Assembly (NCBI RefSeq): GCF_014896945.1
Contig: NZ_CP054719.1
Coordinates: 915,153 to 979,152 of the forward strand
From: Candidatus Bodocaedibacter vickermanii
GTDB lineage: Bacteria; Pseudomonadota; Alphaproteobacteria; UBA6184
Reading direction: 5' to 3'
DNA: 64,000 bases
The translations under genes were made by a program, and so were the position numbers. Below the pieces are notes generated by a model. That model did not search any database, was not told the origin of the DNA, and saw only the letters and a list, made by a program, of their open reading frames with translations. Positions within the stretch are counted from its first letter, which is position 1. Every line of letters begins with the position of its first letter. This document shows, piece after piece, positions 1-64,000 of this stretch.

Positions 1-1386
1 TCGGCAGATGCCAAAAAAACCATGATCGAAAAATTAGATTCATCGAACACTGGGAAAAGCGCCACGACCTATCGTTTGCGAGATTGGGGTGTTTCCCGTC
101 AACGCTATTGGGGGTGCCCTGTGCCGTTTGTTCATTGTAACGATTGCGGAGTGGTTCCTGAAAAAGTTGAAAACCTGCCCATCAAATTACCTGAGGATGT
201 AACGTTTGATCGCCCTGGAAATCCGCTGGATCATCACCCAACTTGGAAACATACAAATTGCCCAAGCTGTAACAAACCTGCCATTCGCGATACGGACACA
301 ATGGATACATTCTTTGAATCATCTTGGTATTTCTTGCGCTATTGTTCCCCAAAATCTGAACAGGCCTTTGATGAAAAAGATGTGCAATATTGGATGCCGG
401 TCGATCAGTATATTGGTGGTGTTGAACATGCCATTTTACACTTATTGTATTCTCGTTTTTTCACACGCGCGCTGCGCAAATGTGGGTACCCCATTCAATT
501 TGAAGAGCCCTTTAAAAACCTGTTAACGCAAGGCATGATCACCCACGTAACCTATCAAGACAAAGAAGGGGCTTGGCTGTCACCTGCTGAAGTTCTGCCT
601 CTCGAAAATGGTACATATATTAAAGCATCCGACAAATCATCGGTTACGGTGGGTCGTTTAGAAAAGATGAGCAAGTCGAAAAAGAACACCATTGACCCCG
701 GTGAAATCATTGACACTTATGGTGCAGATACAGCTCGCCTATTTATGATGTCTGACAATCCTCCTGAAAAAGATCTGGAATGGACAGACTCTGGCGCGGA
801 TGGAGCATGGAGATATTTAAACAAACTGTACACTCAAGCAATGTATGCTGTGGATTGCATTCCTGCGATTAACACGCCAGAACCAGATACATTTTCTGCT
901 GCTGCGGTGACCTTGCGCCAAGTTGTTCATAAAACAATTATGGAATACACCCATGATTTGGAAACGTTTTCATACAACCGTGGCGTTGCAAGATTAAGAA
1001 CATTGTCCAACACATTGTTTGCATTTGATCCAAAAACAACTGATGAGAAGTGGGCGTTCCGCGAAGGCTATGAAACATTGATTCAATTGCTTGCTCCGAT
1101 AACACCTCATATATGTGAGGAGATCTGGCAAAGCTTTGGGCACACAACGTTGGTATATGAAACACCCTGGCCAAAACATCGCCCAGAACTAACTGTTGAA
1201 ACGCAGGTAACGATCGCGATTCAGGTCAACGGAAAGTTGCGCGGAACAATCGACATGCCCGCGGACAGCGACGAAGACTCTGTTAAACAAGCCGCCCTAA
1301 ACCATGTGGCACATTTAACAGACGGCAAAACTGTTCAACGCGTCATTGTTGTGAAAAACAAAATTGTTAACATCGTTGTGTCTTAG
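1..1386 (+). CDS. leuS: Leucyl-tRNA synthetase, C-terminal part (5' truncated by window)
   Basis: Charges tRNA-Leu with leucine in the cytoplasm (class I synthetase). The frame is open from base 1, so the N-terminal catalytic half lies upstream of the window. The visible part holds the zinc/Rossmann segment with [13 protein letters not shown], the LeuRS-typical [18 protein letters not shown], the class I KMSKS loop encoded at about 664-678, the anticodon-binding helices, and a C-terminal domain ending in a VNGKLRG segment. About 461 residues are present, roughly half of a normal LeuRS. holA follows after 10 nt, so they are probably co-transcribed. In many alphaproteobacteria a lptE-like gene sits between these two; none is here. 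Identification is secure. Confidence 0.97.
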
Positions 1387-1396
1387 GTAAAAACAA

Positions 1397-2362
1397 ATGA
1401 AGCAACGCCCCGAAACTCTTTTTTCAGCGCAGATTCCATCGGGGTGTTTGCTTTATGGAAATGCACCTGCTATTGAAGATTACCTGGTATTAGACTTACT
1501 GCCAGAGCGTTTAAATGCCTCCGGCGCTGCTGTAAAAACGTTCACCGAATCTGAATTGCTTGCGATTTCAAAAGAAAAGTTATATTTGGAATCTTCTCTG
1601 TTTGAATCTCCAAAACTGTATGTTGTTCGCGATGTTACGGATAAATTCTTAAGCTTGTTACAATCCTATGAACCCTTTGCTCCCATCGTAATGGTTGGAA
1701 AAAACCTACGATCAACCAGTAAAATTGTAACCTATGTGAATGCCCACACAAAATACCAAGCCATCGGCATATACGGTGACGATCAACAATTTCTATCTGC
1801 CTTTACGCGATACAAACTGAAAAACCTTCAGCTGGAATCTGGAGTGGTGGAAACTATCCTAAACTATCTGATGACGTTTTCTGCCATTCGGCAACAACTT
1901 AATGTAGTGTTGCAACTATACCCAGCGGGCGAATCAATAACCGTTGAAGAGGTTGAGAAAGCTTTAATTCCAAGCCAACCCCTTGCAATATTCAAAGTTG
2001 CAGAAGTCGTTGTAAGTAAAAACCCAAAAGCAATGATTGATACATTTCAAAAAGCACAGGCTATTTTTGAAAAAGAAAGCATTCCATTGGTGCGCATTAT
2101 TGCAAAACAAATGTGGGATCTTGTTGCTTTAAGAATGAAAATGGATCAGGGAATTTCTGCTCAGGTTGTTGTCAACCAGGCAACCCCAATGATACCGTTT
2201 AATCGACGCCCACAATTAATACACAATCTATCCAAATGGAGCGTGGGCGGATTATTGAAAGCGATCGTCAAGTTGGATGAATTGGAAATTTTAGTAAAGC
2301 AGCCCCACATATGGTCAATCGATCAAATGGAGCGTGCTTTTTTACAGATGGTACGGCTATAA
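1397..2362 (+). CDS. holA: DNA polymerase III delta subunit
   Basis: Clamp-loader delta subunit, which opens the beta sliding clamp during replication. At 321 residues it has the usual length. The N-terminal part reads as an AAA+-like domain (LLYGNAPAIEDYLV near residues 17-30) and the C-terminal half as the helical collar domain. The conserved segment before the C-terminus (TPMIPFNRRPQLIHN) resembles the P-P-x-FFKR region of HolA proteins. It lies directly downstream of leuS, the standard alphaproteobacterial neighbour. Sequence conservation is low, as is typical for delta, so the call rests on context plus these motifs. The start ATG lies 10 nt after the leuS stop. Confidence 0.88.
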   Translation: MKQRPETLFSAQIPSGCLLYGNAPAIEDYLVLDLLPERLNASGAAVKTFTESELLAISKEKLYLESSLFESPKLYVVRDVTDKFLSLLQSYEPFAPIVMVGKNLRSTSKIVTYVNAHTKYQAIGIYGDDQQFLSAFTRYKLKNLQLESGVVETILNYLMTFSAIRQQLNVVLQLYPAGESITVEEVEKALIPSQPLAIFKVAEVVVSKNPKAMIDTFQKAQAIFEKESIPLVRIIAKQMWDLVALRMKMDQGISAQVVVNQATPMIPFNRRPQLIHNLSKWSVGGLLKAIVKLDELEILVKQPHIWSIDQMERAFLQMVRL

Positions 2363-2450
2363 TAGAGATCGGACTGTTTTTTAGAATCTTTGCTCTGTTC
2401 ATAAAGTACTAAGACGTGTCTGATACACACCAGCGATTGCAATGTAACGC

Positions 2451-2490
2451 TAGCAACGTGCCGCTGTATCCATTAGGTTAGATCCAATGT
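2451..2490 (-). repeat. REP-like palindromic repeat (divergent copy)
   Basis: Intergenic copy of the dispersed family described at 22294 and 39647. It carries the GCAACGTGCCGCTG palindrome followed by TATCCATTAGGTTAGATCC, and a GGTT..AACC hairpin extends to about 2500. It sits between holA and the end of the antiporter gene, where two transcription units converge. Confidence 0.55.
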
Positions 2491-2527
2491 ATCCAACCCT
2501 CTCATTTATGCCAATCTCTGTTTCTAT

Positions 2528-3814
2528 TTACTTTCCGACAAACAACCAATTAATCAAAATGAAAATCGGCAGCAGAACTGCAAACGACCACGCCATATAT
2601 CCAAAGAATGACGGCATGCGAATTTGATAATTTCTTGCAATCGTTGCAACCATAAAATTTGGTGCATTTCCAATATAGGTTAACGCCCCCATATAAACCG
2701 ACCCCAATGAAATTGCAATTAATATGCTGGCTTTCCCCATCATCAGCTGTGACGGATCGCCCCCAGCAAGATTAAAGAAAGCCAGGTACGTTGGCGCATT
2801 ATCCAGGAATGCGGACAAGCCCCCAGACAACCAAAAATATTCCGTTGCTGTCAGTGGCGCTGTAAGATGAGATCCGAATTCTTGCATCATCCACAACACA
2901 GGAATTAACGTAATAAATATCGCCAAGAATAATTTTGCGATTTCAAAAAAGGGTTCCCAATGAAATTCATGACCTCTGCGAATTTTCATAGGGGTCATTA
3001 ACAACGACAATGCCGCCAACAAGACCATGCCCACATCACGCATCATGTTTTGTCTGCCGACTTCAATTCCAAGGACATGAAAATATTCTTCTGGTTTCCA
3101 AATTCCACTTTGCAACACAAGAGCGACCACACCCAGCAATAGGAAAAAGTGAATCTTTCCATCGATTGAAATATTGATCTTGTGATCGGCGGGTTGAGAA
3201 CACAATTCAACCTCACACAAGCGTCGATCAACGACATAAAATATCGACAACAATATCCCTAGCGTCACCGTATAAGGCGCCCACAAATGTTGAGCTGTCC
3301 AAAAGAAATCAACCCCCTTTAAAAACCCCATAAATAAGGGTGGATCGCCCAAGGGTGTTAACAAACCACCAATATTTGAAACAGCGAAAATGAAAAAAAT
3401 CACCTGGTGTGTTCGATTTGAACGATGGTGGTTTAATTTTAAAAATGGACGAATCAAAATCATAGACGCGCCAGACGTTCCCACAAAGTTTGCAAATACC
3501 GCCCCCAGAAAAAGTATTGCTGTATTTAAACCGGGAGTAGGGTTCGCATGAATGTGAACTCGAAGACCTCCGCTAATCGTATATAATGCAAAAACGATAC
3601 AAATGAACGGAACATAGTCTTCAACCAGCGCATGTGAAATTGAGCGCACCGCAGTTTCAGGGCTCATGAAATGACCAATACTCCAAGCGCCAAAAACTAA
3701 CCAGCCAAAGGCAATCTTACCATAATTTTTATGCCATAATTTGGGGGTCAACAACGGAAGCAAGGCGATAGATAAAATTAGCCCGACAAACGGCACACAC
3801 ATTAACACAGACAT
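2528..3814 (-). CDS. NhaD/CitMHS-type sodium:proton antiporter
   Basis: Polytopic inner-membrane protein of 428 residues with about 11-12 hydrophobic segments. The N-terminus (MCVPFVGLILSIALLPLLTP) and the core segments FVGTSGASMILIRPFL and NIGGLLTPLGDPPLFMGFL are typical of the NhaD / ion-transporter (ArsB/NhaD) superfamily annotated as sodium:proton antiporter or citrate transporter-like. The GDPPLF motif lies in the conserved re-entrant region. The start codon is one base after the sdhB stop, so it belongs to the sdhCDAB transcript. Coupling to succinate dehydrogenase suggests a role in ion balance around respiration, or in dicarboxylate transport. The exact substrate cannot be read from the sequence. 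Confidence 0.85.
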   Translation of the reverse strand: MSVLMCVPFVGLILSIALLPLLTPKLWHKNYGKIAFGWLVFGAWSIGHFMSPETAVRSISHALVEDYVPFICIVFALYTISGGLRVHIHANPTPGLNTAILFLGAVFANFVGTSGASMILIRPFLKLNHHRSNRTHQVIFFIFAVSNIGGLLTPLGDPPLFMGFLKGVDFFWTAQHLWAPYTVTLGILLSIFYVVDRRLCEVELCSQPADHKINISIDGKIHFFLLLGVVALVLQSGIWKPEEYFHVLGIEVGRQNMMRDVGMVLLAALSLLMTPMKIRRGHEFHWEPFFEIAKLFLAIFITLIPVLWMMQEFGSHLTAPLTATEYFWLSGGLSAFLDNAPTYLAFFNLAGGDPSQLMMGKASILIAISLGSVYMGALTYIGNAPNFMVATIARNYQIRMPSFFGYMAWSFAVLLPIFILINWLFVGK

Positions 3815-3815
3815 T

Positions 3816-4580
3816 TTAGCCCTTTATTTTTGATTTAATACCTGCAATAGCTTTAGCAGGATTTAACCCCTTAGGGCAAGTGTTTGTGCAGTTCATAATT
3901 GTGTGACAACGATACAGCTTGAATGAGTCGTTTAAATCGCTCAGGCGCTCTTCTGTAATGGTATCGCGACTGTCTTCAATAAATCGCGCCGCTTGTAACA
4001 GCACAGCAGGCCCCAAATAAGTATCGCTATTCCACCAATAGCTTGGACAACTGGTTGAGCATGAAAAACACAAGACACATTCCCACAATCCATCGATCTT
4101 TGCACGATCTTTGGGGGTCTGCAAACGCTCAGAATCTTTAGGTAGGTCTTTCTCTTGCACCCAGGGTTTTATAGATGAATACTGTGCATAGGCATCTTTT
4201 AAATCAGGAATTAAATCTTTGATCACCGACATGTGGGGCAGGGGATAAATCATCACATCGCCCTTAACCTCACTAATAGGTTTTAAACATGCTAACGTAT
4301 TTCGTCCATCAATGTTCATCGCGCAACTGCCGCACACACCCTCGCGGCACGATCGTCGAAACGCTAAGGATGAATCGATTCCACCTTTTATTTTAATAAG
4401 CGCATCCAACACCATGGGTCCACACGTATCCATGTTGACCTCAAACGTATCTAGGGTTGGGTTGTTGCCCTTGTCTGGATTGTATCGATAGATATGAAAT
4501 GCTTTTTTGTTCTTTGCCGCACTTGGAAAATGCTGACCTTTTTTAACAACAGAATTTTTCGGTAATGTAAAATCAGCCAT
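3816..4580 (-). CDS. sdhB: Succinate dehydrogenase iron-sulfur subunit
   Basis: Electron-transfer subunit of respiratory complex II, linking the SdhA flavin to ubiquinone. It has 254 residues. The [2Fe-2S] ligands are visible as [15 protein letters not shown] (C78, C83, C86) plus C98. The C-terminal part has the two cysteine clusters [12 protein letters not shown] and [17 protein letters not shown] that bind [4Fe-4S] and [3Fe-4S]. The gene is third position last in an sdhC-sdhD-sdhA-sdhB order, with 11 nt between sdhA and sdhB, and is followed immediately by the antiporter gene. All cluster ligands are present, so the protein should be functional. Confidence 0.98.
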
Positions 4581-4591
4581 ATCTTGGTTCC

Positions 4592-6379
4592 TTAATATAC
4601 ACGCCGAACTGGCGGCAATGAATCTACGTCAGATGACAATGTTTTTAATGTAACATCTCGATAGTCTAGGTTAACCTTGCCATCATCTATTGATGCATAG
4701 GTATGCTTCGTCCAGCTTTTGTCATCGCGATCTGGGAAATCATCTCGGGCATGGGCTCCACGACTTTCTTTGCGAGCCAACGCTGAATGCAACGTGACCT
4801 CTGACTGCAGCAGTAGATTATCTAATTCCAGCGCCTCTACTAAGTCGGTATTCCAAATTAATGAACGATCGGTAACCTTCAAATCGTCACGCAGCTGCTT
4901 AACGTTAGATAGCTCATCAATACCTTTTTGTAAGGTTGCCTCTGTTCTAAACACAGCGCAATGGTTTTGCATGTTTTTCTGCAACGCCAGCAATACCTTT
5001 GCAGTTGGTGTCGCACCATTAGAATTTCGAATACGATCAAAACGATCCAACGCAACCTGCGAAACGTCTTCGGGTAGCTTTTTATGAGGAGAATTTGGTT
5101 TGATCAATTTGCCCGCTTGAATGGCAGCAGCCCTGCCAAACACAATTAAATCTAACAATGAGTTTGTTCCCAAACGATTGGCACCATGAACTGACACGCA
5201 TGCCGCCTCACCAATTGCCATTAACCCAGGAACAATCTTTTTTTCCTTTTTACCACTGGGGACAACAACCTCCCCATAATAGTTTGTGGGTATCCCACCC
5301 ATATTATAATGAACCGTTGGCAACACAGGAATGGGCTGTTGAGTCACGTCCACGCCTGAAAAGATCTTTGCGGTTTCGGAAATGCCTGGCAATCGTTCGT
5401 GAAGAATTTCTGCATCAATATGTTCAAGGTGTAAATAGATGTGATCTTTATGTTCGCCCACACCGCGCCCCTCTAAAATCTCAAGGGTCATTGCGCGACT
5501 TACAACATCTCGCGAGGCAAGGTCTTTTGCAGCGGGGGCGTATCGCTCCATAAATCGTTCGCCCTTTGCATTGGTAAGGTAGCCGCCTTCACCACGTGCG
5601 CCTTCGGTAATCAAACATCCAGCGCCGTAAATACCCGTGGGGTGAAACTGAATAAACTCCATGTCTTCAAGTGGCAATCCGGCTCTTAGAACCATGCCGT
5701 TGCCATCACCTGTGCAGGTATGCGCGGAAGTACAAGAAAAGAATGCTCGACCATATCCGCCGGTTGCCATAACAACCAAATGAGATTGAAATTCATGCAG
5801 CGTTCCATCATCCAAACACCAGGCAAGAACACCGCAGATGTTGCCTTCTGGATCTTTTAATAAATCAATAACGATATATTCGACATAGAATTCAGCTTGA
5901 TGGCGAACACACTGTTGGTACAGCGTATGCAAAATTGCGTGCCCTGTTCGGTCGGCCGCCGCACATGCTCGGTGAGCCATCGATTCACCCTTATTAATTG
6001 TGTGCCCGCCAAACGGACGTTGATAAATTTTACCGTCCTCTGTCCTGGAAAATGGAACCCCAAAGTGTTCCAACTCAATCACCGATTCTTTTGCATGCTT
6101 GCACATGTATTCGATGGCATCTTGATCGCCCAACCAATCCGACCCCTTAATGGTGTCGTAGAAATGGTATTCCCATTTATCGCCATCACCCATGTTGCCA
6201 AGTGCTGCACCAACGCCACCTTGTGCTGCAACAGTATGGCTGCGGGTTGGAAATACTTTTGAAATACAGGCTGTTTTTAAACCTTGAGCGCTCATTCCCA
6301 ATGTTGCCCTTAATCCAGCGCCACCAGCCCCAACGACGACGACATCATATTGATGTTTTATTATTTTATATTCATTCAC
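4592..6379 (-). CDS. sdhA: Succinate dehydrogenase flavoprotein subunit
   Basis: Catalytic subunit of complex II; oxidises succinate to fumarate at the inner face of the membrane. It has 595 residues, the normal length. It shows the dinucleotide-binding GAGGAGLRA near residues 17-25, the covalent FAD attachment motif SHTVAAQGG (H48), the substrate-loop [21 protein letters not shown] and the active-site [10 protein letters not shown]. The start ATG is 3 nt downstream of the sdhD stop. Identity is not in doubt. Confidence 0.98.
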
Positions 6380-6382
6380 AAC

Positions 6383-6697
6383 TTAAATCCGCCATAACGT
6401 AAAGCTTATGATTACCACAGAAGTCAAACTTAGAAATACCAGTATTTTTATTCCCTTGGTTCTTGTCGTTTGCTTTGGAATATAATCCTCTAACGCTGTT
6501 ATCAATTCTTGGGTTGCATGTATCATAATTACGATCAGTGAAAATACACCAACAGCCTTATAGGCTCGCAAGAAATTAATAAACTCATCGGGCGTTGTTG
6601 TCATTTTTATTAATAGACATCCGACAAAAACAAGGGCCGGCAAACACAGTATTCTGATGATTAAGTGCGCATCAATTGCTTTAAGATTTAATTTCAT
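6383..6697 (-). CDS. sdhD: Succinate dehydrogenase membrane anchor subunit D
   Basis: Small membrane subunit of complex II that helps form the quinone and haem b site. About 104 residues with three hydrophobic segments; the second contains H-A-T-Q-E (HATQELITALEDYI), matching the SdhD region with the haem-proximal histidine. I chose the ATG that overlaps the sdhC stop as ATGA, rather than the alternative start 12 nt upstream, because this is the usual translational-coupling arrangement. SdhD is the least conserved subunit; the call relies on position between sdhC and sdhA plus topology. Confidence 0.9.
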   Translation of the reverse strand: MKLNLKAIDAHLIIRILCLPALVFVGCLLIKMTTTPDEFINFLRAYKAVGVFSLIVIMIHATQELITALEDYIPKQTTRTKGIKILVFLSLTSVVIISFTLWRI

Positions 6698-7071
6698 AAT
6701 CCGCCCCACATCTTAACCCAGCACATCGCGCTAATCACAAACGTGGCAGTGACTATTAGCATATTAGACGTGCTTACAAAGGTTGGGCTGATACCATGAT
6801 TTAGCCCCCAAACAATGTATCTTATTTCGGCTAAGGCATAGAAAACAACACCAACAATAAGCCAGGTCGCCTTTATTTTACCAAGCCATGAGAAAATCAA
6901 AGATGTAATCCAGTTAAAATCAATATGCGCAAACCACGCAAAACACAACAAAGAGATAACAATAGCAGATACAAATAAGACGCCCCCCATGACTCTGTGA
7001 GAAATAGAAATGATGGCAGCCAACGGCAGTTTATAAATTTGTAAATGCGGTGAAAGTGGTCGATCAATCAT
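6694..7071 (-). CDS. sdhC: Succinate dehydrogenase cytochrome b556 subunit
   Basis: Membrane anchor carrying haem b in complex II. It begins MIDRPLSPHLQIYKLP, the signature N-terminus of SdhC, with SISHRVMGG (conserved S and R of the quinone site) near residues 23-31 and the haem-ligand segment HGISPTFVS further on. The open frame extends 10 codons upstream, but the family starts at this methionine and an AAGGTG ribosome site precedes it. 125 residues, three membrane helices. First gene of the sdhCDAB-antiporter operon; the promoter should lie in 7072-7256, shared divergently with the next gene. Confidence 0.95.
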   Translation of the reverse strand: MIDRPLSPHLQIYKLPLAAIISISHRVMGGVLFVSAIVISLLCFAWFAHIDFNWITSLIFSWLGKIKATWLIVGVVFYALAEIRYIVWGLNHGISPTFVSTSNMLIVTATFVISAMCWVKMWGGL

Positions 7072-7256
7072 ATGCAACACCTTTTTATTTATTATAATCA
7101 ATTCGATAGTTTTTTCAAAGAAAAGCCTGTTTGTATTATTTTTAATTCGTTATTGGTTAATTTTCAGTAAATGCATTTTTATTTTTGCCCCCCTCTTGAA
7201 ATTGAAACAATAGCTCCCCATTAAACGGCTGTAAGAATAACACCAGGGAGACGCTC

Positions 7257-7874
7257 ATGAAAAAACACTTAAAAACAATGCTATTGCTGTGCGGAATTAT
7301 TGGAGCCACACACGGATCCAACCACGAGACATCTGACGAAAACAGCGTAAATAGCTTCAACACAGAAAAACAAGTATGCACAGCTAGATCGGCGCTAAAC
7401 ACTATCGAGCTCAATCTAAATCAAGTTTTGAGTCTGACATATGATGATTGCGCGCCCTCCCGCTCTGTTGAATCATCACCTCCTTTGCTTATTAAGATGA
7501 TTGATCGCGACTATTTTTCTTCTAAAACAAAACCCCTAAAGCAGGGAACATTGTCCAACGAAGAGCAAATCGCAATTGAAAAAATACTGCTCAAGAAACC
7601 CACAAGAGTTACCAATACAGCGTCTGGTCGCGATCAAACTCGAACAGAAACAAGTTTATTAAAAGAAGCTCAACAAAACTGTTTGGGGAAAATAACAGAT
7701 ATTCAATACAAAAAGACCGGAGCAAAACAAACAGTTGTTATGACCCCATCAACTAAACGTAAAGTGAACCAGGCAGCCCCAAGAGGTCCAATAGTTATGG
7801 GTGGTCTTACGTGGGAAGAAATTGTGGCGGAAGTAGAGCGCATTCATGGATCCCGCTCAACAGATCAGCAATAA
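7257..7874 (+). CDS. Exported protein of unknown function
   Basis: 205 residues starting with a clear Sec signal peptide (MKKHLKTMLLLCGIIGATHG, cleavage probably near residue 20). The mature part is hydrophilic, rich in Ser, Thr, Lys and Glu, with a likely unstructured middle and a C-terminal GGLTWEEIVAEVERIHG helix. A GGGAGA ribosome site lies 7 nt before the ATG. I recognise no domain. It is monocistronic: divergent from sdhC and followed by a strong bidirectional terminator. It is one of six exported unknowns in this window and could be surface-associated or secreted to a host; that is only an inference. Confidence 0.7.
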   Translation: MKKHLKTMLLLCGIIGATHGSNHETSDENSVNSFNTEKQVCTARSALNTIELNLNQVLSLTYDDCAPSRSVESSPPLLIKMIDRDYFSSKTKPLKQGTLSNEEQIAIEKILLKKPTRVTNTASGRDQTRTETSLLKEAQQNCLGKITDIQYKKTGAKQTVVMTPSTKRKVNQAAPRGPIVMGGLTWEEIVAEVERIHGSRSTDQQ

Positions 7875-7904
7875 AAGATCGTATTTTAACAACCCGCAGT
7901 AATT

Positions 7905-7939
7905 AAAAAAACACCCACCTGAACGATGGGTGTTTTTGT
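7905..7939. terminator. Bidirectional rho-independent terminator
   Basis: ACACCCA / TGGGTGT stem with A-run before and T-run after, so it works on both strands. It ends the exported-protein gene on the plus strand and the flgFGAH operon on the minus strand. Confidence 0.9.
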
Positions 7940-8671
7940 TTAAAATGGAGTGATCGCCTCAATCAATTTGTTGCCCCACTTATCTTGTTGAACATCGTTA
8001 ATTTCACCCTCGCCGCCATAATAAATTCGGGCTTGCGAGATTCTTCGGCTGTTTACAATATTCCCGGGGTCAATGTCTGCCTTTGAAATAATGCCAGAAA
8101 CATGCAACCGTCTAAGCTCACTGTTCACCAATATTTCTTGTTCACCTTTAATCACCAAATTTCCATTGGGCAACAATTGAACAACCATCGCGGCAACCTC
8201 TAAATTAATTTGCTCTGCTCGGTTAATCGTCCCCTTGCCGCTGTGCGATGGTGTTGAGCTTGTATCAAACACACTGGACGGAGTTATCCCAGGAAAATAT
8301 TTATGCAACCCTGTCTCAGCCCCAGCCAACTTAGATAATGCATTTTTATTTTGAGAGGCTCGCTCTTTTTTTGTCGCATTATTCATGTTTGCAGAATCAT
8401 TAATACTCACGGTAACCGTTAAAATATCGCCAGGTCTTGATGCGCGTTGATCTTTGAAAAAGGATCTTGCGCCCGGCTGCCACAACGAGTTCCGATTTGG
8501 TTGTTCCACGATTGGTTCCGGCAGGGGCGTTTTTACCTGTTCTTCGTCGGGGTCTTTAATATTTCCAATCCCGGATAAGTTTGTTCCAACAACCGCAGTT
8601 TTTAATTCATTAACCCCAGAACATCCGGCAAGCAGGTGTGCAATTATTATTACGGGTAACATGCTTCGCAT
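7940..8671 (-). CDS. flgH: Flagellar L-ring lipoprotein FlgH
   Basis: Builds the outer-membrane L-ring around the flagellar rod. 243 residues. A lipoprotein signal with lipobox LLAGC puts the acylated Cys at residue 17. The family core RPGDILTVTVSINDSA and the C-terminal segment VSGIISKADIDPGNIV..RISQARIYYGG..G are present. Last gene of the operon flgF-flgG-flgA-flgH, the order known from Caulobacter, with 10 nt to flgA. The partner flgI is not in the window. A complete lipobox and ring domain suggest an outer-membrane-spanning flagellum can be built. Confidence 0.96.
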   Translation of the reverse strand: MRSMLPVIIIAHLLAGCSGVNELKTAVVGTNLSGIGNIKDPDEEQVKTPLPEPIVEQPNRNSLWQPGARSFFKDQRASRPGDILTVTVSINDSANMNNATKKERASQNKNALSKLAGAETGLHKYFPGITPSSVFDTSSTPSHSGKGTINRAEQINLEVAAMVVQLLPNGNLVIKGEQEILVNSELRRLHVSGIISKADIDPGNIVNSRRISQARIYYGGEGEINDVQQDKWGNKLIEAITPF

Positions 8672-8681
8672 TTAATATCTC

Positions 8682-9599
8682 CTAATGACCCACAACGGGG
8701 ATGATGATCGTTTGAGAGTCTTTAACAACCCCCTCGATCAAGCGCTTGCTTTCTAAATTCATCACTTGAACTGATTGCCCAATGGCAGCATTTCCTTGCG
8801 CCTTTCCTCGAGTGGAAATTACAACAGTTGGCGTCTCAACCTTCATTGTAACCAGATCTCCGCGCTTAATGATGATGGGACTAATAATGTCGTGTACGCT
8901 TAACATGTCGCCGACCTTTGCAGATTTGCGCCTTAATGTCTTGCCAATCAATTCTTTTTCGTCTTGAATCATGTTTTTTGTAACTTTGTTCGATGGAAAA
9001 TCTTTAAACTCCAAATCTTCTTTTTCGATAATTGATCCAACTTCTAGCTGCTTGTTTAAAACAGGAATTAATACCATGGTTGACAAACACCCTTTTATCT
9101 TCTTTTCATGGCCGCCAACATCAAAGGTCACGAGAAATTTTTGATCCCCCATCCAGGAAAAATTTGTTAACTTTGGCTCTGTGGCACCTTTTAATAATAA
9201 GTATTGCGATGACGCTTCTATGGACACATCGATCCCACCCGATATTTTTTCAGGATGATGCTGAGTTAAATATTCGCGCACAACATCCTGTGCATTTACT
9301 TTGGTTGAGAGCCCGTCATGACGAGACAGCGTTATCCCTTTGTAATGTGAAGGAGCCCAACTTAGTCCAAAATTCTCTGCCAGTTGGCGCACCCAGTCAT
9401 GGGCATAATGCTTAGACTCTCCTTTGTTTGGAGCTTCTAAAATATCTTGATCTTTTGCTGGATCAATTCCGCCGAAAAAATCAGACAACATTAAAAACTC
9501 TTTGTACACTTCATGGCTGTCTTTTAATTCAACCTTCACAGCATGTGCCGACGTTAAGCTAAAAAATATAACAACAAGAAAGCTTATAGTCTGCTTCAT
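8682..9599 (-). CDS. flgA: Flagellar P-ring assembly chaperone FlgA
   Basis: Periplasmic chaperone needed to assemble FlgI into the P-ring. 305 residues with an N-terminal signal peptide (MKQTISFLVVIFFSLTSAHA). The C-terminal half is a SAF/FlgA domain: IIKRGDLVTMKVETPTVVIS followed by GKAQGNAAIGQSVQVMN and a final KRLIEGVVKD strand. Its ATG overlaps the flgG stop (4 nt), implying translational coupling. The N-terminal 120 residues are poorly conserved, as expected for FlgA. Confidence 0.93.
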   Translation of the reverse strand: MKQTISFLVVIFFSLTSAHAVKVELKDSHEVYKEFLMLSDFFGGIDPAKDQDILEAPNKGESKHYAHDWVRQLAENFGLSWAPSHYKGITLSRHDGLSTKVNAQDVVREYLTQHHPEKISGGIDVSIEASSQYLLLKGATEPKLTNFSWMGDQKFLVTFDVGGHEKKIKGCLSTMVLIPVLNKQLEVGSIIEKEDLEFKDFPSNKVTKNMIQDEKELIGKTLRRKSAKVGDMLSVHDIISPIIIKRGDLVTMKVETPTVVISTRGKAQGNAAIGQSVQVMNLESKRLIEGVVKDSQTIIIPVVGH

Positions 9600-10384
9600 G
9601 ATACTATCCTTGTTTGAGATTCAGACATCTCATCTGCTTTTTTAATAATTGCTAAGCATTGTCCGTGATTGCGTTGGGCCTGAATCATGTCCCCCATTAA
9701 TTTAATGGCGCTTCCGTTATTGGCCTCCAAGTGTCGACTTTTTAACACCCCGCGCCCCCCTGTGTCTGGAGCACCGACCTCTGGTTCTCCAGACTCGGTA
9801 TTGGCTACAAAATAATCACCCTCTTGACCCAAAACACCCGGCTCAATAAATCGAACAATCTCTAATTGCCCAACGTCCTGCATAGCATTTTGTCCGGGCA
9901 TTTTTACTGAAACTTGACCGGTTTGCGATATCTCCACATCTTGATATCCTTCTGGAACTTGAATACCAGGCGCCAAGATGTATCCATCCGAGTTTACAAT
10001 ATTGCGATCCTTATCAAGTCGGCAGATGCCCTTGCGGCTAAAGACTATTCGACCGTCAGGTCTAATAAACTGAAAAAAACCAGCACCGTGAATTCCCATA
10101 TGAAACGGGCTGTCTGACTCTTGTAAAGCGCCTTGCGTCATATCTTTATGAATAGCTTTCACTGTTGCCCCCAGTCCAAGCTGAATCCCAACACCATTTG
10201 CCCCTTCTTCCGTTGCTGCACCTGGAGCCGTCATCGTTTGGGTACCCATAGCACCCACCTCAACCCATCCTACTTTTCCACCGTGGTTCTGCAGATTTGC
10301 AAACCCATTGGCAACCACATCCATTATAACCTCAGCCACTCTTACGCCGCTGGCTGCTGACTGCATTGCTCTTGAAATTGTCAT
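9596..10384 (-). CDS. flgG: Flagellar distal rod protein FlgG
   Basis: Main subunit of the distal flagellar rod, exported through the flagellar type III apparatus. 262 residues, the family length. Signature regions are ALQESDSPFHMGIHGAGFFQF (equivalent to the FlgG TDRPLDLAIxGxGFFQ region), the GYILAPGIQVPEG segment, and the C-terminal heptad-like helix with SRHLEANNGSAIKLMGDMIQAQRN. The N-terminal motif is degenerate (VVANGFANLQN in place of ANNLANVNT). A 19-nt gap separates it from flgF. Confidence 0.96.
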   Translation of the reverse strand: MTISRAMQSAASGVRVAEVIMDVVANGFANLQNHGGKVGWVEVGAMGTQTMTAPGAATEEGANGVGIQLGLGATVKAIHKDMTQGALQESDSPFHMGIHGAGFFQFIRPDGRIVFSRKGICRLDKDRNIVNSDGYILAPGIQVPEGYQDVEISQTGQVSVKMPGQNAMQDVGQLEIVRFIEPGVLGQEGDYFVANTESGEPEVGAPDTGGRGVLKSRHLEANNGSAIKLMGDMIQAQRNHGQCLAIIKKADEMSESQTRIVS

Positions 10385-10403
10385 AATACTCTCCTTGTTA
10401 CGT

Positions 10404-11117
10404 TTATGCTGGCGCTAGTTTTGATGGAGCCTCTAGCTCCAAATCATCGTGCTTTTTCTGTACATGATGCGAATCTTGCCAGTGATGAGACAGAACGGAA
10501 AACCGCATTAATGATTTAACCGTATCTACGTTGGATCCCTCTAACGACCCCTGACACACCTGATAATGCTGAGGAACAACCTCAGGATCTGTCGACGAGT
10601 AATATCCTTTCAAATCGTCATCACTCATTTGCTGTTCGTTGGCAAACTCAACAACCTTGATTTTTCCCATGATTCCATTGGGGGTGGAGACCGTTCCATT
10701 TGGACTAATTACGACAGATTCTTTGTCTTCTAAAACAATAGGAGCGCCACCGTCGTTTAGCAAAGGATATCCGTCTGTATTAATAACTTCGCCAGTGGTG
10801 CTTAGATGAAAATGACCGTTGCGAGTATATCTAATCCCTTTGGGCGTCATCACCGCAAAATAGCCCGACGTAGTTGCAAGATCTAACTTTTGCCCCGTGT
10901 ACGTTATCGGACCATGATTGAGATCCCGAACGACGCCAGCAAATTTCACATAGGACACATCCCCTTGAACGTGCTCTTCAAATCGTGGTTTTGTCGCTTG
11001 AAATCCTGACACCTCTTTTTTAGATATAGCCTCTGCTAAATACTCAATCTCTTTTTCAATGGCAAATTGCCGAGACATCATAATAAGGCTTGAATTTTTT
11101 GCTCCGGGCATTGGCAT
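10404..11117 (-). CDS. flgF: Flagellar proximal rod protein FlgF
   Basis: Proximal rod component. 237 residues. N-terminal SSLIMMSRQFAIEKEIEYLAEAI corresponds to the FlgF ALSRQ..L region; the usual N-x-x-TTGF is changed to SKKEVSGFQA. The central YFAVMTPKGIRYTRNGHFHLS and the NTDGYPLLNDGGAPI segment are typical of rod/hook proteins. First gene of the operon; GAGGA lies 7 nt upstream of the ATG and a sigma-54 promoter lies 36 nt upstream. Confidence 0.94.
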   Translation of the reverse strand: MPMPGAKNSSLIMMSRQFAIEKEIEYLAEAISKKEVSGFQATKPRFEEHVQGDVSYVKFAGVVRDLNHGPITYTGQKLDLATTSGYFAVMTPKGIRYTRNGHFHLSTTGEVINTDGYPLLNDGGAPIVLEDKESVVISPNGTVSTPNGIMGKIKVVEFANEQQMSDDDLKGYYSSTDPEVVPQHYQVCQGSLEGSNVDTVKSLMRFSVLSHHWQDSHHVQKKHDDLELEAPSKLAPA

Positions 11118-11152
11118 TGTCGTTCCTCAATAAATCTTTCTATGGAATGTTA

Positions 11153-11170
11153 AGCAAGGATCGTGCCAAC
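11153..11170 (-). promoter_or_regulatory. Sigma-54 (RpoN) promoter of the flgFGAH operon
   Basis: Minus strand reads TTGGCACGATCCTTGCTT, a complete match to the -24/-12 consensus TGGCAC-N5-TTGC. Transcription should start about 12 nt further left (near 11142), giving a leader of roughly 25 nt before flgF. Sigma-54 control of flgF-class genes is established in Caulobacter. RpoN and its activator are not in the window. Confidence 0.85.
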
Positions 11171-11238
11171 CTAGAAAATCGCAAATCTCAACTCAAAGAT
11201 TGTAACCAGATTACTTACGTATTATAGTTTGATAAACT

Positions 11239-12498
11239 ATGAAACAGGCCGTTATGATTAACATCAATACAGATCATCTAAAACAGATTAACCCCTTTGA
11301 ATTTACCCAATCGCTATCAACGGCCGTTCGTAAATTTAAAGATGTACATTCTAATCTCCCAATGTTTCGTCTACAAGAAAACCTAAAAAAGGTCTTGGCT
11401 TATGGTCATCTTGCAGAAAAAACTAAAGAGCGGTTTACAGATATTGTGCTTCTGGGAACAGGGGGATCCAGCCTGGGCGCTCAAGTACTCTGCAAATTAT
11501 CCCGATTAGAAGACGACATTCGAATCCATTTTTTTGATAATATTGATCCGTTAACTTTCAAACATTTTTGGGAAAAAAGCCGATTAGAAACGACCTTGTT
11601 TTTAGTCATATCCAAATCAGGAACAACCCCAGAGACATTAACACAAGCAATTATTGCCATTGCCCGAGTTGAATCTGTCGTGGGGAAAAATAGAATATCT
11701 GATCACTTTATTGTTGTCACCGAACCAAAATCATCCCCCCTTAAAAAATTGGCCGATCGATATGGTTTTATGTGTATCGATCATGATCAAGGAATTGGTG
11801 GGCGCTTTTCAGCGCTATCCCTTGTTGGATTATTGCCAGCCATGCTAATGAGCGTTCCTGTGGATCGCGTTATTTCTGGAGCTCAAACACTTTATACTGA
11901 ATTTCTGCTAAACCCAGAAACGCATCCCATTACTGAAAGCGTGGGTCTAATGCATCAAACGGCTCAAACTTTAAACCTTACCCAAACCGTATTTATGACT
12001 TATGTTGATCAATTGGAACCCTTGGGTCGATGGTTTAGACAGCTGTGGGCTGAAAGCCTGGGAAAGAACGGCAAAGGGACAACCCCCATTAACGCGACAG
12101 GAACCGTTGACCAACACAGTCAGCTGCAATTGTATTTAGATGGTCCCAAAGATAAATTGTTCACCCTTATAACGCACCCACTGAATTGGGTTGGCGATCA
12201 AGTATCCACAGAGATTTCACATGCGATTGGGTTTGAGGATATGTCGGGCCGCACAATGGGTGATCTAATGCAGGCAGAGCAATCTGCCACAATTCAAGTT
12301 TTAAAAAACAACACCCGCCCAACACGCATCATTGAAATAACAGAGGTGTCTCCAGAGGTTGTTGGCGCCTTAATGATGCAGCTGATCCTTGAGACCCTTC
12401 TGACAGCAGACGTTATGAGTGTTAACTGTTTTGACCAACCCGCGGTGGAACAGGGCAAAATATTGGCTCGAAAATATTTAGAAAAATCTATTGGATAA
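11239..12498 (+). CDS. pgi: Glucose-6-phosphate isomerase
   Basis: Interconverts glucose-6-phosphate and fructose-6-phosphate. 419 residues, a short bacterial form compared with about 550 for the E. coli type. Two SIS domains are visible: LLGTGGSSLGAQVL near residue 73, ISKSGTTPETLTQAI near 125, GIGGRFSALSLVGLLPAML near 185, the active-site WAESLGKNGKGTTP near 275 and FDQPAVEQGK near the C-terminus. An alternative start lies at 11254 (MININTD). Neither start has a strong ribosome site, so the first five residues are uncertain. It is divergent from flgF; a CGACTA-TAT-TAGTCG hairpin follows the stop. Confidence 0.94.
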   Translation: MKQAVMININTDHLKQINPFEFTQSLSTAVRKFKDVHSNLPMFRLQENLKKVLAYGHLAEKTKERFTDIVLLGTGGSSLGAQVLCKLSRLEDDIRIHFFDNIDPLTFKHFWEKSRLETTLFLVISKSGTTPETLTQAIIAIARVESVVGKNRISDHFIVVTEPKSSPLKKLADRYGFMCIDHDQGIGGRFSALSLVGLLPAMLMSVPVDRVISGAQTLYTEFLLNPETHPITESVGLMHQTAQTLNLTQTVFMTYVDQLEPLGRWFRQLWAESLGKNGKGTTPINATGTVDQHSQLQLYLDGPKDKLFTLITHPLNWVGDQVSTEISHAIGFEDMSGRTMGDLMQAEQSATIQVLKNNTRPTRIIEITEVSPEVVGALMMQLILETLLTADVMSVNCFDQPAVEQGKILARKYLEKSIG

Positions 12499-12546
12499 AA
12501 TCAAACCCCGACTATATTAGTCGAAAACCAAAGACGAGGCAGTACA

Positions 12547-13479
12547 ATGATAAAAAAAACACTTAAACTGTGCCTATTAATTGGCCTGGTATTACCGATA
12601 ACCAAAGGTTCTGAAACGATCGAACTTATTGTAGCGGAACAATCTCCGAAATCAAGCTTTCTTCACCTTGTTGAGCGGGGCAAGGAAATTCAAGCGAGGA
12701 TTCTTGAACAAAACTTATTATCTTATATGGGGCGTCACGATAAGTTAACTGAGCGCAGCAGCACGATCGATCGAATGCTTGCGCTATTTTTAGCTCATCT
12801 AAGACACGCTCAACAGCCCATCACAGGATATGACACTATCTTAGAAGATATTCGGGCGCATCCGGATGCCGCAGAGGTCGCTCGACAGCTGCTCCAAATG
12901 GAAGAGCTTTTTGGCCTGATAAGAACCGGTCAACTATCTGCGGACACCCTGGCTCAAGTCACAGCGAACCTCGACAAGAGAAAACAAAAAACCATGGCTA
13001 TCCGACTTGGCGTAATTATGCAACGCGTAACAGAATCTCAAATCGCAAAGGAAATAACCCTACAGCTTTTGGAGCAGACCAGGACGATGTTTGAGGGCGA
13101 CAAAGGAAAGTTGCGGCTTTACCGAGATGAAGAGGCGGTATCAAAGTGGACGCTAGACTCCCTTTTGCTTGCAGACCTTGCTGCTCCCGCAGATGAAGAG
13201 CGACCATCCCTTCTTGCAGACGTTGTTAGGGATTATATAGAGTTAACCCAATCTATCACAACAGAAGAAGCTGCACATCTACAGAAAAACATCGGATTAT
13301 TACAAACAAATCGAGAGCAGTTGGTCGCTATCTTAGAAGAAGCAAGAGCTCAAGAAAAAACACCCACGAGCGACGCAATGATTGCAGCCCTTGAAAAAGA
13401 CATTGCTGATATTGATGGCTTTATCTTAAGAGATCATCAACGATTGGAAAAACTTAGCTCTCCAGCGCATGAAAAATAA
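12547..13479 (+). CDS. Exported helical protein of unknown function
   Basis: 310 residues. An N-terminal signal peptide (MIKKTLKLCLLIGLVLPITKG) is followed by an almost entirely helical mature region rich in Leu, Ala, Glu and Gln. The stretch from about 225 to 300 has heptad-like spacing and may form a coiled coil (LQKNIGLLQTNREQLVAILEE). No domain recognised. It lies 48 nt downstream of pgi with AGACGAGG as ribosome site, and ends before a strong terminator. It could be read from the pgi promoter. Confidence 0.68.
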   Translation: MIKKTLKLCLLIGLVLPITKGSETIELIVAEQSPKSSFLHLVERGKEIQARILEQNLLSYMGRHDKLTERSSTIDRMLALFLAHLRHAQQPITGYDTILEDIRAHPDAAEVARQLLQMEELFGLIRTGQLSADTLAQVTANLDKRKQKTMAIRLGVIMQRVTESQIAKEITLQLLEQTRTMFEGDKGKLRLYRDEEAVSKWTLDSLLLADLAAPADEERPSLLADVVRDYIELTQSITTEEAAHLQKNIGLLQTNREQLVAILEEARAQEKTPTSDAMIAALEKDIADIDGFILRDHQRLEKLSSPAHEK

Positions 13480-13580
13480 AATGAAAATAAATGTTTGCAT
13501 ACGAAAAATAAAAATGTTATAAAATATGTATAGCTCTTAACAAAACTAATAAGAGTTATAATCTCAAATGCGATCTCCTT

Positions 13581-13615
13581 AATAAAGGCAACTTTTATAG
13601 TTGCCTTTATTATTT
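13581..13615 (+). terminator. Rho-independent terminator
   Basis: Perfect 12-bp stem AATAAAGGCAAC / GTTGCCTTTATT with a 7-nt loop, lying in the gap between the helical exported protein and rmuC. The T-rich 3' arm and the symmetric stem could allow termination of plus-strand transcripts from the pgi side. Confidence 0.75.
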
Positions 13616-13654
13616 ATAACGTTAAACTACACACAGCAACTATATAAAATTAAA

Positions 13655-14971
13655 ATGTCATTAGAGCTTATTATATTAATCGTGGGCGCAATAACCGCCG
13701 TTATCGCGTTCATTTTTCAACAACGAAAATATGAATCGTTGCAATACAGATACATGGAAACCGACAGCCAGCGCCGCGAGCTAGGCGTCATGCTAGAGCG
13801 CGAACGGCTAGCCTTTGAAGAAAAGCTGCGCTATATGGAAAACATGCACCGCCAGTTTTCTGATCAGTTTAAAGCGCTGTCTGCCGATGCGTTAAAAATG
13901 AACAATCAAAGTTTTTTGCAACTGGCAAAAGAATCTTTAGGGGCATTTCATCAGCATGCTCAAACTGATTTAACCCATCGACAAAAATCAATTCAGGAAA
14001 TGATTCAACCTCTGCACACCACGCTGAAAGACGTTGATGTAAAAATTCAAGAACTTGAAAAAAGCCGCGTGGGCGCTTATGAAGGACTAAAGCAACACTT
14101 AAGCTCAATGCTGGAAAGCCAAAAAGCACTGCAAACAGAAACATCGAACCTTGTAAAAGCATTACGAGCACCCACCGTACGCGGACAATGGGGCGAAATG
14201 CAATTACGTCGTGTCGTTGAAATGGCAGGCATGTTATCCCATTGCGATTTTATGGAACAGGTAAACGTGGTCGGGGAAGAACGTCGATATCGCCCAGACA
14301 TGGTCGTAAACCTGCCCGGCGGGAAAAAAATTGTGGTGGATGCCAAGGCTCCGCTATCTGCATATTTGGATGCACTAGATGCTCCTGACGAAGAACAAAA
14401 GAAAGAATTTGTAAAACAGCATGCGCGTCAAATTCGCCAACACATCAAACAACTTAGCAGCAAAAGCTACTGGGATCAGCTGGGGTTACAACCCGCGCCA
14501 GAATTTGTGGTATTGTTTTTACCGGGTGAAGTTTTCTTTTCTGCAGCCCTGGAGCAAGACCCAGGATTGATCGAGGCGGGCGTCGAAGAAAAGGTTATTT
14601 TAGCAACACCAACGACTCTGATCGCATTGTTGCGCGCAGTAGCCTTTGGCTGGCGCCAAGAAAAAATGACTGAAAATGCTCAGGAAATCAGCCGCATCGG
14701 AAAAGAATTGTATAAACGATTATCTGACATGGGTGATCATTTTTCTAAATTAGGGCGCAACATCCATGGTGTCGTTGACGCATACAATCAATCTGTAGGA
14801 ACGCTGGAAAAACGTGTTCTTGTTTCTGCGCGTCGACTAAAAGATCTTGATGTAGTTTCTCAATCCGAGGAAATGGCAGATATTGTTGTTATAGAAAAAA
14901 CCGTTCGGGACTTGAATTCCCCTGAGTTTTATACTAATAAAACAGAGGATGATCTAAAGGACAACTCATGA
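13655..14971 (+). CDS. rmuC: DNA recombination protein RmuC
   Basis: RmuC-family protein, implicated in limiting DNA inversions at short inverted repeats. 438 residues from the chosen start MSLELIILIVGA, which begins the N-terminal membrane helix (residues 3-22); the frame is open 18 codons further up but those do not resemble the family. Residues 25-190 are coiled coil. The nuclease-like core contains RGQWGEMQLRRVVEMAGM and GGKKIVVDAKAPLSAY. Its stop overlaps the def ATG (ATGA), so the two are translationally coupled. In a genome this rich in inverted repeats an RmuC is fitting, but that link is inference. Confidence 0.93.
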   Translation: MSLELIILIVGAITAVIAFIFQQRKYESLQYRYMETDSQRRELGVMLERERLAFEEKLRYMENMHRQFSDQFKALSADALKMNNQSFLQLAKESLGAFHQHAQTDLTHRQKSIQEMIQPLHTTLKDVDVKIQELEKSRVGAYEGLKQHLSSMLESQKALQTETSNLVKALRAPTVRGQWGEMQLRRVVEMAGMLSHCDFMEQVNVVGEERRYRPDMVVNLPGGKKIVVDAKAPLSAYLDALDAPDEEQKKEFVKQHARQIRQHIKQLSSKSYWDQLGLQPAPEFVVLFLPGEVFFSAALEQDPGLIEAGVEEKVILATPTTLIALLRAVAFGWRQEKMTENAQEISRIGKELYKRLSDMGDHFSKLGRNIHGVVDAYNQSVGTLEKRVLVSARRLKDLDVVSQSEEMADIVVIEKTVRDLNSPEFYTNKTEDDLKDNS

Positions 14972-15501
14972 CTGTTTTAAATGTTTTAATTGCACCACAT
15001 TCAACGCTGTCTACAAAAGCGGCGGTCGTTACAGTATTTGATGACGCTCTTCGTCAACAACTAAACGACATGACTGAGACAATGTATGCCGATAACGGCA
15101 TTGGGCTTGCCGCCAATCAAGTGGGCATATTAAAAAGAATCATCGTTATGGATATTGGCGATGATAACAGCTTGACGCGCGATCCAAACCCTATTAAACA
15201 AAAGCTATTCTATTTCATTAACCCAGAAATTGAATGGACGTCAGACGAAAAAGTAGTCTTTGAAGAAGGCTGTCTATCGGTTCCTGGGCAGGGTATTCCT
15301 GTTGAGCGATCAGCATCCCTTCGTTTGCGCTATCACGACGAAACTGGAAAAGAAAAAACAGAAACATTTCATGGATTGCAAGCGCGGTGTATCTTGCATG
15401 AGATCGATCATATTAATGGAAAGACAATGCTGGACTATCTTTCAAAGTTAAAAAAAGATTTGGCTGTCCGCAAGATTATGAAACATTATTCATCAAGATA
15501 G
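14968..15501 (+). CDS. def: Peptide deformylase
   Basis: Metallo-hydrolase removing the N-formyl group from nascent proteins. 177 residues. The three active-site motifs are intact: GIGLAANQVG (near residue 45), EGCLSVPGQ (near 98, metal-binding Cys) and HEIDHINGK (near 140, the HExxH zinc/iron site). An insertion of acidic/polar residues (DNSLTRDPNPIKQK) sits between motifs one and two. The start overlaps the rmuC stop by 4 nt. No fmt gene follows; a tRNA gene is next. Confidence 0.97.
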   Translation: MTVLNVLIAPHSTLSTKAAVVTVFDDALRQQLNDMTETMYADNGIGLAANQVGILKRIIVMDIGDDNSLTRDPNPIKQKLFYFINPEIEWTSDEKVVFEEGCLSVPGQGIPVERSASLRLRYHDETGKEKTETFHGLQARCILHEIDHINGKTMLDYLSKLKKDLAVRKIMKHYSSR

Positions 15502-15561
15502 ATTGAACCCTTGCAAAAAAATAAAAATCAGTATATTTAGAAAATATCTATAATTTCAAAA

Positions 15562-15636
<75 letters not shown>

Positions 15637-15737
15637 CCTAAAGCGCCGAAAAATAAACGCCACAAAAAAATAAAGAATAAATCCTTTTTTAATATATTTT
15701 AGATACAGTAAACAGGTGTTATGAGAACTTTTGAAAA

Positions 15738-17219
15738 ATGCGCCCTTTTTATTTTTTGTTTTTGTTGGTCTCTTTGATTGGATCCAGCTTTGGATCCACC
15801 AGTATAAAAATTGGTTGGGTATCCCGATTACCCTACAGCTATCAAACAAACAACTATAGTATTTCCCAAGTTAGCGGTTTAGACATTGACTTTATCCGAG
15901 ACCTTGCCCGCAGATTAAATATAAAAGTCACACTTGTTCCTATCAATGAAAAAGATGTTCTCAGGTCGATTTCTAATCACGAGGTCGACGCCATTTTAGG
16001 ATATCCAATCAACAGTTTACCAAACGTTACGTGGTCAGAATCCTATCGACAAGAAGCCTATGTTGCATATCTGTCGGCAAATTCTAAGGAGTACTTTTAT
16101 ACACCGCAACAATTATTAGACACAATAAGCGAGACAAACCCTCTTGGACTTACGTCCGCTCGCAATTTGGGAGACGCCACCTTAAATGACTTTATCAACG
16201 ATCCCAGAAATTCGACAAAAACTCACAAAACCCACAATGAATCTGATTTGCTGGAAGAATTTTTACAGGGTTCTTTAAACATGTTCATTGGCGATCGCAT
16301 AGTTTTCTCAACGCTGCTACACAAATTACACCAGTGGAAATACGTGCGCGAAATCAATTTAGATTTACATCGACCCATTGCGCTGGGAATTTTAAATCAC
16401 AGTCCGCTGATGCAAAAGATTGAAGATATCAATCTTCAAATTACGGCAATGCACAAGGATGGAAAGATTGATCGATTATTCACTCAATACCTAACGCCGG
16501 CAGTACTAATGCATACTATCGACGAGGGGTGGTTACGCTTGATAGAATTAATCGGCATTGTGTCTTTTGCGATTTATGCATTTATTCATGGCTTCTACAG
16601 ACACATGGCGTTTGTAAAAACAGTTGGTTTTTCAATGGTCGTTGTCTTTACCGGCCCCGTACTTAAAGACATTCTTACCACCGGACACATTGAGTTCTTC
16701 AGAAACCCATACTACTTGTCCGTTGTAATTGGAATCATATTCGTAGCCCATGCAATTATTTCGACATTGCGCTCTTTGTCATACCGACAAATTCGAACCT
16801 ATATTGTTTCTGAAAATAAAGATCGCTGGATTCAAGAAATCACTTGCGCTTTAGGCTTGGCCAGTTATACGATTAGCGGTGTCTTGTATGCTATTACCAG
16901 CGCTGACACTGGTTGGTTTTGGGAGGGAATGTTGGGAACTATTACAGCCACATCAGGCTTATTAATCGCTCACGAATTGTACAAGCTACCCTCTAAAATT
17001 AATTTCCTTTTTGTAGAAATATCCTTTGGGTGGGGCACTTTGCTCGCCCTATACTTTACACTGTCACGAAGCACTATAAATTTTGATCAAGAAAGCATCT
17101 TCCTGGCCGTAATGACGACCCTGTTTGGCATTTTCTTAAGTAGAATGCTGGCACTTTATCATCAAATTTCTTCCATAGGATTTGGTCGAAGACTACGTGA
17201 AACCCTAGATAATTTATGA
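15738..17219 (+). CDS. Solute-binding domain fused to a TRIC-like membrane domain
   Basis: 493 residues in two parts. Residues 1-20 are a signal peptide; about 21-255 match a family 3 periplasmic solute-binding protein (IKIGWVSRLPYSYQ, GLDIDFIRDLARRLNIKVTLVPI, DAILGYPI, and LQGSLNMFIGDRIVFSTLL). From about 268 on there are seven hydrophobic segments laid out like the bacterial TRIC / UPF0126 channel: two similar halves, the first with GPVLKDILTTGHIEFFRNPYYL (compare GGGTLRDLLLG..P in the family), the second with GTITATSGLLIAHELYKL. The glycine-rich pore motif is degenerate in both halves. First gene of a four-gene unit with an RND efflux system, 7 nt before the adaptor. Function unknown; a ligand-sensing channel or sensor is possible. 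Confidence 0.72.
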   Translation: MRPFYFLFLLVSLIGSSFGSTSIKIGWVSRLPYSYQTNNYSISQVSGLDIDFIRDLARRLNIKVTLVPINEKDVLRSISNHEVDAILGYPINSLPNVTWSESYRQEAYVAYLSANSKEYFYTPQQLLDTISETNPLGLTSARNLGDATLNDFINDPRNSTKTHKTHNESDLLEEFLQGSLNMFIGDRIVFSTLLHKLHQWKYVREINLDLHRPIALGILNHSPLMQKIEDINLQITAMHKDGKIDRLFTQYLTPAVLMHTIDEGWLRLIELIGIVSFAIYAFIHGFYRHMAFVKTVGFSMVVVFTGPVLKDILTTGHIEFFRNPYYLSVVIGIIFVAHAIISTLRSLSYRQIRTYIVSENKDRWIQEITCALGLASYTISGVLYAITSADTGWFWEGMLGTITATSGLLIAHELYKLPSKINFLFVEISFGWGTLLALYFTLSRSTINFDQESIFLAVMTTLFGIFLSRMLALYHQISSIGFGRRLRETLDNL

Positions 17220-17226
17220 GAACATT

Positions 17227-18330
17227 ATGAAACACCCAAACACAGTAAGACAAACTCTTAAATCAATTCCCAAGAATTTCTTATTTGGCGGAATTGGGAT
17301 TATTATTCTATTAATTCTAGTTTCTAAATTTTTTCCCGGATCAGAAGATCTTAAACATCCGGCAGCAGAGTTTAAAGTTTACGCCCATCCATCTAAAGCA
17401 ACAAGCGAAACAATCACGCTTAGAACCTCTGGCACATCTAAAGCAAGTAAGAAAATTAATTTGTTAAGCGAAACATCAGGACAGATCTATCGTATTCACC
17501 ATCAAAAGGGACACACTATTAATATTAATGAAACCCTTGCAACAATACAACTTGAAGATCGAAGCCAATCGCTAAAACAAATAAAGGCGGCCTATGAACT
17601 GGCGAAACACAATCTAAACATTACCAAGCAGCTTGCTAAGGACAATTTCAGATCTGACATCAACTTAAAAACCGCACAAGTTGAATATGAAACCGCAGCA
17701 ACAAATCTGGCAAAAATTGAAAAAGAGATTAAAAACACGGTTATAAGCGCCCCGTTTAAAGGCGTCTTGGGCGACGTCTTATTAGAAGAGGGCAGCGTTG
17801 TTGCGCCCGGCATGCCTGTTGCCACACTGCTTAACCTTGATCCGATCCTGATACAACTGTACATTTCAGAAAAAGATTACGGTCGCGTTATCTTAAATCA
17901 TGCGGCGCAAATGCGTTTTTCAAACGATGAAAAAGTGTCTGGAAAAATCACGTTTATAAGCTCTATCGCCGACCCCAAAACACATATGTTTTTGGTAGAG
18001 GTTTCTATAGATAATCCAGAATTCAAATTTCCAGAAGGGGCAACCGCACAAGTTGATATTCCAACCGTTGAACAAAAAGTACATAAAATTAACCCTTCTA
18101 TATTGTCTATCGATCAAAACGGAAACATGGCTGTAAAAGTCATAAACGCAGAAAACAAAGTTGAATCTTATCCAGTAAAGCTTGCCCAAAGCGCCGGCGA
18201 CATTATTTGGGTCACTGGATTACCCGACGAAACAATTGTGATTGACTATGGTTCAAACTTTGTAAATTCTGGGGAAAAAGTTCAATGGGAACCCTCAGAA
18301 AAATTAAAAGGTCCAGAGCATGCGCAATAA
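17227..18330 (+). CDS. RND efflux periplasmic adaptor (membrane fusion protein)
   Basis: 367 residues, HlyD/AcrA family. An N-terminal membrane anchor (LFGGIGIIILLILVSKFF, about 18-35) is followed by a lipoyl/barrel half (LRTSGTSKASKKINLLSETSG.. and LATIQLEDRSQ), a short helical hairpin around 115-160, the second lipoyl half (TVISAPFKGVLGDVLLEEGSVVAPG) and a beta-barrel ending near 280. It links the inner-membrane RND pump to an outer-membrane channel; no TolC-like gene is in the window. Its last 11 nt overlap the start of the lipoprotein gene, so translation is coupled. Substrate not predictable. Confidence 0.92.
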   Translation: MKHPNTVRQTLKSIPKNFLFGGIGIIILLILVSKFFPGSEDLKHPAAEFKVYAHPSKATSETITLRTSGTSKASKKINLLSETSGQIYRIHHQKGHTININETLATIQLEDRSQSLKQIKAAYELAKHNLNITKQLAKDNFRSDINLKTAQVEYETAATNLAKIEKEIKNTVISAPFKGVLGDVLLEEGSVVAPGMPVATLLNLDPILIQLYISEKDYGRVILNHAAQMRFSNDEKVSGKITFISSIADPKTHMFLVEVSIDNPEFKFPEGATAQVDIPTVEQKVHKINPSILSIDQNGNMAVKVINAENKVESYPVKLAQSAGDIIWVTGLPDETIVIDYGSNFVNSGEKVQWEPSEKLKGPEHAQ

Positions 18331-18865
18331 GGTTTTTACATTTATTGTGACGTGTTGTTTGGTTGCGTGCAGCAATGATACTCAAAATATCGAACCAACG
18401 CCACTTGTTGTGAGCGCACGTTTCGATATTCCTGCATCACCCCCAAAAGACATAGAAAAATATTTTACGAACCCGCTGGTTAAGGCATTAAAATCTGCAC
18501 CCCACGTGTCCATCACACATGCCATTGCTTTAAAAAACGGCGCAACCGTGGTTGTGTTTTTTGAAGATGGAATTAAGTTTGCAGAAGGTGAAGACATCAT
18601 TACATCCGTGCTTACATCAGTAAAATCGCCAAAGAAATTTAACACTGTTGATTTTACAGAATTATGCGGGGACGACTTGTCTCAAAGTGATTTGATGCAT
18701 ATTGCAAAAGCAAAAGGCGTAAAATCAGAAAGTGTGTTTGATAATGTCATCACCGTATCCGCCGATATAGCAAAAAATATACTTCCTTCAGAAGAATATA
18801 ATTCTATGTTTGCAAACGAGTGCGATGAGCCTTCAACCGCTCCACTGTATGTTCTAGAAAACTAA
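18320..18865 (+). CDS. Lipoprotein with similarity to the RND porter subdomain
   Basis: 181 residues with lipobox CLVAC (acylated Cys17). After the signal, residues 32-85 (ARFDIPASPPKDIEKYF.. NPLVKALKSAPHVSITHAIA.. NGATVVVFFEDG) run parallel to the N-terminal porter region of the pump encoded next door (SIAPEDAERLLIRPMEKQLRTL..STAFEGGANITLEFNAG). Pattern, spacing and the final beta strand agree, so it reads like a free-standing PN1-type porter domain tethered to a membrane. Two later cysteines (CGDD, NECDE) could form a disulfide. The gene overlaps the adaptor by 11 nt and ends 12 nt before the pump. I know no named family for it; the relationship is inferred by eye. Confidence 0.7.
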   Translation: MRNKVFTFIVTCCLVACSNDTQNIEPTPLVVSARFDIPASPPKDIEKYFTNPLVKALKSAPHVSITHAIALKNGATVVVFFEDGIKFAEGEDIITSVLTSVKSPKKFNTVDFTELCGDDLSQSDLMHIAKAKGVKSESVFDNVITVSADIAKNILPSEEYNSMFANECDEPSTAPLYVLEN

Positions 18866-18877
18866 GGAAGCAAAACC

Positions 18878-21800
18878 ATGATGAGATCAATTGTTGAGTT
18901 TGGGTTACGACAAAATCGTGCAATATTATCATTGCTGGTGTTAATCTTTATTGCGGGTATCTCAACCTATATTAAAATACCTAAAGAATCATTCCCAGAC
19001 ATTAAAATTCCCATCATGATTGTTCAGCTAACACACGATAGCATCGCCCCAGAAGATGCTGAGCGATTGTTAATACGTCCGATGGAAAAACAGCTGCGCA
19101 CCCTTGAAAACTTAAAAGATTATAAGTCAACAGCCTTTGAAGGGGGCGCAAATATCACCCTAGAATTCAACGCTGGGTTTAACGCAAAAGAAGCAAAAGA
19201 TGCAGTTAGAGACAAAGTCGACATCGCCAAAGCAGATCTTCCCACCGAAACGCTTGAGCCCAATATTATTGAAATCAACACCAGCAAGTTTCCAGTTTTG
19301 ACAGTAAAACTATCGGGCGCCGTGCCACAGCGCACATTGATCGAACTGGGTAGAACCCTTAAAGATGCCATAGAGGCAAATGTGTCAGAAGTTCTAGAGG
19401 TCAACATGCTTGGCGACCGAACAGAGCAGGTTGAAATTCAAATAGACCCCGTCAAATTGGAAAACTATGCTGTTGATTTGATGCAAGTCATTCAACAGTT
19501 TTCAGCCAACAATGTCATGGTTAACTCTGGCAGCTTAGACACCGGCAAAGGACGCTTTCCTGTAAAGGTTCCAGGATTAATCAATGATGTAAAAGACTTA
19601 TTCGATTTCCCCGTCATGATGAACGGATCACAGGTTGTAACATTCAAAGATATTGCAGATGTAAAGCTTGTTTATCAAGATGCAACCTCATATGCCAGGG
19701 ACCGTGGCCAGCCTGCAATTGCGCTGGAAATTACAAAAAGAACCGGCGAAAATATCATTGAGACTATTGAAAAAGTAAAGTACGTATTAAGCCAAGCAAA
19801 AGCTAGCGATCAGTGGCCACAAGCCGTTGAGGTTGGGTTTTCTCAAGACCAAACAAAACACATTCAAGACTTTTTGTTCACCCTCCAGAACACGCTCATA
19901 TTTACTTTGATGCTTGTAATTGGGGTGATTGTTTACTCTATGGGTGTTCGTCCGTCTATTTTAGTCGGGCTATCGGTACCAGGATCATTTTTGATTGGGT
20001 TGCTGCTTCTAAATGCTATGGGATACACCATGAACATGATCGTGCTGTTCAGCTTTATTTTGGCGGCTGGAATGTTGGTGGATGGCGCCATCATTGTGGT
20101 TGAATATGCGGATCGGCGAATGATTGAAGGCGTCGATCGCGTAAATGCCTACAAAGACGCCGCACATAAAATGCTGATACCTATTCTAACCTCTGTTGGA
20201 ACCATCGCCATTGTCTTTATGCCGTTGCTATTTTGGCCTGGCCTTGTGGGTGAGTTTATGAAGTTTATGCCCATCACGCTTATCATGACGCTTGGCGGAT
20301 CAATCATTATGGCGGTGTTTTTTACGCCGATATTGGGCGCAATGACCGCAAAGGTTGATCTTGCGCATTATGAAAAAAGCAAAGACGATATTCTTGCTGC
20401 TCAAAATTGTAAGTTTGACGAAATAAAAGGCATCACGGGTAAATATGTAATGTTGCTGGAAAAGCAACTACACCACCCGTGGAGATTAATTGGGGCGGGT
20501 ATATCTTCTTTGATTATTGTCCAGGTTGTTTATAGCTTTTTAAACAATGGTGTTGTGTTTTTTCCCGATACCGATCCCGAACAAGCTCAAATTAATATCC
20601 GAGCCCGCGGAGATATGTCCGGACTTGAAAAAGATGCTCTGGTTTGGCAAGTGGAATCTCTTATTTTAGATATGAAAGAACTAAAATCCATTTACGCCCG
20701 AACTGATGCGATTAAGGGTGGAACAAAAGGCGCAATGGACAAAGGCAGCCCGCCCGACACCATTGGAACAATTTTTCTAGAATTTGATGATTGGAACAAA
20801 CGTCGCAGGGTTAATGATATTTTAAAGGAAATCAAGCAACGCTGCGCCGGTGTACCCGGAGTTATTCTGGACGTTTCTGTTCAGAAAAGCGGTCCACCAT
20901 CGGACAAGCCTATTGATATTGGTTTAACGGGAACTTCTTTGGATTCATTAATGAAAGCAGCCGATATTTTAAAAGACAAACTAGTCGCACTTGGTGGCGT
21001 ACAAGATGTTGAAGATAGTCGATTTTTACCCGGCGTACAGCTAAACATTAACGTTGACCGCGTCGAAGCTGCAAAGTATGGAGCAACCATTCAAGCTGTC
21101 GGGGGAGTCTTGCGCATGTTAACCACCGGTGTAAAAGTTGGAAGCTATCGAACAGAATCAAAACGCGACGAACTGGATGTTCTGCTGCGATTTAATCCCA
21201 ACTATAAAAACTTTGATGAGATTGCGCACCTAAGGTTGCCCACACCATTAGGTTCAGTTGCTATCAGCCAATTTGCAACTCAATCATTCTCAGACAAGGT
21301 TGGAACCATTCGTAGGCTAAACGGTTCGCGAATTATTAGCGTAAAAGCAAACGTCGCCGAGGGTCACTTGGCCAGCGACAAAGTAAACGCCATCAACGAA
21401 TGGATTGAAAAATCGAAACCTTTTTCAAAAGACGTCAGTGTCGTTTTTAGAGGAGAAGACAAAGATCAAAAAGAATCTGGTGCATTCCTAGGAAAAGCGT
21501 TTATGTGGGCGATTATGCTAATGTTGTTCGTGTTGATTCTACAATTCAACAGCTTCTTTAGCGCCTTTTTGGTATTAAGCGCTATTGTAATGTCCACAGT
21601 CGGCGTCTTTATCGGATTAATGATTCATCAAATTCCATTCAGCGTTGTTATGGGGGGCGTCAGCATCATTGCGCTGGCGGGAATTATCGTCAGCAACAAT
21701 ATTATTCTGATCGACACATTTGATGAGACCGTTAAGAAAATTACGGACGTTAAAACCGCCATTTTATATACGTGTGCTCAACGACTAAGACCTATTGTGC

Positions 21801-22045
21801 TAACACATATCACGGTCATCTTGGGGTTATTACCGATTGTCTTTTTGGTTAACATTGACTTTGTTAATATCACCATTACAATTGGCGACCCGGCGATGGA
21901 ATTTTGGCAACAGCTTGCGATCTGCATATCGTATGGTGTGGCCTTTGGATCGCTGCTAACGTCATTTGTAACACCAGCAGCACTGATGGCTAGACACAAA
22001 TTCCGTGAAAAAAGAAGGCTGACTAAACAGGCTCTCGACCGGTAA
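18878..22045 (+). CDS. RND efflux transporter (inner-membrane pump)
   Basis: 1055 residues, the AcrB/MMPL-superfamily HAE-type layout: TM1 near 15-32, a periplasmic porter/docking loop, TM2-6 (about 335-500), a second loop and TM8-12. TM4 reads GMLVDGAIIVVEYAD: the first Asp of the DD pair used for proton relay in AcrB is kept and the second is Gly, a single-Asp variant also seen in other RND families. TM10 reads GIIVSNNIILIDTFDE, without the AcrB Lys. The adaptor and a porter-like lipoprotein lie upstream. Likely a proton-driven exporter of lipophilic compounds; substrate unknown. Confidence 0.94.
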   Translation: MMRSIVEFGLRQNRAILSLLVLIFIAGISTYIKIPKESFPDIKIPIMIVQLTHDSIAPEDAERLLIRPMEKQLRTLENLKDYKSTAFEGGANITLEFNAGFNAKEAKDAVRDKVDIAKADLPTETLEPNIIEINTSKFPVLTVKLSGAVPQRTLIELGRTLKDAIEANVSEVLEVNMLGDRTEQVEIQIDPVKLENYAVDLMQVIQQFSANNVMVNSGSLDTGKGRFPVKVPGLINDVKDLFDFPVMMNGSQVVTFKDIADVKLVYQDATSYARDRGQPAIALEITKRTGENIIETIEKVKYVLSQAKASDQWPQAVEVGFSQDQTKHIQDFLFTLQNTLIFTLMLVIGVIVYSMGVRPSILVGLSVPGSFLIGLLLLNAMGYTMNMIVLFSFILAAGMLVDGAIIVVEYADRRMIEGVDRVNAYKDAAHKMLIPILTSVGTIAIVFMPLLFWPGLVGEFMKFMPITLIMTLGGSIIMAVFFTPILGAMTAKVDLAHYEKSKDDILAAQNCKFDEIKGITGKYVMLLEKQLHHPWRLIGAGISSLIIVQVVYSFLNNGVVFFPDTDPEQAQINIRARGDMSGLEKDALVWQVESLILDMKELKSIYARTDAIKGGTKGAMDKGSPPDTIGTIFLEFDDWNKRRRVNDILKEIKQRCAGVPGVILDVSVQKSGPPSDKPIDIGLTGTSLDSLMKAADILKDKLVALGGVQDVEDSRFLPGVQLNINVDRVEAAKYGATIQAVGGVLRMLTTGVKVGSYRTESKRDELDVLLRFNPNYKNFDEIAHLRLPTPLGSVAISQFATQSFSDKVGTIRRLNGSRIISVKANVAEGHLASDKVNAINEWIEKSKPFSKDVSVVFRGEDKDQKESGAFLGKAFMWAIMLMLFVLILQFNSFFSAFLVLSAIVMSTVGVFIGLMIHQIPFSVVMGGVSIIALAGIIVSNNIILIDTFDETVKKITDVKTAILYTCAQRLRPIVLTHITVILGLLPIVFLVNIDFVNITITIGDPAMEFWQQLAICISYGVAFGSLLTSFVTPAALMARHKFREKRRLTKQALDR

Positions 22046-22046
22046 C

Positions 22047-22094
22047 GTGCCAACCTGCGGTTGGCTGCGTGCCGTTGCACCCATTAGGTTTGGT
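22047..22094 (-). repeat. REP-like palindromic repeat
   Basis: Directly after the pump stop. It holds the palindromes CCAACCTGCGGTTGG and GCGTGCCGTTGCACCC followed by CATTAGGTT, matching the inverted form of the family at 2451 and 39333. Confidence 0.55.
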
Positions 22095-22720
22095 CAGGCG
22101 CGATTGTGGAGATGTGTAATAAATGAGGGACTGTTAAAAACAGTTTAGGATGAGAGATTTTTGACCTACCTTCGGCGCAGGAGGGGTAAGGGTGAAAAAT
22201 GATTTTGAGATGTTTTCGTGAAGAGTAGTGGTTTAGTTCCTTTGTTTTGTTTGAAAGCGCTGTGTTTGCAGTTTTCAAAGTTAAGTTATATAAAATCCGT
22301 GTCAGATCACATCGGATCTAACCTAATGGATTCAGCGTCACGCTGTTTAAAACCGAGTGAATCCCCAGTAACCCGCACGTGCAAAAAGAACCCCATTTCT
22401 TACACGAATGGGGAAAGGCGGACTTTAGTATACTATACAAAGTCGGTGTTTTACGAGCCCGTCGGCTCTGGGTTTTCAGACTTAACCTGTTGAGAGTTTT
22501 TCAGGTGAATTTTAGAAATGAGAAATCGAGCGTCGTAACATAGTGCAAGCTATGTAATGAGCGCAGATAAGCCATTCCGTAAACGGCATCTAAAAAAGAT
22601 CCACAACAAGATGTCTGTTCTGGGGATTCAGATTCGGCATGTGTCCTTTGAGTCTTTCAACCAAATCTCGTCAAGGATCTGGTGTCAGATCATTTGGCTG
22701 AAATACTGTTTGGACATCGA
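22095..22720. other. Long intergenic stretch with several hairpins, possible RNA
   Basis: No convincing gene. After the REP copy at 22294-22346 there is a chain of short stems: CCCCATT/AATGGGG (22390-22412), GACTTT/AAAGTC around GTATACTATAC (22421-22444), GAGCC-CGTC-GGCTC (22456-22469) and CATAGTGCAAGCTATG (22539-22554). A minus-strand terminator lies at 22725. The density of stems upstream of that terminator makes an unrecognised structured transcript possible. It does not match tmRNA, RNase P, SRP or 6S signatures I know. Confidence 0.3.
22294..22346 (+). repeat. REP-like double palindrome
   Basis: Typical member: hairpin one AATCCGTGTCAGATCACATCGGAT, a short linker CTAACCTAATGGATT, then the perfect palindrome ACAGCG/CGCTGT-type stem (CAGCG-TCA-CGCTG). 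The same two-part unit recurs at 33585, 34592, 35189, 39647, 39860, 40243 and, inverted, at 46751 and 46861. Confidence 0.8.
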
Positions 22721-22724
22721 ATGC

Positions 22725-22755
22725 AAAAAAGGCTACCCAGATTTTGGGTAGCCTC
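22725..22755 (-). terminator. Rho-independent terminator, minus strand
   Basis: Stem GGCTACCC/GGGTAGCC with 7-nt loop; the minus strand continues into TTTTTT. It should end leftward transcripts coming from the exported-protein gene at 22863-23276. Confidence 0.88.
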
Positions 22756-22862
22756 TTCGCAATTCTATCTATTAGTATCCATATTATTTGCACACTGTCA
22801 AGAAAATATTTTCGCTATTCGGCAAAACTATACTTTTTGTCTGCATCACCCTTTGTTTTGCA

Positions 22863-23276
22863 TTAGCGTGACTCTGAGATTATTAATAATATTGCAGCTC
22901 TGCCAGCCTCAATATCGAGCAACCCAAGCTGAGCCTCTTGAATATTTTCTGGTGTTGCGCCAGGGCTCGTAAGGCAAAGCTCATATAGTGCTGCAACTCT
23001 TTCAAGACCGTGAACCTGAAGAGCCTTTAATCTATCCTTATGTTCTGGTGTGGCTTCGGGGGTGCCACATAATGCGACCAATCTGTTAAAATCTGGCTCC
23101 ACAAGCGCGTGCAATTCTTGTGCTGTGCTTAGAATATCAAAAGGGGTGAGCATAGTCTGTTGTGCTGCCCCCGGAGAAGCGACCGCTTCGGTTACCAAAA
23201 AATTGTCGATTGTTGCAAAGGCTGCTGATGTTGTTAATGCTGCTGTAATTAATAATGATTTAAGCATGTGTTTCAT
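22863..23276 (-). CDS. Small exported protein of unknown function
   Basis: 137 residues. Signal peptide MKHMLKSLLITAALTTSAAFA with an AxA cleavage site; the mature protein is helical and acidic, with two CGTPEATPEH / CLTSPGATPEN segments that look like an internal repeat of about 40 residues, each containing one Cys. GGAGACACC ribosome site 5-10 nt upstream. No family recognised. It stands alone between two terminator-like or divergent regions. Could be a periplasmic or secreted lineage-specific protein. Confidence 0.68.
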   Translation of the reverse strand: MKHMLKSLLITAALTTSAAFATIDNFLVTEAVASPGAAQQTMLTPFDILSTAQELHALVEPDFNRLVALCGTPEATPEHKDRLKALQVHGLERVAALYELCLTSPGATPENIQEAQLGLLDIEAGRAAILLIISESR

Positions 23277-23451
23277 AATGGTGTCTCCTTCACTGGATAT
23301 ATAAGGGGGATTTATACAAATTCAAGGGGACTATATGAATTGGTGGTGTTACCGCTAAACTATGAAGAATCAAAGAGGGCTTCTTTCTTTCTAAAATTAA
23401 GAGAGCCTTTACCTTTATCTGCCACCATCATAAAAATAACAAAGGTGGGTC

Positions 23452-24396
23452 GTGAGTTTTTTGCGTGGATTATTGTTAATCGGAATCACGATGTTGAGCA
23501 TTCAACATGTTTCTGCGCGCATTTATCACGCAAAGCGTATCGCCATTACGATTGATGACGCTCCATCTCCGTCTACCCCTTTGTTTACTGGACAGCAACG
23601 TGCTTTATCCATCATCGACCACCTTAGAAAATCTGAGGCTCCCCCCATTGGGGTGTTTGCAATTGGGAGCCATGTTGTTGATTTTGGTGCCGAGCAATTA
23701 CGGTTGTTTGGGTTGGCGGGTCATGCCGTCTGCAACCATACATATTCTCATCGAAGTTTAAAAAATTGCTCTGCAGATTCGTATATTCAGGACATAAAAA
23801 AAGCCGAGACTTTATTAAAGGAATTTCCAGGTTACGCCCCTTTGTTTCGATACCCATATTTGGATGAGGGCTATCCGGCTCAAACTGAAAAGGTAAACTC
23901 TGCCTTAAAAGATCTGGGGTATACAAATGCGCGCATCACCATTAATAACTGCGATTATTATATGTCTTACATCATGCAGAAAGCCTTGCGCGCGGGAAAG
24001 CGGATCGATTATGAAAAACTGCGCACAGTTTATTTAAAAGTTATGTTGGAGTGTGTAGAATATTTTGATGGGTGGTTTGCTTTACAGGGGCGGCAATCCA
24101 TGAATCATGTTTTGCTGATGCATTCAAATGATCTGACTGCGCTGTATATTGGCGACCTGGTTCAAGCCTTGCGAGATCGAGGTTGGACACTCATTTCGAT
24201 TCATGATGCATACAAACCTGTACCGGATGATTTTAAAAACACCCCACCCACCATTGCCGAAACCGAGTCTGTTAACCCTGCAAGATCTAGAAACGCGCCC
24301 AAGGGAATGTCGGCCAATTATCTTGCTGAGCTGTTTCGCCAGGAAAAAGTATTTATTGATGCAAAACCGAACGAGACTTATACCGCGTCAAATTAG
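23452..24396 (+). CDS. Polysaccharide deacetylase (NodB-fold), exported
   Basis: 314 residues starting at GTG, preceded by AAAGGTGG. Signal peptide ends near SARI (residue 22). NodB homology motifs are visible: ITIDDAPSPS (motif 1, catalytic/metal Asp pair), NHTYSHRSL (motif 2, two metal-binding His), FRYPYLDEG (motif 3) and LLMHSNDL (motif 5 His). The family acts on N- or O-acetyl groups of peptidoglycan, chitin oligomers or other glycans in the periplasm or outside. The C-terminal 60 residues (after about 250) are an extra non-catalytic tail. Likely modifies cell-wall or surface glycans; substrate unknown. Confidence 0.88.
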   Translation: MSFLRGLLLIGITMLSIQHVSARIYHAKRIAITIDDAPSPSTPLFTGQQRALSIIDHLRKSEAPPIGVFAIGSHVVDFGAEQLRLFGLAGHAVCNHTYSHRSLKNCSADSYIQDIKKAETLLKEFPGYAPLFRYPYLDEGYPAQTEKVNSALKDLGYTNARITINNCDYYMSYIMQKALRAGKRIDYEKLRTVYLKVMLECVEYFDGWFALQGRQSMNHVLLMHSNDLTALYIGDLVQALRDRGWTLISIHDAYKPVPDDFKNTPPTIAETESVNPARSRNAPKGMSANYLAELFRQEKVFIDAKPNETYTASN

Positions 24397-24472
24397 CTTA
24401 ACGAAAAACAATTTTATTGACATTGCTGTCAAAATATATTACAAGCAAACCCGGAGATCGCACTCTAACAAC

Positions 24473-24578
24473 CACAGCTAGACTAATTTAATTTGGGCAC
24501 AGGAACGAGGCGAGACATGTACTAAATTGTACATTAACGACCGAGTGCCGCATACCCAGATTATAGAAGTCAGCTATA
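24473..24578 (-). mobile_element. MITE-like element, copy 3 (inverted, diverged)
   Basis: Inverted relative of the elements at 34575 and 35172. It begins CAGCTAGACTAATTTAATTT, contains the shared GAGGCGAGACATGTACTA block, and ends AAGTCAGCTATA, so both terminal inverted repeats (TATAGCT-GAC type) are recognisable. The internal REP-like hairpin is replaced by unrelated sequence. Confidence 0.7.
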
Positions 24579-24602
24579 TCTGAAATTAGCAGTCAGGGTT
24601 GG

Positions 24603-24645
24603 AAAAAAGCCCTATAAACAGGATCAACTTGTTATAGGGCTTTGT
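24603..24645. terminator. Rho-independent terminator of the rho-gatCAB unit
   Basis: Stem GCCCTATAA/TTATAGGGC; the minus strand runs into TTTTTT, just after the gatB stop at 24650. The plus strand has only a short T run. Confidence 0.9.
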
Positions 24646-24649
24646 AATT

Positions 24650-26128
24650 TTATTTTTGATCAAGCAGCTTTTTGAGCAGAGCGTTGATCATGCCAGGGTT
24701 TCCTTTGCCCTCCATGACCTTCATAACCTGTCCAACAAAGAATCCAAACAGTTTATCTTTGCCAGATCTGTATTCTGAAACATGGTCGGGATTTGCATCA
24801 ACAACAGACTGAATGATTGTTGCGATTGCTGATTCATCAACAACTTGGCGCAACCCTTTTGCATCCACTATTGATAGCGCGCTTGCGCCAGTTTCCCACA
24901 TTTCGGCAAACACAGTTTTTGCAATCTTTCCAGAAATCACATCTGTCGTGATCAAGTTTACAAGCTCTGCCAATTGCTCTGCAGACACCTTTGATTCCAA
25001 AACGGACAGACCCGATTTATTCAACAAACCAAACAGTTCAACCGTCATCCAATTCGCAAGAATCTTTGGAGACTCCGCCGTCATGGTAAGATGGTTGATC
25101 GCCGATTCATAAAAATCTGCGTTTTCTTTTTCGCCCACTAACACCGTTGCGTCGTATGGTGTAAGTTTAAAGGTTTCAATCAGCCTAGCTTTCTTTGCAT
25201 CAGGAAGCTCTGGCAATGTTTTGCGAATATCTTCGATTTGTTCTTGTGTAACGATCACTGGCAACAAGTCTGGGTCTGGGAAGTAGCGATAATCTTTTGC
25301 TTCTTCTTTTGATCGCATTGATCGAGTTTCACATTTATTGGGGTCAAACAAACGAGTTTCCTGAATAATGTCACCGCCTGATTCGTATACTTCGATTTGG
25401 CGTTGCACTTCATATTCTATGGCCTGTCCAATAAATCGAACAGAGTTCACGTTTTTAACCTCAACACGCGTACGATACCCTTCGCCAGGCTTGCGCACAG
25501 AAATGTTTACGTCAGCGCGCATGTTGCCCTGTTCCATATTTCCATCACATGTTCCCAGGTATCTTAATAACGTGCGTAGCTTTTTAATAAACGCCTGGGC
25601 CTCTTCTACACTGCGCATATCGGGATCTGTCACGATTTCTAACAAGCACACACCCGCGCGATTTAAATCGATGTAGGTTTTATCAGGATCAAGATCATGG
25701 AAACTTTTTCCAGCATCTTGTTCAAGGTGTGCGTGATGAATTCCGACCTCTTTTGCGTCACCGTTTTCAAGCTCAATAATAACTTTTCCAGAGCCCACAA
25801 TGGGATGATAAAACTGAGAAATTTGATATCCATTAGGCAGATCGGGATAGAAATAGTTTTTACGATCGAATGCCGAGAACTTATTAATAGAACAATTCAT
25901 ACCAAGCCCCGTACGAATTGCTTGGTTCACACATTCTGAGTTTAACACAGGAAGCATTCCTGGAAATCCACCGTCCACAAATGCGACTTGAGTATTGGGA
26001 TCGGCTCCAAATTCTGTTGCCGCACCTGAAAATAGCTTAGATTTGGAAACTGTTTGAGCATGAATTTCCATTCCAATTACAACTTCCCACAGACCTGTTT
26101 GACCTTTATATAAATTTTTATTTTCCAT
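24650..26128 (-). CDS. gatB: Asp/Glu-tRNA amidotransferase subunit B
   Basis: Part of GatCAB, which converts Glu-tRNA(Gln) and Asp-tRNA(Asn) to the amide forms; GatB binds and activates the mischarged tRNA. 492 residues. The cradle domain has [12 protein letters not shown] at the start, [19 protein letters not shown], and ADVNISVR; a helical/YqeY tail follows, ending in [16 protein letters not shown]. 8 nt downstream of gatA; terminator directly after. Confidence 0.98.
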
Positions 26129-26136
26129 TGTATCAC

Positions 26137-27603
26137 CTATTCTTGAGACAAAAAGGGGAACTTCGCGGCATCTTCCAATACCTGCCCAACTTGAAACAAA
26201 CGCCCCTCCTCAAACGAAGGTCCGATTAATTGTAACCCTAAGGGTAACCCATCACGATCCAATCCAATCGGCACCGACATCCCGGGAAGTCCCGCAATGT
26301 TTGTGGAAACGGTCAGAATATCGTTCAGATACATGGTTAATGGATCCTTTGGTTCTTCCCCTGCTATAAACGGAGGAATCGGCGTTGTGGGCGTTAAAAT
26401 CACATCCACTTGCTTAAATGCATTTTCAAAGTCTTCGATCACTTTTGTGCGCAATCGTTGCGCCTTCATGTAATATGCATCGTATTGAGATGACGACAGC
26501 ACATAGGTTCCAATCAAGATGCGCTTTTTAACCTCGGGACCAATAAAATGCCCGCGGTTTTTTTCATAAAAGTCAGAGATAGAGTCGGCAGCCTCTGTTC
26601 GCATGCCGTATCGAACGCCGTCGTATCGCGCAAGGTTTGAAGATGCCTCTGCAGGCGCCATAATGTAATATACTGGCAATGCGTATTTAGTATACGGCAA
26701 TGAGATTTCAATGATTTCTGCGCCAGCATCTTTTAGAATTTGAGCTCCACGATTCCAAGAATCTAAAATATCTTGGTTCATTCCATCCATACGGTATTCT
26801 TTTGGAATACCAATTTTCATGCCTTTAATGCTCTTACCAAGCATGGCTTCGTAATCAGGAACAGCAACATTAACAGAGGTAGAATCTTTTGCGTCATATC
26901 CGGCCATACTGCCCAACATTATAGCAGAGTCCCGAACCGTTCTGGTGATGGGACCGGCTTGATCCAATGAGGATGCGAAGGCTACCATTCCATACCTGGA
27001 ACACCGACCATAGGTTGGCTTAATGCCCGTCAGCCCACAAAAAGAGGCAGGTTGACGAATCGATCCACCTGTATCGGACGCAGTGGCTGCCAACGCACCT
27101 TGCGCTGCAACAGCAGCGGCTGATCCACCGGAAGACCCTCCGGGAACTAAGTGCTTTCCATCTTTTTTCCAAGGACTTAAAGCGGGACCAAAGCAGCTGT
27201 ACAGATTAGCAGACCCCATGGCAAACTCATCCAAGTTAACCTTGCCCAACATAACGGCACCATCGCGCCAAAGGTTGGCCGTAACAGTGGATTCGTATTG
27301 AGGAATAAAGTTGCTTAATATTTTTGATGCGGCCGTTGTGCGCACACCTTTTGTGCAATATAAATCTTTAATAGCAATCGGTAGTCCGTCTAACGGAAGC
27401 GCGCCTGTTTTTGCGCGGCGATCATCGGAAGCTTTTGCTTGCGTTAGGGCAATATCACCCGTAACAGCAACGTAGGCGTTTAGCTCTTTAAGGGTTGGGA
27501 TTCTATCCAAAAACGCCTGAGTAAGCTCAACGGAAGTGAAGTCTTTTTTATTTAAACCGTCCCTTGCTTCAGATAGGGAGAGCGTTGTTAGTTTTTTTGA
27601 CAT
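26137..27603 (-). CDS. gatA: Asp/Glu-tRNA amidotransferase subunit A
   Basis: Amidase-signature subunit that releases ammonia from glutamine. 488 residues. The Ser-Ser-Lys triad is visible: Lys in [13 protein letters not shown] (near 77), the glycine/serine box [16 protein letters not shown], and the nucleophile Ser in [17 protein letters not shown]. The GPITRTVRD segment and the C-terminal [10 protein letters not shown] are also typical. 11 nt separate it from gatC. Confidence 0.98.
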
Positions 27604-27614
27604 TATTTACAAAC

Positions 27615-27911
27615 CTATTCAACAACTTTTGGAACTGAAAACATATTAAATTTGGCGTCTGTGGCATTAACAATTATCGCATCAACCTTGCCGCCGTCCG
27701 TGATGATATCTTCACGTTGAGGTGTTGCTTGTTGGTTGCGATTGTTGGCCGGCTCTGTTGTTGAGACGTCAACCTCATCAAGCATTTCAAACCAGTTTAA
27801 AACCGCAGTGATGTCGTTTGCGTATTTTTCAGATTCGTGTTCTTCGATCTTTATACGCGCCAACTGACCGATCTTTTTGACGGTTTCCTTATCAATAACA
27901 ACTTTCGACAT
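27615..27911 (-). CDS. gatC: Asp/Glu-tRNA amidotransferase subunit C
   Basis: Small subunit (98 residues) that wraps the GatA-GatB interface. It has the family start with VKKIGQLARIKIEEHE, the ILNWFEMLDEVDV-like VLNWFEMLDEVD segment and the R-E-D region (TPQREDIITDGGK). It lies between rho and gatA, 10 nt after the rho stop. Confidence 0.96.
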   Translation of the reverse strand: MSKVVIDKETVKKIGQLARIKIEEHESEKYANDITAVLNWFEMLDEVDVSTTEPANNRNQQATPQREDIITDGGKVDAIIVNATDAKFNMFSVPKVVE

Positions 27912-27921
27912 TTTTTATTCC

Positions 27922-29196
27922 CTATTGATTCATAGACGTAAAGAATTCCATATTATCCTTAGAATATTTTAATTTATCAACTAAAAATTCCATTCCTTCA
28001 ACCGTGCCCATTGGCATAAGAACGCGACGAAGTACCCACATTTTTTGAAGCGTTGAACGATCCACAAGCTCTTCTTCTTTGCGGGTTCCTGATTTTGTAA
28101 TATCAATCGCTGGGAAAATACGCTTATCGCTAACCCTGCGATCCATAACGATTTCGCTGTTGCCCGTACCTTTGAATTCTTCAAAGATGACTTCGTCCAT
28201 ACGAGAGCCTGTGTCAATCAATGCTGTTGCGATGATCGTTAACGATCCACCCTCTTCAACATTTCGAGCGGCACCAAAGAATCGCTTTGGGCGTTGAAGT
28301 GCGTTTGCATCAACACCACCCGTTAAAATCTTTCCGGACGACGGAACAACCGTGTTGTATGCGCGAGCCAACCTGGTGATTGAATCCAAAAGGATCACAA
28401 CATCTTTTTTGTGTTCTGTTAAGCGTTTTGCTTTTTCAATGACCATTTCGGCAACTTGTACGTGGCGTGAAGCGGGCTCATCAAACGTAGAGCTTACGAC
28501 TTCGCCCTTTACAGAGCGCGCCATATCGGTAACTTCTTCTGGACGTTCGTCAATCAACAAAACAATCAACACGACTTCTGGGTGATTGGTTGTAATTGCG
28601 TTTGCTATGTTTTGCAACATCACCGTCTTACCCGTACGCGGGGGTGCTACGATTAGCGCTCTTTGCCCCTTACCCAAAGGACATACAAGGTCGATGATTC
28701 GTGTTGTAAGGTCTTTTTCGGTTTTGTTTGTGTTTTTGTTAACAACGTCAACTTCAAGATTAAGGTGCTCATTTGGATACAGCGGGGTAAGGTTATCGAA
28801 GTTAATTCGATGTTTTGCATGTTCCGGAGTTTGGTGGTTGATCGTATTGATCTTTACAAGGGCAAAATAGCGTTCGCCTTCTTTGGGGGCTCGAATTTCT
28901 CCGTCAACAGTGTCTCCCGTTCGCAAAGCCATCTTTCGAATCTGGCTGGGAGATACATAAATATCGTCCGGTCCTGGAAGATAGTTTGATTGGGGTGATC
29001 TTAGGAAGCCAAACCCATCTTGTAAGATTTCAACAACGCCTTCACCAAAGATCGCAATGTCTTTTTCTGCGGTCTTTTTTAAAATGGCGAAGATCATGTC
29101 TTGTTTACGCAATGTGCTTGCATTCTCGATTTCCAACTCTTCTGCGATTCTCAACAGATCCGTTGGACTTGTTTGTTTTAATTCTTGTAAATGCAT
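27922..29196 (-). CDS. rho: Transcription termination factor Rho
   Basis: Hexameric RNA-dependent ATPase ending transcription. 424 residues. N-terminal Rho-N helix domain ([22 protein letters not shown]), the cold-shock-like RNA-binding domain with [16 protein letters not shown], Walker A region [13 protein letters not shown] (near 183), Walker [17 protein letters not shown], and the secondary RNA-binding Q/R loops near RLARAYNTV and [20 protein letters not shown]. First gene of a rho-gatC-gatA-gatB unit. In the leader, a GAGGT-CAA-ACCTC hairpin lies at about 29292-29304. Confidence 0.98.
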
Positions 29197-29529
29197 TGTC
29201 CTTAATACTTAAGTTGAATTGTTTGGTATGTTTTAAGATTTAAACTTGGTGAGCGTGAGTTAGATTTTTTTATATCTGTTCCGCTAACAGTTGAGGTTTG
29301 ACCTCGATTAATAGGTAAACTAGGACTGGCATTCTTGTCAATCAAAATTTGTTGATATTTTTTTTATAGCTTGTTGCCTAATCCGATGAACGGCAGGTCG
29401 CCCCTTAGAAAACAGTTGTTTATACCTGGTGTTGTTAGGGTGTGTGTTTACTAAAAAACTACCCGAACTAAAGTGCTCTGAGGGGTGTTAACAGAAAATG
29501 AAAGGGAGCGCGATTTTTACGTAGGGTTT

Positions 29530-29850
29530 AGAAAAGTATCCACACAACTATTCTATTCTTTAATATTTATATAAGTATAGTAGATAGTTGTTGTATGCAT
29601 GAATTGCGGGGATAAGTTTTTTGTACAGAGGATCTGTTGGTTTTATTCACAGGTTGTAATAAAAAAACCGATAGCAATAACGAGTGTTTTAGCGGGTTTG
29701 TTGAGGGATTATTCACAGATGGGGATAACTTTTGAAAAACTGTGGATAAAAAACCTTAAAAAATCCTGAAATTTTAATAAAAGTAAATTCGTCCAAATTA
29801 TTTATGTTTATCCACAGGTTTTCCACAGGTCTTTTCAACACAGTTTTTCC
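29530..29850. other. Candidate chromosomal replication origin (oriC)
   Basis: Cluster of DnaA boxes: exact TTATCCACA at 29808-29816 (plus) and 29741-29749 (minus); one-mismatch copies at 29536-29544, 29643-29651, 29709-29717, 29720-29728 (minus) and 29819-29827. AT-rich stretches at 29561-29585 and 29750-29810 could be the unwinding region. The 770-bp gap 29197-29967 has no gene. Genes left of it (rho-gatCAB) are on minus and those to the right on plus, i.e. away from it. By eye, plus-strand genes are C-leaning on the left and G-leaning on the right, which fits a skew switch here. Confidence 0.75.
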
Positions 29851-29967
29851 GAATTAAAAAATGCTTGACATGAAAAAAACTTGGAGTATTTCTAAAATTG
29901 AGAGTAACAAACTTGCTTGTGTAAGAATATTAATAAAGTAAGATTCAAACCAAAAGGAGTGGCTCTT

Positions 29968-30396
29968 GTGATTATTGAAGAAGTTATAGACATATTCAAA
30001 GAGATGCGCAGTGCATATAATCGTGGAGACCATGATTTTCGCAGCTGGTGCGAGGTTCCTTTGTTGATTATTGAAGATTCTAACAATTCTTATATTTCTG
30101 ATCCTGTAATTTTAGAAAGAGTGTTTGATAGCGTTCGGTATTGTAAAGAGTATCTAGATCTTCCCACTATAGATTTTCAAGTGCAACATTTAATAATGGC
30201 GGCAGATAGCGTTGCCATAGCGACGGTATTTTGGGATTTTTTTAACGAGCATAAAAAAAACGAACTTGCATTAGAGATCGGATATATTGTGCAAAAAAAA
30301 GAGACACGATGGAAAATAATATCAATGCTGCAACCAACATGGAGAAATGGCGCGCACAGCGAAAAAGATATCACAAAAATACAAAGGCATGAATAA
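29968..30396 (+). CDS. NTF2-like small protein, paralogue 1
   Basis: 142 residues from a GTG with AAGGAG 8 nt upstream; the frame is open further but the paralogues align from this start (VIIEEVIDIFKEMRSAYNRGDHDF). A helical first half (IEE..KEMRSAYNRGD) and a strand-rich second half (VATVFWDFFNEHKKNELALEIGYIVQKKETRWKIISM) resemble NTF2/SnoaL-fold proteins. That fold is an inference from pattern, not a named family hit. It is tandem with two paralogues and sits beside the origin candidate. Confidence 0.65.
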   Translation: MIIEEVIDIFKEMRSAYNRGDHDFRSWCEVPLLIIEDSNNSYISDPVILERVFDSVRYCKEYLDLPTIDFQVQHLIMAADSVAIATVFWDFFNEHKKNELALEIGYIVQKKETRWKIISMLQPTWRNGAHSEKDITKIQRHE

Positions 30397-30473
30397 AGGG
30401 TGTTTTCTTTTTTATCTTTGACGCGGTGCAAGATGGGGGTGTCCCGATGTTAATGTAGGTGTAAGGACTGGTT

Positions 30474-31001
30474 ATGATCTTTCAAGAAATCACAAATGTA
30501 TTTAAGGAAATTCGACACACTTATAATACAGAGGAGTTTGATTTTACAAAGACACATTGGATGCCGTTGTTTTTTATAGAAGGTGCTGGTATTGGAGCTG
30601 TGGCAGACGTTGAAACATTTGAAAGGGTGTTTGATTCCATCATCAACTGTAATAAATATTTGGATCTGTTAAAGATAGAATTTCACGTGCGACAACTTAT
30701 GGAGGTATCGGAATCTGTGGTAGTGGCGGTTGTTGTGTGGGATTTTTTTAACGCCAAAAACAAAGTTGGACTTGTTCATGAAGTGGGATATGTTTTGCAA
30801 AAAAGAGATAACATCTGGAAAATAAACGCTGTCCTTTGTCCGACATGGAGAGACCCAGAACAGAATAGGGGCGACATAAAAAAATATTCATCTGACAGCG
30901 CGGAGGGTGGGCGTGTCGATCGGTTGAATAAGTTTGTTTTCGACCAGAGAGAGCGTAGGTTGCAGGAGTTTCAAAATGGAGGAAAAGCAAATGGCGGCTA
31001 A
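30474..31001 (+). CDS. NTF2-like small protein, paralogue 2
   Basis: 175 residues. Same layout as its upstream neighbour: IFQEITNVFKEIRHTYNTEEFDF, then ERVFDSIINCNKYLDL and VVVAVVVWDFFNAKNKVGLVHEVGYVLQKRDNIWKINAVL. It carries an extra hydrophilic tail of about 35 residues (DRLNKFVFDQRERRLQEF) absent from paralogue 1. The tail overlaps the start of paralogue 3. Ribosome site TAAGGA. Function unknown. Confidence 0.65.
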   Translation: MIFQEITNVFKEIRHTYNTEEFDFTKTHWMPLFFIEGAGIGAVADVETFERVFDSIINCNKYLDLLKIEFHVRQLMEVSESVVVAVVVWDFFNAKNKVGLVHEVGYVLQKRDNIWKINAVLCPTWRDPEQNRGDIKKYSSDSAEGGRVDRLNKFVFDQRERRLQEFQNGGKANGG

Positions 31002-31419
31002 AGAGGTCTTAGAAGTTTTAGATGAGATGCGTAACGCTTATAATTCTGGAAATTTTGACTTTTCTAAGTGGCATCCTCTCCCTTTACTTATTATAGAAGA
31101 TTCTGGTCACCAGACCATCGGTGACTACGAGTATTTGAAACGTTGGTAAATTGCAGCAGATACCTAGACCTATCCCACACAGACTATAGTTTGCAGAGTC
31201 TGCAGGTAATGTCTGACAAGGTTGCTGTGACAAAAGTTAGGTGGGATTTTTCTAATAATCAAAAAAAACTGAACTAATTCTTGAGATCGGACACATCATC
31301 CAAAAACAAGACAATGGCTGGAAGATAACAGCGTTGCTTCAACCCCTGTGGAGAGAGCCGTGGCGAGAAAGACAAGACATCAAGAGAATGGATAAGGGCG
31401 GCGACGGATTATAGGGGGC
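30991..31419 (+). pseudogene. NTF2-like small protein, paralogue 3, broken by two frameshifts
   Basis: Starts at ATG 30991 (GGAGG upstream, inside the end of paralogue 2): MAAKEVLEVLDEMRNAYNSG..FDFSKW. The first frame stops near 31148. Homology resumes in another frame (TLVNCSRYLDLSHTDYSL.. KVAVTKVRWDFSNNQKK) and shifts again at the A8 run 31261-31268, continuing as ELILEIGHIIQKQDNGWKITALLQPLWREP to a stop near 31419. Two separate shifts suggest decay; one lies in a homopolymer and could be slippage or a sequencing error. Confidence 0.8.
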
Positions 31420-31537
31420 GTGTTCAAAATTCGTAGAGCTTGACTTATAAGGCAAGTGTTTCTTCTTGCTTCTTGACCTGAGTTTGGGCCTTAATATATA
31501 CATAGCTGTGTCTATGTATATGCAAAAGGAGCCCGAT

Positions 31538-32497
31538 ATGAGAAGGTTTGTCAATATAGCGTGTGCTTTGTTTATGGTTTCTGTGTGTCAGAGCGTAAGC
31601 GGAGAGGCTGTTTCGCCTGGATGCGAGGCTTATTTTCAAATAGCTTTAATTGCAAACAGAGAAGTGGTTGCTCTGGCGCCCACCAGCACGCCTGCACCCG
31701 TACTCGTTCCCACCGCTGATCAAAAAATGCTGGTCGGATTTCAAAAAATATTCAGTGATTTTGTTAACGCTCACCAGCAAGATAAAAGAGGAATGGTTAT
31801 TGGGCGTGGAAATGTCCAGGGAGTTGCCGACGTGCGTATCACCATTCCAGAACTAAAGGGGCTTTCATGGTTGTTTGTTGACCCGGGCGATGCTGGTGCT
31901 GTGGGGTATTTGCATAACAACAAACAAGATACAACACAAGGAAACGCTTTAGCAACAACTTGGCCTGTGGATTTTTCAACTGAAGGTCTTTTTGATGCTG
32001 TTGTGTTTGACGATGGTGCTTTACAATATATAGGAAATGACGGAACTGAAGTGCGCCTAGGCCCAGAGTATTTTCAAAAACAAATGGCATTGGTGGTCAC
32101 AAAAGAAGACGGAACACAGCTTTCAAAAAACTCATTTCAATATCCATACCTGTTTCAAGATTGGTTGTTGGCGAACAGGCCCGCAGAGTTTTTGCGTTTG
32201 GAGGCTCAGTATCAGCCTTTAATTTCAGCCGCAAGAAAAAAACAAAGAAAAATTCTAGAGAAAGGGTTGCATGATGCTTATCGCGCCCTAAAGCGTGGCG
32301 GTGTTTTGATCGTGCCGGTCGATGGTGCGGTCGATGGAATAGATTTTGTTAACCTTTTGTCTATTTCAAGCGCGGATTTGGTTAGGCATAGGATAGAAGC
32401 TATGGGTGCTAACGTCACAGAAAGCCCGATTCTGCCAGAGATAGCCAGGGGTATGGGAACCGCTCATGGTGATTATTATTCAATAGTTAGAAAATAA
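31538..32497 (+). CDS. Exported protein with methyltransferase-like Rossmann pattern
   Basis: 319 residues from the ATG preceded by AAAAGGAG. Signal peptide MRRFVNIACALFMVSVCQSVSG. The mature region has segments like a class I SAM-dependent methyltransferase: LSWLFVDPGDAGAVGYLHN (motif I position, but without the usual GxGxG), FDAVVFDDGALQYI (post-I/motif II-like acidic strand) and AYRALKRGGVLIVPVDG (motif III-like LKxGG). The C-terminal half ends GTAHGDYYSIVRK. An exported methyltransferase fold is odd because SAM is cytoplasmic; the domain may be repurposed or the protein may act in a host cell. No specific family recognised. A terminator follows. Confidence 0.6.
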   Translation: MRRFVNIACALFMVSVCQSVSGEAVSPGCEAYFQIALIANREVVALAPTSTPAPVLVPTADQKMLVGFQKIFSDFVNAHQQDKRGMVIGRGNVQGVADVRITIPELKGLSWLFVDPGDAGAVGYLHNNKQDTTQGNALATTWPVDFSTEGLFDAVVFDDGALQYIGNDGTEVRLGPEYFQKQMALVVTKEDGTQLSKNSFQYPYLFQDWLLANRPAEFLRLEAQYQPLISAARKKQRKILEKGLHDAYRALKRGGVLIVPVDGAVDGIDFVNLLSISSADLVRHRIEAMGANVTESPILPEIARGMGTAHGDYYSIVRK

Positions 32498-32516
32498 ACC
32501 CAACAGTAAAAAGAAA

Positions 32517-32552
32517 TAAAAGCCAAGCAACCACAAGACGCTTGGCTTTTTG
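32517..32552. terminator. Rho-independent terminator
   Basis: Stem AAAGCCAAGC / GCTTGGCTTT followed by TTT; it ends the exported methyltransferase-like gene. The A-run on the 5' side makes it potentially bidirectional. Confidence 0.9.
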
Positions 32553-32599
32553 TTACTATTAGATATACTGTGGGTGTATTTAAATAAGGGGTGTTTGCT

Positions 32600-33406
32600 G
32601 TGGAGACTATACGTTCATTAATTGAGTGGGCCTGGGAAAACAAAGAAAAGGCAGCCTATGATACAAAGGTTAAGCATGCCGTGGATGAGGCGATTGAGGG
32701 GTTAGATTCCGGGAATCTTCGAATTTGTGAAAAACAAAACAACGAATGGACAACCCATCAGTGGTTAAAAAAAGCAGTGCTTCTTTATTTTCGCATGCAC
32801 AACAACACCTTAACAAGCGACGGCGTTTTTTCATATTTTGATAAGGTTCCTGTAAAAACAACCGATTGGAATGATCTGCAGTTTGAAACCGTGGGTGCGC
32901 GATTTGTTCCGGGATCTATCGTAAGAAAAGGAGCGTTTATATCGCGAAGCGTGGTTTTGATGCCAAGCTTTGTAAACATTGGCGCGTTCGTTGATGAGGG
33001 CACCATGGTGGATACGTGGGTTACGATAGGCTCGTGTGCCCAAATCGGAAAGAACTGCCATATTTCTGGAGGGGTTGGTATTGGCGGAGTTTTAGAACCC
33101 GTGCAAGCGAATCCAGTCATTATCGAAGACAATTGCTTTATTGGGGCTCGTAGTGAAATTGCAGAGGGCGTTATTGTTGAAGAGGGTGCCGTAATTTCTA
33201 TGGGGGTGTTTATTGGCGCCTCTACAAAAGTTATCGACCGAGAAAGCGGAGAGATTTACATGGGTAGAGTTCCCGCCTATTCTGTCGTGGTTCCGGGATC
33301 GCAGCCTACAAAAAATGGGTTGAATCTGTCGTGTGCGGTGATTGTAAAACGTGTCGATGAAAGGACGCGATCCAAGACAGCGATTAATGAATTATTGAGA
33401 GATTAA
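32600..33406 (+). CDS. dapD: Tetrahydrodipicolinate N-succinyltransferase
   Basis: Lysine/diaminopimelate pathway enzyme that succinylates tetrahydrodipicolinate using succinyl-CoA. 268 residues from GTG 32600, chosen because AAGGGG lies 9 nt upstream (the in-frame GTG at 32591 is too close). N-terminal helical domain ([14 protein letters not shown]), then left-handed beta-helix hexapeptides ([31 protein letters not shown]) and the conserved [26 protein letters not shown]. Presence implies de novo meso-DAP for peptidoglycan. Other dap genes are not nearby. Confidence 0.97.
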
Positions 33407-33584
33407 GCAATCTTGACCTTCCTGGTTGCGAGCAACGAGTGTTGAGCCGCATAGCTGCGAAGATTGATTCGTGAAAAAGTGTTATGATCTTTAAAAATGA
33501 AAAGTCATCCGAGCTTTTTTGCAAGGATGTCTATAGCAGCAGGTCTTGTTGGGTTGTCTGGATTCAGAAAGATGTTGTTCGTGA

Positions 33585-33648
33585 TAATCCGTGTGAGGGC
33601 GTATTGGATATAATCTAATGGATGCAACGGCACGTTGCCAGCGTCATG
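33585..33648 (+). repeat. REP-like repeat abutting tRNA-Ala
   Basis: AATCCGTGTGAG..ATTGGAT, linker TAATCTAATGGAT, then the perfect palindrome GCAACG-GCA-CGTTGC and a second CAGCG-TCA-TGCTG stem that touches the tRNA 3' end at 33650. Confidence 0.7.
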
Positions 33649-33649
33649 C

Positions 33650-33725
33650 TGGTGGAGCCAAGGAGGATCGAACTCCTGACCTCTACAATGCCATCGTAGC
33701 GCTCTCCCAGCTGAGCTATGGCCCC
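33650..33725 (-). tRNA. tRNA-Ala(GGC)
   Basis: 76 nt on the minus strand: acceptor GGGGCCA/TGGCTCC (one G-T), D arm AGCTCAGCTGGGAGAGC, anticodon stem CTACG/TGTAG (one wobble) with loop ATGGCAT giving anticodon GGC, T arm AGGAGTTCGATCCTCCT, encoded CCA. Confidence 0.96.
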
Positions 33726-33846
33726 TTGAAAACAAGGATATATAATCGAACGTTAAAAATCAAGCAAGCTATCAGATATATTTTTGACAAATTAAATCTT
33801 TGTTAATTCTTGCAAGCATATATTGAGAAAATCTCAGGAGATTCTC

Positions 33847-34473
33847 ATGTATAAACTATATTACAGCGTGCTTTCCCTTTTCTTATTATGCTCTGACGCA
33901 CCTTTGTTTGGTGCAGCAGCAGCAGACACCCTGTCTGATTTGCCAGAGGTTGCTCAGGATGCAGATGTGCACACGCTTTCAAGAACGTATTGTAAGGTTC
34001 TGTGGTCTAGGGTTCAGGCAGATGGATGTTTAAGCGCGCCCGCCCCAGAGTTTAAAGACACCTTTGCTAAAAGCATTTTAGAGCTTGGGATTGTTATAGA
34101 AAAAATTAAAAATGCAGAGCCGATTATGATAGGGGCTCAAATTAATTTAAGCGATAAGCCCGTTACAGATCCAGCAATGCTATCCCTTTGTTCTTATTTT
34201 GATAGTGATGCATATTCCCCCTTAAAGACGGCGTTGACGAGCATGAGCGTACTTGGACAACACAAAGGTGGCGCTGATTTGGATGGGGAAACAAACGCAC
34301 ATGTGAATGAGGTGTTTGTATATGTTTGGAACAAGGTCAAAGAAGACACAGAGCGATTGCAGGGATTTTTAATAGGATTGCTAGATGCATCTCCCACCTG
34401 TATACAAGGATATACGGTGCGCATGTTGTGCGCTGTGCACCCACCCAAATTAAAGGGTGTTGAAAAAAAGTAA
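33847..34473 (+). CDS. Exported protein of unknown function
   Basis: 208 residues. The start is the ATG with CAGGAGATT upstream; an in-frame TTG 8 codons earlier is ignored. Signal peptide MYKLYYSVLSLFLLCSDAPLFGA. The mature protein is helical and has four or more cysteines (RTYCKVLW, ADGCLSA, SLCSYF, PTCIQGY, RMLCAV) that could make disulfides. No domain recognised. It is alone between tRNA-Ala and a repeat-filled gap. Confidence 0.66.
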   Translation: MYKLYYSVLSLFLLCSDAPLFGAAAADTLSDLPEVAQDADVHTLSRTYCKVLWSRVQADGCLSAPAPEFKDTFAKSILELGIVIEKIKNAEPIMIGAQINLSDKPVTDPAMLSLCSYFDSDAYSPLKTALTSMSVLGQHKGGADLDGETNAHVNEVFVYVWNKVKEDTERLQGFLIGLLDASPTCIQGYTVRMLCAVHPPKLKGVEKK

Positions 34474-34574
34474 TAAGCGCGGCTCGACCTGCTTCGTTAT
34501 CGCGATGTGTTTCTAATGTTCATCCGACACCAAAAGTGTAAGCAATCATTGGATCTTTGACTGTTGAGGCGTTG

Positions 34575-34694
34575 TATAGCTGACCCCCTATAATCCGTGT
34601 CAGATCACATCGGATCGGCCTCATGGATACAGCGTCATGCTGTAGTACGTGTCTCGCCTCGTTCCTGTACCCAAATTAAATTAGTCTAGCTATA
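34575..34694 (+). mobile_element. MITE-like element, copy 1
   Basis: 120 bp with imperfect terminal inverted repeats TATAGCTGAC and (inverted) TATAGCTAGAC. The core holds the REP-like hairpin AATCCGTGTCAGATCACATCGGAT, the palindrome ACAGCG-TCA-TGCTGT, and a GTCTCGCCTCG block. It has no coding capacity. TA at both ends fits TA-target insertion as used by IS630/mariner-type transposases, none of which is in the window. Confidence 0.75.
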
Positions 34695-34778
34695 GTAAAA
34701 CACCTTTAATTCTGAGGTAGCGCTGAGAGAGTGTTTTTATATTTTATGGAACATGTTCTTAAAGATAAAAATATCCAT

Positions 34779-35015
34779 TTCGTCAATCTTTTGTTAACGT
34801 TTGTAGGATATTGTATGTTTAGTGCACTTACATATTTAATTTTAACCCACCGTTTCGTGAAGGAATGACGGATTGCTTCGTCTATTTAGTCTCGATTTAG
34901 GGAGTGGGTTTTGTCCCCCCACCCGAAGGTCACTGAGGGTGACTGGGGCGGGGGGTGGTAAAAAAATCACGTTAACTTAATCTTAACCTTTGTTAACCCC
35001 AGATTAACCACTGCG
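34779..35015 (-). repeat. CtrA-box repeat element, copy 1
   Basis: About 237 bp, oriented so that its TTAA array is at 5' on the minus strand. TTAA motifs at 34972, 34983, 34993 and 35004 (spacing 7-6-7). Then a GC-rich hairpin (CCCCCCGCCC pairs GGGTGGGGGG, with an inner GTCAC/GTGAC stem), a conserved arm with CGAGACTAAATAGACGAAGC, the palindrome AGTGCACT and terminal GTTAACAAAAGATTGACG. Confidence 0.85.
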
Positions 35016-35171
35016 CTTTTTCTCATCAGATGTAACCAAAATACCTGCGAGTTGCTATAGCTAAATGTTTATAAAGGGGATATATTTCAGTGTATGGAAT
35101 CATTAAATAATCCAACGATTTCAAGGATATTTCTGGAGAGACCTATAACCAAAACATGTGATTTGCTTATA

Positions 35172-35292
35172 TATAGCTGACTCCTTATAATCCGTGTCAG
35201 ATCACATCGGATCGACCTCATGGGTACAGCGTCACGTTGTAGTACATGTCTCGCCTCGCCTCTCATGCTCAAATTAACTTAGTCTAGCTATA
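35172..35292 (+). mobile_element. MITE-like element, copy 2
   Basis: 121 bp, about 85-90 percent like copy 1 by eye, same ends (TATAGCTGACTCC ... AGTCTAGCTATA). It lies 95 bp upstream of cydA, where it may contribute to or displace the promoter region. Confidence 0.75.
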
Positions 35293-35387
35293 AAACGTTG
35301 GGTTGTCATTTTGATATCTTAATTTGATATATTGTTAACCGTCTTTGATGTAAACTTAACGACAGTTATTTACAAACAAGAAAAAAA

Positions 35388-36731
35388 ATGGATTTATTTT
35401 CAACGTTATTTTTATCTCGTATTAAATTTGCATTTACGATTGGTTTTCATATTTTATTTCCGACGATTACTATCGGGCTGGTCGTATATCTGTTCATATT
35501 AGAAATACAATGGCTAAGAACAAGCAACCCGGCATATTCAAAACTGTTCCGCATATTTTCAAAAATATTCGCACTGTCGTTTGGTATGGGGGTTGTGACG
35601 GGTATTCCGATGTCGTTTCAATTTGCAACGAACTGGGGACCTTTTTCAATAGCCACCACAAATGTTGTTGGACCGTTGTTGGGTTTTGAGGTTCTTAGCG
35701 CATTCTTTTTAGAGGCAACATTCCTGGGGATTATGGTGTTTGGTTGGGGGCGCGTTAAACCTGCGGTTCACCTGTTTTCAACGGGGATGGTAATGTTGGG
35801 AACAACCCTGTCTGCGTATTGGATTATTTGCGTAAATGCTTGGATGCAAAACCCCCAGGGTACCGAAATTATCGACGGGATCTTTTATGTAAAAGATTGG
35901 TCAAAAATTCTGTTGAATGAAACCATGTTTTATCATTTGGCGCACATGTTGGGTGCGTCGTATCTGACAGCGGTTTTTGTTGTGATGGGGGTTCTTTCCA
36001 TTTTCTTGTTTAAACGCAAAGAAACTCAAACGGCCTTGCCCGGCTTTAAAGTTGCACTTGCGTGTGCTTTGATTTTGGGGCCTGTTCAATTTTTTGTGGG
36101 ACACGCGCACGGGATACATACCGGAAAAACTCAGCCAACAAAGCTAGCTGCGATGGAGGCGCACTGGGATTCTGAAAAAGAAGCGCCCATGATTTTATTT
36201 GCCTGGCCAGATATGGAAAATGAAAAAAATCTGTATGAAGTTAAGATTCCCAAAGTTGCAAGCTGGTATTTAACAGGCAGCACCCAAGGAATGGTTCATG
36301 GTCTTAAAGAAGCAAAAAAAGAGGATCGTCCCTTTGTTCCGTTGGTTTTCATAAGTTTTAGGCTGATGGTGGGAATCGGATGTTTATTTATCTTTTTGGC
36401 ATTGGCAGGTGGATATTTGTGGGTGCGCAAAAAATTAGAAACAACGCGATGGTTGTATGCGATTTTACCACTCTGCATACCGTTGGGGTTTGTTGCAACA
36501 ATTGCAGGGTGGATCGTCACAGAGGTTGGGCGTCAACCCTGGATCATTCAGGGATTAATGCGAACAGCTCATGGGGCGACAACATCTCTTCCCCCCGAAG
36601 CAATCAGGGGATCTTTGGCGGCGTTTGGAGTAACGTTTTTGATAGTGTTTGTTGTTTACCTGGTGTTCTTGGTTCGCATCGTTCAAAAAGGGATGAACGA
36701 GCCTATGCCAACAGTTCTGCAAGGAGAGTAG
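35388..36731 (+). CDS. cydA: Quinol oxidase bd-type subunit I (CIO-like)
   Basis: Large subunit of a cytochrome bd/cyanide-insensitive quinol oxidase reducing oxygen at high affinity. 447 residues with about nine membrane helices. Haem ligand region FTIGFHILFPT (His21, b595), HLAHMLGASY (His near 188, b558), quinol-binding loop after GHAHGIHTGKTQPTKLAAMEA, and GRQPW in the C-terminal part. The Q-loop is short, which is typical of CioA-type rather than E. coli-type CydA. cydB follows after 2 nt. Start ATG at 35388 after AAGAAAAAAA, a weak ribosome site. Confidence 0.95.
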   Translation: MDLFSTLFLSRIKFAFTIGFHILFPTITIGLVVYLFILEIQWLRTSNPAYSKLFRIFSKIFALSFGMGVVTGIPMSFQFATNWGPFSIATTNVVGPLLGFEVLSAFFLEATFLGIMVFGWGRVKPAVHLFSTGMVMLGTTLSAYWIICVNAWMQNPQGTEIIDGIFYVKDWSKILLNETMFYHLAHMLGASYLTAVFVVMGVLSIFLFKRKETQTALPGFKVALACALILGPVQFFVGHAHGIHTGKTQPTKLAAMEAHWDSEKEAPMILFAWPDMENEKNLYEVKIPKVASWYLTGSTQGMVHGLKEAKKEDRPFVPLVFISFRLMVGIGCLFIFLALAGGYLWVRKKLETTRWLYAILPLCIPLGFVATIAGWIVTEVGRQPWIIQGLMRTAHGATTSLPPEAIRGSLAAFGVTFLIVFVVYLVFLVRIVQKGMNEPMPTVLQGE

Positions 36732-36733
36732 TT

Positions 36734-37768
36734 ATGGATTATGCGATTGCTTGGAGCATTTTGATTCCTGTTGCTTTGTTTATTTATATGGCGCTGGATG
36801 GGTTTGATCTTGGGATCGGAATTTTGTTTCCTTTGGGATCAGACTCACGCGCCAGAGAAAATATGATGAATTCTATTGCCCCCATTTGGGACACAAACGA
36901 GACGTGGTTGGTGTTGGCAGCTAGCGGATTGTATGGAATTTTTCCGAAAGCCTATGTGTTCATATTTAATGCTCTATACATACCCTTGATTGCGATGTTG
37001 ATTTGTTTAATTTTTCGTGGAGTATCGTTTGAGTTTCGCTTTAAATCGCCAGAGCGTTTCAAGTGGATTTGGAGTACATTTTTCTGCCTAGGCTCGTTTG
37101 GAATGTCGGTGTTTCAGGGTATTGTTTTTGGTCAGTTGATTCAGGGGTTTCAAACCATAGACAGTCAATTTAACAATGATTATTGGGCGTGGCTTAACAT
37201 TTTTAACGTTGCAGTAGCGGGGCTGGTTGTTTTGTTTTATGCCTTTATGGGCGCGAACTTTTTAATTTATCGCTTGAAAGAAACAGAAAGATTGCGCTTT
37301 GTTTGCGTCTCTAAATGGTTGCTGGGTGTGACCGTTCTGTATTTTATCAGTATTGTTGTTGTGTTTGGTTCTGGTGTGCACAGCGCCGATGCCGCATCGT
37401 TCCCTTCGGGAAAGTATCTGGCGCAACGGTTCCAGGCATTTTATTCTGCATACATAGGGTTGTTTGCAATCATAGGTTTGATTGTTGTTAAGCTGTACCG
37501 AAGCCTTGCGGAAAAAGCACAGTGTGATTTTGCACCATTTTTATACGGTGTTGCTTTGTTAGCGGCCGTGTTTGGTGGGGTGGTCTTTTTGGGGTGGCCG
37601 TATATTGTTCCGGGGGCGTTGACAATTTGGCAGGCGTCATCATTGCCAGAAACTCAAAAATTAATGTTTATTGGGGCCTCGATTTTCTTGCCGTTAATTC
37701 TTGGATATTCTATGTACAACTTCTACGTATTCCGCGGGAAAGTTGCTGATCAAAAGTTCTATCACTAA
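36734..37768 (+). CDS. cydB: Quinol oxidase bd-type subunit II
   Basis: Second subunit of the bd/CIO oxidase; needed for stability of the haem-bearing subunit. 344 residues from MDYAIAWSILIPVALF, preceded by AAGGAG 7 nt upstream. The frame is open much further up but that overlaps cydA. Signature MALDGFDLGIGILFPL and WDTNETWLVLAASGLYGIFP are intact. No small cydX gene is visible after the stop. Confidence 0.95.
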   Translation: MDYAIAWSILIPVALFIYMALDGFDLGIGILFPLGSDSRARENMMNSIAPIWDTNETWLVLAASGLYGIFPKAYVFIFNALYIPLIAMLICLIFRGVSFEFRFKSPERFKWIWSTFFCLGSFGMSVFQGIVFGQLIQGFQTIDSQFNNDYWAWLNIFNVAVAGLVVLFYAFMGANFLIYRLKETERLRFVCVSKWLLGVTVLYFISIVVVFGSGVHSADAASFPSGKYLAQRFQAFYSAYIGLFAIIGLIVVKLYRSLAEKAQCDFAPFLYGVALLAAVFGGVVFLGWPYIVPGALTIWQASSLPETQKLMFIGASIFLPLILGYSMYNFYVFRGKVADQKFYH

Positions 37769-37785
37769 ACCTAATTTTATGGCAC

Positions 37786-37812
37786 ACTCCGTGGGGGAAA
37801 ATACCACGGAGT
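37786..37812 (+). promoter_or_regulatory. Hairpin enclosing the ribosome site of the permease gene
   Basis: Perfect 9-bp stem ACTCCGTGG / CCACGGAGT with a 9-nt loop. The GGAG at 37808-37811 is the ribosome site of the ATG at 37818 and lies wholly in the 3' arm, so a folded leader would block translation. No T-run follows, so it is not a terminator. Confidence 0.6.
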
Positions 37813-37817
37813 AAAAA

Positions 37818-39026
37818 ATGTCTAAAAACAAACGTCTTGGCGGGCTTTTAATCGTTGCGGGAACAACTGTTGGCGGAGGAATGCTTGCCCTGCCAATCGC
37901 ATCTGCATCTGCTGGCGTTGGGTTAAGCATAATCCTGTTAATCGGTATGTGGGCGCTTATGACATATACGGCGCTTATCACGCTGGAAATGAACCTGTAT
38001 TTTAATCGAGGTGTTAGTATTGCCTATGCTGCTGAATACAGTTTGGGACGCGCAGGCAAAGTAATCTCAACATTTACAATCGCGATGTTATTTTATGCCC
38101 TGTTGTCAGCATATATGGCGGGGGGCTCATCTGTTCTTGATCAACTTATTGACAGTATTTTTGGACTTAAAATATCGTCAGAGGTGTCGGTCGTTTTGTT
38201 CGCAGTCATATTTGGAGGCATCATCTTAGCACGAACCCATATCGTTGATACGGCCAATCGATGGTTGTTATTTGTAAAAACTTCATTTTTTATCATCATT
38301 GTGGCGGCGTGTTTACCGAAAATTGACGTGTCGCTTTTGGGGCGTGTGCCAGCAGAGTGTATCCCCTGTTTTTCAGCATTAATCCCTTTATTTTTTACAT
38401 CCTTTGGTTTTCATGGCAGCATCCCCACGATTGTGAATTACATAGGTCCCGACCCACACAAGCTGCGGTCAACATTCATATTGGGCAGCACGATTCCGTT
38501 GATTGTTTATATTGTGTGGGAGGTTGTTGTGTTGGGGGTGATTCCTCTTGAGGGCTCCGATAGCTTTGCGTTTATTAAAGCAAGCGGTGGTGACCTGGGA
38601 GTGTTCGCAAACACTCTGTCTAATTTGGCGGGTGGTGGCTGGGTTGTGTCTGCAGCCCAGGGGTTTACGTCCCTGGCCGTTGCAACATCATTTTTGGGCG
38701 TTGGCCTGGGGTTGTTTGATTTCATGGAAGAACAATTAACACGCAATGATAAAAAGCCATCGGTGTTTTTTACGGGAGCTTTTACGTTTGTTGTGCCATT
38801 AGTGTTTGCGTTGTTTTACCCAGAGGGGTTTGTCATGGCGCTGGGATATGCGGCCATTGCGTTAAGCATTTTGGCGATCATTATCCCGACACTTGTTGTT
38901 TGGAAATTAAGAAAGACCCACGTCAGTAAAGCGCGTCCCGTTTGTGGAGGGCGGCTGGGTTTGATATTTGCTCTGCTGTGTGGTGTTGGCGTGATTGTGC
39001 TGGAAATTAGAGCTATCTTGAATTAA
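37818..39026 (+). CDS. Aromatic amino acid permease (TyrP/Mtr family)
   Basis: 402 residues, about eleven membrane helices. The N-terminus GGLLIVAGTTVGGGMLALPI is the hallmark of the hydroxy/aromatic amino acid permease family; TSFGFHGSIPTIVNY in the middle is equally typical. It imports tyrosine, tryptophan or a related amino acid with protons. Such permeases are common in obligate intracellular bacteria that take amino acids from a host. 49 nt after cydB; translation may be controlled by the leader hairpin at 37786. Confidence 0.88.
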   Translation: MSKNKRLGGLLIVAGTTVGGGMLALPIASASAGVGLSIILLIGMWALMTYTALITLEMNLYFNRGVSIAYAAEYSLGRAGKVISTFTIAMLFYALLSAYMAGGSSVLDQLIDSIFGLKISSEVSVVLFAVIFGGIILARTHIVDTANRWLLFVKTSFFIIIVAACLPKIDVSLLGRVPAECIPCFSALIPLFFTSFGFHGSIPTIVNYIGPDPHKLRSTFILGSTIPLIVYIVWEVVVLGVIPLEGSDSFAFIKASGGDLGVFANTLSNLAGGGWVVSAAQGFTSLAVATSFLGVGLGLFDFMEEQLTRNDKKPSVFFTGAFTFVVPLVFALFYPEGFVMALGYAAIALSILAIIIPTLVVWKLRKTHVSKARPVCGGRLGLIFALLCGVGVIVLEIRAILN

Positions 39027-39093
39027 TGTCGAAGTGTGCTCGCGTCGGACGCAATCTATTGAGTCCAGCGTCACGTTGGTTGCAAAAGTTTGT

Positions 39094-39332
39094 TTCGTCA
39101 ATCTTTTGTTAACGTTTGTGCGGTACAGTAACTTTATAGAGCTCATACATTGTAATTTTTTGCCCACCGTTTCGTGAAGGAATGACGGATTGCTTCGTCT
39201 GTTTAGTCTCGATTTAGGGAGTGGGTTTTGTCCCCCCACCCGAAGGTCACTGAGGGTGACTAGGGCGGGGGGTGGTAAAAAAATCGAGTTAACTAAACAT
39301 TAATCTTTATTAACCTCAGATTAACGGCTGCG
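39094..39332 (-). repeat. CtrA-box repeat element, copy 2
   Basis: 239 bp, same orientation as copy 1. TTAA at 39289, 39300, 39310 and 39321 (spacing 7-6-7 although the spacer bases differ from other copies). GC hairpin at 39233-39278; palindrome GAGCTC near 39139; terminal GTTAACAAAAGATTGACG (inverted) at its left end. Confidence 0.85.
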
Positions 39333-39380
39333 TGCTGTTGCATCCATTAGGTTAGATCTTGTGTGATTGGACACATGTTC
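39333..39380 (-). repeat. REP-like repeat (inverted)
   Basis: TGCTGTTGCATCCATTAGGTTAGATC form, immediately next to CtrA-box copy 2. It matches the sequence at 2451 and 22047. Confidence 0.55.
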
Positions 39381-39558
39381 TAACAAGCAACGTTACATCG
39401 TTTAAAAATTCAATAGTTTCAAACAGGTAAACTTACTGGGTGCAGCCTGAGGCTGCCAACGCGACGTTGGATCCGACAGGCTGTATCGAGTGTGTGCTGA
39501 GGTGGATTGTAATTTTTTCCAAATCGTATTTATAGCTAACCGCCCATAAAACAATTAC

Positions 39559-39584
39559 GCGGCGCCCTTTGCTCCAGGCGCCGC
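39559..39584. other. Strong GC hairpin in intergenic DNA
   Basis: Perfect 8-bp stem GCGGCGCC/GGCGCCGC with a 10-nt loop, no T-run. A TATAGCTAAC sequence 25 nt upstream resembles the MITE terminus, so it may be the remains of another small element. Confidence 0.4.
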
Positions 39585-39646
39585 ACATAACGTGAGGAAA
39601 TCGTATGGATCCAGCGTGGCGACTTTGGTTTATAGCGTTGTTTTTT

Positions 39647-39700
39647 ATAATCCGTGTCTGTGCGAATCGGATCCATCTATAGGGTGCAGCCTCAGGTTGC
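39647..39700 (+). repeat. REP-like repeat next to the cloverleaf element
   Basis: AATCCGTGTCTGTGCGAATCGGAT, linker, then the GGTGCAGCCTCAGGTTGCC palindrome ending at the first base of the cloverleaf-like element. Confidence 0.7.
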
Positions 39701-39770
39701 CGGCTCAAGGGCGCTTTACGCGCCAGAGCGGCGGTTGCCGCTATCAAATCGCGATGCGATTTGCTTGAGC
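39701..39770 (+). repeat. Cloverleaf-like three-hairpin element, copy 1
   Basis: Outer stem GGCTCAAG (39701-39708) / CTTGAGCC (39763-39770). Inside are three hairpins in a row: GGCGC-TTTAC-GCGCC, AGCGGC-GGT-TGCCGCT and AAATCGC-GAT-GCGATTT. The lengths resemble a tRNA plan but there is no T-loop or anticodon arm signature. Copy 2 is at 54181, a partial copy at 43943. Confidence 0.8.
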
Positions 39771-39856
39771 CGCATAAAGACAGAGGTTGGCATGAATGAG
39801 GGAGTTGCAGCAGAGGGATACGTTGGATTGGGCGAGGTAATGTATTGGTTGCGTAT

Positions 39857-39912
39857 AGCCCGCGTCAGAACGAATCGGATCTGATCTAGTGGGTGCAGCG
39901 GTACGCTACTTA
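39857..39912 (+). repeat. REP-like repeat
   Basis: CCGCGTCAGAACGAATCGGAT, linker TGATCTAGTGGGT, then GCAGCGGTACGCTAC. Nearly the same as the copy at 40243. Confidence 0.7.
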
Positions 39913-39942
39913 TTGATGAGTTGTTTTTTTGAGGAGGGTGTT

Positions 39943-40207
39943 TTTTGCCCCAATATTGGGGCCCGCCTGCAAAAGTGTGAAATCCCAACGAGCCCACCCC
40001 GCCGCCGCCACAACATAATAACCAAGGTAATCTAAAAAAACTAAGTTTTTTCGATGTATTAATAAATTAAGATTCCAACCTCAATCCATCTCAACTATAC
40101 CACTGCTTAGTACTCAGCATTAGTTTCGTCGTTGGTTATTACGCACCAGCCAGCCGCCGGTGTATCTTACCTACCTATCGTGAAGGTATCAGACAAAGCT
40201 TAACAAA
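39943..40207 (-). repeat. Inverted structured repeat 'G', copy 1 (possible ncRNA)
   Basis: About 265 bp, the minus-strand counterpart of 60539-60803. Stems seen in both copies: AATAACCAA pairing with TTGGTTATT about 100 nt later, ACCGGC/GCTGGT, TGCT/AGCA around GAGTACTA, AAAAACT/AGTTTTT, and a final CCCCAATATTGGGG palindrome. It fills the gap upstream of the 40381 gene. Not recognised as any known RNA. Confidence 0.7.
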
Positions 40208-40242
40208 CTCTGAACACAACAAAGATTTTCTTTAATCTAAGT

Positions 40243-40300
40243 TATCCGTGTCAGAACGAATCGGATCTGATCTAGTGGGTGCAACGGTATGTTGCTGGGT
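40243..40300 (+). repeat. REP-like repeat
   Basis: ATCCGTGTCAGAACGAATCGGAT followed by GATCTAGTGGGT and GCAACGGTATGTTGC, about 80 bp upstream of the surface-protein gene. Confidence 0.7.
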
Positions 40301-40380
40301 TGTTTATCGCATCGCAAACATCACTTTCCTTTTGGGTCAAAATTACATATGATACTATTAATTTACCTAGGGATATCACC

Positions 40381-41895
40381 ATGTTGCAACGAACTCTATT
40401 TGCGTTATGTTTAACGGTTTCTGCTTTGCGTGCCGAAGAAGTGTCCGACCCTACTTTTGTAGACACGGCAGGCATGGGTAAGCCTCGCATTCCAGATTCT
40501 GGAAAAGGTAACGCAGATGTTCCGCCGTTATTAATTAGCAGAAAGCTTGGAATTCATTCTGGGTACTTTCCCCTTCCAGGTAACCTTAGTTATTCAAGTA
40601 GCGTTGCCGCATCGTTAACGAACGATATCAGCGATGGTATAAGCTTTGGGTTTGATCGTTTGGACAAGGCGTTTAAACCAGATAAGTTTTTATCCAGATT
40701 TGTATTGGCAAACATATATTATTACGCAACGCTTCCAATCCATCTGATTAACGATATGACTCGATATCATTGGGCGACAGCGTCGCGAATTGCCGCCACA
40801 GGATTACAGCCTGAATTTTGGGATTTAGGCGTTGGCACAGAAAAAAGCATTTATCATGGCAACACGATCTGGGGTGTGTGGTCGGCTCCGCTCAGGGCGT
40901 GGAAAGAAGATTCCTTTAGTCGTGCGCTCAGTTTAAAACGATATGCGCCCACGGTTTTGGCGAACAAGGAAAAGCTATTTACAAGCGAAAAAGCATCAGA
41001 ACACTATGACGATGCTAAGCTTGAAGCAAACAAAGATTTGGCGGCGCAAAAATATACAGATGACAAACCCTCGGTCACACCTGAAGAACATCAGAAGTTA
41101 ACCGCAAGCGTATTTAAACCCCAGTGGGATGTTGTGCGATTGGCGGCGGGATATAATGATCAATCTGATCATGCTCGCGAATTGCAGCAAAAGGCTTACT
41201 GGGAAGAAGCACATTATATGGATGCAGCACACTATTTAAGGGCGCGTTGGTTTGTTCCAGTTTTAGGGCTGATTACAACGCTACAAAAAGATTCTCGCGC
41301 CAATCAACCCTCAGAACAAGATACAAATCTAGCGTTGTTAGAGCATGCATATGCCGCGCAAAACATTGAATTGTCTAGCAGTAAAATTGCAGCGCTTTCG
41401 ACGCTTAGTATTTTGTTAAGCGGCAGTTTTTATAAAACGCTGCGGCACTCTAACTGGGAATACTATGATCAGGGAACCCAGTTCTACAGAGCTTATGAGT
41501 GGTATGGATTCCGCATCCCCGATGTCGTGCCATACTTAAATACACAAGGGCTTTCATATCACGTTACAACGGGGTATCGCATTTCCCCAACGCTTGCAAT
41601 TCCTGTGTGTTTTGAGTTTCAGTTTATTGGTGAAAAAACGGTTGAAGGTTCGACCGGCGTTATGTTGCGTTTTCCAAGTTTGTTAAATCTGGACGTTCAA
41701 GCCAATGTTTTGATTAGTCAAGAAGGCGTCGGAGGAGATCTTAAGGCGTCCGTTACACCATGGGGATCTGTATGTGTAGAGGGGGGCTTTGCATATCATA
41801 ATAGCAAGACGCTTGACGGTAAACGCCATATCCTGTCCTATAAAAATGGCGAATCTGATTATGAAATATTTGCAAAAGTGAGCGTTGTGTATTAA
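40381..41895 (+). CDS. Predicted exported/outer-membrane protein, unknown family
   Basis: 504 residues from ATG 40381. The signal peptide MLQRTLFALCLTVSALRA ends near residue 18. The middle (about 70-330) is mixed helical with an unusual KLFTSEKASEHYDDAKLEANKDLAAQKY charged stretch. The last 150 residues alternate polar and hydrophobic positions (LSYHVTTGYRISPTLAIPVCFEFQF, LNLDVQANVLIS, ASVTPWGSVCVEGGFAYH) and end in an aromatic residue (KVSVVY), a pattern typical of outer-membrane beta-barrel ends. No domain recognised. Possibly a surface protein; lineage-specific. xseB follows 26 nt later. Confidence 0.65.
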   Translation: MLQRTLFALCLTVSALRAEEVSDPTFVDTAGMGKPRIPDSGKGNADVPPLLISRKLGIHSGYFPLPGNLSYSSSVAASLTNDISDGISFGFDRLDKAFKPDKFLSRFVLANIYYYATLPIHLINDMTRYHWATASRIAATGLQPEFWDLGVGTEKSIYHGNTIWGVWSAPLRAWKEDSFSRALSLKRYAPTVLANKEKLFTSEKASEHYDDAKLEANKDLAAQKYTDDKPSVTPEEHQKLTASVFKPQWDVVRLAAGYNDQSDHARELQQKAYWEEAHYMDAAHYLRARWFVPVLGLITTLQKDSRANQPSEQDTNLALLEHAYAAQNIELSSSKIAALSTLSILLSGSFYKTLRHSNWEYYDQGTQFYRAYEWYGFRIPDVVPYLNTQGLSYHVTTGYRISPTLAIPVCFEFQFIGEKTVEGSTGVMLRFPSLLNLDVQANVLISQEGVGGDLKASVTPWGSVCVEGGFAYHNSKTLDGKRHILSYKNGESDYEIFAKVSVVY

Positions 41896-41921
41896 TGTTG
41901 TCGGAATATTAGGAGACGCCA

Positions 41922-42137
41922 ATGACCACAACCCTTTCATTTGAAGATGCAATGAAGCGTTTAGAAGAAATTGTACAATTTCTAGAGCGCGGAAACATCC
42001 CCTTAGAAGAGGCTGTTCAAGCTTATGAAGAGGGCATGATTTTAAAACAATTTTGTTTGGAAAAATTAGAGCACGCACAGCTTCGTATCGAAAAGGTTGC
42101 TGGAGTTCCTAAAAAAGAACCCGAATCTGTGGAATAA
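41922..42137 (+). CDS. xseB: Exodeoxyribonuclease VII small subunit
   Basis: 71 residues, normal length. It has the family pattern SFEDAMKRLEEIVQFLERGNIPLEEAVQAYEEGM and the KLEHAQLRIEKV end. The ATG is preceded by TAGGAGACGCC. It pairs with XseA (not in window) to degrade single-stranded DNA. The next gene begins 3 nt after its stop. Confidence 0.96.
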   Translation: MTTTLSFEDAMKRLEEIVQFLERGNIPLEEAVQAYEEGMILKQFCLEKLEHAQLRIEKVAGVPKKEPESVE

Positions 42138-42140
42138 CAC

Positions 42141-42863
42141 ATGGCTCGACATATTCCAAGGTTATATGTTGGTGCATATACCCTATCGAACAACCAAATG
42201 ATTGCGCTGGTTGATGATCAATACCATTATCTAATGCATGTTCTGCGGATTCAGCCCGGAGCAAAAGTAATATTGTTTAATGAGTCGGACGGCGAGTGGT
42301 CGTGCAGTGTCGATTCTATCTCTAAAACCATTGTTAAGTTGCGGGCAGATCAACACTTGCGATCGTGTGCGCGACTTCCTGAAACACATTTATATTTTGC
42401 GCCCCTTCGCAAAGAGCGACTAATGGATATTTTGGAAAAAGGCACCGAGTTGGGTGTGACGCATTTTCACCCCATCATCACCGATCACACAGTGCATGGT
42501 CGATTGAATATGGAAAAATTAGAAATTTACATTCAAGATGCAGCAGAGCAATGCGGTCGGTGTGATATGCCGCAGTTGTTGCCACCTGCTGGAATATTAA
42601 ATATTCTTAATGAATGGAACGACACCACACCGCTGTTTTGGGCGCTTGAAGCAGAGACGTTGCCCCCTCTTGGGTTATCCTGTCCAACACATCCAGCGCA
42701 CCTTGCGGTGGGCCCCGAGGGTGGGTGGTCAGAGGCTGAAAAGCAACGTTTCCGGGATCTGACGTTCGTCAAGCCGTTTAGCCTTGGCAGCTTAACGCTT
42801 AGAGCCGAAACAGCAGCCATCGCAAGCCTTGCATTAATCAACTATCTTCGAACCCTTGGGTAG
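42141..42863 (+). CDS. rsmE: 16S rRNA m3U1498 methyltransferase
   Basis: SPOUT-class methyltransferase acting on 16S rRNA position 1498. 240 residues. N-terminal PUA-like part (HYLMHVLRIQPGAKVILFNESDGEW), catalytic knot with LAVGPEGGWSEAEKQRF and LGSLTLRAETAAIASLALI. Co-directional and nearly touching xseB. Confidence 0.96.
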   Translation: MARHIPRLYVGAYTLSNNQMIALVDDQYHYLMHVLRIQPGAKVILFNESDGEWSCSVDSISKTIVKLRADQHLRSCARLPETHLYFAPLRKERLMDILEKGTELGVTHFHPIITDHTVHGRLNMEKLEIYIQDAAEQCGRCDMPQLLPPAGILNILNEWNDTTPLFWALEAETLPPLGLSCPTHPAHLAVGPEGGWSEAEKQRFRDLTFVKPFSLGSLTLRAETAAIASLALINYLRTLG

Positions 42864-42994
42864 GTGTATTCACTTGTCAAAAATGCAACTAAAAAGAATA
42901 TAGCTTTTCACACAAAGTATAGGCTGTGAAGCGTTTTGCTCTTTGAAAAAAATTATTAGTGATTGAATAGAATCAATGTTTTTATAGGGGCTTC

Positions 42995-43927
42995 ATGAAA
43001 AAAATTAAAAACATATTTTTGCGCTGCGTTTTTGGCATGTTTATTGTTTACCCCATTGTGTGGTTTGTTACTCACCATGTGTTTCAATTGGAAATAAAAG
43101 CGGCATCATGGTTAAATACTATTGTTTCTGAACACGCTACAATATTTTTAGCTCTGTTTGGGTATGTTGTAAAAGAAATTTTTTGGAATGTCTCTTTGTC
43201 CATTAGTCGAGCATATCGCTGGGATTTTATAACAATTAACAAAGTGGCTCATTTGGTTTCCAAAGAGTTTTCTTTGCCAAAAGACGATGTGTTGCGCGGG
43301 CTCCTTGTAGCAACATACAAAGGTGAATTTAAAGAAAAGCTGTTTTCTGACGAACCTCAACCCACTGAACACGAAATAGCAATGACAGATCTTGCTCGTA
43401 AGGTTCAAGATAAGTCTCTATCTCAAGAACAGCTTAATGAAGCAATTAACACCTTAAAGAAGGAAAATGCTAAGGTTTGTGAAATGTTTGGGAATAGCCC
43501 AGCAGAAAAAACAGAAGATCTAATAATGTTTTTTATTAGCAACCCACAGTGGAAAGGTTTTGGATCAAAACAAATAGGGTCAATTTCTATCGATATGACC
43601 TTTGATAAAAAGATGCGCCCTTTGGCTACAGAACTAGTTACGGAGAAATCTTTAATAGGTAATCTTAGTTGGCACGAACAGCGCTTTAATGATTTTTTCC
43701 CTGAAAAAGATCTGCCCGAAACTTTTGATGAACTAAGGAAAAATTTCCCGGTTGAATTTCAACATTTCCTGCGGGTTGACCCACAAGAGTATGAACTAAT
43801 ACGCACCTGGCAGGAAATCTTTCAAAGTAAAACATCAATCTTCCTTCAAGATTTCAAAAAAATGAAAATTTCTGGAAAGACGTTCAAAGTTTGGTTAAAG
43901 CGTTTTCTAAACGGTGATTTTGACTAA
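42995..43927 (+). CDS. Membrane-anchored protein of unknown function
   Basis: 310 residues. One hydrophobic segment near 10-32 (CVFGMFIVYPIVWFVTHHVF) and a weaker one around 50-70 (HATIFLALFGYVVKEIFWNV); the remainder is soluble, helical and rich in Lys, Glu and Phe (SKEFSLPKDDVLRGLLVATYKG, LDMTFDKKMRP). Ribosome site AGGGGC. I recognise no domain. The cytoplasmic part could interact with nucleic acids or proteins; nothing more can be said. A fragment of the cloverleaf element follows. Confidence 0.65.
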   Translation: MKKIKNIFLRCVFGMFIVYPIVWFVTHHVFQLEIKAASWLNTIVSEHATIFLALFGYVVKEIFWNVSLSISRAYRWDFITINKVAHLVSKEFSLPKDDVLRGLLVATYKGEFKEKLFSDEPQPTEHEIAMTDLARKVQDKSLSQEQLNEAINTLKKENAKVCEMFGNSPAEKTEDLIMFFISNPQWKGFGSKQIGSISIDMTFDKKMRPLATELVTEKSLIGNLSWHEQRFNDFFPEKDLPETFDELRKNFPVEFQHFLRVDPQEYELIRTWQEIFQSKTSIFLQDFKKMKISGKTFKVWLKRFLNGDFD

Positions 43928-43942
43928 AAATACTACCTTACG

Positions 43943-43974
43943 CGGCTCAGGGGCGCTAAACACGCGCCAAGCGG
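43943..43974 (+). repeat. Cloverleaf-like element, partial copy
   Basis: GGCTCAGGGGCGC..GCGCCAAGCGG keeps the 5' outer strand, the first hairpin and part of the second, then breaks off. It lies in the 54-bp gap between two convergent genes. Confidence 0.6.
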
Positions 43975-43981
43975 TAGAACA

Positions 43982-45583
43982 CTAAGGTCGGGGGTCTGTT
44001 GTGTATTTGTCCAGTAGGCGCTGATCGGCGGCTGTAATTTCCGGTTCATCATCAAGCGTTACGGCGCGCAAGAAGATCACAAGCTCTTTTACTTCTCTAT
44101 CGTCTTCTTTGTTTGAAAATAAGCCCGACAATGGATTGTCCATCATTCCTGGAAACCCTTGTTGCTTGTTGCGAACGACTTCTTGCATCATGCCACCTAA
44201 AATCACCATCTCACTGCCCAATCGCAGCACCGAGTTGACCTCATCAATTTTGATTACGGGAATTCTGGATTGTAAGTTTTGCCCCAGTTTTAAGGCCGCC
44301 AACTCAACTGCAGGATCCAAAGCATATCCTGCACAGCTAGAAATTGTGGGGCGCAACGCCATGATAATCTCCCCCGTTTCTAAATCAATTGATGGTTGAA
44401 CCGTTAAGATTAATCCGATGGGAACCGTTTGAATCTGGCTTTGAACATTCGTAAACGGCTCTTGAGCTCCGGACTGTTTTCTGGTGTTCGGGTAATAGGT
44501 GTCATATTTTATGTTAAAATAAACTTGATTTTCAACGACCTTTAAAATAGCCGGCTGATTGTTCATGACGGTTAATCGCGGGCTGGACAGGGTGCGCGTC
44601 GTCCCAAATCTATCCATCAAATTTAATATGCCAGACATCTGATCTTTTTCGGCTTTTAATATCAGGCCTTCTGTTGCGTTTTCAGCGCCGCCATATAACC
44701 CTTTGATGGTGCCTTGTACCCCGGCAAGATCTTTAAGAGCGCTCCAATTAATGCCGCTGCGGTATTCATTTTTTAATGTCACCTCAACCACTTTTGCCTC
44801 AATTAATACTTGAGCAGAGGCTACCTTGCGCAGTTTTTTTAAATAGTCGTCGATCATTGCATGCTTAGTTGTTGTTGCATAAATGCTTAAAATGCCGCCT
44901 TGTTTATGAATAGCAAAGGGTGGCTTTCCGCCTTGCGCGGGCTCATCCAACAGAAAAATATTTAAACTGGTGGTCAGTTCTTCCCAAAAATCATTTGTCA
45001 TGGACGACTGAATTGCGCTTTCGGACCCATTGTTTAAAGATATTCCGGAATCGCTGTTTAATAACTTGGTTGCAACGGAAACATTGTCTTTGCTTTCGCG
45101 ACGTAATGACAAGAATTGTACGTTGTAATTTTTCAAAAATGGAACATCGGGCTCTAGCCTTAGGCAGGTTCCATCAATGTGGTATCTCCATTTAATTAAA
45201 GATGATATGCGTTTGATAATATCAATAAACGGAACATTTTTTGCGTTTAACGATATGCCTTTTTCAGGAGACGAGGCCATTTCAATATCAATGCCGACTT
45301 GCTTTGCGGTCGTTGTTAAGACATCTTTTAACGATACTTCATCAGAAATATGAACGCTAATTTTCTTATTAAAGTTAGGGTGCAAGGTGGGCTCAACATC
45401 TGGCGTTGGTGTCACTTTGATTTTTTTTGGCTTCTTTACAGTTGGCTCTGGTTTGGATAATAAGTCTTCATACTCTTGCCGCGTTTTTCCATTATAAGGA
45501 TCGTGTTCATTTGGAAATGGATAGCGACTGCACGATGCCACAAGCACCAAGAGTAGACTAAGAATCAAACACCGTTGCAACAT
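43982..45583 (-). CDS. Secretin of the MshL/PilN type (outer-membrane lipoprotein)
   Basis: 533 residues. Lipobox LVASC (Cys18) is followed by a Pro/Lys linker, an STN-like/N0 domain (ISVHISDEVSLKDVLTTTAKQVGIDIEMA), an N1-like region and the secretin core with VLIEAKVVEVTLKNEYRSGINWS, LSSPRLTVMNNQPAILKV and the C-terminal SEMVILGGMMQE..VPL-like region. Secretins form the outer-membrane pore of type IV pili and type II secretion. MshL-like members serve MSHA or type IVb pili. No pilus ATPase or pilin gene is close. The start codon overlaps a 9-bp hairpin. Confidence 0.9.
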   Translation of the reverse strand: MLQRCLILSLLLVLVASCSRYPFPNEHDPYNGKTRQEYEDLLSKPEPTVKKPKKIKVTPTPDVEPTLHPNFNKKISVHISDEVSLKDVLTTTAKQVGIDIEMASSPEKGISLNAKNVPFIDIIKRISSLIKWRYHIDGTCLRLEPDVPFLKNYNVQFLSLRRESKDNVSVATKLLNSDSGISLNNGSESAIQSSMTNDFWEELTTSLNIFLLDEPAQGGKPPFAIHKQGGILSIYATTTKHAMIDDYLKKLRKVASAQVLIEAKVVEVTLKNEYRSGINWSALKDLAGVQGTIKGLYGGAENATEGLILKAEKDQMSGILNLMDRFGTTRTLSSPRLTVMNNQPAILKVVENQVYFNIKYDTYYPNTRKQSGAQEPFTNVQSQIQTVPIGLILTVQPSIDLETGEIIMALRPTISSCAGYALDPAVELAALKLGQNLQSRIPVIKIDEVNSVLRLGSEMVILGGMMQEVVRNKQQGFPGMMDNPLSGLFSNKEDDREVKELVIFLRAVTLDDEPEITAADQRLLDKYTTDPRP

Positions 45584-45610
45584 ACTAAAACTCTTTTTTG
45601 ATTTTAGTAT
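45582..45610 (-). promoter_or_regulatory. Hairpin over the secretin start codon
   Basis: Perfect 9-bp stem ATACTAAAA/TTTTAGTAT with an 11-nt loop. On the minus strand the first two bases of the ATG are in the 3' arm and the AAGAG ribosome site is in the loop. It may tune translation initiation. It could instead be a small remnant palindrome. Confidence 0.45.
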
Positions 45611-45649
45611 ACGGACCGAGCCTTAATGAAACGTAAACAAAGAAAGAGA

Positions 45650-45934
45650 TTATAAAATTTCAAATCGAATCGCATGCAACCCGTTATCAAAGGCGGATTG
45701 CAAAATCGCATACAGCTTGCGGTGTTGTTCAACCCTAGACATCTTTGTTAATTCTGCGGCACTAATCCGAACCCATATGTGTGTTAGAGTTTCTGTAGAA
45801 TAAAGCATGGCGCCGTGTCCAGCATGTTTGGCAGACTCATCAATAATTTCTAGAAATTCGATTTTTAAACTATCTCGTAATAATTTATTTATGCTTTCAA
45901 TAGAATTTTTCAAAATTAACCTTGTATCAAACAT
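45650..45934 (-). CDS. bolA: BolA-family protein
   Basis: 94 residues from MFDTRLILK, chosen over an ATG two codons up because TAAGGA lies 6 nt before it; a much longer open frame is spurious since it overlaps the divergent J-domain gene. BolA core: LRDSLKIEFLEIIDESAKHAGH and SRVEQHRKLYAILQSAFDNGLHAIRFEIL, with the C-terminal His of the iron-sulfur ligand pattern. It works with monothiol glutaredoxin in iron-sulfur trafficking or as a regulator. The divergent J-domain neighbour is the usual alphaproteobacterial arrangement. Confidence 0.94.
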   Translation of the reverse strand: MFDTRLILKNSIESINKLLRDSLKIEFLEIIDESAKHAGHGAMLYSTETLTHIWVRISAAELTKMSRVEQHRKLYAILQSAFDNGLHAIRFEIL

Positions 45935-45976
45935 TTTCATCCTTACAATACATGAAAAGGAATTAAGTGTCATTCG

Positions 45977-46498
45977 ATGACTAATAAACACTGTGATCAT
46001 GAAAATTGTTCGACCCAGGGAGAATATAGAGCCCCTAAATCGCGCATTGCAAATGACGGATACTATTATTTTTGTATCGACCATATTCGGCTTTATAACA
46101 AACAATGGGATTATTTTAAGGGAATGTCGCCGGATGAAATTATGGCGCATCGTATTTCCGACATCACATGGCGGCGCCCTACATACACCGTGAAGCAGGG
46201 TAAGCTGTTCATGTCTCAATTTACCGAACATCCATTGTTTGAACAACCTATTGGCGTTATTCAAATAAAATCTCCCGGAGTTTTTCCGTTGCCACCGCGT
46301 AACAGCGTGGAGTTCAAAGCCATTAAAATGTTGGATTTAGAATATCCTTTTTCGGCTGAGGGTCTAAAAAAGAATTATTTTAAATTGGTGAAAAAACACC
46401 ACCCTGATACAAACGCAGGCTGCAAAAAATCAGAAGAAACCTTAAAGAAAATAACGGTAGCCTATAAGGCGCTGTCTAGTTATATGGAGCGCTATTAA
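45977..46498 (+). CDS. J-domain co-chaperone (DnaJ-family, bolA neighbour)
   Basis: 173 residues. The N-terminal part is Cys/His-rich (CDHENCSTQGEYRAP, CIDHIRLYN) and may bind a metal. The C-terminal 60 residues form a J domain with LVKKHHPDTNAG carrying the HPD signature that stimulates DnaK. This short type, with the J domain at the end, is conserved beside bolA in alphaproteobacteria. The CtrA-box repeat copy 3 begins 2 nt after its stop. Confidence 0.93.
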   Translation: MTNKHCDHENCSTQGEYRAPKSRIANDGYYYFCIDHIRLYNKQWDYFKGMSPDEIMAHRISDITWRRPTYTVKQGKLFMSQFTEHPLFEQPIGVIQIKSPGVFPLPPRNSVEFKAIKMLDLEYPFSAEGLKKNYFKLVKKHHPDTNAGCKKSEETLKKITVAYKALSSYMERY

Positions 46499-46499
46499 C

Positions 46500-46737
46500 G
46501 CAGAGTCGTTAATGCGGGGTTAATAAAGGTTAAGATTCGGTTAACGCGATTTTTTTACCACCCCCCGCCCTAGTCACCCTCAGTGACCTTCGGGTGGGGG
46601 GACAAAACCCACTCCCTAAATCGAGACTAAATAGACGAAGCAATCCGTCTTTTCTTCTCGAAACGGTGGGCAAAATAACAATGTATGAGCGCTCTAAGGT
46701 TACTATATCTCTCAAAGGTTAACAAAAGATTGACGGA
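46500..46737 (+). repeat. CtrA-box repeat element, copy 3
   Basis: 238 bp on plus. TTAA at 46509, 46520, 46530 and 46541 (spacing 7-6-7). GC hairpin 46560-46601; palindrome GAGCGCTC near 46687; ends GTTAACAAAAGATTGACG. Confidence 0.88.
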
Positions 46738-46750
46738 ATAAACTTTTTTG

Positions 46751-46986
46751 GCAACCTGCCGTTGCCTCCATTAAGTTATATCCGATGCGCACGGACAGGG
46801 ATTACAAAAACAACGTTGCGACAATTCGAACCTTTACTTTTACACACAGGATTATCTATAGGATGCAACGGCACGTTGCTTAGATCCGATGCGCACGGAC
46901 AAGGATTACAAAAACAACGTTGTGACAATTCAGGAATGTCATTTTTCTCAAACGATGCCCCACCTATAGGATGCAACGGCACGTTG
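46751..46986 (-). repeat. Tandem pair of REP-like units plus partial third
   Basis: Two direct units of about 108 bp: 46753-46860 and 46861-46968. Each has a GCAAC..GTTGC palindrome, ATCCGATGCGCACGGACA-GGATTA and then CAAAAACAACGTTG-GACAATTC, and ends CTATAG. The GATGCAACGGCACGTTGCC palindrome recurs a third time at 46969-46986. The orientation is inverse to the copies at 39-40 kb. Confidence 0.75.
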
Positions 46987-47250
46987 CCAGGAGCAAACCT
47001 GCGCCGTGTAATAAGGTCGTAGGTAAAACGCCTTGGCGGCGAGGCTGTCCACGGCTACAGGTAGTAAAATTGTCTCCAAGGTGTCGCAAAAAAGCCATTT
47101 TTTTCTTTCAGCGCAATGTGTCAACTTTATCCGTGATTGGCTATACATCCTATGAGCAGGAGCATAATGGCGTTGCTATGCTTGTGCAGATTAGGGGTGC
47201 TTTAGCGCATTGGGCGGGAGGTGCGAAAATCAAATTTTAAAAAAGTGAAT
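46987..47250. other. Degenerate intergenic repeat, related to 54420-54560
   Basis: No gene. Part of it (about 47000-47150) shares interrupted similarity with 54425-54555, for example GTGTAATAAGGTCGTA versus GTGTAAGAAGATCGCA, and TTATCCGTGATTGGCT versus TTATCCATGATTGGCT. Both lie a few hundred bases after a CtrA-box element. Confidence 0.45.
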
Positions 47251-47252
47251 TT

Positions 47253-47276
47253 AGTCGCTGTAAGCTGCGACTTTTT
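47253..47276 (+). terminator. Possible rho-independent terminator, plus strand
   Basis: Stem AGTCGC/GCGACT with 8-nt loop then TTTTT. A second hairpin GATAGC-CCTC-GCTATC follows at 47280-47295. It would end a transcript from the intergenic stretch at left. Confidence 0.55.
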
Positions 47277-47319
47277 GGGGATAGCCCTCGCTATCGAAAG
47301 CCACCCCCAGCTGTCAGCA

Positions 47320-47553
47320 TTAATTTATTTTTTTCGATAGTTTGTTCACAAGCTCCGCAACCTTTTCTAAAGAGCGGCTCACTTTTGTTTTTAGTGATTC
47401 TGCGATGTTGGGCAAGCCTGCTAACACTTCTAATTCTTGTTTTAATTCACACATTGCATTGTAATATTGTTTTTGGCGCAGCGTTGGCCAATGCTGGTCA
47501 ATATTAACTACATTTGTTTTAATCTCTAAAAGGTCTCTGATTGTATTTTTCAT
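47320..47553 (-). CDS. Small helical protein of unknown function
   Basis: 77 residues, MKNTIRDLLEIKTNVVNIDQ start with AAAGGAGAAGCCCC upstream, a strong ribosome site. It appears fully helical and charged, with a heptad-like end (VSRSLEKVAELVNKLSKKIN). No family recognised. It is divergent from the histidine kinase gene 121 nt away. The good ribosome site and biased composition support a real gene. Confidence 0.65.
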   Translation of the reverse strand: MKNTIRDLLEIKTNVVNIDQHWPTLRQKQYYNAMCELKQELEVLAGLPNIAESLKTKVSRSLEKVAELVNKLSKKIN

Positions 47554-47674
47554 GGGGCTTCTCCTTTAATCTTTCAGTTATTTAGGGTGAATTTATAAAA
47601 AATCAAGGGCTGACCAGGATATTTGTTGCAGGTTCTGCGGAAAATTGCCAGAATCTTAATAAAAAGATAAAAAA

Positions 47675-50026
47675 ATGTTAAAAGAATTTCGGAATCTGGT
47701 CGTCTGGGCCATGGTAACCACCGTGCTTGTGGCAGGGGGATCATTGTCTTTGCTGTTGTGGGCTGAGGCGTCCCTTGTGTTTGGGGTCTTGTTTGTTGTT
47801 GTTGCGGGATGTTTAATAGCACTGCTTTCTCGGATTTTGTTGCATTACGCCACCTTAACAGAGCGGTATTCGTTGATGCTTGATAGCGCCAATGGGCTTC
47901 CCCAGGGAATGTTTGTTGTAAACGGACAAAACAAGCTGGTCTTTAAGAACAAGCCCTATGAGATATTTTTTCATGAAAATTTAGTTAGAAACAACATCAT
48001 GCATAAGTTTCTGGATGTAACGCGTCGGGCGCGCATCGGAAGTACTGCGCAAGAAATTATAGACCTTAAGGGGGCAAAAGGAGATAAGCTTTCGTATCGA
48101 TTAACGGCAACAGCCTTAAACAACCATCGCGGATATATTGCGTTTTCTGTTGGTGATGTTTCAGGAATGCTGGATCGAGCGACCCGCGATGATATGCGAG
48201 GGTTTTTAGATAAAGCACCTATCGGGGTTTTTTCCATTAATTCGGGAGGTGATTTTTTATATATCAATCACGTGGCTGCAGAATGGTTCTCTCGACCGTC
48301 GGCAAAAAAAAGCAACTTGTTTCGGGTGCTTGATGTTGCGGATGATCGCAGAGCCTTCTTCCCCCCCCTTGAAAGCATTAACCCCCAAAAAACGTATGAA
48401 CATTATTTTTCGGTAAACAAACAGTTCTATCGGGTTTTTCAGCGCTTTATCAAAATGGGAGATGACTACGTAACCTGCTCAATCGTTTTTAAAAGCAAGC
48501 GCAACCGCCAATCAATTAATCTAGAGGGGCAGAACTTTAAAAGTGTATTTGATGATGCCCCGGCGGGTATTTTATTGGTAGATGAAAAGCGTAATATTTT
48601 GGCGGTAAATCAACGATTTTCTCATATGATTCAAAAACACTCTTCCGATTTGATCGGGCGAAACCTGGATGGGTTTTTAAATTTTTCATGTAAGAAAACA
48701 GTTTTAGAAGCCTTACAAAAAGCCTTTGACAAAGAGCCCACACAAAAACCGATAGAGATTTCATTTAAGGGCACCAAGAATGATGATTTGGCGGCGTACA
48801 TTAGCCCCCTTCAGGAAGATGACAGGGTCATTGGCGCCATTGTTCATTTTTTAAGCACCTCGGAACAAAAGAAGATGGAAATCCAATTCGTTCACTCTCA
48901 ACGAATGCAAGCCGTGGGGCAATTGGCCGGAGGTGTGGCGCATGACTTTAACAACCTTTTAACCGCCATGATTGGGTTTTGTGATTTGTTGTTACAGAGA
49001 CATTCACCCGCAGAACAATCCTTTTCGGACATTATGCAAATTAAACAAAATGCAAATCGCGCAGCTGGATTGGTTCGACAGTTACTTGCGTTTTCTCGTC
49101 AGCAGTCGTTGCAACCTAAGGTGATTAATATTACCGATGCGCTGTCTGAACTTTCAGCGTTGCTTAGGCGACTTCTTGGGCCCGCCATAGAATTAAAAGT
49201 TAAACACGCTCGTGACCTATGGTTTATTAAAGTTGATAAGGGGCAATTTGAACAAGTTGTTATTAACCTGGCGGTGAATGCGCGCGACGCCATGGAAAAT
49301 AGTGGTATATTAAAAGTCACAACCGCGAACCACACCAACAAAAAAATATTCGCACAAAATCATGACTCTATGCCCCCGGGTGAATATGTTCTGATTGAAA
49401 TTGAGGATACGGGGTGTGGCATTTCCATGGACATTATTGACCGTATTTTTGAGCCGTTCTTTTCTACAAAAGCCGTAGGTTCGGGCACCGGGTTGGGATT
49501 ATCCACCGTGTATGGAATTGTGAAACAAACGGGCGGATTTATTTTTGTGGACAGCATCGTTGGAAAAGGTACAAATTTTAGAATCTTTTTACCAAGACAC
49601 GTTCAAAAAGAACAAGAAGAGACGATCGTACAGGAAGATCGGCACTTAAGCGATCTAACCGGAACCGCGCATATATTATTGGTTGAAGACGAAGACGCCG
49701 TCCGAATGTTTGCCGCACGCGCATTAAAGGACAAAGGGTACGAGGTTATAGAGGCCAGCAATGGGCTTGAGGCCGTTCAGCTGGCCAAAAAAGACAACAT
49801 TGAATTTGACTTAATTATTACTGACGTGGTTATGCCGGGAATGGATGGCCCTCAAATGATTAATGAAATTCGACAATTTATGCCGACTGTAAAAGTGGTA
49901 TTTATTTCGGGGTATGCGGAAGACTCTTTCCGCAAAAAATTAAACAACGAAGAGAATATACATTTCTTACCAAAGCCATTTAACTTGAAAGATTTGGCAT
50001 TAAAGGTTAAAGATATTTTAAACTAA
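47675..50026 (+). CDS. cckA: Cell-cycle hybrid histidine kinase CckA
   Basis: 783 residues. Two membrane helices (about 8-60), PAS-type sensor regions (about 70-160, 165-270, 280-390), HisKA domain with VGQLAGGVAHDFNNLLTAM (phospho-acceptor His423), ATPase domain (N box INLAVNARDAM, G1 IEDTGCGIS, F box FEPFFSTK, G2 GTGLGLSTVYGI) and a C-terminal receiver with Asp717 (LIITDVVMPGMDG). This is the CckA layout. In Caulobacter CckA passes phosphate through ChpT to CtrA, which binds TTAA-N7-TTAA sites. The window holds arrays of just that motif. recA follows after 24 nt. Confidence 0.92.
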   Translation: MLKEFRNLVVWAMVTTVLVAGGSLSLLLWAEASLVFGVLFVVVAGCLIALLSRILLHYATLTERYSLMLDSANGLPQGMFVVNGQNKLVFKNKPYEIFFHENLVRNNIMHKFLDVTRRARIGSTAQEIIDLKGAKGDKLSYRLTATALNNHRGYIAFSVGDVSGMLDRATRDDMRGFLDKAPIGVFSINSGGDFLYINHVAAEWFSRPSAKKSNLFRVLDVADDRRAFFPPLESINPQKTYEHYFSVNKQFYRVFQRFIKMGDDYVTCSIVFKSKRNRQSINLEGQNFKSVFDDAPAGILLVDEKRNILAVNQRFSHMIQKHSSDLIGRNLDGFLNFSCKKTVLEALQKAFDKEPTQKPIEISFKGTKNDDLAAYISPLQEDDRVIGAIVHFLSTSEQKKMEIQFVHSQRMQAVGQLAGGVAHDFNNLLTAMIGFCDLLLQRHSPAEQSFSDIMQIKQNANRAAGLVRQLLAFSRQQSLQPKVINITDALSELSALLRRLLGPAIELKVKHARDLWFIKVDKGQFEQVVINLAVNARDAMENSGILKVTTANHTNKKIFAQNHDSMPPGEYVLIEIEDTGCGISMDIIDRIFEPFFSTKAVGSGTGLGLSTVYGIVKQTGGFIFVDSIVGKGTNFRIFLPRHVQKEQEETIVQEDRHLSDLTGTAHILLVEDEDAVRMFAARALKDKGYEVIEASNGLEAVQLAKKDNIEFDLIITDVVMPGMDGPQMINEIRQFMPTVKVVFISGYAEDSFRKKLNNEENIHFLPKPFNLKDLALKVKDILN

Positions 50027-50050
50027 ACTTTTTTCACACAAGGACATATT

Positions 50051-51091
50051 ATGGACAAACAAAAGGCATTAGAGGCTGCTCTCAGCCAAATCGAGCGCGC
50101 ATTTGGTAAGGGCTCCATCATGCGCATGGGGCAAAACGACACCTTAAATATTGAAGCAATCTCCACAGGATCATTAGGATTGGATCTGGCTTTGGGAATC
50201 GGTGGATTGCCCTGTGGTCGTATCATTGAAATTTATGGACCTGAAAGTTCTGGTAAAACAACCCTTACGTTACATGTAATTGCAGAGGCTCAAAAAAAGG
50301 GCGGAGTGTGTGCATTTATTGACGCGGAACACGCTCTGGATCCCGCGTATGCAAGAAAACTGGGTGTAAACGTTGACAGTTTGTTGGTGTCTCAACCAGA
50401 TGCAGGTGAGCAAGCCCTAGAAATTGCCGATACGCTTGTTCGTTCTGGTGGTGTTGATGTTGTGGTTGTGGACAGCGTTGCCGCGTTGGTTCCCCGCGCA
50501 GAATTAGAAGGCGAAATGGGAGATTCTCACATGGGGTTGCAAGCGCGCCTAATGAGTCAAGCCTTGCGCAAGCTAACGGGATCAATCTCAAGATCAAACT
50601 GTATGGTTATTTTTATCAACCAGATTCGTCAAAAAATTGGCGTTATGTTTGGTAATCCAGAAACAACGACTGGCGGAAACGCATTAAAATTCTATGCATC
50701 TGTTCGTTTAGATATTCGTCGCATTGGCGCGATCAAAGATAAAGAAGACATCGTTGGAAATCAAACGCGTGTAAAGGTTGTAAAGAACAAAGTGTCGCCA
50801 CCCTTTAAGGTTGTAGACTTTGATATCATGTATGGTGCGGGCATTAGCAAAGAAGGCGAATTAGTTGATCTTGGATCAAAGATCGGTGTTATTGAAAAGT
50901 CAGGATCTTGGTATTCATATGGTGACAATCGTATTGGTCAGGGTCGTGAAAACGTTAAAGAGTATTTCAAGCAAAACCCAGCAATCGCAACAGAAGTAGA
51001 AAATGCGATTCGCGCAAACGCAGGATTGGTTGCTAATCAATTGGCGGGACCGGCTGAAGAAGATAATGACGACGAAGGCACAGAAGAGTAA
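50051..51091 (+). CDS. recA: Recombinase RecA
   Basis: Strand-exchange and SOS co-protease. 346 residues. Walker [14 protein letters not shown] (near 63), [16 protein letters not shown], Walker [19 protein letters not shown]2 loop [21 protein letters not shown], and an acidic tail ([11 protein letters not shown]). Upstream ACAAGGAC ribosome site. The order recA-alaS is typical for alphaproteobacteria. No LexA/SOS box was recognised upstream. Confidence 0.99.
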
Positions 51092-51106
51092 AAAAGGAGA
51101 AGATGT

Positions 51107-53737
51107 ATGAAGGCCGCTGATATTCGCAGGGTGTTTCTAGATTATTTTAAGAAAAACGAACACCAGGTAGTTGAGTCCAGTCCGCTGGTTCCACAAAACG
51201 ATCCAACGCTATTGTTTACCAATGCTGGAATGGTTCAGTTTAAAGACTATTTCACTGGGGCAGATGTTCCCCCATATCCACGGGCGGCCACCAGCCAAAA
51301 GTGTATTCGAGCAGGTGGAAAACACAACGACCTTGAAAATGTTGGATACACAGCGCGCCATCATACATTTTTTGAAATGTTGGGTAACTTTTCATTCGGA
51401 AACTATTTCAAAGAAGAAGCCATTCACCATGCGTGGACATTAATCACAAAAGAATACGGATTAAGCCCAGAAAAATTATTGGTGACGGTGTATCACGAAG
51501 ACGAAGAAGCTGCGTCTTTGTGGAAAAAAATTGCTGGATTTAATGATGACAAGATCGTTCGCATTGCAACAAAAGATAACTTTTGGGCGATGGGCGATAC
51601 GGGTCCTTGTGGTCCATGTACGGAAATTTTCTATGACCATGGTGAAGGCATTTTCGGTGGACCTCCTGGCAGCGCAGATCAAGATGGAGATCGATTCATA
51701 GAAATTTGGAACTTGGTCTTTATGCAGTTTGAACAACTAAAACAAGCTGATGGTTCCACAAAGATGATCCCACTTCCAAAGCCGTCTATTGATACGGGTA
51801 TGGGGTTGGAGCGTATTACCGCAGTGATGCAAGGAAAACACAACAACTATGATATTGATTTATTCCAAGACATTATCAATACGTCTAAAGCGATCACAGG
51901 AAATGATGATCCAAGCTTAATTGCAGCGCACCGCGTAATTGCCGATCATTTACGATCCAGTTGTTTCTTAATTGCGGATGGTGTGTTGCCGTCCAACGAG
52001 GGTCGTGGGTATGTGTTGCGTCGCATCATGCGTCGTGCGATGCGTCAAGTGCACAAGCTTGGTTACAAAGATCTGTTGATGCATCAAATGGTTCCAATAT
52101 TAGCTAAGGTGATGGGCGAAGCGTACCCGGATCTGGTTCGTGCTCAGCCGATTATCACAGAAACTTTGCGCCTGGAAGAGGAGCGTTTTCAACGTACGCT
52201 TGATCGCGGCATGAGCATTCTAACTGAAGAATCGTTGAGTGTTTCTGCTGGTGGGGCATTGCCTGGCGGCGTAGCGTTTAAATTGTATGATACCTATGGT
52301 TTCCCGTTAGACCTGACCCAAGACGTTATGCGCGGCGAAGGCAAGTCTGTAGATGTGGATGCCTTCACAAGTGAAATGGAAAAACAAAAAGAGCTTGCCA
52401 GGTCCAGCTGGGTAGGTTCTGGTGATTCAAAAGTTGACCCCATTTGGTTTGAAGTACAACAAGAAATCGGCGCATCAGAATTCTTAGGATACACAGTTGC
52501 TGACGCAGAGGGGCAATTGCAAGCGATTGTTCAGGATAGCAACTCTATTGAGACTGCAACAGTTGGCAGTACCGTTGCGCTTGTGTGCAACCAAACTCCA
52601 TTTTATGCAGAATCTGGTGGACAGATGGGGGACGTTGGCGCCATCACCACAAGTGGTGCGGAATTCCGAGTGACCGATACGCAAAAACGAGCGAATGGCT
52701 TGTTTGTGCACTTTGGTCAAGTAACAAAAGGTGAGTTCAAAGTTGGTGATGCAGTTCATCTAAAGGTAAACAATCAACACCGACTTAATTTGCGGGCGCA
52801 CCATTCTGCAACTCACTTGTTACATAAAGCGTTGCAGCTTACGCTGGGTAATCACGTCATGCAAAAAGGATCGTTGGTTGCAGCAGATCGTTTGCGTTTT
52901 GACTTTAGCCACATGAAGGCTGTTGCACGCGAAGAGTTGCAAAAAATTGAAGATACGGTCAATCATTATATCCGTCAAAACAAACCTGTTCAGACGCGAG
53001 TTACGACGCCAGAGATTGCTAAGGCTGAGGGAGCCATGGCGCTGTTTGGTGAAAAATATGGCGAAAGCGTTCGTGTTGTTTCCATGGGATTTGATGAAGC
53101 TGAAAAACGCACATACTCTACGGAGTTGTGTGGTGGAACTCACGTTGCTGCCACCGGTGATATCGGTTCGTTTAAGATTGTTGCAGAATCCAGCGTGGCA
53201 TCTGGCGTTCGTCGTATTGAGGCGGTTGTTGGAATGGAAGCAGAAAAATTCATTCGTGAGGAAGAGTCCATTTTAAGATCGCTTGCCGATCACTTAAAAT
53301 GCAGCCCAGCTGCGTTGTTCGATAAGGTTGAGGGGGTGTCTCAAAAAATTAAACAGCTTGAAAAAGACCTGAAATCAAAGGCATCAGCAAGTCCTGGGGC
53401 TAAGGCTGATATTCGACAATTGAAAGATAGTGGGTCTCTTGCAATTCAAGTTGTTGATCATACAAACGTATCCGAATTGCGTTCAATTAGCGATGAGCTA
53501 AAAACCCAAATTCAATCCGGGGTTGTAGTTGTGTTTGGTAAAGAGGCAGATAAGGTTTCGATCATTGTATCTGTCACTCAAGATAAAACAACGATGTACG
53601 ACGCTGTTGCAATTGCGAGAGAATTGTCAGTAATTTTAGGTGGCAAAGGCGGGGGTGGGCGACCCGATTTTGCTCAGGCGGGGGGAAGCGATCCATCCAA
53701 GATTGACGTTGCGATTGCCAGCCTTTCGGCACTATAA
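51107..53737 (+). CDS. alaS: Alanyl-tRNA synthetase
   Basis: Class II synthetase, 876 residues, full length. N-terminal catalytic core with FTNAGMVQFKDYF, RHHTFFEMLGNFSFG and GMGLERI; editing domain with the zinc ligands HHSATHLLH (near 565) and CGGTH (near 673); C-terminal coiled-coil and a DHHA1-type domain ending GGKGGGGRPDFAQAGG. A terminator follows. Confidence 0.99.
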   Translation: MKAADIRRVFLDYFKKNEHQVVESSPLVPQNDPTLLFTNAGMVQFKDYFTGADVPPYPRAATSQKCIRAGGKHNDLENVGYTARHHTFFEMLGNFSFGNYFKEEAIHHAWTLITKEYGLSPEKLLVTVYHEDEEAASLWKKIAGFNDDKIVRIATKDNFWAMGDTGPCGPCTEIFYDHGEGIFGGPPGSADQDGDRFIEIWNLVFMQFEQLKQADGSTKMIPLPKPSIDTGMGLERITAVMQGKHNNYDIDLFQDIINTSKAITGNDDPSLIAAHRVIADHLRSSCFLIADGVLPSNEGRGYVLRRIMRRAMRQVHKLGYKDLLMHQMVPILAKVMGEAYPDLVRAQPIITETLRLEEERFQRTLDRGMSILTEESLSVSAGGALPGGVAFKLYDTYGFPLDLTQDVMRGEGKSVDVDAFTSEMEKQKELARSSWVGSGDSKVDPIWFEVQQEIGASEFLGYTVADAEGQLQAIVQDSNSIETATVGSTVALVCNQTPFYAESGGQMGDVGAITTSGAEFRVTDTQKRANGLFVHFGQVTKGEFKVGDAVHLKVNNQHRLNLRAHHSATHLLHKALQLTLGNHVMQKGSLVAADRLRFDFSHMKAVAREELQKIEDTVNHYIRQNKPVQTRVTTPEIAKAEGAMALFGEKYGESVRVVSMGFDEAEKRTYSTELCGGTHVAATGDIGSFKIVAESSVASGVRRIEAVVGMEAEKFIREEESILRSLADHLKCSPAALFDKVEGVSQKIKQLEKDLKSKASASPGAKADIRQLKDSGSLAIQVVDHTNVSELRSISDELKTQIQSGVVVVFGKEADKVSIIVSVTQDKTTMYDAVAIARELSVILGGKGGGGRPDFAQAGGSDPSKIDVAIASLSAL

Positions 53738-53741
53738 ACAA

Positions 53742-53765
53742 GGGCTCCTTAGGGAGCCTTTTTTT
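53742..53765 (+). terminator. Rho-independent terminator of recA-alaS
   Basis: Stem GGCTCC-TTAG-GGAGCC followed by seven T, immediately after the alaS stop. Confidence 0.96.
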
Positions 53766-53813
53766 GTCGAACAAGAATCAATCTTTTGATGTTTTGAGCA
53801 TTAGAAAAGGCTT

Positions 53814-54047
53814 GCCCGTTAATCTAGAATTAATAAAGGTTAAGGTTGAGTTAACGAGATTTTTTTACCACCCCCCCCTAGTCACCCTCAGTGACCTTCG
53901 GGTGGGGGGGCAAAACCCACCTCCTAAATCGAGACTAAATAGACGAAGCGATCCGTCTTTTTTTCACGAAACGGTGAGCTAAAAATAATGTATATAGGTG
54001 CACTAAAAGTACTGTAGCGCACAAAGGTTAACAAAAGATTGACGGAA
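53814..54047 (+). repeat. CtrA-box repeat element, copy 4
   Basis: TTAA at 53819, 53830, 53840 and 53851 (7-6-7). The C-run in the hairpin is two bases shorter than in other copies, which shifts any reading frame and argues against coding. Palindrome GTGCAC near 53999; ends GTTAACAAAAGATTGACG. Confidence 0.86.
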
Positions 54048-54180
54048 TAAAGATTTTTTGCGGCAATCTGCAGTTGTATCCAATCAATGAGATTGGATAT
54101 GGTTGGAGGCGGATTGTAAAAACAACGTTATGGGAACGCAAAAATTTTATTGCTTATAACTTGTCTTATCGCAGGTTGGC

Positions 54181-54249
54181 GGCTCAAGGGCGCTTTACGC
54201 GCCAGAGCGGCATTGCCGCTATCAAATCGCAACGCGATTTGCTTGAGCC
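54181..54249 (+). repeat. Cloverleaf-like three-hairpin element, copy 2
   Basis: Same outer stem GGCTCAAG/CTTGAGCC and the same three inner stems as copy 1. Differences from copy 1 fall only in the hairpin loops (GGT to AT in the second, GAT to AAC in the third). Similarity extends about 35 bases further downstream. Confidence 0.8.
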
Positions 54250-54700
54250 GCATAGAAGCAGAGGTAGGCACACATGAGAGAGTTGATACAGTTGGTGTCT
54301 GTGTGCTGGGTTAAACACTCATACTGCAGTATGGCCAAACAGAATAAGATGAATGTGTTGCGCTCTTTGTCTCATAGTTTCTTCTATTGGGTGCCGTGGG
54401 GCATTTCCAGGAACAACCCTGTGTCGCACATGGTGTAAGAAGATCGCAGAGAGGTCTTGGTAAAAGAAGAGACCTGTCTTCAAAATATCGTAAAAAACTC
54501 GTCGTTTCTTTCGGTGCTGTGGGGCCTTTTATCCATGATTGGCTGTAGCGAGGGGTAAGTAAACACCAAAATACCCCCATGCGCATTAAACGGTTTTTTG
54601 ACTGGTTTGTCAAGATTAAGCTCTGAAAAATTCGACGATGAAACGAAAGGTAGGGTTGCGTTAATTTCAATACGGTTGGCTTTCTTGCTCCCTCCCGATC
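54250..54700. other. Intergenic stretch without a supported gene
   Basis: Contains the diverged relative of 47000-47150 at about 54425-54555. A 119-codon open frame on minus (54311-54670) has no ribosome site, unusual composition and no resemblance to known proteins, so I do not call it. It may be the remains of a larger repeated unit that began with the CtrA-box element. Confidence 0.4.
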
Positions 54701-55552
54701 TTAAGATTGTTCGCCCGACTTTGATTTTTTCAAGCGCCTGGATTCTTTTTGATTTGTGTAAAACTCTTTATAGAAGGCTTTCTCATCGGGGTGTTTGGTA
54801 AGATACGTTACGATCCCGTGCAATGTTCGAACTTCTTGAGATTCCAACCCCGCCTTGGTAAACATGTTTCGAATGTTTTGAATCATGACCTCTTTTTTTT
54901 CATCAATGCGCAAGAACCCCGATATTTCCAGTTCTTTTTCTAGCTGATTAAAAAACGAAAGTAACTCTTCGCGCGGCGCAGGCTCCAATTTTTTAACTCG
55001 CCGTAACTTTATTTTGTCGGAAATTTTTGTCCATTCATACCCAACCAACAATACTGCTTGCGCCAGGTTGAGCGATGAATACGCAGGATTCAACGGAATT
55101 TCTAAAATAGAATTGGCTAGCGTTATGTGTTGATTGGTCAACCCGCTTTTTTCACAGCCAAACATGACCGCGCATTTTTCTCCATTTTCAATGACTGTTT
55201 TAATGATTGGAAACTGTTGGTCTGGGTCATAGACAGGTTTGTATAATTCGTGTTTGCGCGGAGAGGTTGCGACCAAGTGTTGAATGTCTGCAACGGCAGA
55301 TTCCAACGAATCAAAGACTTGCATAGCTTCTAAGACGCTGTCACCCCCGGCAGATGCAGCAATGGCACGACCATGTAGCAGGGGTTCGCCGCTCTCGACC
55401 CATTTGGGTTTGACCAAGCGTAAGTCGTGCAATCCACAATTGAGCATGGCTCTGGCAGACATCCCCACGTTTTCGGGCAATGCGGGTTCAACCAATATGA
55501 TGCTGGGGCCATGGGTTCGAATATTGTTTGCGTTGCGATTTGTGCCTGCCAT
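54701..55552 (-). CDS. trmJ: tRNA Cm32/Um32 2'-O-methyltransferase TrmJ
   Basis: SPOUT RNA methyltransferase. 283 residues. Motif 1 ILVEPALPENVGMSARAMLNCGLHDLRLV, motif 2 VMFGCEKSGLTNQHITLAN, motif 3 IPLNPAYSSLNLAQAVLLVGYEW; a C-terminal helical extension of about 100 residues is typical of TrmJ. The E in FGCEKSGL matches the TrmH-superfamily GxExxGL. It is divergent from the next gene with about 147 bp between starts. Confidence 0.92.
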   Translation of the reverse strand: MAGTNRNANNIRTHGPSIILVEPALPENVGMSARAMLNCGLHDLRLVKPKWVESGEPLLHGRAIAASAGGDSVLEAMQVFDSLESAVADIQHLVATSPRKHELYKPVYDPDQQFPIIKTVIENGEKCAVMFGCEKSGLTNQHITLANSILEIPLNPAYSSLNLAQAVLLVGYEWTKISDKIKLRRVKKLEPAPREELLSFFNQLEKELEISGFLRIDEKKEVMIQNIRNMFTKAGLESQEVRTLHGIVTYLTKHPDEKAFYKEFYTNQKESRRLKKSKSGEQS

Positions 55553-55699
55553 GAAGGATCTTTCAAATTAAATTGTTCATCGTAATATATATAGTGCACC
55601 CGCACGTTAAAAGAAAGTCCATAGATACAGTAGTTAGCCGCATTAATCGATGGTATAAAAAGCAGGATAAAACGAAAGAATGCCCGGAGAAAATTAATC

Positions 55700-56131
55700 A
55701 TGGATTTAAACAAAAGTTTTTTAAATGCATTCTATTTTTTTGAGTATTTAATAGATAAAAAGTTTGTTGTACCCTCTGGATCTTTTGACATTGTCTCTAT
55801 AATTAGCGATATGAGCGCCTTTGTTTTTGAGTCGGATGAATTTGGAATACATCGACCTTCAGATGTAGGCGAGGGCGAAGAATGGATAGAGGCTCTAGAA
55901 AAAATTGGGGTAACTAACTCTGAAAATATTACGAGTAACCAAGCCTTTGCAGGAGCAATTGCATACTTAGAGTATCATAAAAAACAATACAATTTCGAAG
56001 TTCAGGATATCTTAAATCTTTTATATAACATGCACAACAATCCCGCGGAATATAAAGACTTGTGGGATAAATGGGTGGAAATCATTGAAAAATCCCCAGA
56101 CCTTTCTTTCTGCATTAAGAGCAAAAAATAA
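55700..56131 (+). CDS. Small acidic protein of unknown function
   Basis: 143 residues, acidic, aromatic-rich (FYFFEYLIDKKFVVPSGSFDIVSIISDMSAFVFESDEFG). Mixed helix/strand and no signal peptide. GGAG lies 11 nt before ATG. The size and acidity resemble immunity-type or inhibitor proteins, but no toxin gene is adjacent, so this is only a remark. It is convergent with rsmI. Confidence 0.6.
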   Translation: MDLNKSFLNAFYFFEYLIDKKFVVPSGSFDIVSIISDMSAFVFESDEFGIHRPSDVGEGEEWIEALEKIGVTNSENITSNQAFAGAIAYLEYHKKQYNFEVQDILNLLYNMHNNPAEYKDLWDKWVEIIEKSPDLSFCIKSKK

Positions 56132-56142
56132 TATCAATATCT

Positions 56143-57021
56143 TTAGCTCTTTAAGCCTATAATTCGAGTGTACAGCTCTTTTTTTGAAACACCATATTCA
56201 TGTGCGAGCTGTTCTGCGGCATCTTTAGAGCTCATATGAACTAAGGTGTTCAGAATCTCAGCGTCGGTAATGTCGGTTAATTCTTTAGCTTTTGCGCCTT
56301 CGATAAGAACCACAAATTCACCCCTGGGTTCTTTTGAGCCTATCGTTGTTAAAACCTCTGAGATCGAGCCCCGTTGAATCTCTTCAAATTTTTTGGTGAG
56401 CTCCCGCCCAACGACGATGGTGCGATTGCCCAATTCAGAATGAATGTCTTCTAACAACGAGACAATGCGATGGGGGGCTTCGTACAAAATTAAAGTTATC
56501 GGATACGACGAAAGCTGAGAAAGCTCTTTCTTTCGTGCCATTGATTTGGGAGATAAAAAGCCGACAAACAAAAATCGATCAGTGGGTAACCCAGATAGCG
56601 TCAAGGCTGTAATGGCGGCGCTGGCCCCAGGAATGCTTGTCATATACAAATCGTTTTGAATGCAATCGTTGACCAGATTAAACCCCGGATCAGAAATTAG
56701 CGGTGTTCCAGCATCTGAAACCAAAGCGACAACCTGCCCAGATTGTATGTGTTCAATGATTTTCTGGCTGGCCATCTGAGCGTTGTGATCGTGGTATGTG
56801 ATCAATGGTTTTTTAATACCGTATAAACTTAAAAGTTTTGAGGTGACCCTGGTGTCTTCACACGCAATAAGATCTGCTTGCGAAAGTATGGCTAAAGCGC
56901 GTAAACTGATGTCGCTAAGGTGTCCAATAGGGGTTGCAACAAGGTATAGCCCCGGTTGTGTTTTACATCCTGGTAGCGACTGGACAAACGGTATTAATAA
57001 ATCAGAGGTCATTCCATGCAT
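56143..57021 (-). CDS. rsmI: 16S rRNA C1402 2'-O-methyltransferase
   Basis: 292 residues. GLYLVATPIGHLSDISLRAL at the start of the tetrapyrrole-methylase-like fold, ACEDTRVTSKLLSLYGI, ALVSDAGTPLISDPG and IPGASAAITALTLSGLPTDRFLFVGFL are all signatures. The start is ATG 57021 or 57012; the frame runs further only through TTG. The divergent lipoprotein gene starts at 57016, so the two 5' ends touch or overlap. In many relatives rsmI sits beside the LpoA-like gene, often with yraN, which is absent here. Confidence 0.95.
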   Translation of the reverse strand: MHGMTSDLLIPFVQSLPGCKTQPGLYLVATPIGHLSDISLRALAILSQADLIACEDTRVTSKLLSLYGIKKPLITYHDHNAQMASQKIIEHIQSGQVVALVSDAGTPLISDPGFNLVNDCIQNDLYMTSIPGASAAITALTLSGLPTDRFLFVGFLSPKSMARKKELSQLSSYPITLILYEAPHRIVSLLEDIHSELGNRTIVVGRELTKKFEEIQRGSISEVLTTIGSKEPRGEFVVLIEGAKAKELTDITDAEILNTLVHMSSKDAAEQLAHEYGVSKKELYTRIIGLKS

Positions 57022-58119
57022 ATCTTTCAATCAATTCGATTCGGACTAAGGTTTTACATCCTATCCTTAATCGTGCTTTTCTTCAATGGTTGTTCTTCAG
57101 AGCCCAAGCAGCCACCCAGACCGGACACTAGAGAGGTTAACGTGGTTGTGCTGCTGCCCTTGTCGGGTCAATACGCCCATATTGGTGATTCGTATTTGAA
57201 AGCAATTGAGCTGGCATTGTTTGAGTTTGCAGACCTGAATTTAAAGGCACAAGTCTTGGATACCAAGGGAACCTTTGAGGGGGCGTTGGAAACACTAAAG
57301 CATGTAAAAGATGCCGATGTGGTTTTGGGGCCTGTGATGTCAACAGCGGTTGATGCGGTTTCTATGTGGGCGTTAAAACGAAAAATCCCTGTGATTAGTT
57401 TAACAAACAACTTTACGAAAGCCCAACCAGGCGTGTTTGTGTTTGGAATTCCGCCTCAATCAGAGATTGAAGCTATGGTTGGATCCGCAGTAAAAAATCG
57501 TATGGAGCGATTTACAGCCATTTTGCCATCTGGTGCTTTTGGTGCAACGATGAGAGAATCTTTGGAAAAAACGATTCAAGCATATGGAGCATCCTTAGTT
57601 GATGTGTTTTTCTATAGCCCCAACATGGATGAGTTGCCCTCTATTATCAAGCAGATGCAAAAGAAAACCGTAGCTGGCATCTTTGTTTTGAGTGGCGGGA
57701 AAGAATTGTTCACGATCAGCGAAGCTATAAAGAGTGCAAAAATTTCTGGTCGAATTCTGGGAACTCAACAGTGGAAAGCATCCGATGTTATTCATTGGAG
57801 AAATCTAAGCGAGTCCTGGTATACATCTGGATATTCAGCTCAAAAACAAATCTTTGAAAATCGTTACTTTTCCTTGTATAACAAGGAGCCTGATGTTTCG
57901 GCCTACCTTGCGTATGATGCAATGGCGATGTTATCAAAGCTTCACAAGCTGAGCTATGATGCGCCGTTTTCGATGACAGCATTAACAAGCCCAATGGGGT
58001 TTGTTGGGTTGCAAGGTTCGTTTTCATTACAAAAGGATGGGAGCGTTAAACGCAAAATTGCGATTATGGAAATAAAAGATGGCGCAAGCCAAATGCGAGA
58101 ATTAGTTGAAGGAAAATAA
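57016..58119 (+). CDS. LpoA-like penicillin-binding protein activator lipoprotein
   Basis: 367 residues. Lipobox FFNGC (Cys26). The rest is a periplasmic-binding-protein (ABC leucine-type) fold: VVVLLPLSGQYAHIGDSYLKAIELALFEF, VVLGPVMSTAVDAVSMWA and IPVISLTNN. This fits the C-terminal domain of LpoA, which activates PBP1A; the N-terminal TPR domain of the enterobacterial protein is absent, as is usual in alphaproteobacteria. rph starts directly after the stop. Confidence 0.87.
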   Translation: MHIFQSIRFGLRFYILSLIVLFFNGCSSEPKQPPRPDTREVNVVVLLPLSGQYAHIGDSYLKAIELALFEFADLNLKAQVLDTKGTFEGALETLKHVKDADVVLGPVMSTAVDAVSMWALKRKIPVISLTNNFTKAQPGVFVFGIPPQSEIEAMVGSAVKNRMERFTAILPSGAFGATMRESLEKTIQAYGASLVDVFFYSPNMDELPSIIKQMQKKTVAGIFVLSGGKELFTISEAIKSAKISGRILGTQQWKASDVIHWRNLSESWYTSGYSAQKQIFENRYFSLYNKEPDVSAYLAYDAMAMLSKLHKLSYDAPFSMTALTSPMGFVGLQGSFSLQKDGSVKRKIAIMEIKDGASQMRELVEGK

Positions 58120-58845
58120 ATGCGTAAAAATGATCGTTCTGAAAAAGCGTTAAGAACTGTAAGTATTGAACCTGGATTTAGCCTGCATGCAGAAGGATCC
58201 TGCTTAATAACCGTGGGCAACACCAAAGTGATATGTACTGCGTCTGTGGACGAAAAAGTGCCACCATTTTTACGTAATACGGGTAAAGGCTGGGTGACCG
58301 CAGAGTATGGTATGCTGCCAAGATCAACGGGATCCAGAATGGATCGTGAGGCTGCCAGAGGGGGTCAGTCGGGGCGCACTCATGAAATTCAACGGCTAAT
58401 CGGCAGATCGCTTCGCGCTGTAATCGATTTAACGGCGTTGGGTGAGCGTCAAATTAAAGTGGATTGTGACGTTATACAGGCGGATGGCGGCACCCGAACT
58501 GCAGCAATCACTGGGGGGTTCGTGGCGCTTTATTTTGCGTGCAAACACCTGGTGGATCAAAAGCTGATTAAAACACTTCCCATTAAAGATCATGTGGCCG
58601 CAATTTCTGCTGGCGTTGTCAAAGGGCAATCCGTTTTAGATTTGGATTATGATGAAGACAGCACCGCTGAAACCGATGCAAACTTTGTAATGACGGGCAA
58701 GGGTGGAATTGTTGAAATTCAATCCACAGCCGAGGGCGAGCCATTTCAGTTAGAGCAATTTCAATCGATGTTTGATTTGGCCAAATCAGGCATAAACGAT
58801 TTGATTAAATTACAAATGAAAGTAATGTATCCAGAGTTGTCATAG
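58120..58845 (+). CDS. rph: Ribonuclease PH
   Basis: Phosphorolytic 3'-exonuclease maturing tRNA ends. 241 residues. [46 protein letters not shown]-like segment ([20 protein letters not shown]) and [14 protein letters not shown] are diagnostic. ATG is the base after the lipoprotein stop. In many relatives rdgB and hemW follow; here a CtrA-box repeat lies between rph and hemW and no rdgB is seen. Confidence 0.98.
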
Positions 58846-58972
58846 GTTATTTAAGTTTGGAAAGTCGTATGAGTGTAGATCTTGCCTAGGTAAAATATGA
58901 TCCTCAAGGTTCAAATACAGTCATGCGAACACCCAAAGTTACCGGAGAATAAATGACAGAATATATAGTTAA

Positions 58973-59212
58973 GCACTGTCGTTAATCTGGGGTTAATAAA
59001 GGTTAAGATTCGGTTAACGCGATTTTTTTACCACCCCCCGCCCTAGTCACCCTCAGTGACCTTCGGGTGGGGGGACAAAACCCACTCTCTATATCGAGAC
59101 TAAATAGACGAAGCAATCCGTCATTTCTTCACGAAACGGTGGGCTAAAATAACAATGTATGAGCTCTATAAACTTACAATACCTCCCAAACGTTAACAAA
59201 AGATTGACGAAC
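58973..59212 (+). repeat. CtrA-box repeat element, copy 5
   Basis: TTAA at 58982, 58993, 59003 and 59014 (7-6-7). GC hairpin about 59033-59076; palindrome GAGCTC near 59161; ends GTTAACAAAAGATTGACG. It occupies most of the gap 58846-59304. Confidence 0.88.
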
Positions 59213-59304
59213 TGAAGATTTATCGAGATTATCTATATATACACCAATACTCAAAGGCATATGTCCTTGACAGCGTCGCTACCTTGGATTAAGGTTCAGC
59301 CATC

Positions 59305-60480
59305 ATGAACACACACACAACTTCCGCAGCTTTTCCAAAACCGCTTGGTATTTATGTTCACTGGCCGTTTTGTGTATCGAAATGTCCATATTGTGACTTT
59401 AACAGCCACGTTGTGCAAAGCATAGACCTTGAGCAATGGACAAGGGCATATGTGAACGAATTGCGATTTTCGCATCAGCAAACATCTGATCACCAAGTTC
59501 AAACTATTTTCTTTGGCGGGGGGACTCCTTCATTAATGCCCCCCAGTTTGATGGCAACGATTATCGATACGATTCAATCTTTGTGGTCATGTTCGGATAC
59601 TCTAGAAATTACCTTTGAGGCCAATCCCACGAGTGTTGAAGCTGAAAAGTTTAAAGCATTTAAGGCTGCTGGGGCGAATCGTGTATCCATTGGCGTTCAG
59701 GCGTTTAATGATGCCGATCTAAAATTCTTAGGAAGACCCCACAATTTAGCAGAAGGCATTGGCGCCATTGAATTGGCACATCAATCGTTTGATCGTGTTT
59801 CATTCGATTTAATTTATGCCAGACCTCATCAAAATTTAGACGCATGGGCGGCTGAATTGTCGATGGCATTAACTTATGCTCCGACGCACATTTCTTTGTA
59901 CCAACTAACCATCGAGCCGGGCACAGCATTCCATACGTCGTTTGCTCGTGGAGATTTCCCAATGCCCGACGAACATCTTTCCGCAGAAATGTATGATTTG
60001 ACGGGAGATGTTTTAAACAGCAAGGGGTTTCACGCCTATGAAGTTTCTAATTATGCAATTCTGGGGGAAGAGTGTCGCCATAACCTAATGTATTGGAAAT
60101 ACAACGACTATGTGGGGGTTGGTCCGGGTGCGCATGGGCGCATTACACAGGAGGGTGTAAAATATGCAACACGACGTCATCGTGCTCCGTCGTTATGGTT
60201 GGATGCGTGTTTAAAAAACGAGCATGGTCAGCATGAGCTGATTCCATTATCGTCGTATGAAGAGTTAACAGAGCTGATGTTGATGGGGTTGCGATTGGAA
60301 AATGGTATTGAGATTCAGCGATTTGTCGATGTTATTCATCAACCGCCATCGGATATTTTTGGTCAGAAGTGGGCGGCGTTACAAACAGAGGGGTTGCTTG
60401 AGATTCGAAAGAATTGTATCGTTCCCACGAAAAAAGGACGATTAAAGCTAAACGGAATTCTAGATTTTTTATTTGGGTAG
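59305..60480 (+). CDS. hemW: Radical SAM haem chaperone HemW
   Basis: 391 residues. Cluster motif HWPFCVSKCPYCDFN (Cys23, 27, 30) and a fourth Cys position are typical; TIFFGGGTPSLM, TFEANPTSVE, NRVSIGVQAFNDADLKFLGR and FDLIYARPHQ mark the HemN-like fold. HemW carries haem to respiratory enzymes rather than oxidising coproporphyrinogen; members lacking the HemN extra Cys are named so. That fits the bd oxidase and complex II encoded in the window. The TTGACA box 24-30 nt upstream of start could be a -35 element. Confidence 0.93.
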   Translation: MNTHTTSAAFPKPLGIYVHWPFCVSKCPYCDFNSHVVQSIDLEQWTRAYVNELRFSHQQTSDHQVQTIFFGGGTPSLMPPSLMATIIDTIQSLWSCSDTLEITFEANPTSVEAEKFKAFKAAGANRVSIGVQAFNDADLKFLGRPHNLAEGIGAIELAHQSFDRVSFDLIYARPHQNLDAWAAELSMALTYAPTHISLYQLTIEPGTAFHTSFARGDFPMPDEHLSAEMYDLTGDVLNSKGFHAYEVSNYAILGEECRHNLMYWKYNDYVGVGPGAHGRITQEGVKYATRRHRAPSLWLDACLKNEHGQHELIPLSSYEELTELMLMGLRLENGIEIQRFVDVIHQPPSDIFGQKWAALQTEGLLEIRKNCIVPTKKGRLKLNGILDFLFG

Positions 60481-60538
60481 TTTTGGTTGCTTCGTGACGT
60501 TGCGCTTTCCAGAAAATATTTTTTTCTGTTCATAAAAT

Positions 60539-60803
60539 GTTAATGAATGTCTGATAGATTGAAAATAGGTAGGTAAGTTACATCGACAGCCAGGTCGGTG
60601 CGTAATAACCAACGACGAAATTATTGCAGAGTACTATGCAGTAGTATAGTCGAGATGGATTGAGGTTGGAATCTTAATGTGTTCAATAATCGTAAAAAAC
60701 TTAGTTTTTTGGATTACCTTGGTTATTATGTTGAGGTGGTGGCGGGGTGGGCCGTGTGGAGTTTCATCGATGTTCAGGTGGGCCCCACTGTTAAGTGGGT
60801 CAT
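60539..60803 (+). repeat. Inverted structured repeat 'G', copy 2 (possible ncRNA)
   Basis: Plus-strand copy of 39943-40207. Stems: AATAACCAA (60605-60613) with TTGGTTATT (60719-60727), ATCGAC/GTCGGT, TGCA/TGCA around GAGTACTA, AAAAACT/AGTTTTT, CCCACT-GTTA-AGTGGG, then GCCCC-ATC-GGGGC. Compared with copy 1, two stems carry compensatory exchanges. A one-base indel between copies breaks a shared reading frame. Confidence 0.72.
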
Positions 60804-61015
60804 TCACGGAGGGCCCCATCGGGGCACGAGGCCAAAAGGTCTAATTTTCAAATTTTTCAGATAAAACCGAAAAAGAGGTTCAATTTTAAAAGATCGAACC
60901 GTTGGTAGAGAATGTAATGGCGCGCTGTATAATAATGGATCCAACGACTTTTCCTGACGTAATCCTAGATTGCAAAGGGGCGCAAATACAGAAAAGCTCT
61001 TTACAATTATGATGT

Positions 61016-61040
61016 AAAAAAAGAGGGCTTTCGCCCTCAT
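61016..61040 (-). terminator. Rho-independent terminator, minus strand
   Basis: GAGGGC-GAAA-GCCCTC stem on minus followed by TTTTTTT; directly after the peroxiredoxin stop. Confidence 0.95.
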
Positions 61041-61043
61041 CAT

Positions 61044-61628
61044 TTAGGTGTTTTGAGTTAGGTATGTTGAAACACTTTCTCGGGTTGCTTTCATTGCTGT
61101 TTTACCCTTCATCCAGTTAGCAGGACAAACTTCACCATTTTGTTCCACATGTTGAAGGGCGTCTACGGTGCGCAAAACCTCCTCAACGCTGCGTCCAAGG
61201 GGCAGATCATTGACTAGCTGATGACGCACAATGCCACTTTTATCGATTAAGAATACAGCGCGATAAGCTACATTACCATCCGACAACACATCGTAATCCT
61301 TTGCAATTTGTCCACCAAGATCAGAGATGATGCCGTATTCGATTCCTTGAATTCCACCCTTGTCTTTTGGAGTGTTCAACCAAGCAATGTGAGCGTGATC
61401 GCTGTCAACGCTGCACCCAAGCAATTCAACGTCCCTGCTTTTAAATTCGCTAAGCTTTTCTTGAAATGCGTGCATTTCTGTGGGGCAGACGAAGGTAAAA
61501 TCTAAGGGATAAAAGAACAAAACAACATATTTATTTTTGTAATCCGATAGGCTGATTGTTTTTGTTTCATTGCCAAACACGACTTTTGCTTTAAAGTCAG
61601 GAGCATGTTTTCCAACTAATACGGTCAT
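61044..61628 (-). CDS. 2-Cys peroxiredoxin (AhpC/Prx1 type)
   Basis: 194 residues. Peroxidatic motif FTFVCPTEM (Cys48) and resolving Cys in GEVCPANW near residue 169, with the C-terminal YF-type tail replaced by VSTYLTQNT. It reduces hydrogen peroxide and organic peroxides in the cytoplasm, using thioredoxin or AhpF/D; the partner is not nearby. Monocistronic, with a GAAAGG ribosome site about 5 nt before the ATG. Confidence 0.95.
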   Translation of the reverse strand: MTVLVGKHAPDFKAKVVFGNETKTISLSDYKNKYVVLFFYPLDFTFVCPTEMHAFQEKLSEFKSRDVELLGCSVDSDHAHIAWLNTPKDKGGIQGIEYGIISDLGGQIAKDYDVLSDGNVAYRAVFLIDKSGIVRHQLVNDLPLGRSVEEVLRTVDALQHVEQNGEVCPANWMKGKTAMKATRESVSTYLTQNT

Positions 61629-61709
61629 AGAATATTTCCTTTCACGGGTAAGTAATAATTTGCTTTTAGATTCAAACCATATTAAACCTTTAGAGAGGTG
61701 TTTTCAATC

Positions 61710-63074
61710 ATGTCGTCTATAACCTTTCAATCGTTTGGTACTCTTGCAACATTTCGTGTTGCCTTTCCGCTAATGTTAGTCGCGCTGTCTAGCAATATGA
61801 TGCTGTTCTTTGGGCGGATGGTTTTGGCGAAATATGATGTTTCTGTTATGAATGCTGCTGCCAGTACGGTGCTTGTCTGTAATATTTTTCAGGTCGCGGG
61901 GCTTTCCATTACTGCTATGGCTGAAATTTTTGTGGGGCAAAATAATGGTGCTGAAAACTTTAAGCAAGCCCCCAATGCTGTTTGGCAAATGATTTTGTTT
62001 TCGTGTGCGCTATTGTTCGTGTTTGTCCCTATCGCTGTGTGGGGAGGAGAGTTTTTTATTGCGAGCAAGTTTCAGGCTCTTGGTTTGGGATATTTTCAAA
62101 TTACAATGTTGGGCGGTTTTCTTGTGCCTCTGCTGGGGGCGTTGGCCTCTTTTTTTGTGGGGACGGGAAAAACAACGCCTTTAATTATTAGTGCAATTAT
62201 CGCCAATATTACAAATGCATATTTGAACATAACGCTAGTGTTTGGGGTTGATGGTTTGATTTCTCCACTGGGGGCGAACGGTGCTGCGATTGCTACTGTT
62301 GTTGCGTTGGGCATTCAGGTATTATTTTTATTTTTTGTATTTACAAGCCATTCGAATGATGCAATCTTTAAAACAAGGCGTCCAACCTTTGATAAAAAAC
62401 AGATGCTTGAATGCTTAAGGGTTGGCTTGCCTAACGCATTTAGTCGAATGATTGAAATCGCAGGATGGGCAACTATCGTCGCTTACCTGTCCACAATTGA
62501 TGAGAGCTATGTAACGGTTCAAACGCTGTGTCATTCTTTAATAATTATGTTTATTTTTGCGGTTGAGGGGTTATCAAAAGGAATTACGGCCATTGTATCC
62601 AATGCTATTGGGCAAGGAGCGTATTGGGCAATCAACACCGTTGTTAAATCAGCTGGAAATATATTGATTGCAATCTTGGTGGCGCTTTGGTTTGTATTGT
62701 GGTATGCCCCCGAAGCAACGATTTTGAAGGTGATGAATCAAGCGCAGTTTGTAGATCCTGAGCTTATTCGTCATGTTACTTTAGCTTTTAAAGGGCTATG
62801 GGTTTATTTTGCATTTAACGGTCTTAGCTTAATTATATGGGGCGTGTTGACAGCGGGGGGTGATACAAAGTTTATTATGTGGAGCAATACGCTTAGCACA
62901 TGGATGTTTGCCGTGATTCCCACGTATGTTTGGGTTTCAAGCTTTCCAGCGACCCCTGCGGTTCCCTATCAGTATATTGCGCCTGTATATGGATTTTTAG
63001 GGTTTGTTATCGTTGCAATTCGTTTTTATAGCCAAAGTTGGCTAAAGCTTAATCTTAACAAAGCGGCACTATAG
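61710..63074 (+). CDS. MATE-family multidrug/sodium exporter 1
   Basis: 454 residues, twelve hydrophobic segments. ATG 61710 is taken over the in-frame GTG 61698, which sits on the GAGAGG ribosome site. MATE features: FPLMLVALSSNMMLFFGRMVLAKYD in TM1, AEIFVGQNNGAEN after TM2, GANGAAIATVVALGIQ before TM6, and the second half beginning RVGLPNAFSRMIEIAGW. It likely exports drugs or metabolites using proton or sodium gradients. The next gene is a paralogue. Confidence 0.93.
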   Translation: MSSITFQSFGTLATFRVAFPLMLVALSSNMMLFFGRMVLAKYDVSVMNAAASTVLVCNIFQVAGLSITAMAEIFVGQNNGAENFKQAPNAVWQMILFSCALLFVFVPIAVWGGEFFIASKFQALGLGYFQITMLGGFLVPLLGALASFFVGTGKTTPLIISAIIANITNAYLNITLVFGVDGLISPLGANGAAIATVVALGIQVLFLFFVFTSHSNDAIFKTRRPTFDKKQMLECLRVGLPNAFSRMIEIAGWATIVAYLSTIDESYVTVQTLCHSLIIMFIFAVEGLSKGITAIVSNAIGQGAYWAINTVVKSAGNILIAILVALWFVLWYAPEATILKVMNQAQFVDPELIRHVTLAFKGLWVYFAFNGLSLIIWGVLTAGGDTKFIMWSNTLSTWMFAVIPTYVWVSSFPATPAVPYQYIAPVYGFLGFVIVAIRFYSQSWLKLNLNKAAL

Positions 63075-63075
63075 T

Positions 63076-64000
63076 ATGAAGACCTTAACAAAACATCCGT
63101 CGGGAAGTTTTTCTGAATTGTTGTCGATAGCGGTGCCATTAATATTAACGGCACTTTCGGGAAACCTGTTTGTGTTTGTTGATAGGATCATGTTGTCCTA
63201 TTATTCGTTTGACGTATTTAATGCCGTGTCTGGGGTGGGGGTTGTGTTTGCGACGCTGTGTTATCCTGGGTGTGCAATAGCCGCAATCACAGAGGTATTT
63301 GTTGGTCAATATAATGGTTCTGGGCAATATGATAAAATCGCAGCACCCGTATGGCAGATGATCTTTTTCGCGATTGCATCCATTGTTGTTTATGTGCCGT
63401 TAGCATTATTGGGAGAGTCCCTGTTTTTGTCCCCGGTCTTTGTGAAAGAGGGGTTGCTATATTATCAAATCCTTGTAATCGGGGCGCCGTTGTTTCTGTT
63501 GCAAAACGCAATGGCTGGTTTTTTTATAGGGGTCGGACGCGCCGGATTTGTTACCGCAGCAGTATTGATCAGCAATCTGATGAATATAATTCTAAATTAT
63601 GTATTGATTTTTGGATTTTGGATTATTCCCCCATTGGGCGCCGCAGGTTCTGCGACGGCATCTATGATTGCAGAAAGCATTCAGCTGATCATTTTGTTCG
63701 GAGTATTTTTCAACAAGCACAATCATTTAAAATACTTGACCCGCAAGGCATCTCTTAATTTGAAATTATTATGGGAGCAACTAACCATAGGTGTCCCTGG
63801 CGCTGTGGGACACACGTTTGAAATTGGAGGCTGGGCTTTTTTATCAAACTTTAGAGCCGGTCTTGGCGACGCTTATGTAACGGTGATGTCGGTGAGTGGG
63901 GCCAGTTACCTTTTGTTTTCATTTTATACAGAAGGGTTGCAAAAAGCAGTTACAGCAATCACATCAAATATGATTGGTTCCAGGGATTATAGAAATATTG
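63076..64000 (+). CDS. MATE-family exporter 2 (3' end beyond window)
   Basis: 308 codons visible from ATG 63076, one base after the previous stop (spacing implies reinitiation). MKTLTKHPSGSFSELLSIAVPLILTALSGN begins TM1; AITEVFVGQYNGSGQYDKIAAPVWQM, GAPLFLLQNAMAGFFIGVGR and PLGAAGSATASMIAE match the upstream paralogue position for position. Reading frame is open to the window end. A tandem duplicate of exporter 1. Confidence 0.9.
   Translation, partial: MKTLTKHPSGSFSELLSIAVPLILTALSGNLFVFVDRIMLSYYSFDVFNAVSGVGVVFATLCYPGCAIAAITEVFVGQYNGSGQYDKIAAPVWQMIFFAIASIVVYVPLALLGESLFLSPVFVKEGLLYYQILVIGAPLFLLQNAMAGFFIGVGRAGFVTAAVLISNLMNIILNYVLIFGFWIIPPLGAAGSATASMIAESIQLIILFGVFFNKHNHLKYLTRKASLNLKLLWEQLTIGVPGAVGHTFEIGGWAFLSNFRAGLGDAYVTVMSVSGASYLLFSFYTEGLQKAVTAITSNMIGSRDYRNI

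Follow-up and report, generated by a model that had tools for sequence, protein, structure and literature searches.

The locus described here raises the question of why a gene for a predicted solute-binding protein (SBP) fused to a TRIC-like membrane domain should stand at the head of an RND efflux operon. It lies in a 64,000-nucleotide stretch (the window) of Candidatus Bodocaedibacter vickermanii, whose genome is a single contig of 1,391,311 bases and which, among relatives that bear a name, stands closest to Ca. Paracaedibacteraceae bacterium UBA6184 (loci L081 and L087). The accessible text of PMC8163844 describes the organism as an endosymbiont of Bodo saltans with a genome of 1.39 Mb and 40.7% GC, in the same family as UBA6184, and there its RND transporters figure only as part of a count. 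We found no description in the literature of an SBP-TRIC fusion or of a fusion-adaptor-pump operon. The components of the unit are of known kinds, and the new part is the lineage-restricted union of the fusion with an RND operon.

The unit comprises four genes on the + strand (Table 1), the first of which starts about 100 nt downstream of a tRNA-Val gene. ORF coordinates and strand reproduce exactly the spacing reported in a first-pass annotation of this DNA: a 7-nt gap between genes 1 and 2, an 11-nt overlap of genes 2 and 3, and a 12-nt gap between genes 3 and 4. From this close spacing we infer that the four genes are co-transcribed. Promoter and terminator scans of the unit gave results no better than chance, and a plasmid search returned no match.

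Table 1. Features of the four-gene unit and its 5' boundary, in window positions
Feature	Position	Strand	Description
tRNA-Val (gac)	15562..15636	+	ARAGORN; 5' boundary of the four-gene unit
Gene 1	15738..17219	+	SBP_bac_3/UPF0126 (TRIC, Gly_transporter) fusion; 493 aa
Parts of the gene 1 product			Signal peptide, residues ~1-20; SBP, ~22-256; seven membrane helices, ~264-474
SBP motif of gene 1	15987..16025	+	DAILGYPINSLPN, residues 84-96, without the ligand-carboxylate arginine; alignment and motif table
TRIC repeat 1 motif of gene 1	16644..16673	+	Degenerate VFTGPVLKDI (other fusions GG-xx-RD); motif table
TRIC repeat 2 motif of gene 1	16944..16979	+	Degenerate TATSGLLIAHEL (other fusions mostly GG-xxx-RD); motif table
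Gene 2	17227..18330	+	Predicted RND periplasmic adaptor (membrane fusion protein); 367 aa; TIGR01730 1.3e-44
Gene 3	18320..18865	+	Predicted lipoprotein, RND PN1-like region ~residues 36-111; 181 aa; lipobox LVAC, Cys17
Gene 4	18878..22045	+	Predicted RND pump; 1055 aa; ACR_tran 2.3e-148; LVDGAII in TM4, IIVSNNIIL in TM10

The calls of a binding-protein/TRIC fusion, an RND adaptor, and an RND pump, made at first from the sequence alone, agree with Pfam and NCBIfam matches. In Pfam, gene 1 matches SBP_bac_3 at 4.3e-10 (39.9 bits against a cut-off of 26.4) and, in two stretches, the prokaryotic TRIC family UPF0126/Gly_transporter (PF03458) at 8.9e-6 (25.9 bits against a cut-off of 23.5). Structure prediction, which the first-pass annotation had proposed as a check, yields an AlphaFold model with a mean pLDDT of 81 that combines an SBP fold with seven membrane helices. 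Foldseek matches the SBP half of the model to the amino-acid SBPs 3k4u and 4ymx in the PDB at 1e-11, and also to the ligand-binding domains of GluN1/GluN2. Because the top 50 Foldseek matches of gene 1 are all of the SBP fold, with no TRIC structure among them, the assignment of a TRIC fold is based on sequence profiles and the helix count: a profile of the fusion family matches the solved TRIC 5h35 with an E-value of 1.6e-14, which, together with the seven helices of the model, bears out the description of the membrane part as TRIC-like.

Within the window genus, this protein has lost residues that characterize its family. The sequence DAILG--YPINSLPN stands where a (T/S)xxR motif is expected, and its arginine, the residue that holds the ligand carboxylate in HisJ-type binding proteins, is gone; 19 of 22 fusions have it, the exceptions being those of the window genus and of one distant MAG. 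The SBP aspartate (GDR) is retained. In the membrane part, GPVLKD and SGLLIAHE occupy the places of GG-xx-RD in repeats 1 and 2, so the pore motifs were rightly called degenerate when measured against other fusions. In solved TRICs, TM2 and TM5 are kinked by these glycines where they surround the conduction path, and in the locked state the R-D pair is part of a network between helices (PMC5477506).

These replacements bear directly on whether gene 1 could be a ligand-gated ion channel whose cation flux is coupled to efflux or signalling. TRIC homologs conduct K+ (PMC5477506), and SBP-type domains gate ionotropic glutamate receptors, in keeping with the resemblance of the SBP half to GluN1/GluN2 domains as well as to bacterial SBPs, but neither the R-D pair nor the GGG kinks that shape the TRIC conduction path have been kept. 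With pore and ligand residues lost, the coupling of ion flux to efflux suggested in the first-pass annotation is among the least likely readings, and we give a channel function little credence.

Genes 2 and 4 represent an export pump of an ordinary alphaproteobacterial kind. Gene 2 scores 152.5 bits against a cut-off of 94.9 for TIGR01730 (RND_mfp), and its nearest solved sequences are the TriABC adaptor chimera (6vej), ZneB, and MexA. Gene 4 matches ACR_tran (PF00873) over residues 5-1034, with MexK (4e-59), MdtB (3e-57), and the TriABC pump (8e-52) as its best solved-structure matches. The strict AcrB/HAE proton relay is marked by a pair of neighbouring aspartates in TM4 together with a lysine in TM10. 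This signature is absent from gene 4, which has LVDG in TM4, VSNN in TM10, and no TM10 lysine; LVDG occurs in 14 of the 14 aligned pumps of its group, whereas MexK and MdtB have VDD in TM4. Gene 4 is predicted to be an RND pump, but one outside the strict AcrB relay type.

Relatives of gene 4 were found in 34 of 76 sampled genomes (E<=1e-100) and are 36-54% identical over the full length outside the genus. Twenty neighbourhoods of such pumps consist mostly of adaptor and pump; eight are headed by a PadR-like gene and none contains an SBP-TRIC fusion. The nearest small-genome relatives (L123 and L124) have the adaptor and pump alone. These comparisons indicate that the adaptor-pump pair, an old alphaproteobacterial MFP-RND operon, existed before the fusion joined it. 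The PadR-like gene lies upstream of the adaptor in L127, L128, L129, L131, L135, L136, L137, and L138, constituting a recurrent operon of which we found no mention in the literature; all five of the PadR-like genes tested by Pfam were confirmed. Phosphatidylserine synthase/decarboxylase genes often adjoin the pump pair (L126, L127, L129, L137, L139, and L141), and may hint at a lipid-related substrate.

The absence from the window operon of the PadR-like gene that heads related operons suggests another role, in which gene 1 would replace this regulator as a membrane sensor that controls pump expression or activity. Such a replacement is improbable given that gene 1 lacks both a cytoplasmic signalling domain and a DNA-binding domain and that the pairs in L123 and L124 are accompanied by neither PadR nor fusion.

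One OEP/TolC-like protein was found in the genome (C1:1208885-1210078), unlinked to the unit, as were two full-length RND pumps, gene 4 and another at 618205-621246. Since a single TolC-like protein was found, both pumps probably share it as their outer-membrane factor.

The case for the four genes as a unit gains from the conservation of the neighbourhood in relatives. Our family sample contains three genomes from two genera: the window species, a sister species (L023), and a second genus represented by the 0.9 Mb MAG Co_bin.382 (L024). In the sister species the four genes follow one another in identical order, with protein identities to the window of 90-95% for genes 1, 3, and 4 and 85% for gene 2. 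In the second genus the order fusion-adaptor-pump is kept, with 3 nt between adaptor and pump and thus without gene 3. This order is therefore found in three of three sampled family genomes, and the lipoprotein gene in one genus. Gene order outlasts sequence, as the order persists in the second genus despite only ~25% identity of gene 1 between the genera. A chance neighbourhood was ruled out by the retention of the order in two genera and three genomes. The second-genus locus also contains a 504 aa ORF without a Pfam match, ~290 nt 3' of the pump on the same strand (L024:4608-6122).

Nei-Gojobori dN/dS ratios between the window and sister species, which are approximate as dS is ~0.8-1.3, are 0.043 for gene 1, 0.075 for gene 2, 0.055 for gene 3, and 0.025 for gene 4, compared to 0.087 for the neighbouring peptide deformylase. 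All four are clearly functional coding genes under strong purifying selection. Within gene 1 the ratio is 0.061 for the SBP half and 0.020 for the TRIC half; no other part of the unit is as constrained as the latter, and the comparison with peptide deformylase shows that the TRIC domain, degenerate as it is, is under strong constraint.

We also surveyed SBP-TRIC fusions elsewhere. Of 385 genomes sampled from the class, 13 encode full-length SBP_bac_3-UPF0126 fusions; many of these genomes are small and many have several copies. The fusion is therefore not a unique invention. Among its named carriers are Aquibaculum, Falsiroseomonas, and Roseomonas, and at a strict threshold a sample of the whole phylum placed fusions in Alphaproteobacteria only. 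Among the neighbourhoods listed, the other fusions stand outside RND operons, and at least two of these loci (L027 and L074) have such an operon within a few kb but not contiguous; on this basis RND linkage was rejected as a general property of the fusions. The first-pass description of the arrangement as non-standard consequently holds for the placement of a fusion at the head of an RND operon, seen in no other inspected neighbourhood, but not for the fusion itself, which is recurrent in Alphaproteobacteria. B. vickermanii encodes two more fusions in tandem (C1:~754890-758211; L025:9888-13227), with motifs intact, near rlmJ and a gene of the Sbt_1 bicarbonate transporter family.

In a full-length tree of 22 fusions the three RND-linked ones group together (98/92), as they do in a TRIC-only tree (96/98); the group was not recovered in an SBP-only tree. 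The groupings are consistent with a single attachment of the fusion to the RND pair. Between the window genus and the RND-linked fusion of the second genus lies a very long branch (~3 changes per site), and such a branch followed by tight constraint is the pattern of a changed function, which we suggest for the window-genus fusion. The second-genus fusion keeps the SBP arginine and most of the TRIC motifs (GGMVLRD and GGIYLRN), so there the fusion could be nothing more than a permease encoded alongside the pump.

A permease is also what the family background would suggest for gene 1. Glycine utilisation has been associated with UPF0126 proteins in 11 bacteria (PMC12173739), so the fusion most likely began as an amino-acid transporter, and in several small-genome relatives the multi-copy family may provide an amino-acid uptake route from the host. 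Gene 1 might then be an independent SBP-dependent permease for small, glycine-like amino acids that is merely co-transcribed with the pump, for example as an import/export pair or through shared regulation. Consistent with this are the Pfam name Gly_transporter, the binding of polar amino acids by SBP_bac_3 domains, the arginine kept in the second genus, and the intact motifs of most fusions, which stand alone, including the two tandem paralogs. However, the window genus has lost the ligand arginine and both pore motifs while the protein is still constrained, and its genome already supplies two canonical fusions. We consider an independent permease possible but rather doubtful.

Gene 3 matches no family in Pfam or NCBIfam. 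In both species a lipobox follows a short hydrophobic stretch, and the best match of gene 3 is to PN1 of the unit's own pump, residues 42-111 against pump residues 58-127, a score equalled by 1 of 1000 shuffles; 13 of 14 aligned pumps place the match at the same PN1 position. The lipobox and the repeated, weak PN1 matches favor the initial designation of a porter-like lipoprotein. A profile-profile comparison to PN1 gives a probability of 6%, and the structure model (pLDDT 48) is too poor to use, its fold matches being mostly ribosomal with some RND pumps and none significant. Most of the sub-threshold hits in a search of 385 genomes lay in pump-length ORFs. Of seven that were opened, six are RND pumps matched at the N-terminus (PN1) and one (L148) is a non-RND protein. 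As to stand-alone homologs, this class-wide search yielded pump N-termini and chance hits only; two leads were discarded, L013 being an RND pump and L014 unrelated. We think it probable that gene 3 derives from the PN1 module of an RND pump. Its weak resemblance to the pump N-terminus, the lack of any homolog found outside the genus, and its absence from the second genus would also fit a non-functional, decaying fragment of a duplicated pump gene, but decay is hard to reconcile with an ORF and lipobox intact in both species, 91% identity, and a low dN/dS, and seems very unlikely.

Taken together, we tentatively prefer to regard gene 1 as a subunit that serves the pump as an accessory receptor or scaffold, and no longer as a standard permease or channel, ahead of the co-transcribed permease, the ligand-gated channel, and the PadR replacement. 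According to this model, an RND export operon of adaptor and pump, presumably served by the one TolC-like protein found, which is encoded outside the unit, would have gained the fusion gene in the ancestor of the endosymbiont family. The SBP domain, tethered by the seven-helix TRIC domain, would sit in the periplasm beside the porter domain of the pump, where it could present or sense a periplasmic ligand. In the window genus, the SBP would no longer read the amino-acid alpha-carboxylate in the usual way, and with this arginine reading and the glycine-kinked pore gone, the membrane part would most likely be an anchor or docking platform instead of a channel or permease. The lipoprotein restricted to this genus, which is probably a PN1-like porter module that has become detached, would most likely dock periplasmically on the pump or adaptor.

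RND pumps are usually regarded as three-part machines. If gene 1 is a true pump subunit, it would add an inner-membrane component for sensing or for delivering substrate, and its lost motifs would make it a natural case in which the fold of a channel or permease has been put to use as a scaffold. A bolder and, in our estimate, unlikely extension is that the inner-membrane SBP-TRIC pseudo-channel and the lipidated stand-alone PN1 module together define a fourth-subunit class in an extended efflux complex of protist endosymbionts. As the organism lives inside a protist and the unit encodes one of the two full-length RND pumps found, it may matter at the host-symbiont interface.

Among known systems, MexK/MdtB/TriC-type RND pumps with HlyD-family adaptors are the best sequence matches for genes 4 and 2, but gene 4 has LVDG in place of LVDD and no TM10 lysine, features common to its alphaproteobacterial relatives, and the window operon carries two extra genes. 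The alphaproteobacterial (PadR-)MFP-RND operons share an orthologous pump (36-54% identity) with, in most, the adaptor directly upstream, but are headed by PadR or nothing and have no lipoprotein gene between adaptor and pump. Prokaryotic TRIC channels (SaTRIC 5h35, 5wtr, and relatives) resemble gene 1 in their seven helices, two repeats, and profile match, and differ in that gene 1 lacks the GGG kinks and R-D pair and has an SBP fused N-terminally. The SBP_bac_3-UPF0126 fusions of Alphaproteobacteria (Aquibaculum, Falsiroseomonas, and small-genome relatives) are clear homologs with the same domain order and length, though they stand alone and nearly all have an intact arginine and GG-xx-RD. 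Finally, CusF, which acts with CusBA, is a soluble metal chaperone of unrelated fold that is not membrane-anchored, yet it offers a parallel to the role proposed for gene 1, that of a periplasmic binding module serving an adaptor and pump.
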